A stretch of 64,000 bases of DNA, taken from assembly GCA_019634915.1 (NCBI GenBank), contig JAHCAN010000007.1, forward strand, positions 46,917-110,916, written 5' to 3'. This document shows, in pieces, positions 1 through 64,000 of this stretch. The DNA is from Steroidobacteraceae bacterium (lineage in GTDB: Bacteria > Pseudomonadota > Gammaproteobacteria > Steroidobacterales > Steroidobacteraceae). The position numbers and the translations under genes were made by a program. The notes beneath the pieces were generated by a model. It worked only from the letters and a program-made list of their open reading frames with translations. It was not told the origin of the DNA and did not search any database. Position 1 is the first letter of the stretch; each line of letters starts with the position of its first letter.

Positions 1-2
1 CA

Positions 3-326
3 CTCAATTCGACGCCGTCCATCGGCCTCTACAAGGAAGCGGAAGTCTCGCTGTGCACGCAGGGCATCGGGCTCGATTGGGGCGGCTGGGGATACGACTC
101 GCTGACGCAGATCCGGATTGCGGAGATCGTCGATGCATTCCCGCGCCTGCAGATGAAGCGGCAGTTCGCACGCGACGTCTGCCGGATTGTCGAATCCCGG
201 CCGGCCACGACGTACGACAATTTCGCGCGCGATTTCGGCGAGCGCTTCGTGCCCGGCTACCGGCGGCCATCCGCCGTGGACTTCCTGCTCGGTTCACCGT
301 TCGAGGAACAGGAGTCGCAGTCATGA
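3..326 (+). CDS. HD-domain (cyanamide hydratase-like) protein, 3' part
   Basis: This is the C-terminal 107 codons of a gene that starts before the window. The reading frame runs open from base 3 to a TGA at 324-326. The peptide reads LNSTPSIGLYKEAEVSLCTQ and later GLDWGGWGYDSLTQIRI, EIVDAFPRL, TYDNFARDFGERF and SAVDFLLGSPFEE. From memory this resembles the C-terminal part of HD-domain phosphohydrolases annotated as cyanamide hydratase-like, but the metal-binding HD motif itself would lie upstream of the window and cannot be seen. The stop codon overlaps the start of the next gene by four bases (ATGA), so the two are probably co-transcribed. Family assignment is tentative. Confidence 0.6.
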   Translation, partial: LNSTPSIGLYKEAEVSLCTQGIGLDWGGWGYDSLTQIRIAEIVDAFPRLQMKRQFARDVCRIVESRPATTYDNFARDFGERFVPGYRRPSAVDFLLGSPFEEQESQS

Positions 327-682
327 AGCTCAGTCTCGATCCGGCGGTCACCGCGCCGCGAAACATCACCCGCGAATCGCTGGTGCTGTCGGCGTGGTAC
401 GACGCGAACCCGGCGGTGCGCCGCCTGTGGGCGGTCAAGGATTCGCGGGCGCTGCGCGTGATCGTCGCGCTCGAACCGACCGTCGACGACAGCGATACCA
501 GCCCGGCCTGGCTGGCGTACGGCCAGATCTGGGCGCGGGAAATTCGCTCCGGCACAGGCAGCTTCGTGGAGCTGGAGATGGTCGAAGAACCTTCGGTCGA
601 CGAGATCGAGATCGACGCCGAAGGCGAAATCATCGCCGCCCTGTGCTGGCGCGATCCCACACTCCTGTGGTCGGCGGCCTGA
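323..682 (+). CDS. Conserved hypothetical protein, 119 aa
   Basis: The ATG at 323 overlaps the stop of the preceding HD-type gene (ATGA), suggesting translational coupling. The product begins MKLSLDPAVTAPRNITRESL and is acidic, with a run of Asp/Glu near residues 90-105 (EEPSVDEIEIDAEGE). It has no signal peptide, membrane segment or catalytic motif that I recognise. The pattern GYDSL/ALRVIVALEPT...DSDTSPAWLA suggests a small alpha/beta cytosolic protein. No function is offered. It is followed by 200 bases with no gene, which hold a short GC-rich inverted repeat (CCCGTC/GACGGG, 702-724). Confidence 0.65.
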   Translation: MKLSLDPAVTAPRNITRESLVLSAWYDANPAVRRLWAVKDSRALRVIVALEPTVDDSDTSPAWLAYGQIWAREIRSGTGSFVELEMVEEPSVDEIEIDAEGEIIAALCWRDPTLLWSAA

Positions 683-882
683 CTGGTTGGCTGACCCTCC
701 GCCCGTCGCAACGAAGATGACGGGTGTCAGGTCGTCGAGGCAGCTGTGACGAGGCGCGCACTTTCCACCCGTTCGTGCGCGGGACAGCTCACGCCGGCGC
801 GGTGTCCTCGCGAAAGCCGGCCAGCTACACGACGACGCGACGGGCGGAGGGATGGCATCACACTGATGAAAGGAGAAGCAAC

Positions 883-1488
883 GTGAAACTCTATTACGCA
901 CCCGGCGCATGCAGCCTGTCGGATCACATCGCACTGCTCGAGGCCGGTCTCGACTTCGAGCTGGAACGCGTCGACCTGAAGCGCAAGACCACGGCGTCGG
1001 GGGCCGACTTCACGGCCATCAATGCCAAGGGCTACGTGCCGGCTCTGGTGCTCGACGACGGCGAGATGCTGACCGAGAACATCGCGGTTCTCGACTGGAT
1101 CGCGACCCGACATCCCGCCCTGGGCCTCGAGGGGCCCCTGGGGCGGACTCGCCTCCTCGAGGCGCTGGCCTATATCTCCACGGAGATTCACAAGGACTTC
1201 AAGCCCTTCTTCACCGGTGCCGGCACCGGGGAGAAGCTGCGGGCGCAGGCGCAGATCATCAGGCGGCTGCAGTGGCTGGTGGAGCGGATGCGAAAGCCCT
1301 ACCTGTTCGGCAGTGAGCCCACGGTCGCGGATTTCTATCTGTTCGTGACACTGCGCTGGGCCGCGAAGTTCGGCATCGTCGTCCCCGAGTCGCTGGCCGA
1401 CCTGCGCGAGCGCATGCTGACCCGCCCGAATGTGCAAGCGGCGATCGAGTTCGAGGAAGGGGCTGCACAACGGACTGGGAGCGCCTGA
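883..1488 (+). CDS. Beta-class glutathione S-transferase
   Basis: A 201-residue cytosolic GST. The start is a GTG at 883, six bases after a good AGGAG ribosome site (871-875). The N-terminus MKLYYAPGACSLSDH is the thioredoxin-fold domain of bacterial beta-class GSTs, whose catalytic residue is Cys10, present here. The cis-proline region (GYVPALVLDDG) and the Glu-Asn/Ile glutathione contact (LTENIAVLDWI) follow. The all-helical domain fills residues 85-200 and includes the N-cap-like PTVADFYLF. The length is normal for the family. The TGA stop overlaps the ATG of the cytochrome b gene (TGATG), placing this GST at the head of a cytochrome b/AhpD-like operon. Physiological substrate unknown. Confidence 0.9.
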   Translation: MKLYYAPGACSLSDHIALLEAGLDFELERVDLKRKTTASGADFTAINAKGYVPALVLDDGEMLTENIAVLDWIATRHPALGLEGPLGRTRLLEALAYISTEIHKDFKPFFTGAGTGEKLRAQAQIIRRLQWLVERMRKPYLFGSEPTVADFYLFVTLRWAAKFGIVVPESLADLRERMLTRPNVQAAIEFEEGAAQRTGSA

Positions 1489-2747
1489 TGTCCTCCGGCA
1501 GTGCGGGCGCGCGTCGCAGTGGCCGGCTGTTCGAGTGGCTCGACAGACGACTGCCCATCCGGGCGTTCCTCGACAGCCAGCTGACGGGCTACTACGCCCC
1601 GAAGAACCTCAACGTCTGGTACTACTTCGGCGTGCTCGCGCTGCTGCTTCTCGCCGCGCAGATCGCGACCGGCCTCTCGCTCGCGATGCATTACAAACCG
1701 GGTGAGGCAACCGCGTTCGACTCGGTCGAGTACATCATGCGCGAAGTGCCCTGGGGCTGGCTGATCCGCTACGCGCATTCCACGGGCGCCTCGCTGTTCT
1801 TCGTCGTCGTGTACCTGCACATGTTCCGGGCACTGCTGTACGGCTCATATCGGGCGCCCCGCGAGCTGCTGTGGGTGCTCGGCGTGCTGACCTATCTCGC
1901 GCTGATGGCGGAGGCCTTCATGGGGTACGTACTGCCGTGGGGCAACATGTCGTTCTGGGGCGCGCAGGTGATCGTGAACCTGTTCGGCACCGTACCATTC
2001 GTCGGTCCGGAACTCGTCGAGTGGATCCGCGGGGACTACGCGATTGCCGACGCGATACTGGGCCGGTTCTTCGCGCTGCACGTGATCGCCGTGCCGCTCG
2101 TGCTGCTGCTGCTCGTCGGCCTGCATCTGCTCGCACTGCGTACCGCGGGCTCGAACAATCCCGACGGCATCGAGATCAAGGAGCGGCGCGACGCGCAGGG
2201 CAGGCCGCTCGATGGCATCCCGTTTCATCCGTACCATACGCTCAAGGATCTGTTCAGCGTCGCCGTGTTCCTGGTGATCTTCGCCGCCGTCGTGTTCTTC
2301 GCACCGGCGTTCGGCGGCCTGTTCCTCGAGCCCGCGAATTTCGAGCCCGCGGATCCGCTGTCGACGCCGCCGCACATTGCGCCTGCGTGGTATTTCGCCC
2401 CGTACTACGCGATCCTGCGTGCGGTGCCCGACCAGCGGCTCGGCGCGCTCGCGATGCTGCTGGCGATCGTCTCGTTCCTGTTCCTCCCCTGGCTCGATCG
2501 CTCGCGGGTTCGTTCGATACGTTACAAGGGGCGGCTCGCGCGCGCGGCACTGGCTGCGTTCGCGATCTCGTTCATCGGGCTCGGATTCGCCGGACTGCAG
2601 CCGCCCGGGCCGGTCCAGCTGTGCCTGGCGCGCGTCTTCTCGCTGATCTGGTTCGCGTGGTTCTGGCTGATGCCGATCCATTCGAAGCTCGACCGCACGA
2701 AGCACGTGCCGGCGCGCGTGCGCCATCGCCGTGCGGCGGGCGTATGA
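1488..2747 (+). CDS. petB: Orphan cytochrome b (bc1-complex type)
   Basis: An integral membrane diheme cytochrome b of 419 residues with about eight predicted membrane helices. The four heme-ligand histidines appear at 97, 111, 198 and 213 (RYAHSTGAS, YLHMFR, ALHVIAV, GLHLLALR). The Qo region is present (GYVLPWGNMSFWGAQV) and the ef-loop reads PAWYFAPYYAILR at 299-311. Mitochondria and alphaproteobacteria carry PEWY there; many beta- and gammaproteobacteria are known to lack that Glu. In a standard operon petA (Rieske) precedes and petC (cytochrome c1) follows. Here a GST overlaps upstream and an AhpD-like gene overlaps downstream (ATGA at 2744-2747), and neither bc1 partner is within the window. 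It may be a second, specialised cytochrome b that uses another electron donor or acceptor. The gene symbol is by family only. Confidence 0.88.
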   Translation: MSSGSAGARRSGRLFEWLDRRLPIRAFLDSQLTGYYAPKNLNVWYYFGVLALLLLAAQIATGLSLAMHYKPGEATAFDSVEYIMREVPWGWLIRYAHSTGASLFFVVVYLHMFRALLYGSYRAPRELLWVLGVLTYLALMAEAFMGYVLPWGNMSFWGAQVIVNLFGTVPFVGPELVEWIRGDYAIADAILGRFFALHVIAVPLVLLLLVGLHLLALRTAGSNNPDGIEIKERRDAQGRPLDGIPFHPYHTLKDLFSVAVFLVIFAAVVFFAPAFGGLFLEPANFEPADPLSTPPHIAPAWYFAPYYAILRAVPDQRLGALAMLLAIVSFLFLPWLDRSRVRSIRYKGRLARAALAAFAISFIGLGFAGLQPPGPVQLCLARVFSLIWFAWFWLMPIHSKLDRTKHVPARVRHRRAAGV

Positions 2748-2770
2748 TGCTTCGAAGAGGACACGACACG

Positions 2771-3223
2771 ATGGAAGCAAGACTGGACTACTGGAAGGCA
2801 TCGCCGCAGGGCATTGCCGCGTATCGACAACTTCAGGCCTACGTGGATCGGTGCGGCCTCGATCACCGCCTGATGGAGCTGGTGAAAACGCGCGCGTCGC
2901 AGCTGAACGGCTGCGCCTACTGCATCGACATGCACACGAAGGACGCCCGGGCGGATGGCGAGACCGAGCAGCGCCTCTACGCGCTGTCGGCCTGGCGGGA
3001 GACACCGTTCTTCACCGAACGCGAGCGTGCGGCGCTCGACTGGACCGAAGCCGTGACGCGCATTGCACCCGAGCAGGTGGACGACGCGCGCTATCAGCAG
3101 CTGCGCACGCAGTTCAGCGAGAAGGAAATCGTCGATCTCACACTCGTGATCATCGCGATCAACGGCTGGAATCGCCTCGCCATTCCGTTCCGCACGCCGC
3201 CCGGCACTTATCAGCGGGCATAG
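2771..3223 (+). CDS. AhpD-like / carboxymuconolactone decarboxylase-family protein
   Basis: A 150-residue protein of the CMD/AhpD superfamily. The peroxidatic CxxC is seen as GCAYCIDMH (Cys48, Cys51, His55), followed by KDARADGETEQRLYALSAWRE, the usual helix pair. This motif marks alkylhydroperoxidase-type members rather than true decarboxylases. I chose the ATG at 2771 because AGAGGA lies ten bases before it; tandem ATGs at 2744 and 2747, overlapping the cytochrome b stop, would add nine residues. Together with the GST and cytochrome b it suggests a thiol or peroxide stress role at the membrane. That link is inference from gene order. Confidence 0.88.
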   Translation: MEARLDYWKASPQGIAAYRQLQAYVDRCGLDHRLMELVKTRASQLNGCAYCIDMHTKDARADGETEQRLYALSAWRETPFFTERERAALDWTEAVTRIAPEQVDDARYQQLRTQFSEKEIVDLTLVIIAINGWNRLAIPFRTPPGTYQRA

Positions 3224-3237
3224 GGCATCGCGCCCGT

Positions 3238-4488
3238 CTACGGACGCAGCGGCTGCGCGGGCTTGCCGCCCGGCACGAAGAGGAGGGCGTCGTAGGCCCA
3301 TATCATCGCGCGCACCTCGGGCGCCAGGTGCGCCCATTGCTTTGGCCGGTCCTTCCATCGCCGCAGATCGAACAGCGTCGGGGTCTTCGGATCGACGTGC
3401 GCGACGAGATCGGGGAAGGCCTTGGCCACGTCGAATTCGCAATCGACTTCGTTGCCCATGAAGTCGGCCGCCTTCGTTCCCGGTCCGCAAAGGATCAGCA
3501 GGTCGAACGCGCTCTTTCCTTGCGCCAGCGCGAACTCGGACACGAAGTTGCCGAGCGACGGCACGTGCGTCGGCGAGAGGCCACGCATCATGTGGTTGGC
3601 GCCGAACTTGAACAGCACTTTCGGCATCCGGCCGTCTCGCATCTCTGCCTCGTGCATTCGTGCGAGGAAGGTGCGCTTCATCAGCGTTTCGCGCTCGAGG
3701 TTCGCGGCGTGGACGCTCAGGCCGCGTCCGGCGACGAACGGCTGATAGATGCGCGCCGACTCGATCATGCCGGCCGCGAGTTGCGCCCACTCGCGATCCT
3801 GCTCGTCGCCGAGCAGTGCATGCAGGTCCTGCAGTTCGCGCAGTTCGACCGTGCCCAGGAATTCGAAGCTCCCTTTCGCGCGCGCCGCCAGCGTTTGCGC
3901 CAGCGCCCGCGCGTGTGCGTTCGTCGCTCCGGCGGCGATGTCTGCCAGCAGCGGCCCGGCCGCGCCGATGAAGAGCTGATCGAGTCCCCACAGCGCAGGC
4001 GGTGCCTCGCCGTTCGCGTGCACGGCGGCTTGCGCCAGCGCTGCCTCAGTCGACCAGTTGTAGAACGGCAGCGAGAGCTTCGCATCGTCGCGCGCGAGAT
4101 ACGCGGCGAGTGCGGCCGTTCCGCCCTGGCGCAGCATCGTTTCGAGCTTTGCCGTCGTCCACGGGTCGACCTCGATCGCCAGATGGCGATAGCCGAGCGG
4201 GCCGATGCCGGCGAGCAGGGCCCGCACGGTGCTCGCGATGTCCGCGACTCCGTGCTCCTCGCCCACGAGCACGAACTGGGACTCATTCGCACGTGCCTCC
4301 AGGAAAGCCGCGCCGGGTCCCGACAGGTGCCCGTCGCGCAGGGCGACCGGCATACGGGTTGCCGCCAGGGTCTGCTGGAACAGCGCAGCGGGATCGTCGG
4401 GCAGGGGTTCGGCAGCAGAGGCGACTCCATGGCCAGGACAGAGACCGATCACGACGGCGCACGCGCCGGCCAGACGCAGCATTTTCAC
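3238..4488 (-). CDS. Secreted erythromycin-esterase/ChaN-like protein
   Basis: A 416-residue exported protein. The GTG at 4488 follows a GGGGGAG site by five bases; an ATG two codons later (4482) is possible. Residues 1-25 (MKMLRLAGACAVVIGL then GVASAAE) form a Sec signal peptide. The mature part has GEEHG at 76-80, an IEVDPW acidic strand near 106 and a later FGANHMMRG. These are the spaced His/Glu elements of the EreA/ChaN/TraB-like fold, in which they form a metal or catalytic site. Chromosomal members are not known to confer macrolide resistance, so no such role is claimed. It is divergent from the catalase gene, sharing a 150-base promoter gap. Family call moderate, substrate unknown. 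Confidence 0.7.
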   Translation of the reverse strand: MKMLRLAGACAVVIGLCPGHGVASAAEPLPDDPAALFQQTLAATRMPVALRDGHLSGPGAAFLEARANESQFVLVGEEHGVADIASTVRALLAGIGPLGYRHLAIEVDPWTTAKLETMLRQGGTAALAAYLARDDAKLSLPFYNWSTEAALAQAAVHANGEAPPALWGLDQLFIGAAGPLLADIAAGATNAHARALAQTLAARAKGSFEFLGTVELRELQDLHALLGDEQDREWAQLAAGMIESARIYQPFVAGRGLSVHAANLERETLMKRTFLARMHEAEMRDGRMPKVLFKFGANHMMRGLSPTHVPSLGNFVSEFALAQGKSAFDLLILCGPGTKAADFMGNEVDCEFDVAKAFPDLVAHVDPKTPTLFDLRRWKDRPKQWAHLAPEVRAMIWAYDALLFVPGGKPAQPLRP

Positions 4489-4524
4489 GATGACTCCCCC
4501 TCCGGATGCCGACTCGAAGTCTGA

Positions 4525-4545
4525 GATGCCGTTGCGGGTGGCATC
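4525..4545. promoter_or_regulatory. Inverted repeat in catalase divergent promoter gap
   Basis: GATGCC at 4525-4530 and GGCATC at 4540-4545 form a perfect 6-base inverted repeat with a 9-base spacer. It sits midway between the divergent EreA-like and catalase genes, so it could be an operator serving either one. No known peroxide-regulator consensus is claimed. Confidence 0.35.
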
Positions 4546-4641
4546 GGTTTGAACCGCACGGGTTTGCCACGATGGACAGTGCCTGCAAAGGGAGACAGAC
4601 TGGTCATGAAATCGGGAGGGGCCCTTTTTCCACAGGAGATC

Positions 4642-6120
4642 ATGACCGTGTCGAAATCCACGATTCACGGCTCGACCATGAGTACCGGCGCCCCGGCGCC
4701 GAGTGACCGCAATTCCCTGACGATCGGCACCGACGGTCCCATCCTCTTGCATGACGTGCATTTCCTCGAGCAGATGGCGCATTTCAACCGGGAAAAGGTT
4801 CCCGAGCGCCAGCCGCATGCCAAGGGCTCGGGCGCGTTCGGCGTGCTCGAGACGACCGAGGACGTGTCGCGCTACACCCGGGCGGCGCTGTTCCGGAAAG
4901 GCGCGTCCACCGAAATGCTGGCGCGCTTCTCCACGGTGGCCGGCGAAGCGGGCAGCCCGGACACCTGGCGCGACGTGCGCGGCTTCTCGCTGAAGTTCTA
5001 CACTAGCGAAGGCAACTACGATCTGGTCGGCAACAACACGCCGGTCTTCTTCGTGCGCGATCCGATGAAGTTCCCGCACTTCATCCGCAGCCAGAAGCGC
5101 CTGCCCGATTCGGGCCTGCGCGACAGCCACATGCAGTGGGATTTCTGGACCAGCAACCCCGAGACGGCCCACCAGGTCACCTACCTGATGGGCGAGCGCG
5201 GCCTGCCGCGCACCTGGCGGCACATGAACGGCTATGGTTCACACACTTATATGTGGATCAATGCCAGCGGCGAGAAGTTCTGGGTCAAGTACCACTTCCA
5301 CACGCAGCAGGGCATGGAGTTCTTCAGCAATGCGGAAGCGGCCGCGATGTCCGGCGCCGACGCCGATTTCCATCGCCGCGACCTGTTCGAGGCCATTGCG
5401 CGGGGCGAGCACCCGAAATGGACACTCTCGGTGCAGGTCATGCCCTACGCGCAGGCGAAGACCAGCCGGATCAATCCGTTCGACCTGACCAAGACCTGGC
5501 CGCACAAGGACTATCCGCTGATCAAGGTCGGCACGATGACGCTGAACCGCAATCCGGAGAACTTCTTCGCGCAGATCGAGCAGGCGGCCTTCTCGCCGGG
5601 CAACACGGTGCCCGGCATCGGGCTGTCGCCCGACAAGATGCTGCTGGGCCGGGCCTTCGCCTACAACGATGCGCAGCGCAACCGCATCGGCACCAACTTC
5701 CACCAGCTTCCGGTCAACCGGCCGAAGGTGAACGTGAACACCTACATGTTCGACGGCCACATGGCCTACGAACACAGTGGCAACGCGCCCACCTACGCGC
5801 CCAACAGCGGTGGCCGGCCGTGGGCCGATGAGACTGGCCCGGTTGCCGACGGATGGGAGACGGACGGCGAGATGGTCCGCAGCGCCTACACGCTGCGCGC
5901 CGACGACGACGATTTCACGCAGCCCGGCATCCTCGTCCGCAAGGTGTTCAACGACGCGCAGCGCGCGGCGCTGGTCGACCAGGTGGCCGGCAGCCTGCTG
6001 AGTGGGGTGCGCTCACCGGTGCTCGAGCGCGCCTTCGGCTACTGGAAGTCGATCGACGCCGATGTCGGCGCGAAGATCGAGCAGAAGGTCAAGGCGGGCA
6101 GCGGCGGCAAACGCGGCTGA
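4642..6120 (+). CDS. katA: Monofunctional heme catalase
   Basis: A 492-residue catalase that dismutates hydrogen peroxide in the cytosol. The distal His is His59 in [10 protein letters not shown], the distal Asn lies in [13 protein letters not shown] (131-132), and the heme-iron ligand is Tyr341 in [14 protein letters not shown]. The length and the NFHQLPVN block fit the small-subunit (clade 3) catalases. The ATG at 4642 follows AGGAG closely; a GTG two codons on (4648) has better spacing and may be the real start. There is no signal peptide. It lies downstream of a gap containing an inverted repeat and is followed by a strong GC hairpin. The symbol is by family resemblance. Confidence 0.93.
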
Positions 6121-6155
6121 GGGTGGACGCCGGCGACCTGGCGCAGGCAACGCAA

Positions 6156-6179
6156 GGCCGGGCACCACGGTGCCCGGCC
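6156..6179 (+). terminator. GC-rich hairpin after catalase
   Basis: A perfect 10-base stem (GGCCGGGCAC/GTGCCCGGCC) with a CACG loop lies 35 bases after the catalase stop. It is followed by GTCTTGG rather than a T run, so it may be a weak terminator or an mRNA 3'-stabilising hairpin. Confidence 0.5.
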
Positions 6180-6182
6180 GTC

Positions 6183-6211
6183 TTGGCGCCGGGCCCCCGT
6201 TCCTGTATTCT
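6183..6211 (+). promoter_or_regulatory. Sigma70-type promoter of tRNA-Arg(ACG)
   Basis: TTGGCG (6183-6188) and TATTCT (6206-6211) are separated by 17 bases, a good -35/-10 pair. Initiation would fall near 6218, giving a leader of about 29 bases before the tRNA. The next bases are GC-rich, as is usual for stable-RNA promoters. Confidence 0.6.
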
Positions 6212-6246
6212 CGCGCGCCTCATTCGGCGGCCGTTCCAGCCGCCAT

Positions 6247-6323
6247 GCGCCCGTAGCTCAGCTGGATAGAGTACCTGGCTACGAACCAGGTGGTCGGGAG
6301 TTCGAATCTCTCCGGGCGCGCCA
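6247..6323 (+). tRNA. tRNA-Arg (anticodon ACG)
   Basis: A full 77-base cloverleaf with encoded CCA. The acceptor stem is GCGCCCG/CGGGCGC with G as discriminator. The anticodon stem ACCTGG/CCAGGT encloses CTACGAA, giving anticodon ACG. The T arm is GGGAG TTCGAAT CTCTC. Nearly all of its 3' half is identical to the second tRNA-Arg at 62410, which is relevant to the attachment-site copy near 63.6 kb. Confidence 0.97.
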
Positions 6324-6328
6324 TTTCA

Positions 6329-6366
6329 AACAAGGGGTTGGCTTCTGCCGACCCTTTGTTCTTTCG
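6329..6366 (+). terminator. Terminator behind tRNA-Arg(ACG)
   Basis: A 14-base stem (AACAAGGGGTTGGC with GCCGACCCTTTGTT, two G-U pairs) with a TTCT loop, followed by CTTTC, starts six bases after the tRNA. It would separate the tRNA transcript from the GST gene that starts at 6377. Confidence 0.7.
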
Positions 6367-6376
6367 CGAGGTGCCG

Positions 6377-7072
6377 ATGTACACGCTCCACATCGCCAAC
6401 AAGAACTACTCTTCCTGGTCGTTGCGTCCCTGGGTGCTGATGCGCGAGCTCGGCATTGCCTTCGAGGAGCATCTCGTGCCTTTCGACGACGCCCCGGCCT
6501 GGGAGGCGTACCGGCGGATTTCACCGTCGGGCAAGGTGCCCTGTCTCGTCGACGGCGACGTCACCGTTTGGGATTCGCTCGCGATCACCGAATATCTCGC
6601 GGAACGGCACGAAGGCGTCTGGCCCGCCGACGCCGGCGCGCGCGCCTGGGCGCGCAGCGCCGCGGCGGAAATGCACTCGGGCTTCGCCGAGCTGCGCGAG
6701 CGCTGCTCGATGAGCTGCGGCCTGAGGGTCCGCCTGCACGACATCACGCCCGCGCTGCAGCGGGACATCGATCGTATCGACGCACTGTGGAACCACGGTC
6801 TCGCGCGCTTCGGCGGACCCTTCCTGGCCGGCCAGGCGCCGACGGCCGTTGACGCGTTCTATGCGCCGGTGGCGTTCCGGATCCAGACGTTCTCGCTGAA
6901 GCTGAGCCCGGTCTCCATGGCCTGGGTGTCGCAGATGCTGGCTCGCGAAGCGATGCAGGCCTGGTATCGGGAAGCCCTGGCCGAAACGTTCCGCGAGGAA
7001 GCGCACGACGCCGACACTGCCCGCTACGGCACCGTGCTGCAGGATCTGCGCGTTCCGGCGCAGGCTGGCTAG
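6377..7072 (+). CDS. Glutathione S-transferase family protein
   Basis: A 231-residue cytosolic GST. The N-terminus MYTLHIANKNYSSWSLRPW carries the Ser-rich active-site loop typical of theta/zeta-like bacterial GSTs (Ser12-Ser13). GKVPCLVDGD is the cis-Pro region and VWDSLAITEYL the glutathione-binding turn. The helical domain includes AEMHSGFAELRERCSMSCG, a pattern common in this subgroup. The ATG at 6377 is the first start after the tRNA terminator; upstream in-frame ATGs lie inside the tRNA and were not used. It is convergent with the PrnB-like gene and overlaps its 3' end by four bases. Substrate unknown. Confidence 0.88.
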   Translation: MYTLHIANKNYSSWSLRPWVLMRELGIAFEEHLVPFDDAPAWEAYRRISPSGKVPCLVDGDVTVWDSLAITEYLAERHEGVWPADAGARAWARSAAAEMHSGFAELRERCSMSCGLRVRLHDITPALQRDIDRIDALWNHGLARFGGPFLAGQAPTAVDAFYAPVAFRIQTFSLKLSPVSMAWVSQMLAREAMQAWYREALAETFREEAHDADTARYGTVLQDLRVPAQAG

Positions 7073-8265
7073 CGGCCGAGCTTCGCGCGCAGCCGCGCGA
7101 GGTCGGCGTGGCGCGTGGCCAGGTCGTCGCGCGGCGCAGCGCAACGCAGGTCGCGCAATATCTCGAGGGCGCGCAGCAGCACCGGCAGCGGCGGCCCGCT
7201 CGCGGTGAGACCCTGCTGGTGCCGCGCATCGAGCGTGCGCGCCGGATGCTCGATGAAGCGTGCAACCAGCTGATCGTGATGCTGGCGCGCGGTGTGCGCG
7301 TAGCGCTCACAGGTATCGAGGAACGCGCGGGCGTTCGCCCCGACCCAGGGGCCACCGGGTTCACCCGAGTCGAGCAGTCGCAGGAATTCGTCGAGCAGGC
7401 TGCGCCGGGTCATGCAATCGCGCAGGCGTGCCTGGTCGGGCGGCAGCATGAACAGCATCTTGTCGACCAGCAGCTGCGCATAATAAGGATCGCTCGCCTG
7501 GCACAGGCCGAGCAGCAGGTCGATTTCATTGATGCCGGAGAAGTCGCCGGCGTTCGCGCCCCGATACTCGAAGCGCCCGACGCGGTAGGGCTTGTAGTAG
7601 GGGCGCACGCTGTAGAAGAAGCGCTCGACGTCGAGCTGTGCGAACAGCCGCTCGTTGCAGCGAAGCACCGCGTCCAGTGCCTGTTGCGCGGCTTCGAACA
7701 GCTCGGCCACGATTGCGCTGGTGACGCCGATCGGCACGATGCGGCCGAGCGCGTCAGCGGCACGCTGGAAGGCGAGGATGCCGCGCGTGTTCTCGTCGAG
7801 GAACAGGATCTCGTCGGGCAAGCGCGTGAAGCTCTTGCGCAGCCCGCCGATCGCGAGATTGTGCGTGGCGAGGTGGCCGGTCGCGAAGCGCGGCGCCATG
7901 CCGAGCGAGGCACCGACGTGCAGCGCGAGCGAGGAGGCCTCGCGAAACGGCGAGCGCTCTTCGCGCGCAGGGTTGGTCAGCTCATGGCGGCGCAGCGCGC
8001 CGAGATAGAGGCCGACGCTGCCCAGCACACCGAACGCGCTGTCGAAGCCGTCGCCGGTATTGCCTTCGCGCAGCAGCCCGACCACGTAGGTCTGGCCCTC
8101 GTCCCGGATCGCGGCCTTGATCGGATCGCCGATGCCGTCGACGTTGGCGCGGTCGTCCTGCGCGAAGTACAGCTCTTCCAGTGCCGTGTTCATGTCGGCG
8201 AAGCCGCTGCGGATCCAGTGATCGAATGCCTCGGCCTTGCTGCTCATCACCCCATTCAGCAACAT
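7069..8265 (-). CDS. PrnB-like (DUF1864) member of the TDO/IDO heme superfamily
   Basis: A 398-residue protein resembling monodechloroaminopyrrolnitrin synthase PrnB, the pyrrolnitrin enzyme that rearranges 7-chlorotryptophan and shares the fold of tryptophan 2,3- and indoleamine 2,3-dioxygenases. The most telling blocks are VRPYYKPYRVGRFEYRG near the middle, GINEIDLLLGLC and LLVDKMLFMLPPDQARLRDC. His-rich helices (ALHVGASLG, ATGHLATHNLAIGG) could hold the heme ligand, but I cannot say which His. ATG 8265 (MLLNGVMSSK) is chosen; ATG 8247 is equally possible because neither has a clear ribosome site. It is divergent from a kynureninase-like gene, which strengthens the idea of tryptophan-like substrate chemistry. 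No halogenase is nearby, so pyrrolnitrin itself is not implied. Confidence 0.75.
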   Translation of the reverse strand: MLLNGVMSSKAEAFDHWIRSGFADMNTALEELYFAQDDRANVDGIGDPIKAAIRDEGQTYVVGLLREGNTGDGFDSAFGVLGSVGLYLGALRRHELTNPAREERSPFREASSLALHVGASLGMAPRFATGHLATHNLAIGGLRKSFTRLPDEILFLDENTRGILAFQRAADALGRIVPIGVTSAIVAELFEAAQQALDAVLRCNERLFAQLDVERFFYSVRPYYKPYRVGRFEYRGANAGDFSGINEIDLLLGLCQASDPYYAQLLVDKMLFMLPPDQARLRDCMTRRSLLDEFLRLLDSGEPGGPWVGANARAFLDTCERYAHTARQHHDQLVARFIEHPARTLDARHQQGLTASGPPLPVLLRALEILRDLRCAAPRDDLATRHADLARLRAKLGR

Positions 8266-8310
8266 TCGCCGGCCCCCGCGCAAGGGGCCTGCGCGCCCCG
8301 CGCGCGGGCC

Positions 8311-9438
8311 ATGTACAGTAGCGCTGCCGTGAAGGACCACTTCACATTGCCTGCCGGGCACTACCTGCTGTCCCACTCGGTCGGCTGCGCACCGCGCGGT
8401 CTGCAGTCGGCGCTGGAGAAGGACTGGTTCGGGCCCTGGCAGCGCAGCGGCGGTGAGGCCTGGCCAGAGTGGCTCGCGGTGCTCGCGCGCTTTCGCGAAG
8501 TCATCGCGACGCTGCTCGGCGGTGAAGCCGCCTGCGTCTGCCCGCAGGTGAACGTGTCTTCCGGTCTCGTGAAACTGCTGCACGGCCTCGCGCCCGACAC
8601 GCGCCGCCGCAGGATCGTGCTGTGCGAGGAAGACTTCCCGTCGCTCGGCTTCGTCGCGGCCGCGGCGCGGCGTGCGGGCCTCGAGCCCGATTTCATCCCG
8701 CGCGGGCCCGAGCCGCAGCGGATCGACGGCTGGGCGCGCCGGCTCGATGCGTCCTGCCGGGTCGCGATCATCACGCACGCCTTCTCGAACCGCAGCGCGC
8801 GCCTGCCGGTGCGCGAGATCACGGCGCTGTGCCGCGAACGCGGCGTGGTTTCGGTCGTCGACGTGGCGCAGACCGCCGGCGCGATCCCGATCGACGTGAC
8901 GCAGTGGTCGGCCGACTTCGTGCTCGGTTCCTGCATCAAGTTCCTGTGCGGCGGGCCGGGTGCCGGCTTCCTGTGGGCGTCGCGGGAGGCGATCGCCGCG
9001 TCGCGGCCGCTCGACGTGGGTTGGTTCTCGCACGCGGATCCCGGGGAGTTCGACATCCGCCGGTTCCGCTTTGCCGACGATGCGCTGCGTTTCCTCGGCG
9101 GCACGCCGTCGATCGTGCCGTTCGCGGCGGCGGCGTTTTCGGTCGCGGTGCTGCTGCGGATCGGCATCGGGCGCATCCACGAGCACAACCAGGCGCTGAT
9201 CGGCTATTTGCTGGACAGCCTTCCGGCCGCGGATATCGCCTCCGAGCCCGACGCCGGGCGCCGGGGCAATACGTTGCTGTTGCGCGTGGCCGACGCCGAC
9301 AGGGCCCTGGCGCGACTGCGCGCAGCGGGGGTCTTCGCCGATCAGCGCGAGGGCTGCCTGCGCGTCTCGCCGCACATCTACAACGACCGGGCCGACATCG
9401 ACGCGCTGCTCGCGGCCGTCCGCCTCGCGCACGCCTGA
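8311..9438 (+). CDS. Kynureninase-like class V PLP enzyme
   Basis: A 375-residue fold-type I PLP enzyme. The cofactor lysine is Lys210 in SCIKFLCGGPGAGFLW, the kynureninase-type GPGA block. The phosphate- and ring-binding parts are NVSSGLVKLLHG (about 80-90), ITHAFSNRSARLPVREI and VVDVAQTAGAIPIDV, whose Asp would pair with the pyridine nitrogen. True kynureninases are somewhat longer (about 410) and carry slightly different active-site blocks, so this may act on a kynurenine analogue. Start ATG 8311 is used; a GTG at 8329 is possible. It is divergent from the PrnB-like gene (45-base gap) and 47 bases ahead of a methyltransferase. The PLP family is sure, kynurenine as substrate is inference. 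Confidence 0.75.
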   Translation: MYSSAAVKDHFTLPAGHYLLSHSVGCAPRGLQSALEKDWFGPWQRSGGEAWPEWLAVLARFREVIATLLGGEAACVCPQVNVSSGLVKLLHGLAPDTRRRRIVLCEEDFPSLGFVAAAARRAGLEPDFIPRGPEPQRIDGWARRLDASCRVAIITHAFSNRSARLPVREITALCRERGVVSVVDVAQTAGAIPIDVTQWSADFVLGSCIKFLCGGPGAGFLWASREAIAASRPLDVGWFSHADPGEFDIRRFRFADDALRFLGGTPSIVPFAAAAFSVAVLLRIGIGRIHEHNQALIGYLLDSLPAADIASEPDAGRRGNTLLLRVADADRALARLRAAGVFADQREGCLRVSPHIYNDRADIDALLAAVRLAHA

Positions 9439-9448
9439 TGCGGCGTGG

Positions 9449-9478
9449 TTGCGGCTCGGACGAAGGCCCGACTAGGAT
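9449..9478 (+). promoter_or_regulatory. Promoter giving a possibly leaderless methyltransferase mRNA
   Basis: TTGCGG (9449-9454) and TAGGAT (9473-9478) are 18 bases apart. The ATG at 9486 lies seven bases after the -10 box, just where transcription should begin, and no ribosome site precedes it. Confidence 0.45.
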
Positions 9479-9485
9479 CGGCCGC

Positions 9486-10664
9486 ATGTACGACACCGCA
9501 GAACAGACCCCGGCCGATCACCTGCTGCACCCCGATCTCGACGAGCGGGGACGCCAGGCGTTCGCGAAACACTTGCGACAGTTCGTGTTCACGGCGGCGC
9601 GCGGCGCGGCGCAGAACGCCTTTGCACAACGTGTCGCCCCCGGGCTCGCGCAGGCCGATCCGGCGGCAGCCCGGGATCGCAAGCGCGTGCGTGCGGCGCT
9701 GGTCGAAGAGCCGGAGTACCAGTTCTTCTCCGACCTGCACCGCATCAGCCAGGAGCAGATCTGGAATTCCTCCGCCGATACTGTCGAGCGCGAGACGGCG
9801 GCGCTGCGCGAGGCTTTCCTTGCGATCCGCAAGCCGAAGGGCTCGCTGAAGCTCGATCCGGCGCTCGAGGTACCCGAGTACCTGCGCCGCATGGATACGC
9901 ACTGCATGCCGGGCAGCTATTACACCGACTGGGTCGAGAACGACCTGACGAACGGTGCGATGTACGAACGCGGCGGCTTTCTCTATACGCCGGGCGCCGG
10001 GCCGGCGACCGATGGCGCGGGGCGCACGAGCCTCGAGTTCCTGCGCGCGCACCTGCCGGGTTTCACGCCGCAGCGCATCCTCGACCTCGGTTGCGGTACC
10101 TGCAGCCCGCTGATGGCCTGGGCGCGCGCGTTTCCGGACGCCGAGATCCATGGCCTCGACGTCGGCGCGCCGCTGCTGCGCTACGCGCACCTGCGCGCGG
10201 AGACACAGGGGGTTGCGCTGCACCTGAAGCAGGCGGATGCCACGGCGACCGGCTACGACAGCGGCTACTTCGATCTCGTGACCTCGCACATCATGTTCCA
10301 CGAAACCGAGGCCGAGCCGATTCCGGCAATCCTCGCCGAGGCGTATCGCGTGCTGAAGCCGGGCGGGGCGCTGCTGATCGTCGACCTGCCGGATGCGGGG
10401 CGCATCCCCGATGTATTCCAGCAGGTCGTGTTCGATGGCGATGCCTATTACAACAACGAACACTTCTGGATGAAGATGCACGACATCGACTGGGTCGCGC
10501 AGCTGCGCAGGGCCGGCTTCCCCGAAGGCAGCATCGAGATCGGTTTCGCGCCGATGCAGATGTACGTGCCGCCGACGGCGAAGAATGCCGAGGCCGGATG
10601 GAGCACGGGGCGCTTCGGCTTCTTCGCCGCGCTCGCCCGCAAGGGCGCGGAGCGCGCGCAGTGA
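9486..10664 (+). CDS. Class I SAM-dependent methyltransferase
   Basis: A 392-residue protein with an N-terminal extension of about 190 residues and a C-terminal Rossmann methyltransferase domain. Motif I is LDLGCGTCSP at 199-208, followed by EIHGLDVGAPLL, a KQADATATGYDSGYFDLVTSHIMFHE block (motif IV region) and YRVLKPGGALLIVDLPD, the usual post-IV strand. The N-terminal part (EYQFFSDLHRISQEQIWNSS and later DTHCMPGSYY) is shared, from memory, with a group of uncharacterised bacterial methyltransferases acting on small metabolites. The downstream coiled-coil gene overlaps it by four bases. Position between a kynureninase-like gene and a periplasmic propeller suggests modification of an amino-acid-derived compound. 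Methyl acceptor unknown. Confidence 0.85.
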   Translation: MYDTAEQTPADHLLHPDLDERGRQAFAKHLRQFVFTAARGAAQNAFAQRVAPGLAQADPAAARDRKRVRAALVEEPEYQFFSDLHRISQEQIWNSSADTVERETAALREAFLAIRKPKGSLKLDPALEVPEYLRRMDTHCMPGSYYTDWVENDLTNGAMYERGGFLYTPGAGPATDGAGRTSLEFLRAHLPGFTPQRILDLGCGTCSPLMAWARAFPDAEIHGLDVGAPLLRYAHLRAETQGVALHLKQADATATGYDSGYFDLVTSHIMFHETEAEPIPAILAEAYRVLKPGGALLIVDLPDAGRIPDVFQQVVFDGDAYYNNEHFWMKMHDIDWVAQLRRAGFPEGSIEIGFAPMQMYVPPTAKNAEAGWSTGRFGFFAALARKGAERAQ

Positions 10665-10951
10665 GCGAGGTGCGGATCCCGCGCGTCGCGCACGGCGAGC
10701 GCACCGTGTTCAGCCCCGGCGGCGAGGAAGTCAACCAGCTGCTCGCTGCCGTTACGGCGCTGACCGCGGAGGTCGCCGTGCTGCGCCAGCGGATCAAGGC
10801 GCTCGAGGCGCTCGCGGCGAAGGCCGGGACGCTGCCCGACGGTGCGGTCGACCGCTACGAGCCCGGCGTGGCCGAGCGAGAGGAGCAGGCGGCGTGGCAC
10901 GAGAAGCTGTTGCGCCGTGTTTTTTACCGTTACATCGAGAGAGAATCATGA
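10661..10951 (+). CDS. Small coiled-coil protein, 96 aa
   Basis: The GTG at 10661 overlaps the methyltransferase stop (GTGA) and the gene's own TGA overlaps the ATG of the following TolB-like gene. The product (MSEVRIPRVAHGERTVFSPG) has a heptad-rich helix at about 24-55 (LLAAVTALTAEVAVLRQRIK) and a charged C-terminus ending YIERES. It has no signal peptide. The tight overlaps on both sides argue it is a real gene and a partner of its neighbours, perhaps a scaffold. Function not recognised. Confidence 0.7.
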   Translation: MSEVRIPRVAHGERTVFSPGGEEVNQLLAAVTALTAEVAVLRQRIKALEALAAKAGTLPDGAVDRYEPGVAEREEQAAWHEKLLRRVFYRYIERES

Positions 10952-11997
10952 TGCGAAGGGTGCTCGGGGCGGCATTGTTGGCGGGGGTCTGCGCGACGGG
11001 GGTCGCGGTCGCGGCCAAACCGGTGGCCAGGGTGCCGGCGGTGAAGATGCATCCGCAGGAGCTGCCGGTCTGGAAGGTGCCGAATCTCGGCATCGGCGGC
11101 GAGGCGTATTACGCGCCCGACAGCTACCACGTGATCGCGCAGATGCAGGATCCGGAGGCGACCAAGCCCGGTGATCCGCGCGCCAAGTATGGCTCGTTCA
11201 CCTACACGTTCACCGACCAGGGGACCGAGATCCGCCGCATCAACGATCGCGGCCAGGATGCCTGTTCATTCTTCTTCCCGGACATGAAGCACCTGGTGTG
11301 GACGTCGACGCGCGACAATCCGCACCTGCCGGTCGGCAGCTGGGATGACGACCCGAACTACCCGAAAGGTGCCGAGCTCTACGTGTCGGATCTCGAGGGC
11401 GGCAATGTCCACCGCCTGACGCACAACGAGTACTACGACGCCGAGGTGACCGTGTCGCCGAACGGCGAGTGGATCCTGTTCGGCCGCCAGATCGACGGCA
11501 AGATGGACCTGTGGCGCATGCGGCCGGACGGCAGCGAGCAGCAGCAGATCACCTTCACCGACGACTGGCAGGAAGGCGGCGCCGCCTATCTGCCCGACAA
11601 CGAGACGATCCTCTACCGGGCGTGGAAGCGCAGCGAGTACGGCAAGTTGAAGCCGCTGCCGATGACGCTGTTCACGATCAAGCACGACGGCACGGGCCTC
11701 AAGCAGATCACCTTCACGAACGACATGAACTGGGCACCGTTCCCCGCGCCGGACGGCCGCCACTACGTGTTCGTGCGCAATGTCGACGGCGACAATCGCG
11801 AGGTCTTCCTCGGCGATTTCGAGGGTGGCGAGCCGCTGCGGCTCACCTACAACGACGGCTTCGACGGCTTCCCGTCGGTCTCGCCCGACGGCACGAAGAT
11901 GCTGTTCACGCGCAAGCACGAGTCCGAGGTGGGCGTGTTCACCTACGTGATGGACATTTCCTCGCTCGGCGTCGGGCCGCGCAAGGCGGAGCAGTGA
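10948..11997 (+). CDS. TolB-like PD40 beta-propeller protein, exported
   Basis: A 349-residue periplasmic protein. Residues 1-22 (MMRRVLGAALLAGVCATGVA) are a Sec signal peptide. The mature part contains repeated WD40-like PD40 blades with the SPDG/SPNGEWILF signature: DMKHLVWTSTRD, VSPNGEWILFGR, LPDNETILYRAW, APDGRHYVFVR, VSPDGTKMLFTRK. TolB itself is longer and has an N-terminal domain absent here, so this is a propeller-only relative, probably a binding or scaffold protein. The ATG at 10948 overlaps the coiled-coil gene's stop; the ATG three bases on is an alternative. It ends the kynureninase/methyltransferase operon. Confidence 0.85.
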   Translation: MMRRVLGAALLAGVCATGVAVAAKPVARVPAVKMHPQELPVWKVPNLGIGGEAYYAPDSYHVIAQMQDPEATKPGDPRAKYGSFTYTFTDQGTEIRRINDRGQDACSFFFPDMKHLVWTSTRDNPHLPVGSWDDDPNYPKGAELYVSDLEGGNVHRLTHNEYYDAEVTVSPNGEWILFGRQIDGKMDLWRMRPDGSEQQQITFTDDWQEGGAAYLPDNETILYRAWKRSEYGKLKPLPMTLFTIKHDGTGLKQITFTNDMNWAPFPAPDGRHYVFVRNVDGDNREVFLGDFEGGEPLRLTYNDGFDGFPSVSPDGTKMLFTRKHESEVGVFTYVMDISSLGVGPRKAEQ

Positions 11998-12076
11998 CCG
12001 CGCCGGCGCGGGATTGACGCGACCGGCGAGTTATCGCAATGTCGTGCCGCACGGGTTCGTCAAGGAGGCGCGGATC

Positions 12077-12448
12077 ATGGCGGCAAAGAAGAAGCTCGCG
12101 CGCAAGCGCAAGGCAGTCAAAAAGAAAGTCGTGAAGGCGCGGCGCAAGGTCGCCGCCCGGCGCAAGGTGGCCGCCAGGAAGGTCGCCACCCGGAAGGGGG
12201 CCGCAAGGCGCAAGGTTGCCGCGGCCGGGCGCAAGCTCAAGCGGGGCTCGCGCCGGGTCGCGCGCAAGGCCAAGGCCGGCGCGCGCCGGGCCGCCAGGAG
12301 CGCGGGTCGGGTCGCCCGCCGGGTCCGCCGCCGCGCGAAGGCGGTGGTCCGGGAAACGGCTGTCGCGCTCGACGAAGCCAGGGACTACGTGGTGGAAAAG
12401 ACCGGGGCGCTGATCCCGGGCGGATCGGCGCCGTCATCCGAATCCTGA
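12077..12448 (+). CDS. Histone H1-like Lys/Arg/Ala-rich protein
   Basis: A 123-residue extremely basic protein starting MAAKKKLARKRKAVKKKVV, composed mostly of Lys, Arg, Ala and Val in irregular RKVAARR-type repeats up to about residue 100, then a short acidic tail (LDEARDYVVEKTGAL). Such low-complexity sequences resemble the C-terminal domain of histone H1 and bacterial AlgP/HctB-like DNA-compacting proteins. ATG 12077 has AAGGAGG nine bases upstream and is clearly better than in-frame starts further up. It would bind nucleic acid by charge alone. The repeat makes length polymorphism likely. Confidence 0.8.
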   Translation: MAAKKKLARKRKAVKKKVVKARRKVAARRKVAARKVATRKGAARRKVAAAGRKLKRGSRRVARKAKAGARRAARSAGRVARRVRRRAKAVVRETAVALDEARDYVVEKTGALIPGGSAPSSES

Positions 12449-12478
12449 CCGATCGTCGTCAACGGAAGGATCTCCGCG

Positions 12479-12745
12479 ATGAATTTCATCATCTGGCTCG
12501 TCGTCGGTGGACTCATAGGCTGGATCGCCAGCAAGATCATGAAGACCGATGCCCAGCAGGGCGTGTTCCTCAACGTGGTCGTGGGCATCGTCGGTGCGCT
12601 GCTCGCCGGCTTTTTCGCGCCGCGGCTCGGCGTCGGCACGATCAATTCGGGCGACTTCAGCCTGGGCGGCCTGCTGCTCTCGCTGCTGGGCGCCGTGATC
12701 CTGCTCGCGATCGTCAATCTGATCCGGCGGGGGAAGGCGCGCTGA
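12479..12745 (+). CDS. GlsB/YeaQ/YmgE-family membrane protein
   Basis: An 88-residue inner-membrane protein with three hydrophobic segments: [37 protein letters not shown] and [20 protein letters not shown]. The MNFIIW..GG.IGWIAS start and the VGIVGA glycine pattern are the family signature (Pfam name transglycosylase-associated, although no enzyme activity is established). Family members are often induced in stationary phase or by stress. GGAAGGA lies eight bases before the ATG. The last 32 bases overlap, tail to tail, the cyclophilin gene on the other strand. Confidence 0.9.
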
Positions 12746-13646
12746 TCCGCGCCGGCAGCGGCACGCTGCACAGGTCGATGTAGCCGGCTGGCACCTTGTA
12801 CCAGTCGTCGGTCCGGTTGCGCCGGGCCTCGACCAGCCGGGTGAACAGCGGCGTGTCGGTGCGCAGCACCTCGACGGCCAAGCGCTGCGCGGCCGGCAGG
12901 TCCGCCGCGAGCCGCACGCTGTGGATCGGTGCGCCGGTGGCCGTCGCGTCGAGGAAGCCCATCGGCCCGCCGCCGCGCGGCAGCGCCGACAGCCGCTCGA
13001 TGCCGTGCACGACCCGGCCGACCACCGTGATGTTGCGGTCGAGCTGCCGCGGCGCGTGGCCGATCACCACGTAGAGCTCGGCGCCGCTTCCCGAGCCGGC
13101 GTCGTTGTCGCGGCCCACGCCCACCGTGCCATAGCAATGCGCGAGCCAGGTGGTCGCGCCGGCCGCATCGCGCGCGGCGGGCAGGCCGTCGCTGAAGCCG
13201 ACCACGGGCGCGTAGCCGTCGGGGTCGGGCAGGCGCGTGAACGGCGCCGCCGGATCGACCGTCCGGGTGAACTCGGCCGGCAGCGCGCGTGCGGCGCCCT
13301 TCAGCGGCCGTTGCGCGTCGCCCCACTGCACGACGAAGTTGTCCTGCACGCGCGTGATCGCGAGGCCGTCGTAATAGTGCTCGCGCGCGAGCGCAATGAT
13401 GTTGGCGACATGGCGGGGCGCAAACCGCGGCGCCAGTTCGATGATGACGCGCCCGGCGTCGAGATCGAGATAGAGTGTGCTCGACGGGTCGAGCCGGCGC
13501 CAGTCGGTGTCGGCCGAAGCGGCGAGCAGTTCGGCCATCGTCTTCGGCGGTACCGCGCTCTCGGGCGCGGCAGTTGCGGGCCCGGCCGGCGCGGCGAGCG
13601 CGGTGGCCACGGCGAGCGCAGTCAGGACGGGCGACGGGTTCGGCAT
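12714..13646 (-). CDS. Exported cyclophilin-type peptidyl-prolyl isomerase
   Basis: A 310-residue protein with a signal peptide ([20 protein letters not shown]). The cyclophilin domain spans about 60-235, with [45 protein letters not shown], the family's opening block, although the catalytic Arg and the FHR region are replaced by ITRVQ. Later [40 protein letters not shown] covers the family's G.GSQFFI and VFG regions with the usual residues replaced. It is probably a periplasmic folding factor with altered or weak isomerase activity. The ATG is preceded by GGGAG at eight bases. A C-terminal extension of about 70 residues has no recognised domain. Confidence 0.8.
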
Positions 13647-13693
13647 GGCGCGGGGCTCCCGGCTGAAAGGCGCATGGTAGCGCCCCGCGGCGA

Positions 13694-16258
13694 TCAGCTG
13701 CGCGGCCGGAACGGCACCACGGCCACGGCGCCGGTCGTATCCAGTCCGATCCGGGACAGCAGCGCCTGGAGTCGCGCCGCGCTGCCCTGCGCGAAGGCCG
13801 GCGCGTCGCCGCCCGCGAGCGGGCGCGACAGCAGGTGGCCTTGCGCTGCGATCGGTCCGGAGTGCATCAGCAGGCGCAGCTGTTCGACGCGCTCGATGCC
13901 CTCGACTGTGACGTCGAAGCCGAGGCTGTGGCACACCGAGATGATCGCGCGCGCGATCGCCGCCGAACGCGGGTTGGTATCGAGATCGGCGATCAGGCTG
14001 CGGTCGAGCTTCACGCGTCGCAGCGGCAGCTGCGACAGCGAGGTGAGCGAGGAGTAGCCGGTGCCGAAGTCATCGAGCGCGATCGGCAGGCCCAGCTCGC
14101 GCGCGCGCTGCAGCGCGTCGATCGTCGCGGCGCCGGTCTGGAACGCGCTCTCGGTCAGCTCGAGCTCGAGCGTCGACGGCGGCAGGCCGTAGCGGGCGAG
14201 CGTCGCGCCGGCGCGCTCGACGAAGCTGCGATCGAACAGCTGCGGCATCGATACGTTGATCGCGATGTGCGGATTCTCCATGCCCGCGGCGCGCCACTCG
14301 CTCGCCGCGACGATCGCAGTATCGAGCACCCAGTCGCCGATTGCGATGATCAGTCCGGACTGTTCGGCGATCGGAATGAAATCCGCCGCCGACACCAGCG
14401 TGCCGTCCTCGCGCCGCCAGCGCACGAGCGCCTCGAACGAGGCCGTCACGCCGTCGGTCAGCGACACCTGCGGCTGGTATTCGAGCACGAGCTTGCGCTC
14501 GGCGATCGCGCGGCGCAGGGCCTGTTCCATGCGAAAGCGCGCCGCGCTGCCGGCGAGCAGCTCGGGGGTAAACATGCTGACGCGATTGCGGCCGAGCGAT
14601 TTCGAGCGAAACAGCGCTGCGTCGGCCGCGCGGGACAGCGCCGCGGCGTCGCCCGCGTGCTCGGGCAACGCGGCGACACCGACGCTCACGCTGACCAGCA
14701 GCTCGCGGTCGCCGACCGCGAGCGGGCGGCGGAACGCCGCGACGATGCGCCCGGCGAGCTCCTCGAGCTGTGCCGGTTCGGCGTCCTCCCCGGCGAGTAC
14801 GACGAATTCGTCGCCGCCGAGTCGCGCGGCGAAATGCCGCTCGCCGATGGCGGCGCGCAGCCGCGCGGCGATCGCGCGCAGCAACTCGTCACCGAGCGCA
14901 TGGCCGAGGTGGTCGTTGATCGCCTTGAAGTTGTCGACGTCGAGCGCGAGGGCGCCGACCCGGCCGCTTTCGGTGGTCGCGCGGCGCACGAGCCGGCGCA
15001 GGTGCGTGAACGCGTAGCGGCGGTTCGGCAGCCCGGTGAGGACATCGTGGTGGGCGAGAAAGCTCAGCTTGCGCGTGCGCGCCCGCACCCGGTCCTCGAG
15101 CTCGACCTGATGCTGCTCGACGGCTGCGCTCGCCTCGGCGAGCTGCGTCGCCATCGTGTTGAAAGCCCCCGCGAGCTCGTCGAGTTCGCGCGGCCCGCCG
15201 CGCGGCGCGCGGGTGCGCCACGCGCCCCGGGCGAGCGAGCGCGTGGCGCGCGTCAACCGCCGCACCGGCGCCGTGACCGACAGCGTCGCGATCAGCGACA
15301 CCAGCAGCGTGAGGCCGATCACGACGAAAGTGAGCTTCCGGTAGGCCTCGCGCGCCTCGCTGGTCGCCGCCGCCGCGGCGCCGGCGGAGCTGACGACGGC
15401 TGCGCTCGCCGGGCGCGTGACGCGCTCGTTCAGCCGCGCCGCGACGGCGGAGCTCGAGGCGGCGAAGTCGGCGCCGATCGCGTCGATCTCGCGGTCGTGG
15501 CGCGTGATCGCGCGCAGCAGCGTCGTGAGCGTCGCGATGTCCTCGTCGACCAGATCGACCCAGGCCCGACCCGGCGAAGCGACGAGTTCCTCGCGGTGAG
15601 CGTCCAGCGTACGACTGAAGGCACGCTGCGCGCGGTGCATGCGCGCAGCCTGGTCGGCACCGCCGCTGATCAGGTAGCCGTTGAAGGCCGCGCGCAGCGG
15701 GCCGACCGCCAGCTCGAGCTCGGCGAACGAGCGGCGCGCGCTGCCGGTGTTCACGAGGCGCGCATTGGCGTCCCAGGTGGCCGAGACGCGCCGCGCCAGC
15801 GCATCGAGCGCGCTGCCGTAACGCGTCAGCGCCACTTCGCGCGCCCGCGCCGCTGCGGTCAGCTCATCGCCGATGCCGACGTGCAGCTCGAGATCGCCGA
15901 GCAGCCGGTCATCCGCCGCAGCGCCAGCCGGCCGCTGCGCGATGTAGTCCCTGGCGGCGGCGTCGAGGCGCTGCTCGGCCTGCGCGGTGGCATCGTGCGT
16001 CGCGGTATCGCTCGCGCGCAGCTGGTCGAAGACCGCGCGATCGTAGGTGAGCAACTGGTCGGTGATGCGCCCGGCGGCCAGCGCGAACGGAATGCGTTCG
16101 GCGGCCGTATCGTTCAGCGTGTCGATCGCGAACTTCGCGCTGCGGGACGCGTACCAGTCGCCGGCGAGCAGCACCAGCGCGACCGTGCCGAAGCCGATCG
16201 CCAGCCGGGCGGCAATGCTGAGCCGCCAGCGCCCCGCCGGTGTCGCCGGATCAACCAT
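13694..16258 (-). CDS. HAMP-GGDEF-EAL cyclic-di-GMP protein
   Basis: An 854-residue membrane sensor. One membrane helix lies near 19-35 and another at about 310-330, enclosing a mostly helical periplasmic domain (four-helix-bundle type). A HAMP-like segment (330-382) and a short coiled coil follow. The GGDEF domain has an intact GGDEF at 481-485 but no RxxD inhibitory site five residues upstream, so product inhibition may be absent. The EAL domain has EAL at 609-611, [26 protein letters not shown] and EGIE, all the metal and catalytic elements, so both synthesis and breakdown are possible. ATG 16258 is the only good start. Ligand unknown. The neighbouring M48 protease is divergent. Confidence 0.92.
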
Positions 16259-16371
16259 GCGGGCAATGTACGCCGCCGTCCCACGAGGTGTCGCGGCGGA
16301 GTTGACATATCCGGCGCCAGGTCCGCGGCGTTATGCTGTCACGTCTCACAGTTGTGCACATGGACCCCGCC

Positions 16372-17199
16372 ATGACCCTGATCCGCCTGCTCCGCCCGAC
16401 CCTCGTGGCCGCCTTGCTCGCCGCCTCGCTCGCGGCCTGCCAGACCGTCGAAACCACCGCTCCCGGGGCCGTCGGCGTCGACCGCAAGCAGCGCATGCTG
16501 GTCTCGGAGGAAGAGATCGAGAAGGCGGCCGTGCAGTCGTATGCGCAGGAACTCGACAAGGCGCGGTCGAAGAACGCGCTCAACACCGATGCCCGGCTGC
16601 TCGCACGCGTGCGCGGCATCGCCAACCGGCTGATACCGCAGACCGTCGTATTCCGGCCCGATGCCGCCGCCTGGAACTGGGAAGTCAATGTCGAGTCCAC
16701 GGACGAACTGAATGCCTACTGCATGCCGGGAGGCAAGATCATGGTCTATTCCGGCCTCGTGCAGAAACTGTCGCTGACCGACGACGAACTCGCGACGGTG
16801 ATCGGGCACGAGATGGCGCACGCGCTGCGCGAGCACAGCCGGGAGCGGGTCTCGCGCGCGTATGCGCAGCAGCTCGCGCTGTCCGGGGTCGCGGCGGTTG
16901 CAGGCCTGGGGCAGGGCACCGTGGACCTCGTCGGTGCGATCGGCAACGTCACGTTCCAGCTGCCGCACAGCCGCGAGCAGGAAGCCGAGGCCGACATCAT
17001 CGGCCTCGAGCTGATGGCGCGCGCCGGCTACGACCCGAATGCCGCGCCGAGCGTCTGGCGCAAGATGGCTGCCGCGCAGTCGGGCAGCGCGTCGCCCGAA
17101 TTCCTGAGCACCCATCCGTCGGGCGCGTCGCGCATCGCGGATCTCGAGCGCAACATCCCGAAAGTGCTGCCGCTCTACCAGGCCGCGCGGAAGCCGTGA
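16372..17199 (+). CDS. M48-family metalloprotease lipoprotein
   Basis: A 275-residue envelope protease. The signal ends in LAAC, with lipidation expected at Cys23. The zinc motif HEMAH is at 146-150 and the third ligand is the Glu in REQEAEADIIGLEL near 205. It resembles LoiP/YggG and the catalytic part of BepA, which act on misassembled outer-membrane proteins, but lacks the BepA TPR domain. ATG 16372 is taken because the signal sequence begins there; ATG 16360 would add four residues and no clear ribosome site favours either. Role in envelope quality control is inferred from the family. Confidence 0.88.
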   Translation: MTLIRLLRPTLVAALLAASLAACQTVETTAPGAVGVDRKQRMLVSEEEIEKAAVQSYAQELDKARSKNALNTDARLLARVRGIANRLIPQTVVFRPDAAAWNWEVNVESTDELNAYCMPGGKIMVYSGLVQKLSLTDDELATVIGHEMAHALREHSRERVSRAYAQQLALSGVAAVAGLGQGTVDLVGAIGNVTFQLPHSREQEAEADIIGLELMARAGYDPNAAPSVWRKMAAAQSGSASPEFLSTHPSGASRIADLERNIPKVLPLYQAARKP

Positions 17200-17206
17200 C
17201 GCGGCA

Positions 17207-18028
17207 TCAGAACGGGGCGCCGAGCGCGAGCCGCCATGCGGAGACGTCGCCGGCGAAGCGGTAGCTGAGACCCACGCGCGGCAGCGTCAGCCGGCCCCAC
17301 TTCAGCGGCGGGCGGGCGCCGATCATCATGCCGATCTCGAACTGCACTGCGGTGATGTCGACGCCGGTCACCGGACCGGTCGGCGGGTCGATGTACCAGT
17401 CGAGCACGGCGAAGAAGCCGGTTTCGGTTTCGTGCGCGCGGCCGTCGCGGCGGCCGGGGCTGCGCGCCGCCTCGAAGGCATTGCGCCAGCGCACGAAGGT
17501 GTCGGTGGGCAGCGAGCCGCGATAGTTCACGCCCGAGTAGAGCAGGTCGTCGCGGAAATGCAGTTGCCAGCCGTCGGCGAGGGCGCGCCGGAATTCGTTC
17601 TGCACGCCGAGGCTGTAGAGCGTGCCGCCGATGTCGCTGTGGTCGGCGAGCTCGACACCGACTTTCGCGAAGGGTTGCACGCGCCAGTCACCGCGCACGA
17701 ACTCGAGCGCGATGCCCGGCACGAAGCTCAGCGAGTCGATGCCGCCGGGCAGATGCTGCTGCAGCAGGCCCATCGGGCTGAAATCGAGGAAACCGAGCGT
17801 CACCGGCAGCAGCAGCGTGACACCCGGTGCGGCGGCGTCGGTCTCGCGGTAGTGCCAGCTGAACGGCAGGCGGTAGATCTGCAGCAGCTGTCCGCCTGCG
17901 CCGTAGACACCCGAGCCGAGCTCGTGCGCGAACGCGTAGTTCGCGAACTGCTGTTCGGCCCGCGGATCGTCCTGCGCGAGTGCGGCGGCGGGTGCGAGCA
18001 GCAGCAGCAGGCAGGCGGCGCGATTCAC
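17207..18028 (-). CDS. Outer-membrane beta-barrel protein, uncharacterised
   Basis: A 273-residue protein with a signal peptide (MNRAACLLLLLAPAAALAQ) and alternating amphipathic strands to the end. The C-terminus WRLALGAPF ends in Phe, the usual BAM recognition signal of outer-membrane barrels. Blocks such as RVQPFAKVGVELADHSDIGG and LTLPRVGLSYRFAGD look like barrel strands. The start is a GTG at 18028, picked because it begins the signal sequence; no strong ribosome site is visible. It is divergent from the ABC exporter, with only 37 bases between starts. No function is known to me. Confidence 0.7.
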   Translation of the reverse strand: MNRAACLLLLLAPAAALAQDDPRAEQQFANYAFAHELGSGVYGAGGQLLQIYRLPFSWHYRETDAAAPGVTLLLPVTLGFLDFSPMGLLQQHLPGGIDSLSFVPGIALEFVRGDWRVQPFAKVGVELADHSDIGGTLYSLGVQNEFRRALADGWQLHFRDDLLYSGVNYRGSLPTDTFVRWRNAFEAARSPGRRDGRAHETETGFFAVLDWYIDPPTGPVTGVDITAVQFEIGMMIGARPPLKWGRLTLPRVGLSYRFAGDVSAWRLALGAPF

Positions 18029-18065
18029 GCGGCCAAGGTTAGCGGTTTGCGTCACACTATGCGCG

Positions 18066-19931
18066 ATGAGCGCTCCCGCCGACAAGCCGTCCCCGCGCCA
18101 CGCGCGCGCGGGCGCCGCGCCGCCGGCCGCCACCGACGCCTCGCTGCAGGGTTTCTTCGGCGTGTTCGTCTACAGCCGGCGCGCGCTCGCGCTCGTCTGG
18201 ACGACCAACGCGCGCCTCACCCTCGCGATCGCGATTTTCACCGGCCTCGCCGGTGTGCTGCCGGCCGCGGTGGCCTGGGTCGGCGCGCGCATCGTCGACG
18301 CGGTGGTCGCCGCGGTCGCCGGCACGCACGACCCCGCCGAGGCGCTGCGCTACGTCGTGATCGAGGGCGTGCTGGTCGCCGCCGTGGCCGGCGCGCAGCG
18401 CATGCTGTCGCTGTGCCAGTCGCTGCTGCGCGCCCAGCTCGGCCAGCGCGTCAACGTGATGATCCTCGAGAAGGCGCTCACCCTCGATCTCGCGCATTTC
18501 GAGGACGCCGACTTCTACGACAAGCTCACGCGCGCGCGGCGCGAGGCGTCGAGCCGCCCGCTGTCGCTCGTGATGCGCACCTTCGGCCTCGCGCAGAACG
18601 CGGTGTCGATCGTCAGCTTCGCGGTGCTGCTGGCGCAGTTCTCGCCGTGGGCGGTGCTGGTGCTGATCCTCGCGGGGCTGCCGGCGTTCGTGGCCGAGAC
18701 GAAGTTCTCGGGCGATGCGTTCCGGCTCTTCCGCTGGCGCTCGCCCGAGACGCGCATGCAGATCTATCTCGAGACCGTGCTCGCGCGCGAGGATCACGTC
18801 AAGGAAGTGAAGCTGTTCAATCTCGGCGAGCGCTTCCTCGAGCGCTACCGGGACATCTTCCGCCGCATCTACACGGAGGATCGCGCGCTGACGATCCGGC
18901 GCGACGTCTGGGGCCTCGCGCTCGGCCTGATCGCGACGCTGACGCTGTACGCGGCCTATGCGTGGATCGCGATCGAGGCGGTGCGCGCCGTGATCACGCT
19001 CGGGCAGATGACGATGTACCTGATGCTGTTCCGCCAGGGCCAGTCGGCGGTGTCGGCGAGCCTTGCGGCGATCGGCGGCATGTACGAGGACAACCTCTAC
19101 CTGTCGACCCTCTACGAGTATCTGGAAACCGTCGTCCCGACCCCGGACGGCGAGCTCGTGCGCGGCCCGCACCCGGAAGACGGCGTGCGCTTCGAGAACG
19201 TCGAGTTCCGCTACCCGGACTCGACCGAGCCGGCGCTGACCGGCATCAACCTGCACCTGCCGCCGGGCGCGAGCGTCGCGCTCGTCGGCGAGAACGGTTC
19301 GGGCAAGACCACGCTGATCAAGCTGCTGACGCGCCTCTACCGGCCGACGAGCGGGCGCATCCTGCTCGACGGCCTCGACCTCGACGAGTGGGACGAGGAC
19401 GCGCTTCGCGGCCGCATCGGCGTGATCTTCCAGGACTTCGCGCGCTACCAGATGCAGGTCGGCGAGAACATCGGCGCGGGCGACGAGCAGTATTTCGAGG
19501 ACGAGGCGCGCTGGCGCGCGGCGGCCGGGCTCGGCCAGGCCGACGATTTCATCGAGACGCTGCCGTCCGGCTACCACACCCAGCTCGGCAAATGGTTCCG
19601 CGACGGACGCGACCTGTCGGGCGGGCAGTGGCAGAAGATTGCACTGTCACGCGCGTTCATGCGCACGCGCGCCGACATTCTCGTGCTCGACGAGCCGACC
19701 GCCGCGATGGATGCGCAGGCCGAGGCCGACGTGTTCGAGCATTTCCGCCGCCTCGCGGCCGATCGCATCACGATCCTGATCTCGCACCGCTTCTCCACGG
19801 TGCGCATGGCCGACCAGATCATCGTGCTCGAGCGCGGGCGGATCGTCGAGCGGGGCAGCCACCAGGAGCTCGTCGCGCTCGGCGGGCAGTACGCGCACCT
19901 GTTCGCGCTGCAGGCGAAGGGCTATCGCTGA
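18066..19931 (+). CDS. ABC exporter, fused membrane and ATPase domains
   Basis: A 621-residue half-transporter. Residues 1-330 form the type I exporter membrane domain with about six helices. The ATPase domain has Walker A GENGSGKTT at about 408-416, Q-loop IFQDFARYQMQVGENIG, signature LSGGQWQK at about 516, Walker B ILVLDEPTAAMD at about 538 and H-loop ISHRFST. It must dimerise. The ARYQMQVGENI block and the long helical start resemble exporters found near lantibiotic or unknown-export loci, but no leader peptidase domain is present and no precursor is seen nearby. Substrate unknown. The ATG is preceded only by a possible CACTAT -10 box, so the mRNA may have a very short leader. Confidence 0.88.
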   Translation: MSAPADKPSPRHARAGAAPPAATDASLQGFFGVFVYSRRALALVWTTNARLTLAIAIFTGLAGVLPAAVAWVGARIVDAVVAAVAGTHDPAEALRYVVIEGVLVAAVAGAQRMLSLCQSLLRAQLGQRVNVMILEKALTLDLAHFEDADFYDKLTRARREASSRPLSLVMRTFGLAQNAVSIVSFAVLLAQFSPWAVLVLILAGLPAFVAETKFSGDAFRLFRWRSPETRMQIYLETVLAREDHVKEVKLFNLGERFLERYRDIFRRIYTEDRALTIRRDVWGLALGLIATLTLYAAYAWIAIEAVRAVITLGQMTMYLMLFRQGQSAVSASLAAIGGMYEDNLYLSTLYEYLETVVPTPDGELVRGPHPEDGVRFENVEFRYPDSTEPALTGINLHLPPGASVALVGENGSGKTTLIKLLTRLYRPTSGRILLDGLDLDEWDEDALRGRIGVIFQDFARYQMQVGENIGAGDEQYFEDEARWRAAAGLGQADDFIETLPSGYHTQLGKWFRDGRDLSGGQWQKIALSRAFMRTRADILVLDEPTAAMDAQAEADVFEHFRRLAADRITILISHRFSTVRMADQIIVLERGRIVERGSHQELVALGGQYAHLFALQAKGYR

Positions 19932-19943
19932 GCGCCCCGGCCG

Positions 19944-21701
19944 TCAGCCGATCGGCTGGCGGCGAAACGCGAACGGCGCGTTCAGCAGTTCCGCCCAGCG
20001 CTGGTCGCGCCCGTAGATGTCGCGCCGGAAGTTCACGCGCCCCGCATCGTCCACCCACGCCGTCCAGTAGGCGAGCATGATCGGCACGCGCTTGCCGAGC
20101 GTCACGTTGCGCGTCTCGCCGCGCGCGAGCACCGCCGCGATCGTCGCGTCGTTCCACTGCGCCGGGTCGTCGAGCAGCAGTTTCGCGAGCTCGAGCGGGT
20201 GCTCGATGCGCACGCAGCCCGAACTGGTCGTGCGCGTGTCGCTCTCGAACAGGGCCCGGGTCGGCGTATCGTGCAGGTAGACGCTGTACGGGTTCGGGAA
20301 CATGAACTTCACGCGGCCGAGCGCGTTGGCGGGGCCGGGATCCTGCCGCAGCGTGTACGGGATGTGACCGCTGCGAAATCGTGACCAGTCGACGCTCGCC
20401 GGGTCGAGCACGCGACCCGCGCCGTCGATCACCTTCAGGCCGCGGCGCGTGATCGAGGCCGGATCGCGCCGCGCGGCCGGCAGGATGTCGTTGGCGATGA
20501 TCGTCGGCGGCACGGTCCAGGTCGGATTGAAGACGAGATAGGTGATCTCGGAGCGATATTCCGGCGTCATGCGCCATGGCTTGCCGACCTGCGCGCGGCC
20601 GCGCCAGAGCGTCTGCTCGCCACGCAGGTAGAAGGCCTCGAAGCCGGCGATGTTGACGACCACGAATTCCGGCGGCAGCTGGTAGAGCAGCACGCGACCG
20701 CGGTCGAGGTTGACGCGCAGCTGGAGGATGCGGTCCTCGACCGGCACCTTGAGCTCGGCGAGCGTGGCCGGGCCGATCCGGCCGTCGGCGTCGAGGCCCA
20801 TGCGGGCCTGGAAGCTCCTCACGGCCGCCTCGAGCGCCGTGTCGTAGCGGGTTTCGTCGCCGGTGCCGGCGTCGGCGAGGTCGCCGGTGGCGCGCAGCAT
20901 CGCGCGCAACGCCGGCACGCGCGGATCGTCGGCACCCGGCTCGAGCGTCGGGCCGGCCGCGATGTCGGGCCAGCCGCCCGCCAGCGCGATGCGCCGGTAG
21001 TGCGCGAGTTCGCGGCGCAGCCCGGCGTAGAGCGGATGGGCGGGCCGCGCGGCTTCGAGCGCGCCGTAGAGGTCGCCGGACGCGAGCGCGGCTTCGAGCT
21101 CCGCGGCCGGATCGAGGCCGGGCATCGAGCGGCCGAGGTTCCAGCCGGAGTCGAAGCGCTGCGGGTCGACCTTGCCGAACCACAGGTGGTAGCCGAGGCG
21201 GAAGATCGCGTCGGTCAGCAGCAGCTCGAAGTCGGCGCGTTCGAAGGTGGTGGTCGCCGGGTCCTGCAGCAGCGGGCGCAGGCTCGCCAGGGCCGAGAGG
21301 TGGTAGTCGGACGGGCTCAGGCCGTCGTCGGCGCTGTCGACGATCGCGCGCAACAGGTCGTCGACGTCGCGCGGATTGCCCCAGGCCGGTGCAAACGCCC
21401 GCCGCGTATAGAAATCGGCGATCGCGCTGCCCGCGGCGATCGCCTCGCTCCGGATCGACAGTTCGCCGGCGCCGACCAGCAGCGCCACGCGCGACTCGAT
21501 CGCCGTCGTGAGCGCCGTTGGCGGCGCCGGTGGCGATGCGGGCGCCGGCACCGCGAGCGCCGCGTGCGTGGCGCAGAACAGGCAGGCGAGCAGTGTCGCC
21601 CGGCCGTTTAACTTAACGCGGAGCGATCCGCCGCCGAAAAACCGCGCTTTGCTTCCGGCAATGCGCAGCAGTACCTTGACAGAACACTCTGCTATGCTCA
21701 C
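19944..21701 (-). CDS. L,D-transpeptidase (YcbB/LdtD type)
   Basis: An exported enzyme forming 3-3 peptidoglycan cross-links. After a signal-like segment (VKLNGRATLLACLFCATHAALA), it shows the N-terminal scaffold domain (FYTRRAFAPAWG), a peptidoglycan-binding helix set (AVRSFQARMGLDADGRIGPATL) and the YkuD catalytic domain: YLHDTP followed by SSGCVRIE, with the catalytic Cys and His. SSGC instead of SHGC is normal in LdtD. The start is uncertain: no ATG precedes the signal in a good place. I use a GTG at 21701; the ATG at 21758 would overlap the divergent subtilase start. C-terminal block YWTAWVDDAGRVNFRRDIYGRD is also typical. About 585 residues. Confidence 0.88.
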   Translation of the reverse strand: MSIAECSVKVLLRIAGSKARFFGGGSLRVKLNGRATLLACLFCATHAALAVPAPASPPAPPTALTTAIESRVALLVGAGELSIRSEAIAAGSAIADFYTRRAFAPAWGNPRDVDDLLRAIVDSADDGLSPSDYHLSALASLRPLLQDPATTTFERADFELLLTDAIFRLGYHLWFGKVDPQRFDSGWNLGRSMPGLDPAAELEAALASGDLYGALEAARPAHPLYAGLRRELAHYRRIALAGGWPDIAAGPTLEPGADDPRVPALRAMLRATGDLADAGTGDETRYDTALEAAVRSFQARMGLDADGRIGPATLAELKVPVEDRILQLRVNLDRGRVLLYQLPPEFVVVNIAGFEAFYLRGEQTLWRGRAQVGKPWRMTPEYRSEITYLVFNPTWTVPPTIIANDILPAARRDPASITRRGLKVIDGAGRVLDPASVDWSRFRSGHIPYTLRQDPGPANALGRVKFMFPNPYSVYLHDTPTRALFESDTRTTSSGCVRIEHPLELAKLLLDDPAQWNDATIAAVLARGETRNVTLGKRVPIMLAYWTAWVDDAGRVNFRRDIYGRDQRWAELLNAPFAFRRQPIG

Positions 21702-21756
21702 GGCCTGAACTGCCCGGACAGCCGGGCGTTGCGAACTCGAACTCAGGGGGATCCAC

Positions 21757-24700
21757 ATGAAACGTCACTTCTCCGTGCTGGTGGGAGCGGCGGCTCTGGC
21801 CGCGCTCGCCGCGCACAGCACAGCTGCTCCCGTTGCGAACCTGCCGAATGCTTCCGCGCTGGCGCTGCCGGCGCCGGTGCAGACGTCGCGCAAGATCGAC
21901 CCGTCGCTCAACCACGTCAAGGGCGAGATCGACGTGGTCGTGCAGCTCGCGGGCCAGCCGCTCGCGATCGCGAACGGCCAGAACTCGAAGAGCCTGGGCG
22001 GACTGCTGAGCAAGGCGCAACAGCGCGCGCACAGCGCGAGCCTGTCGCGCGACCAGGACGCGATGCTGGCCCGGCTGCTGGCGCTCGGCGGCCGTGAAGT
22101 GGCGCGGACACGTATCGCATACAACTCCGTGATCGTGCGCATCGACGCCGCGCAGCTCTATGCGGTGGCGAGCTACCGCGACGTCGTGTCGGTGCGGCCG
22201 AGCCGCGAGTACAACCTCGACCTGTCGGCCACCGTGCCGCAGATCGGCGCCGCGATCGCGCAGGCGCAGGGCGTCACCGGCGCCGGGGTCACCGTCGCGG
22301 TGATCGACTCGGGCATCGATTACACGCACTACAACCTCGGCGGCGCGGGTACCGATGCGGCCTACGAGGCCGCGTACGGCACCAGCATCACCGACACGCG
22401 CAACACGACGCGCGACGGCCTGTTCCCGACCGCCAAGGTCGTCGAGGGCCGCGATTTCATCGGCGAGCTGTGGCCGAATGCCGCTGCCGTGCCCGATGAC
22501 GATCCGATCGACATCCAGGGCCACGGCACGCACGTGGCCGACATCATCGCCGGCCATTCCGCGGACGGTGCGCACAAGGGTGTCGCACCCGACGCGAAGC
22601 TGATCGCCGCGAAGGTCTGCAGCTCGGTGGCGACCTCCTGCAACGGCACCGCGCTGCTGCAGGCGATGGACTACGTGCTCGATCCGAACGGCGACGGCTC
22701 GATGGACGACGCCGTCGACGTGATCAACATGTCGCTCGGTTCGAGCTATGGCCAGGTCGAGGACGACCTGTCCGGTGCGAGCGCCAATGCGGTCGCCGCG
22801 GGCGTCGTCGTCGTCGCCTCGGCCGGTAACAGCGCCGACCGTCCGTTCATCACCGGCTCGCCGGCTTCGGCCCCGACGGTGCTGAGTGTCGCGCAGACCG
22901 AAGTGGCGGGCGCGGTCGGCTATCCGCTCGTCATCAATGCGCCGGCGAGCCTCGCCGGCACCTACACGAACACCGCCACGGTCGAGTGGGCGCCGGTCGA
23001 GGGCCGCAGCACGAGCGGCAACGTCGTCGGTGTCTCGACCCTCGCCTGTGACGGACAGGCACTGCCGGCGCTCAGCGGCAGCATCGCGCTGATCCGGCGC
23101 GGCACCTGCTCGATCAGCCAGAAGGTGCGCAATGCGACCGCCGCCGGCGCGACCGGCGTGATCCTCGGTCTGGTCGCATCGGGTGACGCGGTGTCGTTCT
23201 CGAATGGCGGCGAGTGCGCGCCGGACGGCAGCAACTGCGCGCCGACGCTGGTCGTCACGCAGCCGGTATCGGAGGCGATCTTCGCGGCACTCGCCGGCGG
23301 CACCGCCGTCTCGGCGACGATCTCCGACGCCGCGGCGTTCTCGCGCGATTCCTGGATCGTCAATTCCTCGTCGCGCGGCCCGTCCTACAGCTATGCGGCG
23401 ATCAAGCCCGAGATCGGCGCGCCCGGCGCGTCGGTTTCGGCGATCGCGGGCAGCGGCACCGGCGAGGAGGCTTTCGGCGGCACGTCCGGCGCAGCGCCGA
23501 TGGTGTCCGGCGCGGCGGCCCTGCTGCTGTCGAAGGACAAGACGCTGACGCCGACGCTGGTGCGGGCGCTGCTCGCCAACACCGCGGAGACGCAGATCTA
23601 CTCGCCGACACAGACCTCCGGTCCGGAGCTCGCGCCGATCACCCGCATCGGCGGTGGCGAAGTGCGCGTCAACCGGGCGCTGGCCTCGCGCACGGCGGCC
23701 TGGGACGACGAGACCAAGACGCCGGCGCTGTCGTTCGGCTATCACAGCGTCACCTATCCGACGGTGCTCAAGCGCACCGTGAAGGTGCGCAACTTCACCA
23801 GCAAGACGCGCAAGTACTCGGTGAAGAGCGCATTCCGCTATGCCAACGACAACACCGGTGCGGTCACGGTGTCCGCGCCGTCGTCGGTCTCGGTGCCGGC
23901 CAATGGCACGGCATCCTTCACGGTGCTGCTGACGATCAATCCGGCCAAGCTCAATGACTGGCCGTGGGGCGGCGGCAGCGCCGGCTCGGCCGGCGGCGAC
24001 GGTCCGCTGCTGCAGCGCGTGGAGTACGACGGCTACCTGACGCTGAAGGAAGGCGCCGACGACATCCACGTGCCGTGGCACGTGCTGCCGAAGAAGGCCG
24101 CGCTGGTGCAGGCGGTCGGCGCGAAGGTGACCATCCCGAAGGGCAAGACCTCGGCGGTGCTGCCGATGATCAACCTCGCGATGGCCAAGGCGGGCCGCGT
24201 CGAGCCGTTCGCGCTGCTCGGCACGAGCGCACGCATCCCGCGCGCGCAGCTGCCCGGCCCCGGCGACAACTTCGCCGTGGTCGACCTGCAGGCGCTCGGT
24301 GCGCGTCTCGTCAACGTCGGTGGTGGCCAGTTCGGGCTGCAGGTCGCGGTCAGCACCTACGGCACGCGGGCCTATCCGGGCTATCCGGCCGAGTTCGACG
24401 TCTATCTCGACACGAACCTCGACGGCATCGACGACTGGGTGATGTACACGGCGGAAGCGAGCGGCTTCGGGCTCACCGGGCAGACGCTCGTGAACGTGGT
24501 GAGCCTGTCGACCGGGGCTGGCGCGGCGTTCTACTACGCCGACACCGATCTCGAGTCGGGCAACATGATCATGACCATTCCGCTTGCGCCGCTCGGGATC
24601 AATCCGGCCGCGCCGCTCGTGATCTCGGCCTATGCGTTCGACAACTACTTCACGGGCAACCTGACCGATTACATCGAGGGCAAGGTGTACACGCCGGCGC

Positions 24701-24885
24701 TGCCGCGCTTCGACGTGTCGCTGCCGCCGCCGGCGGGCATCAACCCGCTCAGCCTGACGACGCTCACGGTGACCGCGCCGGCCGGTGGTGCCGCCGCATC
24801 GCCGTCGCAGGAGGGCCTGCTGTTCTTCTATCGTGACGGCAATGCCGGCCTCGAGGCCGATGCCATCGCGGTGGAGCAGCGGTAA
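21757..24885 (+). CDS. Secreted subtilisin-like (S8) peptidase with PA insert
   Basis: A 1042-residue secreted protease. It has a signal peptide (1-23), an I9-type propeptide (about 50-150) and an S8 domain with Asp184 (VIDSGID), His256 (GHGTHVAD) and Ser577 (GGTSGAAPMVSG). A PA domain is inserted at about 390-530 (GVSTLACDGQALPALSGSIALIRRGTCS). The C-terminal 400 residues are beta-rich, Fn3-like (RTVKVRNFTSK, SVPANGTASFTVLLTINP), and resemble the tails of vacuolar/lactocepin-type subtilases. A run NPNGDGSMDDAVD could bind calcium. AGGGGG lies near the start (21745-21751). The gene ends with a strong terminator. Likely an extracellular scavenging protease. Confidence 0.93.
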   Translation: MKRHFSVLVGAAALAALAAHSTAAPVANLPNASALALPAPVQTSRKIDPSLNHVKGEIDVVVQLAGQPLAIANGQNSKSLGGLLSKAQQRAHSASLSRDQDAMLARLLALGGREVARTRIAYNSVIVRIDAAQLYAVASYRDVVSVRPSREYNLDLSATVPQIGAAIAQAQGVTGAGVTVAVIDSGIDYTHYNLGGAGTDAAYEAAYGTSITDTRNTTRDGLFPTAKVVEGRDFIGELWPNAAAVPDDDPIDIQGHGTHVADIIAGHSADGAHKGVAPDAKLIAAKVCSSVATSCNGTALLQAMDYVLDPNGDGSMDDAVDVINMSLGSSYGQVEDDLSGASANAVAAGVVVVASAGNSADRPFITGSPASAPTVLSVAQTEVAGAVGYPLVINAPASLAGTYTNTATVEWAPVEGRSTSGNVVGVSTLACDGQALPALSGSIALIRRGTCSISQKVRNATAAGATGVILGLVASGDAVSFSNGGECAPDGSNCAPTLVVTQPVSEAIFAALAGGTAVSATISDAAAFSRDSWIVNSSSRGPSYSYAAIKPEIGAPGASVSAIAGSGTGEEAFGGTSGAAPMVSGAAALLLSKDKTLTPTLVRALLANTAETQIYSPTQTSGPELAPITRIGGGEVRVNRALASRTAAWDDETKTPALSFGYHSVTYPTVLKRTVKVRNFTSKTRKYSVKSAFRYANDNTGAVTVSAPSSVSVPANGTASFTVLLTINPAKLNDWPWGGGSAGSAGGDGPLLQRVEYDGYLTLKEGADDIHVPWHVLPKKAALVQAVGAKVTIPKGKTSAVLPMINLAMAKAGRVEPFALLGTSARIPRAQLPGPGDNFAVVDLQALGARLVNVGGGQFGLQVAVSTYGTRAYPGYPAEFDVYLDTNLDGIDDWVMYTAEASGFGLTGQTLVNVVSLSTGAGAAFYYADTDLESGNMIMTIPLAPLGINPAAPLVISAYAFDNYFTGNLTDYIEGKVYTPALPRFDVSLPPPAGINPLSLTTLTVTAPAGGAAASPSQEGLLFFYRDGNAGLEADAIAVEQR

Positions 24886-24913
24886 GGCTGCGCTGAAGCC
24901 CTGATCGGCACTG

Positions 24914-24952
24914 ACGCCCCGGTGGAGCAATCCACCGGGGCGTTTTCTTTTT
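24914..24952 (+). terminator. Rho-independent terminator of the subtilase gene
   Basis: A perfect 13-base stem (ACGCCCCGGTGGA/TCCACCGGGGCGT) closed by a GCAA tetraloop is followed by TTTCTTTTT. It lies 28 bases after the subtilase stop and faces the end of uup on the other strand. Confidence 0.95.
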
Positions 24953-25020
24953 GCGCGTGGCGCGGGGCAAGCGGCGCATGCCGCGCAGCGTGCGGCGTGC
25001 GGCGGGCAGCGTGCCGGCGC

Positions 25021-26862
<1,842 letters not shown>

Positions 26863-26981
26863 GGCCGCAAGATAGCGCCTCCGGCGTCCGGCAGTGCGGC
26901 GCGGGGCGCAACAAATCTGTAATAATTCGCCCCCTGACCGGATTCAATCATGGGCCGCCGCCGCGCGGTCGGGGTGGGCCG

Positions 26982-27623
26982 ATGAGCTTCTTGTCCGCGC
27001 TGATGCCTCGTGAAGGACAGTTCTTCACGATGTTCAACGAGCATGCGGCACTGGTCGTCAAGGGCGGTCGCGAGCTGTGCGACCTGCTGCACGAGTATGC
27101 CGACGTGTCGGGGCGCGCGACGCGCACCCGCCGGATCGAGGAGATCGAGCACGAGGCCGACCGGGTCACGCGCGAGGCGGTCGAGCTGCTGCACAAGACC
27201 TTCGTCACGCCGTTCGACCGCGACGTGATCCACCGGCTGATCTCGCGGATGGACGACATCCTCGACCTGATCCAGGACACGGCCGAGACACTCGTGCTCT
27301 ACGACATCCAGCACCTGACCGCCGAGGCCAACCATCTCGCGAACCTCGTGCAGATCTGCTGCGAGCGCGTCGAGGCGGCGACCGTGCTGCTGTCGTCGAT
27401 GAAGAACGCGCGCGAGATCCTGAAGATCTGCGAGGACATCGACGGGCTCGAGTCCGACGCCGATCGCGTGATGCGCGGCGCGGTGTCGAAGCTGTTCCGC
27501 GACGAGACCGATGACCGCCAGCTGATCAAACTGAAGGCCGTCTACGAGCTGCTCGAGGCGACGACCGACAAGTGTCAGGACGTCGCCAACGTGATCGAGG
27601 GTGTCGTGCTCGAGAACGGCTGA
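26982..27623 (+). CDS. DUF47/PhoU-like Pit accessory protein
   Basis: A 213-residue all-helical cytosolic protein. MSFLSALMPREGQFFTMFNEHA is the usual start of the TIGR00153/DUF47 family, and RRIEEIEHEADRVTREAVELLHKTFVTPFDR contains the PhoU-like E(x)3D metal pattern. Family members sit directly ahead of pit phosphate transporters and are thought to regulate them. Here the PiT gene starts two bases after this stop. The spacing and the strict pairing make a phosphate role likely. An AT-rich TAATAAT at 26920 could be the -10 box. Confidence 0.92.
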   Translation: MSFLSALMPREGQFFTMFNEHAALVVKGGRELCDLLHEYADVSGRATRTRRIEEIEHEADRVTREAVELLHKTFVTPFDRDVIHRLISRMDDILDLIQDTAETLVLYDIQHLTAEANHLANLVQICCERVEAATVLLSSMKNAREILKICEDIDGLESDADRVMRGAVSKLFRDETDDRQLIKLKAVYELLEATTDKCQDVANVIEGVVLENG

Positions 27624-27625
27624 CC

Positions 27626-28627
27626 ATGAGCGGCGAAATCGTCTTCACGACGCTCGCGTTCCTGGTCGTGCTCGCGCTGCTGTTCGACTTCATGAACGGC
27701 TTCCACGACGCGGCGAACTCGATCGCCACCGTCGTGTCGACCGGCGTGCTGAAGCCCTACCAGGCGGTCGTGTGGGCCGCATCGTTCAATTTCGTCGCGA
27801 TCGCGATCTTCCACCTGAAGGTCGCCGCGATGGTCGGCAAGGGCATCATCGACCCGGCGTTCGTCGACTACCACGTGATCTTCGGCGCGCTGATCGGCGC
27901 GATCGGCTGGAACGTGATCACCTGGTATTACGGCATCCCGTCGAGCTCCTCGCACGCGCTGATCGGCGGCCTGATCGGCGCGGCGATGGCGAAGGCGGGC
28001 ACCGCGCCGCTGCTCGCGCCGGGCATCATCAAGACTTCGCTGTTCATCGTCGTCTCACCGATGCTCGGCATGCTGCTCGGCGTGCTGTGGATGGTCGGCG
28101 TTTCGTGGGCCTGCCTGCGCCTGTCGCCGCATCGTGTCGACCGCGTATTCCGGCGGCTGCAGCTGGTGTCGTCCGCGCTGTACAGCGTCGGCCATGGCAG
28201 CAACGACGCGCAGAAGACGATGGGCGTGATCTGGCTGCTGCTGATCGCGGCGGGCAGCACGACGCCCGATCACCTGCCGAACTGGGTCATCGTCAGCTGC
28301 TACGCGGCGATCTCGCTCGGCACGCTGTTTGGCGGCTGGCGGATCGTCAAGACGATGGGGCAGCGCATCACCAAGCTGCGCCCGGTCGGCGGTTTCGCAG
28401 CCGAATCGGCCGGCGCGATCACGCTGTTCACGGCGTCGAGTTTCGGCATCCCGGTCTCGACCACCCACACGATCACCGGCGCGATCGTCGGCGTCGGCAC
28501 CGCGCAGCGGACCAGGGCCGTGCGCTGGGGCGTCGCCGGCAACATCGTGCTCGCGTGGATCGTGACGATCCCGGCTTCGGCGCTGTTCGCGGCCGGCGCG
28601 TGGTGGCTCGGGATGCAATGGTTCTGA
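27626..28627 (+). CDS. pit: PiT-family inorganic phosphate transporter
   Basis: A 333-residue inner-membrane carrier with about ten helices. It carries the two duplicated family signatures: FMNGFHDAANSIATVVSTGVL near 22-42 and YSVGHGSNDAQKTMGVI near 190-206, the GxNDx-type ion/phosphate sites. IPSSSSHALIGGLIGA and IPVSTTHTITGAIVGVG are the paired re-entrant loops. PiT proteins carry metal-phosphate or symport phosphate with a cation. It forms a two-gene operon with the DUF47 gene upstream. The length matches bacterial short-form PiT proteins rather than the longer E. coli PitA. Confidence 0.93.
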   Translation: MSGEIVFTTLAFLVVLALLFDFMNGFHDAANSIATVVSTGVLKPYQAVVWAASFNFVAIAIFHLKVAAMVGKGIIDPAFVDYHVIFGALIGAIGWNVITWYYGIPSSSSHALIGGLIGAAMAKAGTAPLLAPGIIKTSLFIVVSPMLGMLLGVLWMVGVSWACLRLSPHRVDRVFRRLQLVSSALYSVGHGSNDAQKTMGVIWLLLIAAGSTTPDHLPNWVIVSCYAAISLGTLFGGWRIVKTMGQRITKLRPVGGFAAESAGAITLFTASSFGIPVSTTHTITGAIVGVGTAQRTRAVRWGVAGNIVLAWIVTIPASALFAAGAWWLGMQWF

Positions 28628-28640
28628 GCGCTGCCCGCGG

Positions 28641-28646
28641 TACAAT
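28641..28646 (+). promoter_or_regulatory. -10 box TACAAT ahead of a possibly leaderless gene
   Basis: TACAAT ends seven bases before the ATG at 28653, so transcription is expected to start on or next to the start codon. There is no ribosome site between. A good -35 is not visible, so the call is weak. Confidence 0.35.
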
Positions 28647-28652
28647 GGCGCC

Positions 28653-28952
28653 ATGAGTGACCTGGGTAACGGTTTCGACGCCGCGTTCAGCAAGGCGGTC
28701 GATCTGGGCAACCGGATCGCCGACAAGGACAAGGACGCGGACCTGTGGGACATCGCCGACGGCCTGCTGGCCGGCGCCGTGCAGTACTGGCTCTATTCGC
28801 GCCAGCCCTGCGGCGATCCACGCTGCCAGGACTGCATGCCGATCAGCACCGCGGCCGGGCGCATGGCCGAGCTCAAGCGGCTGATGGAAGAGCTCGCGAG
28901 CGAGAGCGAGTACTTCCACACGCCGACCGACTCGAACGCCGGCCGGGCCTGA
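28653..28952 (+). CDS. Small Cys-cluster protein, 99 aa
   Basis: A short cytosolic protein starting MSDLGNGFDAAFSKAVDLGN. The centre (ADGLLAGAVQYWLYSRQPCGDPRCQDCMPIST) has three cysteines in a C-x4-C-x2-C spacing, which could hold zinc or a cluster with another ligand. The C-terminal helix MAELKRLMEELASESEYF is amphipathic. I do not recognise the family with certainty; similar short proteins occur in gammaproteobacteria. It is 25 bases after pit and may have its own promoter, giving a leaderless mRNA. Confidence 0.7.
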   Translation: MSDLGNGFDAAFSKAVDLGNRIADKDKDADLWDIADGLLAGAVQYWLYSRQPCGDPRCQDCMPISTAAGRMAELKRLMEELASESEYFHTPTDSNAGRA

Positions 28953-28980
28953 GGCTGCGGCCGGGCGGGGCGCGCGGCGC

Positions 28981-30285
28981 TCAGGCCCTGCGTTCGACTT
29001 CCGGCGCCGCGCTCGCCTCTTCGAGCGCCGCCTCCAGCAGGCCGAGTCCCTCGTCGAGCAGCGCGTCCTCGATCGTCAGCGGCGCGAGGAAGCGGATCAC
29101 GTTGCCGTGGATGCCGCAGGAGAGCAGCACGAGGCCGCGGCGGCCCGCGGCCTGCACGAGCCGCTTCGTCAGGTCCGGGTCCGGCGCGTCGGCGCGGCGG
29201 TTCCTGACGAGTTCCATCGCGACCATCGCGCCGAGGCCGCGCACCTCGCCGATGCAGGGGAAGCGCGCCTGCAGCGTCCTCAGGCGGCCGACGAGCCGCT
29301 CGCCGATCGCGAGCGCGCGGTCGGCGAGCTTCTCGCGTTCGATCGTCTCGAGCACCGCGAGGCCCGCCGCGCAGCCGAGCGGCGAGCCGGCATAGGTGCC
29401 GCCGAGTCCGCCGGGCGCCGGCGAGTCCATGATCTGCGCCTTGCCGATCACTGCCGACAGCGGCACGCCGCCGGCGAGGCTCTTGGCGACGGTCATCAGG
29501 TCGGGCTCGATGCCGGCGTACTCGATCGCGAACAGGCGGCCGGTGCGCGCGAAGCCGGTCTGGATCTCGTCGGCGATCAGCAGGATGCCGTGCTGGTCGC
29601 AGAGTGCGCGCAGGCGCCGCAGGAAATCGGCCGGCGCGGCATAGAAGCCGCCCTCGCCGAGCACCGGCTCGATGATGATCGCCGCGACGCGCGCCGGGTC
29701 GACGTCGGCCCGGAACAGCTGCTCGAGCGCGGCGAACGAATGCTCGGCGGTGATGCCGTGATAGGCGATCGGATACGGCACGTGATAGACCTCGGGCAGC
29801 ATCGGCCCGAAGCCGGCCTTGTATGGCGTGACCTTGCCGGTCAGTGCGCTGCAGGCGAGGGTGCGGCCGTGGAAGCCGCCCGAGAAGGCGATCACGGCCG
29901 AGCGCTTCGTGTGGTAGCGCGCGATCTTGATCGCGTTCTCGACCGCCTCGGCGCCGGTCGTCAGGAAAATCGTCTTCTTCGGCGTGGCGCCCGGCGCGAG
30001 CGCATTCAGTGCCTCGGCCAGCGCGACGTAGCTTTCGTAGGGCGTGACCTGGAAGCAGGCGTGCGTCAGGCGCCCGAGCTGGCTGCCGATCGCCGCGGCG
30101 ACCGCCGGATGCAGGTGGCCGGTGTTCAGCACCGCGATGCCGCTCGCGAAGTCGATGTAGCGCCGGCCTTCGACGTCCCAGATCTCGGCGTTGCGCGCGC
30201 GCTCGGCGTAGATCGCGAAGCTGTTGCCGACGCCGCGCGGGATCGCGGCCTCGCGCCGCGATTGCAGTTCCGTGTTCTTGCTCAT
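28981..30285 (-). CDS. gabT: 4-aminobutyrate aminotransferase-like class III transaminase
   Basis: A 434-residue PLP enzyme, fold type I, class III. The cofactor Lys is Lys268 in MTVAKSLAGGVPLS. TTGAEAVENAIKIARYHT binds phosphate, FSGGFHGRTLACSALTG and IADEIQTGFARTGR (Asp239 pairs with the pyridine) are the family signatures. The sequence fits GabT, which moves the amino group of GABA to 2-oxoglutarate, but other omega-amino acids are possible. Its ATG overlaps the stop of the IorB-like gene (ATGA), so it is third in an operon with a molybdenum hydroxylase. This is an unusual partner and may mean the substrate is a cyclic or aldehyde-yielding amine. Confidence 0.88.
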   Translation of the reverse strand: MSKNTELQSRREAAIPRGVGNSFAIYAERARNAEIWDVEGRRYIDFASGIAVLNTGHLHPAVAAAIGSQLGRLTHACFQVTPYESYVALAEALNALAPGATPKKTIFLTTGAEAVENAIKIARYHTKRSAVIAFSGGFHGRTLACSALTGKVTPYKAGFGPMLPEVYHVPYPIAYHGITAEHSFAALEQLFRADVDPARVAAIIIEPVLGEGGFYAAPADFLRRLRALCDQHGILLIADEIQTGFARTGRLFAIEYAGIEPDLMTVAKSLAGGVPLSAVIGKAQIMDSPAPGGLGGTYAGSPLGCAAGLAVLETIEREKLADRALAIGERLVGRLRTLQARFPCIGEVRGLGAMVAMELVRNRRADAPDPDLTKRLVQAAGRRGLVLLSCGIHGNVIRFLAPLTIEDALLDEGLGLLEAALEEASAAPEVERRA

Positions 30286-32438
30286 GCCAGATTGTGCCTC
30301 TTGACCGGAAGGGAGCGCAGGCGACGCTTCGTCGCCGCGTGGATGGCGTTGCAGATGGCCGGCGCGACGAGCGCCGTCGCCGGCTCGCCGATGCCGCCGG
30401 GCGGATTGTCGCTGCCGACGACGTAAGTCTCGATCGCGGGCACTTCGTTCATGCGCACGACGCGGTAATCGTGGAAATTGCTCTGCTGCACGCGCCCGCC
30501 CTGCACATTGATCTCGCCCCAGAGCGCGGCGGACAGGCCGAAGAGGATCGCACTCTCGACCTGCGCGACGACGATCGTGGGATTGATCGTCTGGCCGCAG
30601 TCGAGCGCGCATACGATGCGGTGCACCTTGACCTTGCCGTCCTCGATCGAGATCTCGGCGACCTGCGCCATGTAGGTGTCGTAGCCTTCCATGACCGCGA
30701 TGCCGCGGAAGCGGCCGGCAGCGGCTGGTTTGTCGTAGCCTGAGCGGCGCAGCGCGACGTCGAGCACCTCGCGATAGCGCGGCTGCTTTGCGAGCAGCGC
30801 GCGCCGGAACGCGGCCGGATCGCGGCCCGCCGCGAGCGCGAGTTCATCCATGAAGCTCTCCGCGACGAAGCAGTTGAGCGCGTGGCTCACCGAGCGCCAG
30901 TAGCCGACATCCAGCCCGACTTCGTGCGGTACCCAGTCGACCAGCACGTTCGGCACGTCGTACGGATAGTTTGCGGCGGCCTCGATCGCAAACGGATCGA
31001 CGGCACCCGCCGGCACGGCGCCGGGAAACACGCGTGCAGTGATCGACGGGCCGGTCAGGTGCAGCTTCCAGGCGACGAGATTGCCATCACGGTCGAAGCC
31101 GCCCGCGACCGTGTCGTACGCCGGCGGCCGATAGGTGTCGTGCGTGATGTCGTCCTCGCGTGTCCAGAGCAGCTTGACCGGCTTGCCGGTGGCCTTCGAC
31201 GCCTCGACCGCCGCGGGAATGAAATCGACATCGAGCCGGCGCCCGAAGCCGCCGCCGAGGAAGGTCGTGTGGACCTTGACCTGCGCGGGCTCGAGCCCCG
31301 CCGCCGCGGCCGCCACGGCCTGTGCCGCCCCCTGGGTCTGTGTCGGCACGTAGACGTCACAGCTCGAGGCCTGCACGTGCGCCGTGCAGACCTGCGGCTC
31401 CATCGTGGCGTGCGCGAGCAGCGGCAGCTCGTACTCTGCGCGCACGACGCGCGCCGCAGCCTTCAGCGCGCCCTCGGCGTCGCCTTCCTTGCGCGCGACG
31501 ATGCCGCTCTTCGCGGCGGCCTGCCGCAGGCCGCGCAGAATCGCGCCGTCGTTCAGCCCGGCACTTGCGCTGCCGTCCCATTCGATCCGCAGCGCGTCGC
31601 GGCCCTGACGCGCCTGCCACCAGCTGTCGGCCACCACGGCGATGCCGGAAGTGGTGGTCACGACGTCGCGCACGCCGGGCATGGCCCTGGCGGCGGCATC
31701 GTCGACGCTCTTCGCCTTGCCACCGAGCATCGGCGGCTGCGCGAGCGCCGCATAAAGCATGCCGGGCAGCGTGACGTCGATGCCGTAGATCGCCGAGCCG
31801 TCGACCTTGGCCGGCGTGTCGAGCCGGCGCCCTTCGCGGCCGATCCACTGGAAGGCCGTCGCCGGCTTGAGCGCCACGTCAGCCGGCACGGGCAGCGCGG
31901 CGGCGGCGGTGGCCACCGCGCCATAGCTGAGCCGCTTGCCGAAAGGCGAGATGACCTCGCCATTCTCGACACGGCACGCGCTGGCGCTCGTGTCCCATTC
32001 CCGGGCCGCCGCGGTCTTCAGCAATTCCCGCGCCTGGGCGCCGGCCGTGCGCAGCCTGGTCCACGCATCGCGCACGCTCGTGCTGCCGCCGGTGATCTGG
32101 CCGCCGAGCAGGGCGTTGACATAGGCCGGCCCCGCCGGCGCGAACTCCACGGCGATCCGCGCCGGATCGACGCCGAGCTCTTCGGCGAAAATCGTCACGA
32201 GTCCGGTGTAGACGCCCTGGCCCATCTCGGAGCGGTCACACAGGAAGGTGATCGAATTGTCGGTACCGATGCGCAGCCAGGCGTTCGTGGTGACGACCGA
32301 GGTCGCGCCGGGGCGACTTCCCGGCTTCGAGCAGCCGGCGAGGTCGATCGCGAGCACGAGCCCACCGAGCCCCACCGCGCTGGTCTTCAGGAAATCGCGT
32401 CGCGACAGCGCCTCCTGGTGGCCACCAGGCGCGCTCAT
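30282..32438 (-). CDS. iorB: Molybdopterin-binding large subunit, IorB type
   Basis: A 718-residue molybdenum hydroxylase large subunit. A Tat signal ([20 protein letters not shown]) starts near residue 13 and is followed by AGC, so the protein is exported folded and may be lipidated. Two related cofactor halves are visible; [17 protein letters not shown] and [16 protein letters not shown] line the molybdopterin site, and [13 protein letters not shown] near the C-terminus contains the catalytic Glu. This is the isoquinoline 1-oxidoreductase/membrane-bound aldehyde dehydrogenase type, which works with a small 2Fe-2S subunit and passes electrons to a cytochrome. Both ends overlap neighbours by four bases. 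The substrate could be an aldehyde or N-heterocycle. Confidence 0.9.
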
Positions 32439-32902
32439 GGCTGCGTCTCCCCGCCGAGCTCGGCGGCGCGGTGGATCGCGGCGCGGATGCGTTGATAGGT
32501 GCCGCAACGGCAGATGTTGCCGGCCATCGCGGCGTCGATGTCGGCATCGGTCGGCCGCGGCGTCTGTGCGAGCAGCGCGCTCGCCGACATGATCTGCCCC
32601 GACTGGCAGTAGCCGCACTGCGGGACGTCGAGCTCGATCCATGCGCGTTGCACCGGGTGGCTGCGGTCCGGTGACAGGCCCTCGATCGTCGTGACCTTCG
32701 CCGTGCCGACAGTGCCGACCTGCGTGATGCACGAGCGGACCGGCTGGCCGTCGAGATGCACGGTGCAGGCACCGCACAGCGCCATGCCGCAGCCGTACTT
32801 GGTGCCGGTCAGCCCGATCGTGTCGCGCAGCACCCAGAGCAGGGGCGTTGCCGGATCGACGTCCAGGGAGCGATCGACGCCATTGACGTTGAGTGTGAGC
32901 AT
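32435..32902 (-). CDS. iorA: 2Fe-2S small subunit of Mo hydroxylase, IorA type
   Basis: A 155-residue electron-transfer subunit with two clusters. The plant-ferredoxin-type cluster is [18 protein letters not shown] plus a later Cys (about 43-63); the second, xanthine-dehydrogenase-type cluster is [12 protein letters not shown] and [11 protein letters not shown]. It passes electrons from the molybdenum site of IorB. It has no own signal and is expected to be co-exported. ATG 32902 is used; an in-frame ATG at 32938 adds 12 residues without a ribosome site. First gene of the iorA-iorB-gabT operon. Confidence 0.92.
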
Positions 32903-33024
32903 GGATGTCTCCGGATACGGTGACCGCCGGTGCCCCATGATAGTCCTTTGCCGGCAATGGCGACCAATGGGGGCGGGCGGGCGGCGGGCTGCTAGAATTT
33001 CACCTCATCCTGAGGGAGTTTCAC

Positions 33025-34074
33025 TTGAACCCGATCATCGCGGAAGTCGTCATCATCGGCGCGGGGCCTGCCGGCCTTTTCCAGGTTTTCGAACTCGGCC
33101 TGCTCGGCATCTCCGCGCACGTGCTCGATTCGCTGAAGGTGCCGGGCGGGCAGTGCGCCGAGCTCTATCCGGACAAGCCGATCTACGACATCCCGGCGCT
33201 GCCGGTCTGCGGCGCGCAGGAGCTGATCGACCGGCTGCTGCAGCAGGCGCAGCCGTTCCACCCGCAGTTCCATCTCGGCGCCGAAGTCGCCGAACTGCGC
33301 GTGCTCGAATCGGGCCGTTTCCACGTGAAGAACACGGCCGGCACGAGTTTCGATGCCGGCGCCGTCGTGATCGCCGCCGGCGTCGGCTCGTTCCAGCCGC
33401 GCCGTCTCGGCGTCGAGGGCGCCGAGGCGTTCGAGGGCAGGCAGATCCATTACCGCGTGCGCAGCGCCGCCGACTACCTCGGCAAGCGGCTGGTGATCTT
33501 CGGCGGCGGCGACTCGGCGCTCGACTGGGTCAACGAGTACGCCGGCAAGGGCACGCCGGTCGTGCACGTGCACCGGCGCGCCGAGTTCCGCGCGGCCCCG
33601 GCCTCGGTCGCGAGCATGCGCGCGCTCGAGGCGGCCGGCGCGCTGCGCCACATCGAGGGGCTCGCGCAGTCGCTGCACGTCGAGGGCAGCGGCGCCGACG
33701 CGGTGCTGCGCGGGGTTCGCGTCAAGGGGCGCGACGGCAGCCTGCACGACGTCGAGGCCGATCACCTGTTCGCGTTCTTCGGCCTGCACCCGAAGCTCGG
33801 ACCGATCGCCGAATGGGGCCTCGAGCTCGAGAAGAAGGCGCTCAAGGTCGACACCGGGAAATTCCAGACCTCGGTGCCGGGGATCTTCGCGGTCGGCGAC
33901 ATCAACACCTATCCCGGCAAGAAGAAGCTGATCCTGTCGGGCTTCCACGAGGCGGCGCTCGCGGCGTTCGCGATCCAGCACCACCTGTATCCTGAAAAGA
34001 AGCAGTTCCTGCAGTACACGACGACCAGCCCGGTGATGCACAAGCGTCTCGGCGTCGCGGAGGCCGGCTCGTGA
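33025..34074 (+). CDS. Ferredoxin-NADP reductase-like flavoprotein (TrxR type)
   Basis: A 349-residue FAD/NAD(P)H enzyme. The start is a TTG at 33025 with GGGAG six bases upstream. The FAD site is VVIIGAGPAGLFQ (9-21) and the nucleotide site is RLVIFGGGDSALDW (about 155-168), with FAVGDINTYPGKKKLILSGFHEAA near the end. The redox CxxC of true thioredoxin reductase is absent, which, with the LKVPGGQCAELYPDKPIYDIP block, marks the TrxR-like ferredoxin/flavodoxin NADP reductases. The last bases overlap the tesB GTG. A TAGAAT at 32993 may be its -10 box. Confidence 0.85.
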   Translation: MNPIIAEVVIIGAGPAGLFQVFELGLLGISAHVLDSLKVPGGQCAELYPDKPIYDIPALPVCGAQELIDRLLQQAQPFHPQFHLGAEVAELRVLESGRFHVKNTAGTSFDAGAVVIAAGVGSFQPRRLGVEGAEAFEGRQIHYRVRSAADYLGKRLVIFGGGDSALDWVNEYAGKGTPVVHVHRRAEFRAAPASVASMRALEAAGALRHIEGLAQSLHVEGSGADAVLRGVRVKGRDGSLHDVEADHLFAFFGLHPKLGPIAEWGLELEKKALKVDTGKFQTSVPGIFAVGDINTYPGKKKLILSGFHEAALAAFAIQHHLYPEKKQFLQYTTTSPVMHKRLGVAEAGS

Positions 34075-34937
34075 ACGCGTTGCTCGCCGACCTCGTGCGC
34101 CAGTTCGAGCTCGAGCGCCTCGAGGTGAACCTGTTCCGCGGCGAGAGCCGCGACATCGGCGCGCCGCAGGTGTTCGGCGGCCAGGTGCTCGGCCAGGCGC
34201 TGATGGCGGCTTACGCGACCGTCGAGACGCACGACGTGCATTCGCTGCACGCCTACTTCCTGCGCCGCGGCGACTTCAACGCGCCGATCGTCTATCACGT
34301 CGATCGCGCGCGCGACGGCCACAGCTTCGATTCGCGCCGCGTGGTCGCGATCCAGCACGGCGAGCAGATCTTCAACATGTCGGCCTCGTTCCAGGTGCGC
34401 GAGCCCGGCCTCGACCACCAGTCGCCGATGCCCGAGGTGCCGCCGCCCGAGGCGCTGCACGACCGCGGCCGTCCGCCGTCCGCGGTGCTCGCGCGGCTGC
34501 CGGAGAAGCTGCGGCTGCTCTACGAGATGGAGCGGCCGTTCGAGTTCCGCGCCGTCGGCCCGGAGGACTATCTGCGCGAATGCGACCTGCCGCCGGTGCA
34601 GCACGTGTGGCTGCGCACGGTCGGCAAGCTGCCCGACGACGACCGCCTGCACCGCTGCCTGCTCGCCTATGTCTCGGATTACAACCTGCTCAACACCTCG
34701 GTGCGCCCGCACGGCACCGAGTGCGCGGCGGGCGAGCTGGTCATCGCCAGCATCGATCACGCGATGTGGTTTCACCGCCCGCCGCGCATCGACGACTGGC
34801 TGCTGTATTCGACCGACAGCCCGAGTGCCTCCGGCGCCCGCGGGTTCGCGCGCGGGACGCTGCATGCGCGCGACGGCACGCTGATCGCGAGCACGGCGCA
34901 GGAGGGGCTGATCCGGGTGTCGAAGCCGCCCGGATGA
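34071..34937 (+). CDS. tesB: Acyl-CoA thioesterase II
   Basis: A 288-residue double-hotdog enzyme that hydrolyses medium- and long-chain acyl-CoA. FRGESRDIGAPQVFGGQVLGQALMAA is the family start, HSLHAYFLRRGDFNAPIVYHVDRARDGHSFDSRRVVAIQ the first hotdog, and SIDHAMWFHRPPRIDDWLLYSTDSPSASGARGFARG the second, including the Asp of the catalytic triad. The GTG at 34071 overlaps the preceding stop and the TGA overlaps the next ATG. The length is as expected. Position between a flavodoxin reductase-like gene and a CpeT-like gene is unusual. Confidence 0.93.
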   Translation: MNALLADLVRQFELERLEVNLFRGESRDIGAPQVFGGQVLGQALMAAYATVETHDVHSLHAYFLRRGDFNAPIVYHVDRARDGHSFDSRRVVAIQHGEQIFNMSASFQVREPGLDHQSPMPEVPPPEALHDRGRPPSAVLARLPEKLRLLYEMERPFEFRAVGPEDYLRECDLPPVQHVWLRTVGKLPDDDRLHRCLLAYVSDYNLLNTSVRPHGTECAAGELVIASIDHAMWFHRPPRIDDWLLYSTDSPSASGARGFARGTLHARDGTLIASTAQEGLIRVSKPPG

Positions 34938-35947
34938 ACGCCGCCCGGCCGCTCGCCGTCGCGGCGATCGCGGTCATGCTGCTGCCGCTCGCGCGCGCCG
35001 CCGGCACCGTCACCGGTACCGGTACCGGCGCCGGTGACGGCGACGTGGCGACACTGGCGGCCTGGTGGCCGGGTATCTACGACAACGCCGAGCAGCTGGT
35101 CTTCAGCCGCGAGCCTGATCCGGCGCGGATCGAGGGTTCGCAGTTGCGCGTGCGTACCCTCGTCTCGCAGGTGTCGCTGCCCTGGCTCGGCGATACGGTG
35201 CTGTATCTCGAGGAGTTCCTGCACGACGATCCCGAGCGGCCACGCCGCCAGGTGCTGCTGCGGCTCGAGCCGAACAGCGGCGGTGGCGGCGGCGTGCGCG
35301 TGCGGCAGTACACGCTGCGCGAGCCGGCGCGCTTTCGCCATCTGCACCGCTCGCCGCGCCTGATCGCGAGCCTGCGTGTCGATGACCTCGCATCGAATCC
35401 GGGCTGCGACCTCGTGCTGCGCCGTGAGGTCAAGCAATTCACCGGCGGCACGGAGGGCAATGCCTGCCGCGACGATACGGGCGAGGTGGCGCGCTATGTC
35501 GACTACCGGCTGCTCGTCGGCCAGGACCTGTACTGGTACCGTCTGCGGCGCTACGGCGTCGCCGACAACGAACTCGAAGAGGAGCTTGCCGGCTACACCT
35601 GGTTCCAGCTCTACCAGGCGCGGCTCTTCAGCTGCCGCGTGCGCTGGTCGGCCACCGGGCGCGCGGCCGACCTGCGCGAGCTCGTGCGCCTCGACGTGCA
35701 CGACCAGGGTGGCCGCGCGCGCTTCGGCACGCCCGACGGTCGCCGGCTCGAGATCGAGCTGCACGGCGATGACTGGCCGTTCGCGGGCGGCCGCGACGCG
35801 CTGCTGCTGATGCTCGGCGAGGAAGGCGGGGCGCCGATCGCGACGGCGTGGACGCGCGTCGACGCCGATGCCATCTCGATGCGCCTCGGCTGGATCGCGG
35901 TGCGCTGCGCGGCAATCGCGCCGGACCACGGGGCGCTCGGCAGCTAG
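34934..35947 (+). CDS. CpeT/CpcT-like protein, exported
   Basis: A 337-residue protein with a signal peptide (MNAARPLAVAAIAVMLLPLARA) and a domain resembling the CpeT/CpcT phycobilin lyases. The shared features, from memory, are DVATLAAWWPGIYDNAEQL, the VSLPWLGDTVLYLEEF strand, RRQVLLRLEP, VRQYTL and a NPGCDLVLRR then FTGGTEGNACR pair. Cyanobacterial members attach bilins to phycobiliproteins; the barrel binds a tetrapyrrole. Nothing else in this window is photosynthetic, and this protein is exported and has a C-terminal extension of about 140 residues, so another ligand is likely. It overlaps tesB by four bases. Function unknown. Confidence 0.72.
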   Translation: MNAARPLAVAAIAVMLLPLARAAGTVTGTGTGAGDGDVATLAAWWPGIYDNAEQLVFSREPDPARIEGSQLRVRTLVSQVSLPWLGDTVLYLEEFLHDDPERPRRQVLLRLEPNSGGGGGVRVRQYTLREPARFRHLHRSPRLIASLRVDDLASNPGCDLVLRREVKQFTGGTEGNACRDDTGEVARYVDYRLLVGQDLYWYRLRRYGVADNELEEELAGYTWFQLYQARLFSCRVRWSATGRAADLRELVRLDVHDQGGRARFGTPDGRRLEIELHGDDWPFAGGRDALLLMLGEEGGAPIATAWTRVDADAISMRLGWIAVRCAAIAPDHGALGS

Positions 35948-35960
35948 GTGGCCGCGCCGC

Positions 35961-37490
35961 TCAGGGCAGCGCGCGCAGCTGCTTCTTCAGGATCTTGCCG
36001 CTCGCATTGCGCGGCAGCTCGGCGATGGCGCGGAACTCCTTCGGCACCTTGTAGCCCGCCAGCCGCTCGCGGCAATAGGCCTCGAGATCGGCGGGTTTCG
36101 CGTGCCGCTCGCGCCGGTGCACGACGTACGCGCGCAGCCGCTCGCCCCAGTGCTCGTCCGGCACGCCGATCACCGCCGCCTCGTGCACGGCGGGGTGCGC
36201 CTGCAGGACTTCCTCGACTTCCCGCGGGTACACGTTGATGCCGCCCGAGACGATCATGTCCTTCCTGCGATCGATGATGTAGTAGTGGCCGTCGTCGTCG
36301 CGGCGCGCGAGGTCGCCGGCGCTGACCCAACCGTCGCGTATCACCGCCGCGGTCTCGTCGGGGCGTTCGAAATAGCTATTGAACAGGTACGGTGAGCGCG
36401 AATAGAGCTCGCCGACTTCGCCGTCGGCCACCTCGTGGCCCGCCTCGTCGAGCAGCCGGATCTCGTTGAGCGCGAACGCCGGTCCGACGCAGCGCGGCTT
36501 GTCGAGCTGGAAACGCGGGCGCAGGTTCGTGACGATGCCCGCCTCGGTCGAGCCGTAGGTCTCGTGCAGCAGGCCCGGGCCCCAGTAGTCGACGATCTTC
36601 TCCTTCAGCACCTGAGGCAGGGCCGAGGCATTCGACATGATCGCGCGCAGCGTGCGGCTGCCGCCGCGGTGGCGCTCGAGGAAGGCCGGCTCGAGCGCGA
36701 AGATCGACGAGTAATGCGTCGGCACCATGAACACGCCGGTGAACGGCTCGGAAGCGAGCTTGTGCACGACCTGCCCGGCGTCGAACTTCGGCACGATCTC
36801 GACGGTGCCGCCGAAGTACAGCGAGCACATGATGAACGCGAAGCCGGCGCCGTGCGCCATCGGCGCGATGCCGAGCTGCAGGTCCTCGGGGCCGTAGCAG
36901 CCGTACTCCATCGCCATCGCGTGGAAGGTCAGCACGCGCGAGCGGTGCGAGAGCACGATGCCCTTCGGCTGTCCGGTCGTGCCCGAGGTGTAGACGAGCG
37001 TGAACGGCTCGCGTTCGTCGAGCGGCACGGCGAAACCGGTGACGGCGGGCGACTTCGCCGGATCGGCCGCGCGCAGCCAGGCCTCGTAGTCCTCGCCGAG
37101 CACGATCACGTGCCCGATCGTGCCGCGTCGCGTGTCGTCCACGGCGCCGGTGCAGGCGGGATGCACGAAGATCACGCGGGCGCGGCAGTCCGCGGCGGCG
37201 GCGGCGACTTCGGTGGCCGTCAGGCGCGGGCTCAGCGTGGCGGCGACGCCGCCGGCATCGGCAATGCCGCAGACGATCTCCGGATAGTCGATGCAGTTCG
37301 GTGCGAGCACGATCGCCCGGTCGCCCCTGGCGAAGCCGATCGCGGCGAGGCCCGCGGCGACCCGGTCGACGCGCTCGCGCAGTTCGGCAAAGCTGCGGCG
37401 CTGCGCGCCGCAGATCAGCGCCACCTTGCCCGGTGTGCGAGCCGCGGAGACCCGCAGGCCGCCCGAGAGCAGAAGTTGATTGGCGCTCAT
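35961..37490 (-). CDS. Acyl-CoA synthetase (AMP-forming)
   Basis: A 509-residue adenylate-forming ligase that would activate a carboxylic acid to its CoA thioester. The P-loop is YTSGTTGQPKG at 167-177. Further motifs are HETYGSTEAGI (A5), GWVSAGDLARRDDDGHYYIIDRRKDMIVSGG (A7-A8 hinge) and the C-terminal NASGKILKKQLR with the adenylation Lys near 499. No N-terminal extension, so it is of the medium-chain/aromatic acid ligase type. It is divergent from an IclR gene across a gap with an inverted repeat, as expected for a regulated catabolic step. Substrate not predictable. Confidence 0.9.
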   Translation of the reverse strand: MSANQLLLSGGLRVSAARTPGKVALICGAQRRSFAELRERVDRVAAGLAAIGFARGDRAIVLAPNCIDYPEIVCGIADAGGVAATLSPRLTATEVAAAAADCRARVIFVHPACTGAVDDTRRGTIGHVIVLGEDYEAWLRAADPAKSPAVTGFAVPLDEREPFTLVYTSGTTGQPKGIVLSHRSRVLTFHAMAMEYGCYGPEDLQLGIAPMAHGAGFAFIMCSLYFGGTVEIVPKFDAGQVVHKLASEPFTGVFMVPTHYSSIFALEPAFLERHRGGSRTLRAIMSNASALPQVLKEKIVDYWGPGLLHETYGSTEAGIVTNLRPRFQLDKPRCVGPAFALNEIRLLDEAGHEVADGEVGELYSRSPYLFNSYFERPDETAAVIRDGWVSAGDLARRDDDGHYYIIDRRKDMIVSGGINVYPREVEEVLQAHPAVHEAAVIGVPDEHWGERLRAYVVHRRERHAKPADLEAYCRERLAGYKVPKEFRAIAELPRNASGKILKKQLRALP

Positions 37491-37527
37491 CTCGACATTA
37501 CGGTGGCATCGGGCGCAGACTCTGTCA

Positions 37528-37573
37528 ATGAATCCGGTATTGCGCACATGCAATCCATATATCCAGATTCCAT
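37528..37573. promoter_or_regulatory. Inverted repeat, candidate IclR operator 1
   Basis: ATGAATCCGGTAT (37528-37540) and ATATATCCAGATTCCAT (37557-37573, complement ATGGAATCTGGATATAT) face each other. Apart from one or two inserted bases the halves agree at most positions. The repeat lies between the divergent ligase and IclR genes and is AT-rich relative to its surroundings. It resembles the repeat at 43573-43618. Confidence 0.55.
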
Positions 37574-37586
37574 CAGGACTTTCCTG

Positions 37587-38333
37587 ATGTCCGAAGGTGC
37601 CCGATCCGTCGTCCGTACCGTGAGTCTCTTCGAGGAGTTCGCCCGCGCGCGGCGCGCGCTGACTTCGAGCGAGATCGTCGAACGCCTCGGCGCGCCGCGT
37701 TCGAGCGTCGCGGATCTGCTGCACACGCTCGTCGACGAAGGCGTGCTGACGATGGACCGTCGCCGTGCGACCTACCTGCCGACCGCGAAATTCGCGCGCC
37801 TCGGTGCCTGGCTGGTCGACAGCTGGCGCAGCAATCATGCATTGCTCGACGCGCTCGAGCGTCTCTCGCTCGATACCGGCGAGACCACGTCGTTCGCCGC
37901 GCCGAGCGATCTCGAGATGGAGATCGTGCATGCGATCAACCTGCCGGGCGGCGGCATCAGCTGGACCGCCGAGGTCGGGCAGCGTTACACGGTGTTCGGC
38001 TCGGCGGTCGGCGCAGCGCATCTCGCGACGCTTTCGGCGACGACGATACGCTCGATGTACGCGCGCGCGGAGCGGCTGCCGCCGGGGCGCGGCCCGACCG
38101 CACCGTTGCCGCAGGTGCTCGCCTGCGTACAGCAGGCGCGCGCGAACGGCTATGCCTATGCCGTCGGCGCGCTGCACCGTGAGGTCGCCGCGCTCGGCGC
38201 GCAGATTCCCGTCGATACCGGCCCGCGCGCGCTGTACGTCGCGGTCGGCGGCCTGAAGGACCGCTTCGAGCCGAAGCGCGCGGCGGTCGAGGCGCGCCTG
38301 CGGCTGTTCCTCGAAGAGCTGCGCGCCCGATGA
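37587..38333 (+). CDS. IclR-family transcriptional regulator (1)
   Basis: A 248-residue DNA-binding regulator. The winged helix is at about 5-70 (SVVRTVSLFEEFARARRALTSSEIVERLGAPRSSVADLLHTLVDEGVL) and the effector domain at 85-245. ATG 37587 is used; the in-frame ATG at 37548 lies inside the candidate operator and would add 13 residues. The IclR fold binds small aromatic or organic acids, controlling adjacent catabolic genes. It starts a run of three overlapping genes (this, the racemase-like enzyme and another IclR). Repeated use of IclR regulators in this segment is notable. Confidence 0.9.
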   Translation: MSEGARSVVRTVSLFEEFARARRALTSSEIVERLGAPRSSVADLLHTLVDEGVLTMDRRRATYLPTAKFARLGAWLVDSWRSNHALLDALERLSLDTGETTSFAAPSDLEMEIVHAINLPGGGISWTAEVGQRYTVFGSAVGAAHLATLSATTIRSMYARAERLPPGRGPTAPLPQVLACVQQARANGYAYAVGALHREVAALGAQIPVDTGPRALYVAVGGLKDRFEPKRAAVEARLRLFLEELRAR

Positions 38334-39175
38334 GCACCGAAGCCAGCGCCCGCGACACGGGGACCGCCGCGGCGCCGCGCGCCAGGCGGCGCATCGCGGT
38401 GCTCGGCAGCAGTGGTGCCTGCGCCACCGGTGCGCCGGCGCATCTGCTCGAAATCGCGCCGCCCGGCATCGAGCTCGTGGCCTGGCCGTTGCCGCTGTCC
38501 GGCTTTCCGCACACGCCCCACGACCGCGTGCTCGTCGAGCTGGGTCACGCGGCTGCGGCGACCGAGGCGGTCGCGGCCGGTGTCGATGCGCTCTATGTCG
38601 ATACCTTCGGCGACTACGCGATCGCCGCGATGCGCTCGCTGGGCGACACGCCGGTGATCGGTGCGGGCGAGGCGACGCTGCACGCGGCCACGCTCGTCGC
38701 GCGCCGCTTCTCGATCGTGACCGTGTGGCCCCGGTCCATGCGCTTCATCTACGAGGACCGGCTCGCGGCAAGCGGCCTCGGTGCGCGTTGCGCGTCGATC
38801 CGGCATCTCGGCGAAGCGCCGGATGTCATGGGCCGGCTCGAGCGCGCCGACACCGACGTCACCGCGCGCATCGTCGCGGCCTGCCGCGCGGCCGTGGCCG
38901 AGGATGGCGCCGAGGCCATCGCGCTCGGCTGCAGCTGCATGGCCCCCGTGCATGCGGCCGTCGCGGCCGCCGTCGACGCACCCGTGCTGTGCTGCTCGCG
39001 TACCGGCTTTGCGATGGCGGTCGCGGCCGTGATCGGTGGCTGGTCGTCGAGCAGCGTCGCCTATCCGCGCGTCGCGGCGCAGCGCGCGGCCCGCCTCGTG
39101 GCGCTCGCGCGTGGCGCACCGGCGGGTGACGGCGAAGAGGCCTGTCCGGTGTGTCCGGTGACGCCGGGGTCGTGA
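38330..39175 (+). CDS. Asp/Glu/hydantoin racemase-superfamily enzyme, one Cys site
   Basis: A 281-residue protein. RRIAVLGSSGA at 20-30 opens the first domain; IGAGEATLHAATLVARRFSIVTVW at about 110-133 and AIALGCSCMAPV at 197-206 are the superfamily's landmarks. Racemases of this fold use two cysteines, one per domain. Here the second is present (Cys201 or Cys203), but the first position (DTFGDYAI, near 92) has Thr in place of Cys. Arylmalonate decarboxylase is the known case with a single active Cys, so a decarboxylase or isomerase is as likely as a racemase. It overlaps IclR genes on both sides by four bases (ATGA, GTGA). The N-terminal 18 residues are unstructured. Confidence 0.75.
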   Translation: MSTEASARDTGTAAAPRARRRIAVLGSSGACATGAPAHLLEIAPPGIELVAWPLPLSGFPHTPHDRVLVELGHAAAATEAVAAGVDALYVDTFGDYAIAAMRSLGDTPVIGAGEATLHAATLVARRFSIVTVWPRSMRFIYEDRLAASGLGARCASIRHLGEAPDVMGRLERADTDVTARIVAACRAAVAEDGAEAIALGCSCMAPVHAAVAAAVDAPVLCCSRTGFAMAVAAVIGGWSSSSVAYPRVAAQRAARLVALARGAPAGDGEEACPVCPVTPGS

Positions 39176-39948
39176 GCGTGCCGGCCGGCATCGTCAAGTC
39201 CGCGGCGCGCGCCTTCGAGATCATCGAGATCTTCGCGCGCGAGCAGCGGCCGCTGCATGCGCGCGAGATCCAGCTCGCGCTCGACATCCCGGCCTCGAGC
39301 ACGATCGCGCTCGTCAAGAGCCTGATGCACCTCGGTTACCTGCGCTTCGACCGGCGGGCAAGGCTCTATGTGCCGACGCTGCGCGTCGCGATGCTCGGCG
39401 ACTGGCTGCGCCGTGACGCGCTCGCGAGCGAGGGCGTGCTCGCCGCGATGCGCATGCTCAGCAGCGCAACCGGCGAGACGGCCTTCCTGTCGACGCCGAA
39501 CGACGTGCACATGCAGGTGACCCACATCGTGCCGGGGCGCGAGGCGGTCGCGCTCGCCGCGAAGCCGGGCATGCTCGTGTCGATGACCGAATCCGCGGTC
39601 GGCATCGCGTTCCTCGCGAGCCGCCCCGACGACGAGATCGGCGCGCTGTGCCGCCGCCTCGAGCGTGAGCACCACCGCGCCGGGCCGATCGATCTCGCGG
39701 CGCTGATGGCGCGCGTGGCGGCTGCGCGGCGCAGGAAATACGCGGCCGCCTATGGCCTGCTGCCGGGCGTCGGCTCGGTGGCGGCCGTGCTGCCCGCGCC
39801 GCTCGACACGGCCCAGGTCGTGTTGTGCATCGGCGGGGCGGAAGCGCGCGTGCGCGAGCGCGAGCACGAATACGGGCGCGACGTGCTCGCCGCGATCCGC
39901 AGGTACCGCGCGCGGCTGCGGCCTGCCGGGCCTGCGATGCGCCTCTAG
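39172..39948 (+). CDS. IclR-family transcriptional regulator (2)
   Basis: A 258-residue regulator. The GTG at 39172 overlaps the preceding TGA (GTGA); a GTG at 39151 is possible. The winged helix (AFEIIEIFAREQRPLHAREIQLALDIPASSTIALVKSLMHLGYL) spans about 10-60, the effector domain the rest. It ends four bases inside the 3' end of the flavoprotein gene on the other strand. The C-terminus is a little longer than usual. It has no promoter of its own in sight, so it depends on the operon of IclR 1. Its operator could be the perfect palindrome at 41505. Confidence 0.88.
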   Translation: MSVPAGIVKSAARAFEIIEIFAREQRPLHAREIQLALDIPASSTIALVKSLMHLGYLRFDRRARLYVPTLRVAMLGDWLRRDALASEGVLAAMRMLSSATGETAFLSTPNDVHMQVTHIVPGREAVALAAKPGMLVSMTESAVGIAFLASRPDDEIGALCRRLEREHHRAGPIDLAALMARVAAARRRKYAAAYGLLPGVGSVAAVLPAPLDTAQVVLCIGGAEARVREREHEYGRDVLAAIRRYRARLRPAGPAMRL

Positions 39949-41471
39949 GCCGCCTGCGCGGCCTGCCATGCCGGGAGCGTCACCGCGCTGCGCCCCGCGG
40001 CGCGTCCCGAGATCATCGCCTCGGTCAGGTACGAGCCGTTCTGGTACAGGTGCGAGATCATCGAACCGAGCTCGCCGGCCTCGTGCAGCCGCGCGATGGC
40101 GTTGCCGCGCGGGTCGAGCACCTGCGAGAGGATGTTGCGCTTCGCGCCGCCGCTCGTGCAGACGATCGCCGGATCGATCCTGACGGCGTAGAACGGTGGC
40201 GTCGCGAGCGGCTGCAGCGACCAGGCCGGGCGGCCGAAGTCCGCGTCGGCGCCGCGCGCGCAGGCCTCGTTGTAACGCGCCACCGCGGCGCCGACGCGTG
40301 CCGGATCGCGACCGAGCTGCTGCGCCAGCGCTTCGATCGTGTCGGCCTTGACGATCCAGCCTTTCCCGACCTCGACGCTGTTGTCGTCGCTCCATTCGTA
40401 GCCTTCGACGACCGTGTTCCAGCCCATCGCATGCGTGACGAGACAATTGTGCTGGCGCACGTTCTCGTCGAACAGCATGTGCACCGGGCCCACGCGCCAG
40501 TGCGGCGTGTCGACCCAGTGGCCATGGTGGCGTTCCTTGTAGTGCGTGTAGTAGAGCTCGGCGCCCTCGTTGTAGAAGCGCTGGTCGTCGGCGCCGATCT
40601 CGATCCAGCTGAAGGTCTGCCAGAAATGGCGGCGCATGAAGATGGTGGGGTAGTCCGGCACCTTGATTCCGGGCCAGATGCCGCCCGACTGGCCGAAATT
40701 GCGCATGTGCCACAGCTCCGCACCCGCCTTCTGCAGGATGCGCACGCCGTCGCCGGTGTTGGCCGGCGTGCCGAGCGGCCAGGCCTCGGCGAGGCCGTAG
40801 TAGTTGCGCTGCATGTCCATGTCGGCTTCGTAGCCGCCGACCGCGACGATGACGCCGCGGCGCGCGCGGATCGCGCGCCGCACGCCGCGTGTCTCGACGA
40901 TCGCACCGAACACTTCGAGCGTGTCGGGATCCTGCACCAGGTCGACGAGCGGCGACTCGAAGGCATGGCGGATGCGCGGCCGCTTCTCGACGCAAGTGCG
41001 CATCGTGATCCACACGCCGCCCGGGATCGGCTTCACGAAGGCGTTGTAGGCCACCGCGTCCTCGGCACCGAATTCGGGGAACTCGTAGACCGCTTCGCCC
41101 GAACTCCAGCCGCTGCCTTTGACGAGCTCGGTGTTGCCGGCCTCCGCGATGCGCGCCTCGATGTAGGCCTCGAGGCCGGCCATCTGCCGCGCCCACTCGC
41201 GCAGCATGTCGTCGGGCGGCGGGTTGGTCGAGCTCATCGCCTTCTGGTAGCGGTACAGCGCCTCCGCGTTGTGCGAGATCAGCAGCGACTGCCCGGACAC
41301 GCGGCCATTGCCGCCGGCGCGCTCCGCGGGCATTTTCTCGACGATCAGGATGTCGGCGGCGGAATCGCTGTCGTGCGCCTCGATCGCGGCGGCGCAGCCG
41401 GCGACGCCGTAGCCGGCGATCAGCACGTCCGTCTCGTCGTCCCAGTGTTTGATCGATTGCAGGCTGGCCAT
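39945..41471 (-). CDS. KstD/fumarate-reductase-like FAD dehydrogenase
   Basis: A 508-residue flavoprotein. The ADP-binding motif is VLIAGYGVAGCAAAIEA at 17-33; EKMPAERAGGNGRVSGQSLL follows, and RRGVIVAVGGYEADMDM and GELGSMISHLYQNGSYLTEAMISGRAAG are FAD-binding blocks typical of the 3-ketosteroid Delta1-dehydrogenase/flavocytochrome c group. It probably introduces or reduces an alkene next to a carbonyl. No signal peptide. It is divergent from the MFS gene, the gap containing a strong palindrome. Steroid as substrate is only one possibility, since many cyclic ketones are handled by this family. Confidence 0.83.
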   Translation of the reverse strand: MASLQSIKHWDDETDVLIAGYGVAGCAAAIEAHDSDSAADILIVEKMPAERAGGNGRVSGQSLLISHNAEALYRYQKAMSSTNPPPDDMLREWARQMAGLEAYIEARIAEAGNTELVKGSGWSSGEAVYEFPEFGAEDAVAYNAFVKPIPGGVWITMRTCVEKRPRIRHAFESPLVDLVQDPDTLEVFGAIVETRGVRRAIRARRGVIVAVGGYEADMDMQRNYYGLAEAWPLGTPANTGDGVRILQKAGAELWHMRNFGQSGGIWPGIKVPDYPTIFMRRHFWQTFSWIEIGADDQRFYNEGAELYYTHYKERHHGHWVDTPHWRVGPVHMLFDENVRQHNCLVTHAMGWNTVVEGYEWSDDNSVEVGKGWIVKADTIEALAQQLGRDPARVGAAVARYNEACARGADADFGRPAWSLQPLATPPFYAVRIDPAIVCTSGGAKRNILSQVLDPRGNAIARLHEAGELGSMISHLYQNGSYLTEAMISGRAAGRSAVTLPAWQAAQAA

Positions 41472-41504
41472 GCGCCTATCCCGCCAGAGACGCCGCAAGG
41501 CTGT

Positions 41505-41526
41505 CAAATTCATGTCCGTGAATTTG
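41505..41526. promoter_or_regulatory. 22-base palindrome, candidate operator 2
   Basis: CAAATTCA (41505-41512) and TGAATTTG (41519-41526) are perfect inverted repeats; the ten-base arms match at nine positions. The site is AT-rich in a GC-rich background and lies 34 bases from each divergent start (FAD dehydrogenase and MFS), a good operator position. Its half-site differs from those at 37528 and 43573. Confidence 0.65.
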
Positions 41527-41559
41527 CGCGTGCGCGGCGGCACCTGTAGAAACAGGCCC

Positions 41560-42849
41560 ATGGCGCGCTCCCGTTACGGTTGGTACGTCGTGGCGGTGCT
41601 GCTCGTCGCCTATACGCTGTCGTACATCGACCGCACGATCCTGACGCTGCTGGTCGAGCCGATCAAGCGCGATCTTGGCCTGTCCGATACGCAGATCAGC
41701 CTGCTGCACGGCCTGGCCTTCGCGATCTTCTACACGGCGCTCGGCATTCCGATCGCGCGACTCGCCGACCGCGCCTCGCGCCGCAACATCATCGCGATCG
41801 GGGTCGCGGTGTGGAGCCTGATGACGGCCGTCTGCGGTCTCGCGCGCACTTTCACGCAGCTGTTCCTCGCGCGCATCGGCGTCGGCGTCGGCGAAGCGGC
41901 GCTGTCGCCGGCGGCGTACTCGATGATCGCCGACTCGTTCCCCGAGCAGCGCCTCGGGCGCGCGCTCGGCGTGTACTCCTCGGCCATCTATGCCGGGGCC
42001 GGCTGCGCGCTGCTCGCCGGTGGCGCGATCGCGGGCGCGGTCACGGGGCTGCCGGCACTCGAGGTCCCGTTGCTCGGCAGGGTCCATGCCTGGCAGCTGA
42101 TGTTCTTCATCGTCGGCCTGCCGGGCCTGCTCGTCGCGGCCTGGGTCGCGACGCTGCGCGAGCCCACGCGCCAGCGGCCGGCCGGCGGGCAGGCGAGCGC
42201 GGGTGCGGTCGTCGCCCACCTCGGCCGCCATCGCTTCGCGTTCACGGCGCACATCGGCGGCTTCACGCTGCTCGCGATTGTCTTCAACATCTTCGTCGCC
42301 TGGATGCCGAGCTACCTGCTGCGCGCGTTCGACTGGACGATCCGCGACGCGGCGTTCGCGCTCGGCGCCGGCATGCTGCTGTTCGGCACCAGCGGCATCA
42401 TCTCCGGCGGCATGATGGCCGACCGCTGGCGCCGCGGCGGTGCGCTCGATGCGACGATGCGGGTCGGCGTCGTCAGCGGCGTCGGCCTCGTGCCGTTCAC
42501 GCTGACCGCGACGACGCTCGCCTCCCCGTGGCTCGCCGTCACGCTGTTCGCACCGCTGATGTTCTTCTCCGCCTTTGCCTTCGGCGCCGCGGTCACCGGC
42601 CTGCAGGTCATCACGCCGCCGCACATGCGCGCGCAGGTCTCCGCGGTGTTCCTGTTCGTCGTCAACCTGGTCGGCATCGGCGTCGGGCCCACGCTGGTCG
42701 CGCTGCTGACCGATCGGGTGTTCGCCGATCCGCTGCGCGTCGGCGAATCGCTGGCGTGGATCGGCACGCTGAGCGCCGCCGCCGGCGCGGCGCTGATCGC
42801 CGCCGGCCTCGCGGCCTTTCGTGCCGCGCGCCTGCCCGCCGTCAGCTGA
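41560..42849 (+). CDS. MFS transporter, spinster-like (1)
   Basis: A 429-residue inner-membrane carrier with 12 predicted helices. YTLSYIDRTILTLLVEPIKRDLGLSDTQISLLHGLAFAIFY is the typical start of spinster-type MFS proteins, and GIPIARLADRASRRNII is the family's loop 2-3 motif. IGVGVGEAALSPAAYSMIADSFP is also diagnostic. Bacterial members are found in clusters for degradation of lignin-derived and steroid-like acids, where they import the organic acid. It overlaps the 3' end of IclR 3 by eight bases. Direction of transport is not shown by sequence. Confidence 0.9.
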   Translation: MARSRYGWYVVAVLLVAYTLSYIDRTILTLLVEPIKRDLGLSDTQISLLHGLAFAIFYTALGIPIARLADRASRRNIIAIGVAVWSLMTAVCGLARTFTQLFLARIGVGVGEAALSPAAYSMIADSFPEQRLGRALGVYSSAIYAGAGCALLAGGAIAGAVTGLPALEVPLLGRVHAWQLMFFIVGLPGLLVAAWVATLREPTRQRPAGGQASAGAVVAHLGRHRFAFTAHIGGFTLLAIVFNIFVAWMPSYLLRAFDWTIRDAAFALGAGMLLFGTSGIISGGMMADRWRRGGALDATMRVGVVSGVGLVPFTLTATTLASPWLAVTLFAPLMFFSAFAFGAAVTGLQVITPPHMRAQVSAVFLFVVNLVGIGVGPTLVALLTDRVFADPLRVGESLAWIGTLSAAAGAALIAAGLAAFRAARLPAVS

Positions 42850-43570
42850 CCGTGGCGATGAATGCCTTCAGCGCCGTGGCGATCGCGCCAGCCTGCAGCT
42901 TCACACGCTCGACCGGGCCGCCGACGCAGGCGATCAGCGGCCGCGGGCCGAGGTCCGCCGGTAGCGGTGCCGCGATCGCCGCGACACCGGCAACCACGAA
43001 GCTGTCGACGTATGCATGGCCGGCGCGGCGCGCCTGGCGCACCATGGCCAGCACCTCGGGCAGCGACGGCCCGCCGCCGGCGTCGTGGGCGCGGCGCCGG
43101 TACATCGCGCGGATCGTCGAGTCGGGGAGGGTCGTCAGGTAGGCGGTGCCGATCGCCGAGCCCCAGGTCGAAATGCGCTGGCCTTCCTCGACGACCAGAT
43201 GGATGCCGGTGGTCGGGCCGCGCGCGTGCAGGATCTCCATCTCGAGATCGTTGGCGCACGAAATCGTCACTGTCTCGCCGGTGCGGGCACGCAGCCCGTC
43301 GAGCGCGCGCACCACGCGTTCGTCCAGCAGCGATTCGCTCAGCAGCCAGCCGGTGAGTCGGGCGAGCCGCGCGCCGGGGAAGTACGTGGCCCGCCGCCGG
43401 TCGATCGTGAGCCAGCCGAGCTGCACCAGCGCCTTCAGCAGCGTGCCGGCACTCGAACGCGGAATGTCGAGCCGTTGCGCGATGTCCGTGCTCGACAGCG
43501 GGCGGCGCTCGTGTTCGAACAGCTCGAGCAGCGCGGCGATTCGGGCAACGGAGCGGGCGGCGCCAGTCAT
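42842..43570 (-). CDS. IclR-family transcriptional regulator (3)
   Basis: A 242-residue regulator, divergent from the TonB receptor. The winged helix is at 5-65 (SVARIAALLELFEHERRPLSSTDIAQRLDIPRSSAGTLLKALVQLGWL), the effector domain at 80-240. It is closest in layout to IclR 1 (same RRATY.P.A..ARL.GWL block: RRRATYFPGARLARLTGWLL here, RRRATYLPTAKFARLGAWLV there), which suggests the two arose by duplication. A related inverted repeat lies directly before its ATG at 43573-43618, as expected for autoregulation and control of the receptor gene. Confidence 0.9.
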   Translation of the reverse strand: MTGAARSVARIAALLELFEHERRPLSSTDIAQRLDIPRSSAGTLLKALVQLGWLTIDRRRATYFPGARLARLTGWLLSESLLDERVVRALDGLRARTGETVTISCANDLEMEILHARGPTTGIHLVVEEGQRISTWGSAIGTAYLTTLPDSTIRAMYRRRAHDAGGGPSLPEVLAMVRQARRAGHAYVDSFVVAGVAAIAAPLPADLGPRPLIACVGGPVERVKLQAGAIATALKAFIATVS

Positions 43571-43572
43571 GT

Positions 43573-43618
43573 ATGAAATCCGAATATAGAGACTATAATA
43601 GCATATATCAGGATTTAT
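43573..43618. promoter_or_regulatory. Inverted repeat, candidate IclR operator 3
   Basis: ATGAAATCCGAATATA (43573-43588) and ATATATCAGGATTTAT (43603-43618, complement ATAAATCCTGATATAT) face each other across 14 bases (GAGACTATAATAGC) that contain TATAAT-like sequence. The half-sites share AAATCC-GA-TATA and resemble those at 37528-37573. It would cover the promoters of both IclR 3 and the TonB receptor. Confidence 0.6.
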
Positions 43619-43678
43619 TGACATAGCGCTGTGTCGCGACGATTCTTCGCCCTGCCACCACTTCCCCCCGGAGATCCC

Positions 43679-45853
43679 ATGACACGTCGTGTAGTGAGCA
43701 GGTCGATTCGTGCGGTGTTGCTGAGCGTGCCGCTGGCGGTGCTGGCGTGGCCCGCGGCGGCGCAGGAAGAGGCTGCCACGCAGACAGGCGCGCTCGAGGA
43801 AATCATGGTCACCGCGCAGCGCCGCGAGCAGGGCATCCAGACGGTGCCGGTCGCGGTCACCGCGATCGATCCGGCGACCATCGAGCGCCGCCAGGTCACC
43901 GATTCGAAGCAGATCGTGTTCAACGTGCCGAACCTCACCGGCAACAGCAACGTCGGCCAGTCGTCGGCCAATTCGTTCTTCATGCGCGGCATCGGCACGA
44001 CCGAGAATCTCGCGACCGCCGACACCAGCGTCGGCCTCTACCTCGACGACGTGTACATCGCGCGCCAGGGTGCCAACAACTTCAACCTCGCCGACGTCGA
44101 GCGCATCGAAGTGCTGCGCGGCCCGCAGGGCACGCTGTACGGCCGCAACACCAACGGCGGCGCGATCAAGATCGTGACGAAGAAGCCGACGGCCGACAGC
44201 GAGCTCGCGGTGCGCGGCTCCTACGGCAACTACGACCGCTGGGACCTGCGCCTGTCCGGCAACACCGCGCTCACCGATACGCTGTTTGCGCGCGTGAATT
44301 TCCTGACCCAGCAGGGCGACGGCTACATCCGCAACACGACGCTCGGCAAGGACGTCAACGACCTCGACTATGTCGGCGGGCGCATCGCGCTGCGCCAGCT
44401 GGCGTCCGACGCGGTCGAGATCAACCTCGCGCTCGATTACAGCGAGGACAAGACCAACGGCAACTACTCGTCGGACATCGCCGGCGTGCTGCGGCCCTCG
44501 ACCGGCAACGTGCGCCGCGTCGTCAGCGGCCTCGACGCCTACGGCGACGCGGTCACCTGGGGCGGTGCGCTGCACGTCGACTGGAAGATGAACGACGCGC
44601 TCTCGTTCCGCTCGATCACGGGTTACCGCGACACCGACCAGGACCTGAACATCGACCTCTCCGACCAGCCGGTCGTGCTCTATGAACTGCTGCAGCTGCA
44701 GGATTCGTCGCAGCTGAGCCAGGAGTTCCAGCTGAACGGCACGCTGAGCGACAGCCTGTCGTTCGTCGCCGGCGCCTATTATTTCGACGAGTCCTCCGAC
44801 GTGATCATTTCCGACCGGGTGCGCGCGACGCCGGTCGCCGCGCAGAACCAGTGGAACAAGGATCTGAGCGTCGACGTCGAGAGCTATGCGCTGTTCGGCC
44901 AGCTCGAGTACGCGATCGGCCCGGTGACGCTGATCGGCGCCGGCCGCTATACATGGGAGACGCGCAAGCTCGACATCACGCAGACGAGCACGATCCCGGG
45001 GCCGCTGTACAACTACACGACCGCCGACCTGCTCGCGCTCGGCGCGGCCGGCCAGCCGATCGATCCGGATCGCGACTTCAGCAAGTTCACGCCCAAGCTC
45101 GGCGTGAACTGGCAGATGACCGACGATCTGTTCTCGTACCTGTCCTACACCAAGGGCTTCCGCTCCGGCGGCTGGACCGGCCGCTCGCTGCGCTCCGACC
45201 AGTACATCAACTTCGATCCCGAGAACGTCGAATCCTGGGAGGCGGGGCTCAAGGCGACGCTGCTCGACGGCCGCATCCGCTGGAACACGTCGATCTTCAC
45301 GATGGACTACACCGACCTGTTCAACACGCTGACCGTGGCCGGTGTGTATACGGTCGCGACGGCCGACGCGAAGATCGATGGCGCCGAGACCGAGTTCACG
45401 CTGCGTGCCACGCCGTGGCTCGACCTGTTCGCGAACCTCGGCTATCTCGACACGAAGTACGAGGGCAACCGGCCCGTGAACCTCGCCAGCGAGCTGCAGC
45501 GCGCGCCGCAGCTGCAGGTGAAGGCCGGCTTCTCGATCGACCATCCGCTGGCGGGCGGCTCGCTGCTGGTCAACGGCGACGTGTTCTACACGGACAAGTA
45601 CCTCGTGACGCCGGCCGATCTGTCGGTCACCGCGCCGCTGTTGCCGTCGGGCGTCGACACGACCGGCGACTTCACGCTGGTCAACGCCTCGGTCGGCTAT
45701 CGCTGGAACGAGGACCGCTACGAAGTCATCGCCTCGTGCACCAACTGCTTCGACGAGAATTACTTCGAGGGCGGTACCTACATCGGCTCGTACGCGGCGG
45801 TCTGGACCGGCGCGCCGCGCTTCTACAAGGTCAGCTTCGGCGTGAAGTTCTGA
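43679..45853 (+). CDS. TonB-dependent outer-membrane receptor
   Basis: A 724-residue receptor. Signal peptide MTRRVVSRSIRAVLLSVPLAVLAWPAAAQ is followed by the TonB box region and plug start (EEIMVTAQRREQGIQTVPVAVTAI). The plug includes VERIEVLRGPQGTLYGRNTNGGAIKIVTKKP. The barrel runs from about 175 and ends FYKVSFGVKF, with terminal Phe. Receptors of this group in oligotrophic gammaproteobacteria import organic substrates, not only siderophores, and its control by IclR fits that. GGAG lies seven bases before ATG 43679, which is chosen over an in-frame ATG at 43631. An amidohydrolase follows. Confidence 0.93.
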   Translation: MTRRVVSRSIRAVLLSVPLAVLAWPAAAQEEAATQTGALEEIMVTAQRREQGIQTVPVAVTAIDPATIERRQVTDSKQIVFNVPNLTGNSNVGQSSANSFFMRGIGTTENLATADTSVGLYLDDVYIARQGANNFNLADVERIEVLRGPQGTLYGRNTNGGAIKIVTKKPTADSELAVRGSYGNYDRWDLRLSGNTALTDTLFARVNFLTQQGDGYIRNTTLGKDVNDLDYVGGRIALRQLASDAVEINLALDYSEDKTNGNYSSDIAGVLRPSTGNVRRVVSGLDAYGDAVTWGGALHVDWKMNDALSFRSITGYRDTDQDLNIDLSDQPVVLYELLQLQDSSQLSQEFQLNGTLSDSLSFVAGAYYFDESSDVIISDRVRATPVAAQNQWNKDLSVDVESYALFGQLEYAIGPVTLIGAGRYTWETRKLDITQTSTIPGPLYNYTTADLLALGAAGQPIDPDRDFSKFTPKLGVNWQMTDDLFSYLSYTKGFRSGGWTGRSLRSDQYINFDPENVESWEAGLKATLLDGRIRWNTSIFTMDYTDLFNTLTVAGVYTVATADAKIDGAETEFTLRATPWLDLFANLGYLDTKYEGNRPVNLASELQRAPQLQVKAGFSIDHPLAGGSLLVNGDVFYTDKYLVTPADLSVTAPLLPSGVDTTGDFTLVNASVGYRWNEDRYEVIASCTNCFDENYFEGGTYIGSYAAVWTGAPRFYKVSFGVKF

Positions 45854-45939
45854 GTTCACCGGTGCGGGCGGGCGCCGCGGCGCCCGCCCGCACCGTGACT
45901 GCGCTGCACGCGGGGCGGCACGCGCCGGAGGGAGTCGAC

Positions 45940-46830
45940 TTGAGCGGCTACATCGACATCGTCTGCAATCTCTACGATCCGATGGCGGTGCGCCAGGGGC
46001 AGACCGGCATCGACGACGCGTTCAAGCGCCAGGTGCGCATGGACCGGCGGCTGTGGGGCGGCGTGCCGGTCAGCGATTACCTGCGCAGGATGGATCGCGC
46101 CGGCATCGAGCGCTCGCTGCTGATTGCCGTGCGCGCGGGCGACCTCAACGTGCGCGGTTCCTTCGAACTGCCGTACGAGCGCGTCGCGAAAGTCTGCGCG
46201 AAATACCCGGATCGCTTCTCGGGCCTCGCCGGCGTCGATCCGTTCCGCGGCATGCGCGGACTGCGCGAGCTCGAGCATGCGGTGAAATCGCTCGGCTTCG
46301 TCGGTGCGCATCTCTACCCGCACTGGTTCGAGCTTGCGCCCGATCACGCAAAGTACTACCCGTACTACGCCAAGTGCGCCGAACTCGGCATCCCGATCAT
46401 GATGCAGATCGGACACAACCTCGTGTACTCGCAGGACCGCCGGCTGCCTTCGGTCGGGCGCCCGATCACGCTCGACCGGGTCGCGATCGATTTCCCGGAG
46501 CTCGCGATCATCGGCATCCACATCGGCGTGCCGTGGACCGACGAGGCCATTTCGATGGCGTGGAAGCACAGCAACATCTACCTGGCCGGCGATGCCTACG
46601 CGCCGAAGCACTGGCCGCAGGCCTTCGTGCACTACGCGAACACCTACGGCAGCCACAAGGTGCTGTTCGGCACCGACTGGCCGGTCATCGACCCGGAGCG
46701 CGCGGTGGAGGAGATCGCCGCGCTCGGCATGCGTCCGGCCTCGCACCGCGCGATGATGCGCGACAACGCGCTGCGCGTGTTCACGAAGCTGCCGCGGCCG
46801 CGCCGCGCGCGGGGCCGGGCGGCACCGTAA
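45940..46830 (+). CDS. Amidohydrolase-2 family protein lacking HxH
   Basis: A 296-residue TIM-barrel enzyme of the ACMSD-like group (amidohydrolases and non-oxidative decarboxylases). The start is a TTG at 45940, six bases after GGAGGGAG; a GTG at 45895 is weaker. The barrel strands show GFVGAHLYPHWF, IPIMMQIGHN, LAIIGIHIGVPW and KVLFGTDWPVID, which include the later metal His residues and the catalytic Asp. The first strand reads MSGYIDIVCNLYDP, so Val8 and Asn10 stand where HxH binds the metal in the family. A hydrolase or decarboxylase with altered or no metal is possible. It follows the receptor by 86 bases, likely in one operon. Confidence 0.85.
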   Translation: MSGYIDIVCNLYDPMAVRQGQTGIDDAFKRQVRMDRRLWGGVPVSDYLRRMDRAGIERSLLIAVRAGDLNVRGSFELPYERVAKVCAKYPDRFSGLAGVDPFRGMRGLRELEHAVKSLGFVGAHLYPHWFELAPDHAKYYPYYAKCAELGIPIMMQIGHNLVYSQDRRLPSVGRPITLDRVAIDFPELAIIGIHIGVPWTDEAISMAWKHSNIYLAGDAYAPKHWPQAFVHYANTYGSHKVLFGTDWPVIDPERAVEEIAALGMRPASHRAMMRDNALRVFTKLPRPRRARGRAAP

Positions 46831-46901
46831 TTGTCCTTAAGGTGCCATTCAGGCACGCGCCGTAGAATCCGGGGCTCCGGAATGACCTCGAGGGAGCCCT
46901 G

Positions 46902-47303
46902 ATGCCGCGTTTACTGCCCGCACTCGTGATCGCCGCCGTCGCCGCGGCTGCCCCGGTCGCGGCGTATGCCGCCCCGACCGAGGCGCAGCTGAAGCGCGGC
47001 AAGCTGCTGTTCATGCAGTGCCAGGCCTGCCATCAGCTCAAGGCCGGTGCGCCCTCGGTGCTCGGCCCGAATCTCGCCGGCCTGGTGGGCCGCAAGGCCG
47101 CCGCGCTGCCAGGCTTCAGGTACTCGCCCGCGCTGCAGAAGGCGAATCTCAGCTGGGATGCCGCGACGCTTGATCAATGGCTGCAGCGCCCGGGCGCGCT
47201 CGTGCCGGGCAACACGATGGCGTTTGCCGGCATGCCGAAAGCGGAGGATCGGGCGGCGCTGATCGCCTGGCTCACGGTGGAGACCGCCGCGCCGAAGAAG
47301 TAG
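46902..47303 (+). CDS. Class I cytochrome c, periplasmic
   Basis: A 133-residue monoheme cytochrome c. A signal peptide (1-23) precedes the heme motif CQACH (Cys40, Cys43, His44); the sixth ligand is Met106 in PGNTMAFAGM. The fold GPNLAGLVGRKAAALPGFRYSPALQ is typical of mitochondrial-type cytochrome c. GAGGGAG lies six bases ahead of the ATG. In this neighbourhood it could take electrons from a flavoprotein dehydrogenase of the island or, further off, the IorAB enzyme. Confidence 0.93.
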   Translation: MPRLLPALVIAAVAAAAPVAAYAAPTEAQLKRGKLLFMQCQACHQLKAGAPSVLGPNLAGLVGRKAAALPGFRYSPALQKANLSWDAATLDQWLQRPGALVPGNTMAFAGMPKAEDRAALIAWLTVETAAPKK

Positions 47304-47355
47304 GGCGGGGCGCCCCGCGCAGTGGCGCCTCGGAGGCCACGGCCAGGGCGACGCT

Positions 47356-47817
47356 TCAGCCGGGCCAGCGGGCGAGCGCGACGAGCCCGCCGATCGCGAG
47401 CGCGAGCGTCGCGAACGCGGTCAGCACGACCGCGAGCGGCACGACGAACAGCATCAGGCGCGTGCGCCGTATCGTGCGCGCCGGATCGCGCCGCCAGCGA
47501 TCGAGCAGCGCGAGGTTGCGCAGGTGCGGCTTGAACGCGAAGTCGAACAGGTCGCCGGCGAGCGGGATCGCGCCGACCGTCGCGTCGACCAGCACGTTCG
47601 CCAGCATTCTCGCCTGCAGCGAAAGCGGAGCGCCCATCTGCTGCGCGACGAGCACGCCGTAGGCCCCGAAGATCGCGCCGAGGAAATCACCGACACCCGG
47701 GGCGAGGCCGATCAGCGCATCGACGCCGAAGCGCCACTGCGTGCCCGGCACGCGAAAGGCCCGGTCCAGCAGTCCGGCGAGGCGCGCATAGTGCGCGTAG
47801 TGCTCGTCCGGCGTCAT
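47356..47817 (-). CDS. DUF4112 membrane protein
   Basis: A 153-residue protein. The block WRFGVDALIGLAPGVGDFLGAIFGAYGVLVA and AVVLTAFATLALAIGGLVAL are membrane segments; ARMLANVLVDATVGAIPLAGDLFDFAFKPHLRNLALLDRW is the DUF4112 signature. The role of the family is unknown. The ATG overlaps the stop of the alpha/beta hydrolase gene (ATGA), so it is last in a four-gene operon running from 51564. Confidence 0.9.
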   Translation of the reverse strand: MTPDEHYAHYARLAGLLDRAFRVPGTQWRFGVDALIGLAPGVGDFLGAIFGAYGVLVAQQMGAPLSLQARMLANVLVDATVGAIPLAGDLFDFAFKPHLRNLALLDRWRRDPARTIRRTRLMLFVVPLAVVLTAFATLALAIGGLVALARWPG

Positions 47818-48785
47818 CGGGACTCGCGCGGCGGCGCGCCGATCAGTCGGCCGATCTCCTCCCGCAACAGCGCATCGAAGCCCGCGGGGTCTTCCATCAT
47901 CAGGAAGTGACCCCGGCCGGCCATCAGCTGCTGGCGGAATCCCGGGACGAGCTTGCGGATGCGCTCGAGGTCGGGCGTGCCCTGCAGGTCGGAACCGATG
48001 GCGGCGATCGGCACGTGGATCGCGGCGAGCGCCGGGCCGTAGTCGTAATCGTGGAACGCGATCATCGACGGGATCGCGACCTCGGGCGGCGCGAGCGCCA
48101 TGTCGTCGGCCGTCCGCCGCACGAGCACCGGGTCGGCGCCTTCGGCAAAGAAGCGCTCGGCCACCAGCGTGCGCGTCGCGCCGATGTAGTCCGCGCGCAT
48201 CCGCTCGATGAGCTGCCCGAACTCCGTGTCGGCCCCGGCGCGCGGCGGCGCACCGATACTGCCGAAGGCATCGATGCCGATGATGCCGATCACGCGCTCC
48301 GGTCGCTGCCGCGCGGCCTCCAGCGCGACGGCGCCGCCCATCGAATGACCGACGAGCACGGCGTCGCCCACCGGCAGCGCATCGAGCACCGCGGCGACGT
48401 CACCGCCGAAGGCGGCCATGGTCCAGTGCGTACGATTGCGGCCCGATGCGCCGTGGCCCGCGAGGTTGACGGCGACGACCGTGTAGTCGCGTGCCAGATC
48501 GTCGATCTGCGCGTGCCAGTAGTTCGCGTCGCAGGACCAGCCGTGGATCAGCACGATCAGCGGCGTGCCGTGGCCGAATACGCGGTAGTCGATGTGCACG
48601 TTGTCCGCGGCGAGCGCGATACGCGGGGCACCGTTCGCGACGGGAAGGGCGGGCGCGACGGCACCAGTGGCCGCCGGTGGAGCGGGCGGTGGCGCATCGG
48701 ATGGCGCCGAGGAGTGGCGGCTGCACGCGGCGAGCAGCAGCACGGCGAGCGCGAGCGGCGCGCGACGGACCGGGCGCGGGTTCAA
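47814..48785 (-). CDS. Alpha/beta hydrolase lipoprotein
   Basis: A 323-residue hydrolase. The start is a TTG at 48785 that overlaps the MFS stop (TTGA) and has GGGAG about ten bases upstream. The signal ends LLLAAC, with Cys21 lipidated. A Pro/Ala linker (30-50) leads to the hydrolase: HGW (oxyanion region, 81), nucleophile Ser148 in GHSMGG and His in MAGRGHFLMMED, with an acid on strand 7. An outer-membrane or periplasmic esterase that opens a lactone or ester before transport fits the context of a catabolic operon. Substrate unknown. Confidence 0.9.
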   Translation of the reverse strand: MNPRPVRRAPLALAVLLLAACSRHSSAPSDAPPPAPPAATGAVAPALPVANGAPRIALAADNVHIDYRVFGHGTPLIVLIHGWSCDANYWHAQIDDLARDYTVVAVNLAGHGASGRNRTHWTMAAFGGDVAAVLDALPVGDAVLVGHSMGGAVALEAARQRPERVIGIIGIDAFGSIGAPPRAGADTEFGQLIERMRADYIGATRTLVAERFFAEGADPVLVRRTADDMALAPPEVAIPSMIAFHDYDYGPALAAIHVPIAAIGSDLQGTPDLERIRKLVPGFRQQLMAGRGHFLMMEDPAGFDALLREEIGRLIGAPPRESR

Positions 48786-50134
48786 TCCGCCGCTCCCTGC
48801 CTTTCGGCGCCATCGGCGGCGGGCCCGGCGAGCGCCGCCACCTCGGCGCGAAACAGCGGTCGCGCCCACAGGAACAGCAGGCAGGCCGCCACAGCCGCGA
48901 TGCCGGTGACGAGCGCCACCGACCGGCCCACCGCGAGGTCGGAATGGAACAGGCGATCGGTGAGCACTGCCGTGATGAACGGCGCGAAGCCGATGCCGAT
49001 CAGGTTCACGAACAGCAGGTAGATCGCCGACACCTGCGCGCGCATGCGCGGCGGCGTCAGCACGACGACTGCCGTGGCCCCGGCGCCGAACGGAAACGAC
49101 GTGAAGAACCCGATCGGCACCAGCAGCACGCTCGCGAGCACGACGCTGTCGGTCAGCATGCACCACACGGCGAGCGGCGCGAGCGCCACGGCCGCGGTCA
49201 TGCCGACGCGCAGCGCGGCGTCGGTCGCACCGGCCGCGCGCCACCGGTCGGTGAGCCAGCCGCCGGTCAGGATGCCGGCCGTGCCGAAGACGGCGATCGC
49301 GATGCCGAGGCGCAGCCCGGCCCCAGGCACGGTGAGCCCGTGCAGCCGCACGAAATGCTGCACGCCCCAGATCTGGTAGACGTTCATCACCATGCCGAGT
49401 ACCGCGAAGCCGAGGATCATCGTGCTGTACACGCGCCAGCGCCGCGCCATGTAGGCGAGCGTCGCCGGCACCGACACGCGCGTGCTGTCGCCCGGCCGGC
49501 GGCGCCGCGCGGGCTCCCGCACGGTCAGCGTCAGCAGCGCGAGCGCGAGTCCCGGCACGCCGACGATGAAGAACACGAGCTGCCAGGCGCGTACCGTGCC
49601 GACCAGCGGCAGCACGTATTCGGGCGCGCCCGAGACGGCCTGGATCACGAGCCCGCCGATGATCAGTGCGAGGCCGACGCCTACCGGCAGGCCGAACATG
49701 AATACCGACAAGGCGCGGCCGAGGCGCTTTTCCGGGAAGCTGTCGCCCGCCATCGAATACGCGCCCGGCGACAGCGCCGCCTCGCCGATCGCGACCCCGA
49801 TGCGGGCGAACGCGAGCTGCGTGAAGTTGCGCGCGAGGCCGCAGAACGCCGTCATCGCGCTCCACAGCGCGACGCTCGCCGCGATGATGTTGCGCCGGTT
49901 GTAACGGTCGATCGCCCAGGCGACCGGCACGCCGATCACCGTGTAGAAGATCGCGAACACGAAGCCGTAGAGCAGCGACATCTGCGTGTCGCTGATGCCG
50001 AGGTCGGCACGGATCGGCCCGACCAGCAGCCCGAGGATCACCCGGTCGATGAACGACAGGATGTAGCCGAGCATCAGGATGCCGACCATGTACCAGGCGG
50101 TGGCCGGGCGCGGCCACGGGGCGGTGTCGTTCAT
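48782..50134 (-). CDS. MFS transporter, spinster-like (2)
   Basis: A 450-residue 12-helix carrier close in type to that at 41560: GYILSFIDRVILGLLVGPIRADLGISDTQMSLLYGFVFAIFYT, then GVPVAWAIDRYNRRNII and GVAIGEAALSPGAYSMAGDSFP. Such carriers import organic acids or lipids. The ATG overlaps the stop of the FAD oxidase (ATGA). It is one of two paralogues in this island, each paired with its own flavoprotein, which suggests two related routes for similar compounds. Confidence 0.9.
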   Translation of the reverse strand: MNDTAPWPRPATAWYMVGILMLGYILSFIDRVILGLLVGPIRADLGISDTQMSLLYGFVFAIFYTVIGVPVAWAIDRYNRRNIIAASVALWSAMTAFCGLARNFTQLAFARIGVAIGEAALSPGAYSMAGDSFPEKRLGRALSVFMFGLPVGVGLALIIGGLVIQAVSGAPEYVLPLVGTVRAWQLVFFIVGVPGLALALLTLTVREPARRRRPGDSTRVSVPATLAYMARRWRVYSTMILGFAVLGMVMNVYQIWGVQHFVRLHGLTVPGAGLRLGIAIAVFGTAGILTGGWLTDRWRAAGATDAALRVGMTAAVALAPLAVWCMLTDSVVLASVLLVPIGFFTSFPFGAGATAVVVLTPPRMRAQVSAIYLLFVNLIGIGFAPFITAVLTDRLFHSDLAVGRSVALVTGIAAVAACLLFLWARPLFRAEVAALAGPAADGAERQGAAD

Positions 50135-51564
50135 GCGCTGCGCAGGACCTTGCCGGGATTCATGATGCCGTTCGGGTCGAAGCTTTGCTTGATCGCGCGC
50201 ATCAGCTCGAGCTCGACCGGAGGGGCGTAGCGCTCGAGCTCGTCGACCTTGAGCCGGCCGATGCCGTGCTCGGCGCTGATGCTGCCGCCGAACGCGGCGA
50301 CAAGGTCGTGCACGTACCGGCGTATCTCGTCGGCGCTGGCGACGAGCTTCAGCGGGTCGGTGTCACGGCGTGCGTTCACGTTGAAATGCAGATTGCCGTC
50401 GCCGACGTGGCCGTAGGCGACGAGCACGGCGTGCTGTACGTGCGCGGCGATCCAGGCCGAGGCCTCCTCGACGAAGCGCGGCAGCGCGCCGATCGGCAGC
50501 GCGATGTCGTGCTTCAGGCTCGGGCCCTCGGCGCGCTGTGCCTCGGGGATCGATTCGCGCAGCCGCCAGAACGCCGCGCGCTGGCGCTCGTTCTGCGCGA
50601 GCGCCGCGTCGTCGAGCAGGCCGCCGTCCATCGCGTCGCGCAGCGCGCTCTCGAGCATCGAGTCGAGCGGATCGTCGGCGCGCGACGAGGTCAGCTCGCA
50701 CAGCACGCACCACGGATACTCGCCGGCGAGCGGCTGCGACACGCCGGGTATGTGGCGCGTCGTCAGGTCGATCGCGATCTGCGGGATCAGCTCGAACGAG
50801 CTGACGCGATCGCCGCTCGTCTCGCGCAGCAGGTTCAGCAGGCCGACTGCGGCGGCCACGTTGCGCACCGCGACGAACGCAGTCGCGGTCGCGCGCGGCC
50901 GCGGCATCAGCCGCAGGCTCGCGGCCGTGATCACGCCGAGCGTGCCCTCGGCGCCGAGGAACAGCGACTTCACGTCGTAGCCGGTGTTGTCCTTGCGCAG
51001 CGCGCCGAGCGAGGCGAGCACGCGGCCGTCGGCGAGCACGACTTCGAGGCCCAGCACGAGGTCGCGCGCCATGCCGTAGCGCACGACGTTCAGGCCGCCG
51101 GCATTGGTCGACAGGTTGCCGCCGAGCTGGCAGCTGCCCTCCGAGCCGAGGCTCAGCGGCAGGTAGCGGTCGGCAGCCTGCGCCGCGCGCTGCAGGTTCG
51201 CGAGGATGCAGCCCGCTTCGGCCACCATCGAGTAATTGGCCGCGTCGATCGAGCGCACGCGCGCCATGCGGCCGAGCGACAGCACGACCTGCCGGCCCGA
51301 CTCATCCGGCGTCGCGCCGCCGCAGTAGCCGGTGTTGCCGCCCTGCGGCACGACGCCGATACCGGTACCGTTGCAGAACGCGAGCAGCTGCGAGACCTCC
51401 TCGACCGAGGCGGGCCGCAGCACGGCGAGCGCCGCGCCCTCGTAGAGGCGGCGCTGGTCGACGAGGTAGGGGGCGATCGTCTCGCGGTCGGTCAGTACCG
51501 CCGACTCGCCGAGGATGCGCCGGAAGCCGGCGAGCGCCACCTTGTCGGTTACGGTCGCTGGCAT
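50131..51564 (-). CDS. FAD-binding D-2-hydroxyacid dehydrogenase-like protein
   Basis: A 477-residue flavoprotein of the VAO/PCMH fold. The FAD site is VVPQGGNTGYCGGATP (about 72-87), with SLGSEGSCQLGGNLSTNAGGLNVVRYG and KSLFLGAEGTLGVITAASLRLMP; YGHVGDGNLHFNV and ISAEHGIGRLK belong to the C-terminal substrate domain with a metal-binding His pair. It matches D-2-hydroxyglutarate/D-lactate dehydrogenases, giving a 2-oxoacid and passing electrons to a quinone or cytochrome. First gene of the FAD-MFS-hydrolase-DUF4112 operon. Confidence 0.9.
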   Translation of the reverse strand: MPATVTDKVALAGFRRILGESAVLTDRETIAPYLVDQRRLYEGAALAVLRPASVEEVSQLLAFCNGTGIGVVPQGGNTGYCGGATPDESGRQVVLSLGRMARVRSIDAANYSMVAEAGCILANLQRAAQAADRYLPLSLGSEGSCQLGGNLSTNAGGLNVVRYGMARDLVLGLEVVLADGRVLASLGALRKDNTGYDVKSLFLGAEGTLGVITAASLRLMPRPRATATAFVAVRNVAAAVGLLNLLRETSGDRVSSFELIPQIAIDLTTRHIPGVSQPLAGEYPWCVLCELTSSRADDPLDSMLESALRDAMDGGLLDDAALAQNERQRAAFWRLRESIPEAQRAEGPSLKHDIALPIGALPRFVEEASAWIAAHVQHAVLVAYGHVGDGNLHFNVNARRDTDPLKLVASADEIRRYVHDLVAAFGGSISAEHGIGRLKVDELERYAPPVELELMRAIKQSFDPNGIMNPGKVLRSA

Positions 51565-51577
51565 CGCCGTGGCGTGC

Positions 51578-52465
<888 letters not shown>

Positions 52466-52575
52466 CGCCGGCGTGGACGCTCCGGAATCGAACCACTGGA
52501 CCAGTGCGCGCAGCAGGCGCGCGACGCCGCGCGGCGCGGCAGGCGGGACGGCTTCGGTAACGATGCCGGAGCCCC

Positions 52576-53442
52576 TTACGTTCGCGCCGTGCGCAGCGCC
52601 TGGATGCGCTCGTCGAGGGGCGGGTGGCTCATGAACAGGCGCTTCAGGCCCGCGCCGGGGCCGCCGGCGATGCCGAAGGCCGCCATCTGCGACGGCAGCG
52701 GCTGCGGATGCGCGGCCTTCAGCCGCTCGAGCGCGGCGATCATGTTGGTGGTGCCCGCCAGATGGGCGCCGCCCGCGTCGGCGCGGAATTCGCGCTGGCG
52801 CGAGAACCACATGACGATCATGTTGGCGAGGATGCCGAGCACGAGCTGGGCGACGATCACGGTCGCGAAATAGGCCATGCCACGGCCATCCCCGCGCCGG
52901 TCGACGAGGTTGCCGATCACGCGTGCGAGGAAGATCACGAAGGTGTTCACGACGCCCTGGATCAGGGTGAGCGTGACCATGTCGCCGTTGGCGACGTGGC
53001 TGATCTCGTGGCCGAGGACGGCCTCGGCTTCCTTCTGGTTCATCGAGCGCAGCAGCCCGGAACTCACGGCGACGAGTGCGGCGTCACGGCGCGCGCCGGT
53101 GGCGAAGGCGTTCGGCTGTGGCGAATCGAAGATGCCGACCTCGGGCATGCCGATGCCGGCCTGCTCGGCCTGCGCCCGCACGGTGCTGACGAGCCACTGC
53201 TCGGTCGCATTGGCGGGCTGGGTGATCACGCGCACGCCCATCGAACGCTTTGCCATCCACTTCGACATCGCCAGCGAGATCAGCGCGCCACCGAAGCCGA
53301 AGATCGCCGCGAAGATCAGCAGGCCGGTCAGATTGCCGCCCTGCGTCGCGAGGTACTGGTCGACGCCGAACAGCCGCGCGACGATCGTCAGCACGAAGAT
53401 GACGGCGAGGTTCGTCGCGAGGAACAGGATGATTCGCTTCAT
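52576..53442 (-). CDS. htpX: Membrane zinc protease HtpX
   Basis: A 288-residue inner-membrane M48 protease. Two N-terminal helices (residues 4-22 and 38-58) precede HEISH at 145-149; a further helix pair follows ([15 protein letters not shown] and [21 protein letters not shown]), then [14 protein letters not shown], with the third zinc ligand. HtpX degrades misfolded membrane proteins with FtsH. The [15 protein letters not shown] end is typical. It lies ahead of the desaturase, a pairing that may reflect membrane stress. Confidence 0.95.
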
Positions 53443-53553
53443 TGCTTTCCCGGGTCTCGTGGTTGAGGGGTACGCAGACCCCGTGGGGCAGACTTGGGGG
53501 CGAGGCCCGCGAATTCAAGAGCCGTGGCGGCAGCGCGCCCGGCGCGGCCGGGC

Positions 53554-53895
53554 TCAGCGATCCTCGTCCTCGTCGTCATCGTCGTCCCAGTCGTCGTCGT
53601 CATCATCGTCGTCGTCCCAATCGTCGTCATCGTCCTCGTCGTCGTCATCATCGTCTTCATCATCATCATCATCGTCGTCGTCGCGATCGGCCCAGCCCTC
53701 GGGCTCGCTGACCTTCTCGAGATCCATTTCGTGCCAGGTTTCGACGTCGATTTCCTCGATCTCGCCATCGAGATACTCGAGCTCGATCAGCTCGGAATCC
53801 TCGTCCACCGTGAGCACCCGGAAGGTCTCCTCTTCCTCGACGTTCTCGTACCACTGGCCGGGGGTAGGCTCGAAGTCTCTGCTCACGGTGGGCAT
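53554..53895 (-). CDS. DUF6763-like acidic protein with poly-Asp tail
   Basis: A 113-residue protein. Residues 1-70 form a small folded domain (MPTVSRDFEPTPGQWYENVE, then TFRVLTVDEDSELIELEYLDGEIEEIDVETWHEM) known to me from gammaproteobacteria such as Woeseia and Nevskia types, of unknown role. Residues 71-112 are almost only Asp with a few Glu and Trp, encoded by a GAC/GAT repeat. ATG 53895 starts the conserved sequence. The tail could bind calcium or other divalent metals or mimic nucleic acid. Repeat length is likely variable between strains. Confidence 0.8.
   Translation of the reverse strand: MPTVSRDFEPTPGQWYENVEEEETFRVLTVDEDSELIELEYLDGEIEEIDVETWHEMDLEKVSEPEGWADRDDDDDDDDEDDDDDDEDDDDDWDDDDDDDDDWDDDDDEDEDR
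53557..53690. repeat. GTC/ATC trinucleotide microsatellite (poly-Asp codons)
   Basis: About 130 bases of near-continuous GTC and ATC triplets on the + strand, interrupted by TCC and CCA triplets. Read on the - strand they are Asp codons with occasional Glu and Trp. Most interruptions keep the frame, pointing to selection for acidity rather than a free-running repeat. Confidence 0.85.
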
Positions 53896-53995
53896 CCTGT
53901 AGTCGACTCGGAATAGTATGCGATGCCCCCGGAGCCGAGGCAACGCGGCGATACCGTATACTCGGAGCCGATCCCCATCGGTCTTCCCGCCTGCC

Positions 53996-55180
53996 ATGCA
54001 CAACAGACGACCGGCCACGCCGGCCTCGCCGCTCGCCCGGGCCCGACGCATCGTCGTCAAGGTCGGCTCGGCGCTGCTCGTCGACGCGGCGACCGGGCGT
54101 CTGAACCGCGCCTGGCTCGAAACGCTCGCCGGGGACCTGCTGCGGCTCAGGGAGCGGGGCCAGGAGGTGATCCTGGTGTCCTCCGGCGCGATCGCGCTCG
54201 GACGACGCCAGCTCGGGCTGTCGCGCGGGGCGCTGCGCCTCGAGGAAAGCCAGGCCGCCGCGGCGGTCGGGCAGATCCGCCTCGCGCATGCCTATAAAGA
54301 GGTGTTCGACGCGCACGGCGTCACGGTCGCCCAGGTGCTGCTGACGCTGGAGGACAGCGAACGCCGCCGCCGCTATCTGAACGCGCGCGCGACGCTGTCC
54401 GGGCTGCTCGCGCTCGGCGCGCTGCCGGTGATCAACGAGAACGACACGGTCGCGACCAGCGAGATCCGCTACGGCGACAACGACCGGCTCGCCGCGCGTG
54501 TCGCGCAGATGACCTCGGCCGACTGCGTCGTGCTGCTCTCCGACGTCGATGGTCTCTACACGGCCGATCCGAACCGTGACCCGGCGGCGAAGCTGATCGA
54601 GCGCGTGCCGCGCGTGACGCCGCAGATCGAGGCGGCGGCGGGCACCGCGCGCTCGGATTTCGGCACCGGCGGCATGGCGACCAAGGTGGCCGCCGCGAAG
54701 ATCGCGGTATCGGCCGGCGCGCACCTGTGCATCGCGGCCGGCGCGCACCGCCATCCGGTGCGGCGCGTCGAGGACGGCGCGCCGTGCACCTGGTTCGCGC
54801 CGCAGGGCAATCCGCGCGCCGCGCGCAAGCAGTGGATCGCCGGCACGCTGCGTCCGCGAGGCGCGCTGGTCGTCGACGAGGGCGCGCTGCGCGCGCTGCG
54901 CGCCGGCAAGAGCCTGCTGCCGGCCGGCGTGATCGGCACGCGCGGCCACTATGACCGCGGCGACACCGTGAGCGTGCTCGCCGCCGACGGGAGCGAATTC
55001 GCGCGCGGCATCGCGGCGTACGCCGACGGCGACCTCACGCGCATCATGGGTCGCAAGACCGCCGAGATCGCCGCGCTGCTCGGCTACCGTGGCCGTGACG
55101 AAATGATCCACCGCGACGATCTGGTCATCGTGGCCGAAGAGGCCGCGCCGGCCGCGACGCCGGAGCCGGCGCATGACTGA
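53996..55180 (+). CDS. proB: Glutamate 5-kinase
   Basis: First enzyme of proline synthesis, phosphorylating glutamate. A 394-residue protein with the amino-acid kinase domain ([84 protein letters not shown]) and a C-terminal PUA domain (about 285-380, [37 protein letters not shown]), the long form of ProB. ATG 53996 is chosen over an upstream in-frame ATG without ribosome site. The stop lies within the start of proA (8-base overlap), making a coupled operon. Confidence 0.96.
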
Positions 55181-56444
55181 GAGCGCGGCCGACGTCCCGG
55201 CGATGATGACCGGCCTCGGGCGCGCGGCCCGGGCGGCAGCGCCGGTGCTGGCGGCGGCGGGCACCGCACAGAAGAACACCGCGCTGACCGCCGCGGCACT
55301 CGCGATGCGCGCGCAGGTCGGGCGGATCCTCGACGCCAACGCAGCCGACATGGCCGCCCCGCGCGCGAAGGGACTCGGCCCGGCGATGCTCGACCGGCTG
55401 CGGCTCGATGCCGCGCGCGTCGAGGCGATCGCGCGCGGGCTCGAGGAGGTCGCGCGATTGCCCGATCCGGTCGGCGCGATCGACGCCGAGTGGCAGCGGC
55501 CGAACGGCCTGCGCATCCAGCGCGTGCGCGTGCCGCTCGGCGTGATCGGCATCATCTACGAGAGCCGGCCGAACGTGACGGCCGACGCCGGCGCGCTCGC
55601 GCTGAAGGCGGGCAATCCGGCGATCCTGCGCGGCGGTTCGGAAAGCGGTGCGTCGAATCGCGCGATCCACGCCTGCCTCGTCGCCGGGCTGGAATCAGCC
55701 GGCCTGCCGCGTGCGGCGATCCAGCTCGTGCCGACGGCCGATCGCGATGCGGTCGGCTACATGCTCGCCTCGATGCGCGAATACCTCGACGTGCTCGTGC
55801 CCCGTGGCGGCAAGGCGCTGGTCGCGCGCGTGCAGGCCGAGGCGCGCGTGCCGGTGATCGGCCATCTCGAGGGCGTCTGCCATGTGTATGTCGATCGTGA
55901 TGCCGACCCGGCGATGGCGGTGTCGATCGTGCACAACGCGAAGCTGCGCCGTACCGGCATCTGCGGCGCGGCCGAGACGCTGCTGGTCGATCGCGGCGCG
56001 CCGGCGCTGCTCGCGCCGCTGGTGCGCGACCTGCTCGATGCGGGCTGCGAAGTGCGCGGCGACGCGGCCGTGCAGGCGGTCGATCCACGGGTACGGGCCG
56101 CCGCGGAGGAGGACTGGGCGACCGAGTATCTCGACGCGGTGATCGCGGTGCGTGTCGTCGACGGCGTCGACGGCGCGATCGAACACATCGCGCGCTACGG
56201 CACGGCGCATACCGAGTCGATCGTCACGGGCAACGACGCGACCGCCGAGCGCTTCCTCGCGCGCGTCGACAGCGCGATCGTGATGCACAACGCGTCGACG
56301 CAGTTCGCCGATGGCGGCGAGTTCGGCATGGGCGCCGAAATCGGCATTTCGACCGACCGCTTCCACGCGCGCGGGCCGGTCGGCGTCGAGCAGCTGACGA
56401 GCTACAAGTACGTGGTGCGCGGCGCGGGTCAGACCCGCGCCTGA
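55173..56444 (+). CDS. proA: Gamma-glutamyl phosphate reductase
   Basis: Second enzyme of proline synthesis, NADPH-dependent. A 423-residue protein of the aldehyde dehydrogenase superfamily. The catalytic Cys is in [54 protein letters not shown] is the cofactor region, and the end [36 protein letters not shown] is diagnostic. It overlaps proB by eight bases and, tail to tail, the fused moaE-moeB gene by 16. Confidence 0.96.
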
Positions 56445-58015
56445 GCCGCGCTGCTGCACTCACGCGCGAGCGCTGCCACGCCACCGGCGAGCGAATACAC
56501 GGCAGGCAGGCCGCGGGCGCGCAGCGCCTCGGCAGCCGCGTGGCTGCGCACGCCGTGCGCGCAGACGAGCAGATGGCGCTCGCCGGCCGCGAGCGGTTCG
56601 CCCGCGATCAGCGCGGCGAGCGGCAATCGCTGCACGCCGGCGGCAGGCAGCGGCTGCGCGGCCGTCTCCCAGGGTTCGCGGATGTCGACGATCGTGTAGC
56701 CCGCACCGGCGGCCGCTTCAAGCGACTCGAAGGTGAGGTCGATTTCGGCCGGCGGAGCCGGGCGCAGGCGCTGCGCCGCTTCCTGCACGTGCCGTGCGTG
56801 ATCGGATGCGGGCCGAGCCCGGATGCGCCGCGTCGCGAGCGACAGCAGGTCGATCATCAGCACGTCGCTGTCGAGTCGGCCGGGCAGCCCGAGCACGATC
56901 TTCAGCACCTCGAGCGCCTGCAGCATGCCGAGCGTGCCGGGTACCGGGCCGAGGACACCGGCTTCGGCGCAGTTGCCGACGAGGCCGTCGCGGGTCGCGG
57001 CCGGCCACACGCAGCGCAGGCAAGCACCGCCGGTACGCGGATCGACGACCTGCAGCTGGCCTTCGTACTGGTAGACGCTCGCGAACACGGCAGTGCGTCC
57101 GAGCGCGAGCGCGGCGTCGTTCAGCACGAAGCGGCTCGCGAAATTGTCGGTACAGTCGACCACGAGGTCGTAAGGCGCGAGCAGCGACTCGGCGTTCGCG
57201 GCGTCGAGGCGCACGACCTGCGCGTCGATCCGCAACCGCGGATTCGTGGCTCCGAGCCGCGCCGCCGCGAGCTGCGCCTTCGGTGCGCCGCAGTCGGCGA
57301 GCGCGTACATCGTCTGGCGGTGCAGGTTCGAGGCTTCGAGCCGGTCGTCGTCGACGATGCCGAGCCGGCCGATGCCCGCGGCCGCGAGGTATTGCATCAC
57401 CGGCACGCCGAGCCCGCCCGCGCCGACCACCAGCACCGAAGTCGCGGCAAGCTTCGCCTGGCCGGCCGCGCCGACCTCGCGCAGGATCGTCTGCCGCGAG
57501 TAGTCGGGTTGCGGCGCGGCGTGCGCGTGGCGCTGCGTCGCGTGCGCCTGCGAATGTTCGTGCACGTGCGGATGCTGATGCGAGGTCGCCGCGGCGCAGC
57601 GCTCGCAGTTGACCCAGCCCGAGTCGCCGTCGGTGTAATGCTCTTTCTTCCAGATCGGCAGGCGGTGCTTGACCTCGTCGATCACGTAGCGGCAGGCGCG
57701 GAACGCTTCGTCTCGGTGCGGTGCGCTCGCACCGACCCAGACCGCGAGCTCGCCGATGCCGAGCGCGCCGAGCCGGTGCACGCAGGCGAGGCGCGTGATG
57801 CCGAACCGTTCGCTGGCCTCCGCGAGGATGCGCTCGCCCTCGCGCAGTGCGAGCGGCTCGAAGGCTTCGTACTCGAGCCTTGAGACCCGGCGGCCCTCGT
57901 TCGTGTCGCGGACCCAGCCTTCGAAGGCCGCATGGCCGCCGCAGGCGGGATCGGCCAGCGGCGCGCGGGCCGCCGCGACGTCGATCGGCGCATGCGAGAA
58001 ACGAAAGCCGTTCAT
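56429..58015 (-). CDS. MoaE-MoeB-rhodanese fusion protein
   Basis: A 528-residue three-domain protein. Residues 1-140 are MoaE, the large subunit of molybdopterin synthase ([37 protein letters not shown], and [11 protein letters not shown] with the catalytic lysines). A His-rich linker (146-166, [21 protein letters not shown]) leads to a MoeB/ThiF adenylyltransferase (about 172-400, [36 protein letters not shown]). Residues 425-528 are a rhodanese domain with Cys485 in CAHGVRSH. MoeB normally binds zinc with two CxxC pairs; only CLRC (332-335) is seen. It activates and sulfurates MoaD and joins it to precursor Z in one chain. Last gene of the moaA operon, a little apart from the MobA-MoaD gene. 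Confidence 0.9.
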
Positions 58016-58029
58016 GGGCGCTCGCGCGT

Positions 58030-58869
58030 TCAGCCGCCGGCGACCGGAGGGATGAACACGACGGCATCGCCGTCGGCCAGCGGCTGGCTCCAGTCGCCGA
58101 ACTCGTCATTGACCGCGACGCGCAGCAACTCCGGCGGCAGCGTGAACGCGTGGCGCGCGCGCAGCTCGTCGTACAGTTCGCGGGGCGTGCGGGCGTGCGT
58201 CGCGAGCGCCTCGTCGCTGCGGCCCGCCTGCTCGCGCAGCAGCGCGAAATACTGCACCCGCAGCGAGAGCGGTGCGGATGTCGCGTTCAGCGTGTCCATG
58301 GCCGACCAATACTCCCGGCTTTCGTTGACGTTGTCGAGCGCAGCCGGCTGGGGCAGGTCGATCAGCTTCGCGTCGCTGCCGAGCAGGAATTTGCGCGGGC
58401 AGCTGCGGCCCGCGGTGACGCCCGCGGCAAGCGCCGCACGGCTCGCCGGCTCCCAGATCGCGCACAGCGGCTCGGGCAGGCCGTCGTGGGCGCTGCGAAA
58501 CGCGGTCGCCGCGCGCATGCTGTCGCGCTGCGCGACGAGCTGCGCGAGCGTGTCGCGGTCGAGAAACGGCAGGTCGCAGGCGAGCACCAGCCAGGCGGCG
58601 CCGGGATGCGCGTCGAAGGCCGCGAGGATGCCGGCCGCGGGCCCGACGTTCTCCAGCCGGTCGTGGATCTGCGGATAGCGCGCGCGCAGCGCATCGCCGG
58701 CCTGGTCGGCCCGCACCGAGACGAAACGCTGTGCCGTGTACGGCTCGAGCAGCTCCCATGCGCGTTCGAGCTGTGCCGCACCGGCATAGACGAGCGCGGC
58801 CTTGTCGCGTTTCATGCGCGTGCTGCGCCCGCCCGCGAGCACGAGGCCATGCAGTGGCGCGGCGCTCAT
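58030..58869 (-). CDS. MobA-MoaD fusion protein
   Basis: A 279-residue two-domain protein. Residues 1-190 are MobA-like (GLVLAGGRSTRMKRDKAAL, LACDLPFLDRDTL), which adds GMP to molybdopterin. From about 198 the MoaD sulfur carrier begins (SLRVQYFALLREQAGRSDEALA) and the chain ends VFIPPVAGG; the C-terminal Gly-Gly is the thiocarboxylate site. MobA acts after MoaD in the pathway, so fusion is unusual. ATG overlaps the moaC stop (ATGA). The MoaE/MoeB fusion follows after 14 bases. Confidence 0.88.
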   Translation of the reverse strand: MSAAPLHGLVLAGGRSTRMKRDKAALVYAGAAQLERAWELLEPYTAQRFVSVRADQAGDALRARYPQIHDRLENVGPAAGILAAFDAHPGAAWLVLACDLPFLDRDTLAQLVAQRDSMRAATAFRSAHDGLPEPLCAIWEPASRAALAAGVTAGRSCPRKFLLGSDAKLIDLPQPAALDNVNESREYWSAMDTLNATSAPLSLRVQYFALLREQAGRSDEALATHARTPRELYDELRARHAFTLPPELLRVAVNDEFGDWSQPLADGDAVVFIPPVAGG

Positions 58870-59387
58870 GCCCTGGTCCGGCGCGTGCGCCCCGCGCCGC
58901 GCGCGAAGTCGCGCTTGCCGCCTGATTTCGCGAGCAGCCGGATCCCGCCGATCGTGATTGCGTGCGACAGCGCCTTGGTCATGTCGTAGATCGTCAGCGC
59001 GGCGGCGGCGGCGCCGGTCAGCGCCTCCATCTCGACGCCGGTGCGGCCGTGCACCGCGACCTCGCAGCGGATCACGATGCGGCCCGCGCGTGGCTCTTCG
59101 ATCGTCACGCGACAACGCTCGAGCGCGAGCGGATGGCAGAACGGGATCAGCTCGTGCGTGCGCTTCGCGGCCATCACGCCGGCGACGATCGCCGTGTCGA
59201 ACACCGGGCCCTTCTTCGTGCGCGCGCCGGCGCGGCGCAGCGCGAGCGCAGCCGCCCGCGGCAAGGTGACCACGGCTTCGGCCACGGCAGCTCGCGCGGT
59301 CACGGCCTTGTCGCCGACGTCGACCATGGTCGGACGCCGCGCGGCGTCGACATGGGTGAGGCGCAGCTTGCGCGTGCGGGCCGGCAT
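58866..59387 (-). CDS. moaC: Cyclic pyranopterin monophosphate synthase
   Basis: A 173-residue enzyme acting after MoaA to make precursor Z (cPMP). MVDVGDKAVTARAAVAEAVV, GPVFDTAIVAGVMAAKRTHELIPFCHPLALERC and VHGRTGVEMEALTGAAAAALTIYDMTKAL are the family blocks, including the catalytic Lys and Asp. ATG 59387 has AGGG at eight bases; a GTG at 59405 overlaps the moaA stop and is also possible. The C-terminal tail GGKRDFARGAGRTRRTRA is basic. Confidence 0.95.
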   Translation of the reverse strand: MPARTRKLRLTHVDAARRPTMVDVGDKAVTARAAVAEAVVTLPRAAALALRRAGARTKKGPVFDTAIVAGVMAAKRTHELIPFCHPLALERCRVTIEEPRAGRIVIRCEVAVHGRTGVEMEALTGAAAAALTIYDMTKALSHAITIGGIRLLAKSGGKRDFARGAGRTRRTRA

Positions 59388-59397
59388 GGCGGTTGCC

Positions 59398-60453
59398 CTA
59401 GCCACCGATGTAGTTCATTTCGACCTTCGGCTCGCGCGCCGCGGCGCTGCGCAGCGTGGCGCGCAGCTCGCTGTAGCGGTCGGCGCGCGTGCGCCAGCGG
59501 CCCGCGATCATCTCGAGCAGCTCGTCGTCGCTCGCGCCGGCGCGCAGCGGTGCGCGCAGGTCGAGGCCCTGGGTCGCGAACAGGCAGGTGTACAGCACGC
59601 CGTCGGAGGACAGGCGCGCACGCGAGCAGTCGCCGCAGAAAGGCTGCGAGACCGACGAGACGAAACCGATCTCGCCCTGGCCGTCGGCGTAGGCGTAGCG
59701 CTGCGCGACCTCGCCCGCATAACGGCGGTCCCTCGGCACGAGCGGCCAGCGCGCGTGGATGCGCGCGTGCAGCTCGGCCGACGGCACGACGAGCCCCGGC
59801 TCCCACCGGTTGCGGTTGCCGACGTCCATGTACTCGATGAAGCGCACGATGACGCCGGTGCCGCGGAAGTGGCCGGCGAGGTCGAGCACGCCGTCGTCGT
59901 TGACGCCTCGCTGCACCACCGTGTTGATCTTGATCGGCGCAAGGCCCGCGCGGCGCGCATGGTCGATACCCGCGAGCACCGTGTCGAGCTCGTCGAAGTC
60001 GCCGCACAGGCGGCGAAACACTTCCGGGTCGAGGCTGTCGAGGCTCACGGTGACCCGCTGCAGGCCCGCGGCCTTCAGTTCGCTCGCGTACTTCGTGAGC
60101 AGCGTGCCGTTGGTCGTCAGCGCGATGTCCTGCATGCCGCGCAGCGCGGTCAGGTCGCCGATCAGGTCGGGCAGGTTCGCGCGCAGCAGCGGCTCGCCGC
60201 CGGTGATCCGCAGCTTGCTGACGCCGAGCCTGATGAACAGGCCCGAGAGGCGCACGATCTCGTCGAACGACAGGCGCTCGGTGCTTTTCAGGAAGCGGTA
60301 GCGGTCGTGGAAGGTCTCGCGCGGCATGCAGTAGGTGCAGCGGAGGTTGCACCGGTCCATGACCGAGATCCGCAGATCGTGCAGCGGGCGCGCGAGCGTA
60401 TCGCGCGGCCCGCCGCCGCGCCCGATCCGGACGACGGAATCGTTCGAGGGCAT
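59398..60453 (-). CDS. moaA: GTP 3',8-cyclase
   Basis: A 351-residue radical SAM enzyme, first step of molybdopterin synthesis. The SAM cluster is CNLRCTYC with Cys35, Cys39 and Cys42; the second 4Fe-4S cluster uses Cys273, Cys276 and Cys290 (PFCGDCSR and YTC). The chain ends NYIGG, the Gly-Gly tail required for activity. It begins the operon moaA-moaC-mobA/moaD-moaE/moeB. The operon would serve the molybdenum hydroxylase at 30-33 kb. Confidence 0.96.
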   Translation of the reverse strand: MPSNDSVVRIGRGGGPRDTLARPLHDLRISVMDRCNLRCTYCMPRETFHDRYRFLKSTERLSFDEIVRLSGLFIRLGVSKLRITGGEPLLRANLPDLIGDLTALRGMQDIALTTNGTLLTKYASELKAAGLQRVTVSLDSLDPEVFRRLCGDFDELDTVLAGIDHARRAGLAPIKINTVVQRGVNDDGVLDLAGHFRGTGVIVRFIEYMDVGNRNRWEPGLVVPSAELHARIHARWPLVPRDRRYAGEVAQRYAYADGQGEIGFVSSVSQPFCGDCSRARLSSDGVLYTCLFATQGLDLRAPLRAGASDDELLEMIAGRWRTRADRYSELRATLRSAAAREPKVEMNYIGG

Positions 60454-60495
60454 GCGCCGATTGTCGCGCCGACGTGCGCGCGAGTACAGCGCGGG

Positions 60496-60864
60496 CTACT
60501 TCGCGTGTGCGGCCTTGTAGACCTTCACCTGCTCGTTGAAGCGGCTGGCCACGGACTCGAGCTCATCGACCGCGGCGTTGTGCTTCTGGACCTGCCGCTT
60601 CTCGAGCTCGGCCTTCTGCTCGGCCGTCAGTGTCTCGCTGCTGCTCGCGACCTGCTCGTCGTACTCGAGCTTGAGGCAGGACAAATAGGCGTCCATCTGC
60701 TTGTTGTATTCCTCCACCGCCTTCTTGCCCGTGAGCATCTCGTCCATCGTCGCGACACGCCCGTCGGGCAGCTTGTCGGGCGCCGTGGGATAGGAGCAGG
60801 CGGCGTAGACGGGACCGCCGGCGATGGCGGTGGCGAGTGCGGCAATGACGATCGGCAACTTCAT
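60496..60864 (-). CDS. Small secreted helical protein, 122 aa
   Basis: A signal peptide (MKLPIVIAALATAIAGGPVYA) precedes about 100 helical residues with two Cys (ACSYPTAPD, and YLSCLKLEYDEQVA) that could form a disulfide. The helix-rich part (LTAEQKAELEKRQVQKHNAAVDELESVASRFNEQVKVYKA) has coiled-coil character. No lipobox. Not recognised; family not named. ATG 60864 is chosen because it begins the signal. Confidence 0.75.
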   Translation of the reverse strand: MKLPIVIAALATAIAGGPVYAACSYPTAPDKLPDGRVATMDEMLTGKKAVEEYNKQMDAYLSCLKLEYDEQVASSSETLTAEQKAELEKRQVQKHNAAVDELESVASRFNEQVKVYKAAHAK

Positions 60865-60958
60865 GAACGGCTTCCTCGGGTCGGGACGGGGAGCGGACAC
60901 CCTATCTTAGTGCCGCTCCCCGGATGAGGCCAGATCCCGCCCCGTGGCAAGCCCTCGA

Positions 60959-61639
60959 TCAGCGGAATTTGTCGGGGAACTGCGCCGCGAGCCCGTCGGC
61001 CAGCGCGTCGGCGATCACGTACATGTGCGCCGACATCGCCGCCCAGGTGCGCGCCTCGGCGTCGTACTGGCCGTCGTGCAGCTGCTGGTCCTGCTGCAGG
61101 TGGTGCGCGCCGTGCGCCGACAGCAGGCCGCGCAGCGTGCCCACCGGCCAGTTGGGATTGGCGCCGGCGAGGAAGTCGGCGATCTCGTTCGCATTGGCGA
61201 GCAGTTTCCTGGTTGCCGCATCCTGGCCCGCCTTCGAATCCTGCTTCGTGGCGTCGATGTGCTCGCTGATGGCGCCCCAGTGGCCGGCGAGCAGGCCGAA
61301 GAGCTTGTCCGAGGCGGCCTGGCCGTAGAACGGCTCGACCGCAGCGGCGATCGACTTCGCGTTTGCCACCACCTGTGCCTCGGCGGCTTTCGCGGCGGCG
61401 GCGTTGCCGTCGTAGCGCGCGACGACGACGTTGCGCACCCAGAAGACGTGGCCGATCCACAGGTCGCGCAGCGCGGCGCGGGTTGCGGCCACCTTGGTCG
61501 GCACGGCGGCAGTGGCTGGCGTCGCGGCCTGCGTGGCGGCAGTGGCGACCGCGGTCGCGTGATGCGTGGCCGCGTTCGCGAGGCCGGGCAGCGTCGCGGC
61601 GAGCGCGGTCGCGAGCAGAGTCGGCAGTAACGGTTTCAT
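60959..61639 (-). CDS. Exported four-helix protein of an unnamed family
   Basis: A 226-residue protein. Signal peptide MKPLLPTLLATALAATLPGLANA is followed by an Ala/Thr-rich stretch, then a conserved helical domain: RAALRDLWIGHVFWVRNVVVARYDGN, VEPFYGQAASDKLFGLLAGHWGAISEHIDA, NPNWPVGTLRGLLSAHGAHHLQQDQQLHDGQY and ADALADGLAAQFPDKFR. I know this pattern from bacterial proteins of unknown function, some misannotated as glycosyltransferases. Regular His residues on the helices suggest metal or heme binding. ATG 61639 is preceded by AGGAGA at the right distance (61645 is too near). It is divergent from a SufR-like gene. Confidence 0.8.
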   Translation of the reverse strand: MKPLLPTLLATALAATLPGLANAATHHATAVATAATQAATPATAAVPTKVAATRAALRDLWIGHVFWVRNVVVARYDGNAAAAKAAEAQVVANAKSIAAAVEPFYGQAASDKLFGLLAGHWGAISEHIDATKQDSKAGQDAATRKLLANANEIADFLAGANPNWPVGTLRGLLSAHGAHHLQQDQQLHDGQYDAEARTWAAMSAHMYVIADALADGLAAQFPDKFR

Positions 61640-61721
61640 CGGCATTCTCCTGACTAACGTGATGGGTGAGCGTCGTTCTACGCTGGTAAAAACATTAAAG
61701 AAAGCCTAATATGCCGAAAGT

Positions 61722-62375
61722 ATGGCTGAACTCTTCGGTGATCGCCGGCGCCAGTTGCTGCGGCACCTGCTCAGAAACAAAGCGGGTGCGACGGTCGATC
61801 AACTCGCGCAGGCGCTCGGCGTCACCCGCACGGCGGTGCGCCAGCATCTCGCGGCGCTCACGCGCGACGGGCTCGTCGCGCCGGGGGCCGAGCGCGTGAC
61901 AGGCGGGCGGCCCGTGCGCCTGCACGTGCTGACCGAGGCCGGCCGCGAGGTATTCCCGCGGCGCTACTCGTGGTTCGCGCGGCTGCTCGTCGAGGCGATC
62001 GCGCGCGAGCACGGCGCGAGCGGCCTGCGCACGCGCCTCGGGCGCATCGCCGCGACCGTGGTCGCGCAACTGCCCGAGCCGGTGCGCGCGGGCGCGAGCG
62101 GGCACGACAAGGTCGAGGACCTCTCCACGCTGATGGATCAGCTCGGCTACGATGCGCGCAAAGTGCGCGACGTCGGCGGCGTGCCGACGATCGAAGCCGA
62201 CAACTGCGTGTTCCACGCGCTCGCGATGCAGAACCCCGCGGTTTGCCAGTTCGATCTCGCGCTGATGAGCAGCTACACCGGCAACAAGGTCGAGCTGCAC
62301 GAGTGCATGGCGAAGGGCGGGCAGGTGTGCCGCTTCCGTTTCCTGCCGCGCGGCGCGCCGTCGCGCGACGCGTGA
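61722..62375 (+). CDS. SufR/ArsR-like regulator with a Cys cluster
   Basis: A 217-residue protein. The winged helix is at 8-70 (QLLRHLLRNKAGATVDQLAQALGVTRTAVRQHLAALTRDGLV). The C-terminal domain has Cys162, His165, Cys175, Cys195 and Cys203 (NCVFHALAMQNPAVCQFD, LHECMAKGGQVCRFRF), the arrangement of SufR-type repressors that hold a Fe-S cluster, and 4-vinyl-reductase-like domains. No suf genes are in the window; its nearest target is the divergent four-helix gene. A TAATAT (61706-61711) is a possible -10 box for this gene. Sensing of iron, redox or oxygen is likely. Confidence 0.82.
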   Translation: MAELFGDRRRQLLRHLLRNKAGATVDQLAQALGVTRTAVRQHLAALTRDGLVAPGAERVTGGRPVRLHVLTEAGREVFPRRYSWFARLLVEAIAREHGASGLRTRLGRIAATVVAQLPEPVRAGASGHDKVEDLSTLMDQLGYDARKVRDVGGVPTIEADNCVFHALAMQNPAVCQFDLALMSSYTGNKVELHECMAKGGQVCRFRFLPRGAPSRDA

Positions 62376-62409
62376 CTCCACCGCGCGCGGCGGGCATATT
62401 GCGCGTCAC

Positions 62410-62486
62410 GCGCCCGTAGCTCAGCCGGATAGAGCATCAGGCTTCGAACCTGAGGGTCGGGAGTTCGAATCTCTCCGGGCGCGCCA
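62410..62486 (+). tRNA. tRNA-Arg (anticodon TCG)
   Basis: A 77-base cloverleaf with encoded CCA: acceptor GCGCCCG/CGGGCGC, discriminator G, anticodon arm ATCAGG-CTTCGAA-CCTGAG (anticodon TCG), T arm GGGAG TTCGAAT CTCTC. The last 12 bases, CCGGGCGCGCCA (62475-62486), recur at 63581-63592. No terminator is seen behind it, unlike the ACG tRNA, as if the original downstream sequence was displaced. Confidence 0.97.
62475..62486 (+). repeat. Candidate attL: 3' end of tRNA-Arg(TCG)
   Basis: CCGGGCGCGCCA, the end of the acceptor stem with CCA, is repeated exactly at 63581-63592. tRNA 3' ends are common attachment sites of integrases. Confidence 0.5.
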
Positions 62487-62592
62487 ACTTACGAGGGTCC
62501 GGTGTCCAGCACTCTGGAGGTTGTCCGGAATTCTGGTCATCTCACCTCACGCGGCAATCGCTGGGCAGGAGTCTGGGAGGCGCCAGCTACTA

Positions 62593-62621
62593 TTGCCGAG
62601 AGAGCATTTAGGGTGCAAAAT
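62593..62621 (+). promoter_or_regulatory. Promoter of the RES-Xre pair
   Basis: TTGCCG (62593-62598) and CAAAAT (62616-62621) with a 17-base spacer. GTGCA repeats at 62613 and 62623 overlap and follow the -10 box and could bind the antitoxin for autorepression. The region is AT-richer than the rest of the window. Confidence 0.45.
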
Positions 62622-62653
62622 AAGTGCATATCTCCTGCATCAGGAAATGTGCC

Positions 62654-63025
62654 ATGAATCCCGCGCAGCAAGAACCCTTCGTCGAGCGGTTCCGCGAACC
62701 CAACACCCCCTACCTGTCGCCGGCCAAGGTGGGTGACTTCTTCGGCCTGCGGGTGCAGGAACTGGCCGAGCGCGCCCGCGTGCATCGCAATACGCCGACC
62801 GCACGCCCCCATACGGCGCAGTTGCAGAAGTACCTGCAGGAGATGCTGCGCGTCTTGGCTGTGGCGACCGAGATCACCGGCGATTCCGAGCGCGCCGCCT
62901 TCCTGCTACGTAACGAGCCGCTGCGGGCCTTCGGCTACAAGACGGCCGATACCCTGGTTCAGGAAGGCCGCTCCGATGCGGTCATCGCCTATCTGGAATC
63001 CCTCGCCGGCGGTTTTGCCGGGTGA
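62654..63025 (+). CDS. Xre/MbcA/ParS-type antitoxin of a RES system
   Basis: A 123-residue protein. An N-terminal Xre-like helix-turn-helix (about 20-65, TPYLSPAKVGDFFGLRVQELAERARVHRN) precedes the DUF2384 toxin-binding domain (FLLRNEPLRAFGYKTADTLVQEGRSDAVIAYLESLAGGFAG), typical of antitoxins of RES-domain toxins. ATG 62654 has AGGAAA eight bases upstream; an ATG at 62624 would add 10 residues. The TGA is overlapped by the toxin GTG (GTGA). It would neutralise the toxin and repress the operon. Confidence 0.9.
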   Translation: MNPAQQEPFVERFREPNTPYLSPAKVGDFFGLRVQELAERARVHRNTPTARPHTAQLQKYLQEMLRVLAVATEITGDSERAAFLLRNEPLRAFGYKTADTLVQEGRSDAVIAYLESLAGGFAG

Positions 63026-63531
63026 TTTCGACGGTCATCGGTGAGGGCAGGGAGGCGGCTTTCTACCGCGTCATTGTGCCCACCCATGCCCGCATGCCGC
63101 TGTCCGGCATGGGGGCGGCACGACAAGGCGGTCGCTTCAACCGTCTCGGCCAGGAGGCGCTGTACCTGTCGCAGGACGAAGTGACGGCGCTCGCAGAGTA
63201 CCGGCAGGACAATCCCTGGCTGCGTCCCGGCACGATCTGCACGTTCTTCGTCAGCGGGCTGAAAGTGGCCGACCTCAGCGCGGGCTATGATTCCGAACGC
63301 TGGCCGACCTTGTGGGCTGATTTCGCGGTGGACTGGCGTGAGGAATGGTTCGGCAGGCAGACCGAGCCGCCGACTTGGTACATGGCCGACGATGTGGTGG
63401 CGGCCGGGCTGGACGGCATCCTGTTTCCCTCGCAGGCGCATCCGGGCGGAACCAACCTGGTGATCTACCGCAGTTCCGGCAGGCCTTCGTCGCAGTTGCG
63501 TGTCTATGACCCGGAAGACGCGCTCAGGTAG
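63022..63531 (+). CDS. RES-domain toxin (NAD+-degrading type)
   Basis: A 169-residue toxin. RES proteins deplete NAD+ by phosphorolysis or cleavage. The conserved Arg-Gly-Gly block is RQGGRFNRLGQEALYLSQDEVTALAEYR, containing the R-Y-E residues of the active site; a later WPTLWADFAVDWREEWFG and GILFPSQAHPGGTNLVIY are the RES and SR-type blocks that give the family its name (SQ is seen in place of the usual S). GTG 63022 overlaps the antitoxin stop. Activity is predicted but the active-site Ser equivalent could not be fixed. Confidence 0.88.
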   Translation: MISTVIGEGREAAFYRVIVPTHARMPLSGMGAARQGGRFNRLGQEALYLSQDEVTALAEYRQDNPWLRPGTICTFFVSGLKVADLSAGYDSERWPTLWADFAVDWREEWFGRQTEPPTWYMADDVVAAGLDGILFPSQAHPGGTNLVIYRSSGRPSSQLRVYDPEDALR

Positions 63532-63560
63532 TGGCTCCATTCCAAGAGAGCCTCCAGCAC

Positions 63561-63592
63561 GGAGTTCGAAGTTTGTCCTGCCGGGCGCGCCA
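63561..63592 (+). repeat. Candidate attR: partial copy of tRNA-Arg 3' half
   Basis: GGAGTTCGAA at 63561-63570 and CCGGGCGCGCCA at 63581-63592 match the T arm and acceptor end of tRNA-Arg; the ten bases between (GTTTGTCCTG) replace the five in the tRNA. The pair stands in the same order and orientation as in the tRNA, so a partial tRNA copy is more likely than chance. Confidence 0.55.
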
Positions 63593-63624
63593 GTCTGCAA
63601 ATGCTACATTCCGGGCATGCCCGC

Positions 63625-64000
63625 ATGCTTTGCGGTCACGCGCTGCGGGCGATCAAGGTGACAAGGATGCGACCAGCGGCTCATGGACGGATGCATTGCT
63701 GGGAGGGCGGCAGCCTCTGGCTTGGCGAAGCAGGTGGCAATGCCCGGTTTCACGCGCATCACGCGCTGCAGATCAGTCTCGCTTTCAGCGGCAGCACCCG
63801 CTTCAGGACGCGCTCGCAGAACTGGCGTCCATTCACGGCGGCGTTCGTTCCGTCACATTTGCCGCACGCTTTCGAGGCCGAAACGGCCTTCACAGCCCAG
63901 GTATTCGTCGAGCCGGAGACGCCTGAAGGCCGCGCTTTGCTCGCCCGCTTTGGCAGCGAGGCGATCACCGAATTGCCGGCCGGCGAGGTCGGGTTGCATG
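63625..64000 (+). CDS. AraC-type regulator, N-terminal part
   Basis: An open frame runs off the end of the window. The first clear ATG is 63625 (MLCGHALRAIKVTRMRPAAH); ATG 63667 or a GTG at 63658 are alternatives. From about residue 27 the sequence is HCWEGGSLWLGEAGGNARFH and HAHHALQISLAFSGSTRFRT, then AAFVPSHLPHAFEAE, the cupin-like sensing domain known from AraC-family regulators. The C-terminal helix-turn-helix would lie beyond base 64000. It starts 33 bases after the candidate attR, so it probably belongs to the original chromosome. Confidence 0.7.
   Translation, partial: MLCGHALRAIKVTRMRPAAHGRMHCWEGGSLWLGEAGGNARFHAHHALQISLAFSGSTRFRTRSQNWRPFTAAFVPSHLPHAFEAETAFTAQVFVEPETPEGRALLARFGSEAITELPAGEVGLH

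Follow-up and report, generated by a model that had tools for sequence, protein, structure and literature searches.

What reaction, or series of reactions, could join a PrnB-like oxygenase to a kynureninase-like PLP enzyme whose gene diverges from its own? The question is raised by a locus in a 64,000-nucleotide stretch of Steroidobacteraceae DNA (the window), where the initial annotation proposed that these two genes, a methyltransferase, a coiled-coil protein and an exported propeller form a possible new locus for a tryptophan-derived metabolite. All five are borne out as intact open reading frames with correctly named families by profile scores (Table 1). The gap of 45 bases given for the divergent pair applies if the oxygenase starts at the ATG at 8265 (398 aa), but a start at 8247 fits the N-terminus of relatives and leaves 63 bases, where both putative promoters are presumed to lie. 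The overlapping order described for the downstream genes is found between methyltransferase and coiled coil and between coiled coil and propeller (4 bases each), but not between the PLP and methyltransferase genes, which are 47 bases apart.

Table 1. Features of the locus, in window positions.
Feature	Position	Strand	Basis
SO4414-type PrnB-family (PF08933) heme oxygenase gene, 392 aa	7069..8247	-	Pfam 531.6 bits; 460 bits to 1ZEE/2NWB
H324 codon, predicted proximal heme ligand	7276..7278	-	alignment with IDO1; invariant in 10/10 rows of A1
Intergenic region between divergent PrnB-like and PLP genes, 63 bases	8248..8310	.	start codons
Kynureninase-like class V PLP enzyme, 375 aa	8311..9438	+	Aminotran_5, 1QZ9 match, tree
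K210 codon, predicted PLP lysine	8938..8940	+	aligns with K227 of 1QZ9
Class I SAM methyltransferase, probably outside module	9486..10664	+	Methyltransf_25 74.1 bits
96-aa coiled-coil protein	10661..10951	+	weak coiled-coil-type matches, below cut-off
Exported PD40/TolB-like propeller	10948..11997	+	PD40 74.5 bits

The oxygenase belongs to the Pfam family of PrnB (PF08933, cut-off 27), as first described, but it is not an orthologue of the pyrrolnitrin enzyme; orthology was rejected because it scores 460 bits to Shewanella SO4414 (1ZEE/2NWB) and 46.9 bits to true PrnB. Its predicted fold (Foldseek) has a TM of 0.92 to 2NWB, 0.58-0.66 to PrnB and 0.52-0.60 to IDO1. The annotation had added that PrnB does chemistry quite unlike TDO, which need not apply to a protein of the SO4414 type. 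A heme pocket is indicated: H324, invariant in the alignment, matches H346 of IDO1, the IDO-type heme histidine (weak alignment, E 0.016), and 2NWB, the nearest solved structure, contains ferric heme according to its title. None of the seven genes run against profiles at the locus belongs to a prnA/C/D-type family. The gene adjoining SO4414, SO4413, is one that we take to be a kynureninase. One genome collection holds 414 stretches encoding relatives of the oxygenase. In the literature searched we found no functional description of SO4414, 1ZEE/2NWB or DUF1864 proteins, nor of PrnB or a heme-dependent aromatic oxygenase together with a kynureninase; DUF1864 does appear in a coral genome table.

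The PLP enzyme (Aminotran_5, 81.1 bits) scores 57.7 bits against the kynureninase model TIGR01814, far short of its cut-off of 246.4, 25.4 bits against KYNU_C (slightly under the cut-off of 27) and 70.8 bits, slightly more than for kynureninase, against the sufS model. Its predicted fold matches kynureninase and cysteine desulfurases equally (best E 5e-23 each). The best PDB sequence, by contrast, is 1QZ9, the kynureninase of Pseudomonas fluorescens, and the profile of the PLP clade (A2) scores 165 bits to 1QZ9 against 91 to SufS. In a midpoint-rooted tree, the window clade and 16 canonical kynureninases, each a separate clade, share a 37-row branch (support 99/97) apart from a single IscS-type row on a long branch, so that the enzyme adjoins the kynureninases and does not group with this one cysteine desulfurase. 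Kynureninases rely on a PLP lysine, a ring-stacking tryptophan, a threonine and an arginine for the carboxylate; these residues (K227, W256, T282 and R375 in 1QZ9; K210, W238, T265 and R351 here) are invariant in 14/14 A2 rows. The tyrosine preceding the PLP lysine is absent, Tyr226 of 1QZ9 being replaced by Ile/Val/Leu, and His204 by Gln (numbering counted along the 1QZ9 chain). The A2 profile has no conserved cysteine at the SufS persulfide position, a cysteine lying nearby in 2/14 rows.

The pairing of PrnB-like and PLP genes is not a chance neighbourhood. Over two genome sets, the close PLP relative adjoins a TDO-superfamily oxygenase in 17/17 genomes that have it, the partner being PrnB-like in 10 and a short TDO-family protein in 7. 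In the window's own family, with the best nine or fewer PLP candidates scored per genome, a close relative (503-568 bits) occurs in 6/217 genomes, window included, and directly adjoins the PrnB-like gene in all six. In the family of Novosphingobium rosa, where the best five or fewer were scored, it occurs in 11/397 genomes (444-548 bits, E<=1e-80), adjoining PrnB-like in four and directly following a PF03301 gene in seven; three of the 11 (G604, G605 and G650) entered the sample via PrnB-like, and the other eight comprise one with PrnB-like and seven with the TDO-family gene. Plasmid records added one PrnB-like match and one PLP match, neither with annotation that could be used.

Among the 217 relatives, type A or second-tier PLP genes are present in 41/48 genomes with PrnB-like against 8/169 others, in counts that rest on a profile derived from PrnB-adjacent rows and on related, non-independent genomes. 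The 48 include G447 (a fragment with a stop) and G468 (a match ending at a contig edge). The second tier (195-237 bits, 43 genomes, with the cut set by hand in the gap above 176 bits) comprises type B and a third type adjoining PrnB-like in G502, G503 and G567, matches on other contigs being counted without individual typing; at E<=1e-40 type A and the second tier never occur in the same genome. Weaker matches (139-176 bits) are found in 23 further genomes, one of them with PrnB-like (G560), and when all matches at E<=1e-40 are taken, with this lower tier among them, the difference shrinks to 42/48 vs 30/169. Seen from the oxygenase, 61/95 distinct loci have no such PLP gene by six-frame HMM search of the locus stretches, and G028 (98% complete) carries PrnB-like with no match for the TDO, kynureninase or PLP profile. 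The 22 loci counted as adjacent type A include three of the third type (L061, L086 and L087), and L073 is counted under 'none', its adjacent class V gene belonging to a different family (TIGR01976). In this high-GC sequence a self-trained gene caller converged on antisense frames; its replacement, seeded with known genes, missed PrnB-like in 7/132 loci; locus counts were therefore taken from the six-frame searches, which recovered it in 132/132 (95 distinct).

In the PLP tree, TDO-linked rows are nested among PrnB-linked rows, indicating that the oxygenase partner has been exchanged. In the PrnB-like tree (53/95 distinct loci, hand-chosen to span all context types) the PLP types are intermingled: type B rows turn up in clades that are type A in all other rows (L210; L209/L217/L220), and there are five forced changes for co-directional type A and seven for type B, changes to or from 'none' being counted. 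By its sequence, the TDO-family protein that stands in for PrnB-like falls outside the canonical TDOs. In the seven N. rosa-family genomes it has 248-258 aa and its gene overlaps the following PLP gene by 4 bases; on a plasmid (L325) the TDO-like gene ends 5 bases before the PLP gene. Five of the seven were scored against TIGR03036 and gave 118-126 bits (cut-off 390.7). An alignment of seven of these eight partners, those of the N. rosa family, shows no GTGGS loop, a MarE-like SLxGR loop and the loss of a segment of canonical TDO. Nevertheless, the best PDB match of the L318 partner is bacterial TDO (2NW7, 94 bits), against 37 bits for short PDB entries titled TDO (8VYY and 9CA3).

The window genome also has a canonical TDO, on contig C12, and its sole PF04199 match is on contig C29, adjoining a canonical kynureninase. 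The earlier statement that no kynurenine formamidase is seen was correct for the window contig as regards PF04199, the family searched. At four related loci (L162, L149, L210 and L222) a formamidase-family PF04199 gene stands in line with PrnB-like, which in 5/45 loci drawn is no more than three genes away from a salicylyl-/aminobenzoyl-CoA-monooxygenase-type cluster and at L156 directly follows it with a 4-base overlap. An Lrp/AsnC-type gene is found near the pairs of some relatives; none was seen adjoining the window pair. Since canonical TDO matches occur in 44/48 genomes with PrnB-like vs 128/169 others, PrnB-like is no genome-wide TDO replacement, and a role as simple TDO substitute is disfavoured.

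The remaining genes of the locus have a different distribution. A methyltransferase relative lies near PrnB-like in 2/132 loci, window included, the other (L060) being 38% identical and 4.7 kb away; the propeller is near PrnB-like in the window alone. With the best eight or fewer candidates scored per genome, the methyltransferase family is multi-copy in genus g13, and G004, of the window's own genus and with no PrnB-like match, has a copy 76% identical; related methyltransferases are adjoined by small coiled-coil proteins similar to the 96-aa protein. The methyltransferase is thus probably an unrelated neighbour, and neighbourhood counts support neither it nor the propeller as a pathway part. 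The co-occurrence expected of all three genes is therefore seen for PrnB-like and PLP, not for the methyltransferase, and of the joint pathway first proposed a recurrent, kynurenine-like pair is retained and the decorating enzyme dropped. Neighbourhoods point to catabolism over a new decorated metabolite.

We lean towards the view that the pair is a two-step, alternative kynurenine-type module of tryptophan degradation. First, in the manner of TDO/IDO, the SO4414-type heme protein would open the indole ring of tryptophan, or of a closely related compound, by addition of O2, giving a product of the N-formylkynurenine type. The divergent kynureninase would then cleave the side chain, releasing alanine and a product of the anthranilate type, with or without prior deformylation by a formamidase whose gene lies elsewhere in the genome. 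The basis is family membership, heme-ligand conservation, recurrent pairing, partner exchange and the occurrence, near some relatives, of cyclase-family, Lrp/AsnC and CoA-dependent aromatic-degradation genes. The putative first activity is suggested by the swap of PrnB-like for a TDO-family protein; moreover, kynureninase chemistry requires a gamma-carbonyl, which ring-opening dioxygenation supplies, and this counts for the module. A further-reaching version, which we regard as speculative, would make SO4414-type DUF1864 a third lineage of indole-ring-opening dioxygenases besides TDO/IDO, interchangeable in operons with the short TDO-family protein, the PLP clade directly cleaving N-formylkynurenine or a substituted kynurenine so that no formamidase step is needed.

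Several observations run against the module: the low TIGR01814 score with sufS slightly higher, the tyrosine lost before the PLP lysine, the canonical TDO, PF04199 cyclase and kynureninase already in the window genome, a non-canonical swap partner whose MarE-like loop recalls a monooxygenase, and the loci without such a PLP gene, G028 and the weaker contrast. The lost tyrosine, the resident canonical enzymes and the loop features, GTGGS lacking, would also fit a module of the same two genes whose oxygenase is a MarE-like monooxygenase, making oxindole or hydroxytryptophan from (modified) tryptophan, with a changed PLP reaction. We consider this unlikely, given the kynureninase tryptophan, threonine and arginine retained in the PLP clade, the formamidase-family and CoA-dependent aromatic-degradation genes of relatives, and the closer match of L318 to 2NW7 than to 8VYY and 9CA3.

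That PrnB-like, PLP enzyme and methyltransferase jointly make a methylated tryptophan-derived metabolite is suggested by the same-strand methyltransferase 47 bases downstream in the window and by the L060 relative, but is improbable in view of the two occurrences in 132 loci, the multi-copy family with its G004 copy, and the coiled-coil proteins that related methyltransferases adjoin instead. PrnB-type rearrangement of the tryptophan ring to an aminophenylpyrrole would agree with the common Pfam family and fold; we hold it very improbable, as both bit scores and TM values place the protein with SO4414/2NWB and the pyrrolnitrin route has, to our knowledge, no step for a kynureninase-like partner. 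Equal fold matches and the sufS score could make the PLP enzyme a cysteine desulfurase or sulfur lyase adjoining PrnB-like by chance, the least credible reading given the A2 scores, the tree, the missing persulfide cysteine and the 17/17 adjacency.

Altogether, the two-gene module would offer, for a protein type whose heme-bound crystal structure was released in 2006 and for its many relatives, a function that can be tested. The pair is, on sequence grounds, probably a second way of breaking open tryptophan; if so, a different branch of the heme-oxygenase superfamily has come to serve the opening reaction of the kynurenine route, and should the substrate be other than plain tryptophan, degradation of an unknown indole amino acid would be indicated. 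Caution is due before SO4414-type genes are annotated as pyrrolnitrin biosynthesis.

The bacterial kynurenine pathway is encoded in P. aeruginosa by kynA-kynB-kynU with KynR (PMC4938989, PMC12451312). Like that system, the pair joins a TDO-superfamily oxygenase to a kynureninase-type PLP enzyme, with an Lrp/AsnC-type gene near some relatives; unlike it, the oxygenase is from another branch of the superfamily, the PLP enzyme falls under the kynureninase cut-off, and the window locus has neither a PF04199 formamidase nor an Lrp gene seen beside the pair. With PrnB, the monodechloroaminopyrrolnitrin synthase that acts in making pyrrolnitrin (PMC11791213), the oxygenase has PF08933 and the fold in common, but the sequences are distant (residues 54-286 aligned). 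In the PrnB binding mode an amine ligates the heme (PMC11791213), and in that of TDO/IDO the indole faces the heme iron. MarE, a monooxygenase and 2-oxindole-forming heme enzyme (PMC11904535), lacks helices F and G, just as the TDO-family partner lacks a segment of canonical TDO; the SLxGR-type loop in the partners of seven PLP genes is MarE-like. MarE serves maremycin biosynthesis. We know of no kynureninase-like partner of MarE. The closest solved sequence to the PLP enzyme remains 1QZ9, with Lys227, Trp256, Thr282 and Arg375 kept, and the oxygenase has a full-length homologue in SO4414 of Shewanella oneidensis (1ZEE, 2NWB), titled 'putative 2,3-dioxygenase' and carrying ferric heme.

The PrnB-like gene of the window and its kynureninase-like class V PLP neighbour form a real, recurring unit, and the observation in the initial annotation stands. 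Among 132 PrnB-like loci (window included; 95 distinct by PrnB-like core), close relatives of the window PLP enzyme (type A, >480 bits) directly adjoin PrnB-like in 19 of the 95 distinct loci. Two other PLP kinds recur nearby: a third type adjoins PrnB-like in 3/95, and type B adjoins it in 3/95 and lies within 8 kb in 9/95. No PLP gene of these types was found in 61/95 within the DNA stretches examined. The divergent arrangement coincides with the window's own PLP subclade (the window and loci L021, L157, L161, L189 and L317), and the two genes are likewise divergent in third-type loci L086 and L087; in the remaining type A loci both genes read the same way, overlapping by 4 bases in L019, L060 and L072. 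The source genome is 2.78 Mb in 58 contigs and 79% complete; the best PrnB-like matches in named records are gammaproteobacterial MAGs, Steroidobacteraceae and Sphingomonas (among the best 80 of 414).

Genes at the window locus
Feature	Position	Strand
PrnB-like, PF08933 (PrnB)	7069-8247, or to 8265	minus
Class V PLP enzyme	8311-9438	plus
SAM methyltransferase	9486-10664	plus
Coiled-coil protein, 96 aa	10661-10951	plus
PD40 propeller, exported	10948-11997	plus

Judged by alignment and predicted model, the window oxygenase belongs to the TDO/IDO/PrnB superfamily, and orthology to PrnB itself was rejected. Shewanella SO4414 (1ZEE, 2NWB; the latter titled 'putative 2,3-dioxygenase in complex with ferric heme') matches it over its full length at 460 bits, vs 47 bits for pyrrolnitrin PrnB, and IDO1 matches weakly. 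In that weak IDO1 alignment, H324 falls on the proximal heme ligand H346 (chain residue 349) and RGANAGDFSG on the IDO1 loop AGASAGQSS; H324 is kept in 10/10 aligned relatives. The predicted model (mean pLDDT 84.3; <50 at residues 122-124 and 230-234) fits 2NWB with a TM of 0.92, vs 0.58-0.66 for PrnB and 0.52-0.60 for IDO1. These scores, model fits and the heme His alignment are the basis for both assignments.

The PLP enzyme is under every NCBIfam cut-off shown (kynureninase, 57.7 of 246.4; sufS, 70.8 of 475.1), and a 14-relative profile gives 165 bits to kynureninase 1QZ9 and 91 to SufS. In a midpoint-rooted 54-row tree it lies inside a 21-row clade (95/89) that shares one branch with 16 canonical kynureninases (99/97); an IscS-type row from the same genome sits elsewhere, on a long branch. 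Because the 36 non-reference rows were all picked for nearness to PrnB-like, this tree alone cannot show the association of the two genes. K210, W238, T265 and R351 are kept in 14/14 and align to 1QZ9 K227, W256, T282 and R375; in the 14-row alignment Ile/Val/Leu stand in place of Tyr226 and Gln in place of His204. Residue roles follow the kynureninase literature. The SufS persulfide cysteine showed no conservation in the 14 rows and profile alignment, and fold comparison of the predicted model did not discriminate kynureninase from cysteine desulfurase.

The pairing was also seen from the PLP side, using a profile built from PrnB-adjacent rows. In the window's family (217 genomes), six genomes scored >500 bits, the next score being 237 bits, and in all six (window's included) the PLP gene directly adjoins PrnB-like. 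In the family of Novosphingobium rosa (397 genomes) there were 11 matches (444-548 bits, E<=1e-80), and 4 adjoin PrnB-like, one of which (genome G945, L309/L317) is split over two frames, either because the gene is broken or through a sequencing error. A six-frame search of the DNA stretches around the other seven found no PrnB-like protein; directly upstream of each, in the same direction and with a 4-base overlap, lies a 248-258 aa tryptophan-dioxygenase-family protein (PF03301, 89-104 bits, cut-off 34.9). A Novosphingobium plasmid (L325) is similarly arranged. Two of the 11 genomes were chosen for PrnB-like (G604, G605), and G650, judged by coordinates, is the one that carries L161; without these three, 7/8 have the TDO-family gene and 1/8 PrnB-like.

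Across the window's family, PrnB-like is present in 48/217 genomes. Type A or second-tier PLP enzymes (>=195 bits) were found in 41/48 of these vs 8/169 others (Fisher p 7e-29; p 2.5e-8 within genus g18 and 9e-5 within g7), and any PLP match at E<=1e-40 in 42/48 vs 30/169 (p 5e-19), all these p values ignoring shared ancestry. Both PLP types at E<=1e-40 co-occurred in none of the 217 genomes.

The methyltransferase, which had been counted as part of the same possible tryptophan-derived metabolite locus, does not travel with the module: 2/132 PrnB-like loci (window, L060) have a relative nearby, and among these 132 the window is the only one with the coiled-coil and propeller proteins close to PrnB-like. 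In the window the methyltransferase may be co-transcribed with the PLP gene. Its relatives occur in 53/217 genomes and are multi-copy in genus g13, many of whose genomes carry at least 8; a 76% identical copy is also present in G004, a member of the window's genus in which a genome search gave no PrnB-like match. SAM methyltransferases with a long N-terminal region occur with ~100-aa coiled-coil-looking proteins in the window (9486-10951), L302, L303 and L304: in L302, two small proteins matching the window coiled-coil protein (BLAST, 38%) flank the gene, and similar ones adjoin it by eye in L303 and L304.

Canonical TDO is found in 44/48 PrnB-like genomes and 128/169 others, and a kynureninase model matches 190/217 genomes at 1e-10 (181 exceed its cut-off); the module therefore mostly adds to the canonical pathway. 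Cyclase genes of PF04199, the family to which bacterial kynurenine formamidase belongs, are in line with PrnB-like in L162, L149, L210 and L222 (the L149 PLP gene belongs to a different class V family, TIGR01976). A bifunctional FAD/FMN monooxygenase cluster lies <=3 genes from PrnB-like in 5/45 drawn loci (L057, L062, L066, L076, L080); the single member tested matches salicylyl-CoA 5-hydroxylase/oxidoreductase (NF006101, 1262 bits), an architecture that aminobenzoyl-CoA monooxygenase also has. In L156, on the contig of L057, this cluster precedes PrnB-like with a 4-base overlap, and a gene with the appearance of an amino-acid permease follows. Lrp/AsnC-type genes lie <=3 genes from PrnB-like in 14/125 loci with a called PrnB-like (duplicates included), one member being Pfam-confirmed; by eye they adjoin most TDO-like/PLP operons (Pfam-confirmed in L316 and L318, and likewise beside PrnB-like in L317). 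P. aeruginosa KynR, of this type, is described in an extract of PMC12451312 as regulator of kynA, kynB and kynU.

Some loci differ in content. In Parvularcula-type L190, L199 and L228, the neighbour of PrnB-like is an aminotransferase of class I/II (confirmed by Pfam for L199) in place of a class V enzyme, with an indolepyruvate-oxidoreductase-like gene nearby by eye in L190 and L199. An AMP-binding enzyme lies near PrnB-like in L201 (directly adjoining, Pfam-confirmed) and L221, possibly an activating or natural-product context.

In a 44-row PLP tree, TDO-linked rows sit among PrnB-linked ones, one 13-row clade (97/94) holding 7 TDO-linked, 5 PrnB-linked and 1 plasmid row. PLP types are likewise interspersed in a 53-row PrnB-like tree: L210 (type B) groups with L189 (type A; 99/86), and an 8-row clade (100/99) unites L209, L217 and L220, all type B, with five rows of type A. 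Partner lineage thus changes while partner kind stays, as expected for two successive steps of one pathway. This exchange suggests that PrnB-like and the TDO-family protein feed the same PLP enzyme; since that TDO-family protein is not canonical TDO, N-formylkynurenine is not implied as product. The kynureninase-type partner and degradation context favour ring opening. Altogether, we lean towards an alternative kynurenine-type module in which an SO4414-type heme protein replaces TDO.

Short TDO-family protein/kynureninase-like PLP operons (L316, L318-L323, L325) mostly lie beside an Lrp/AsnC-type gene, several with an amino-acid-permease-type gene. The L318 protein best matches bacterial TDO 2NW7 in the PDB (94 bits), then Cupriavidus-type 2NOX (71), human TDO (~50) and two short TDO-named entries (37). 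All five tested fall below the TIGR03036 cut-off. In seven aligned proteins (L325 outside the alignment), the HQ-motif His and heme His are kept by eye in 7/7 and the Arg in 6/7. These proteins apparently form an uncharacterised TDO subgroup, one that resembles MarE: they lack the GTGGS loop and a segment of canonical TDO and have an SLxGR-type loop, and MarE, according to an excerpt of PMC11904535, is set apart from TDO by its SLGGR loop and by lacking helices F and G.
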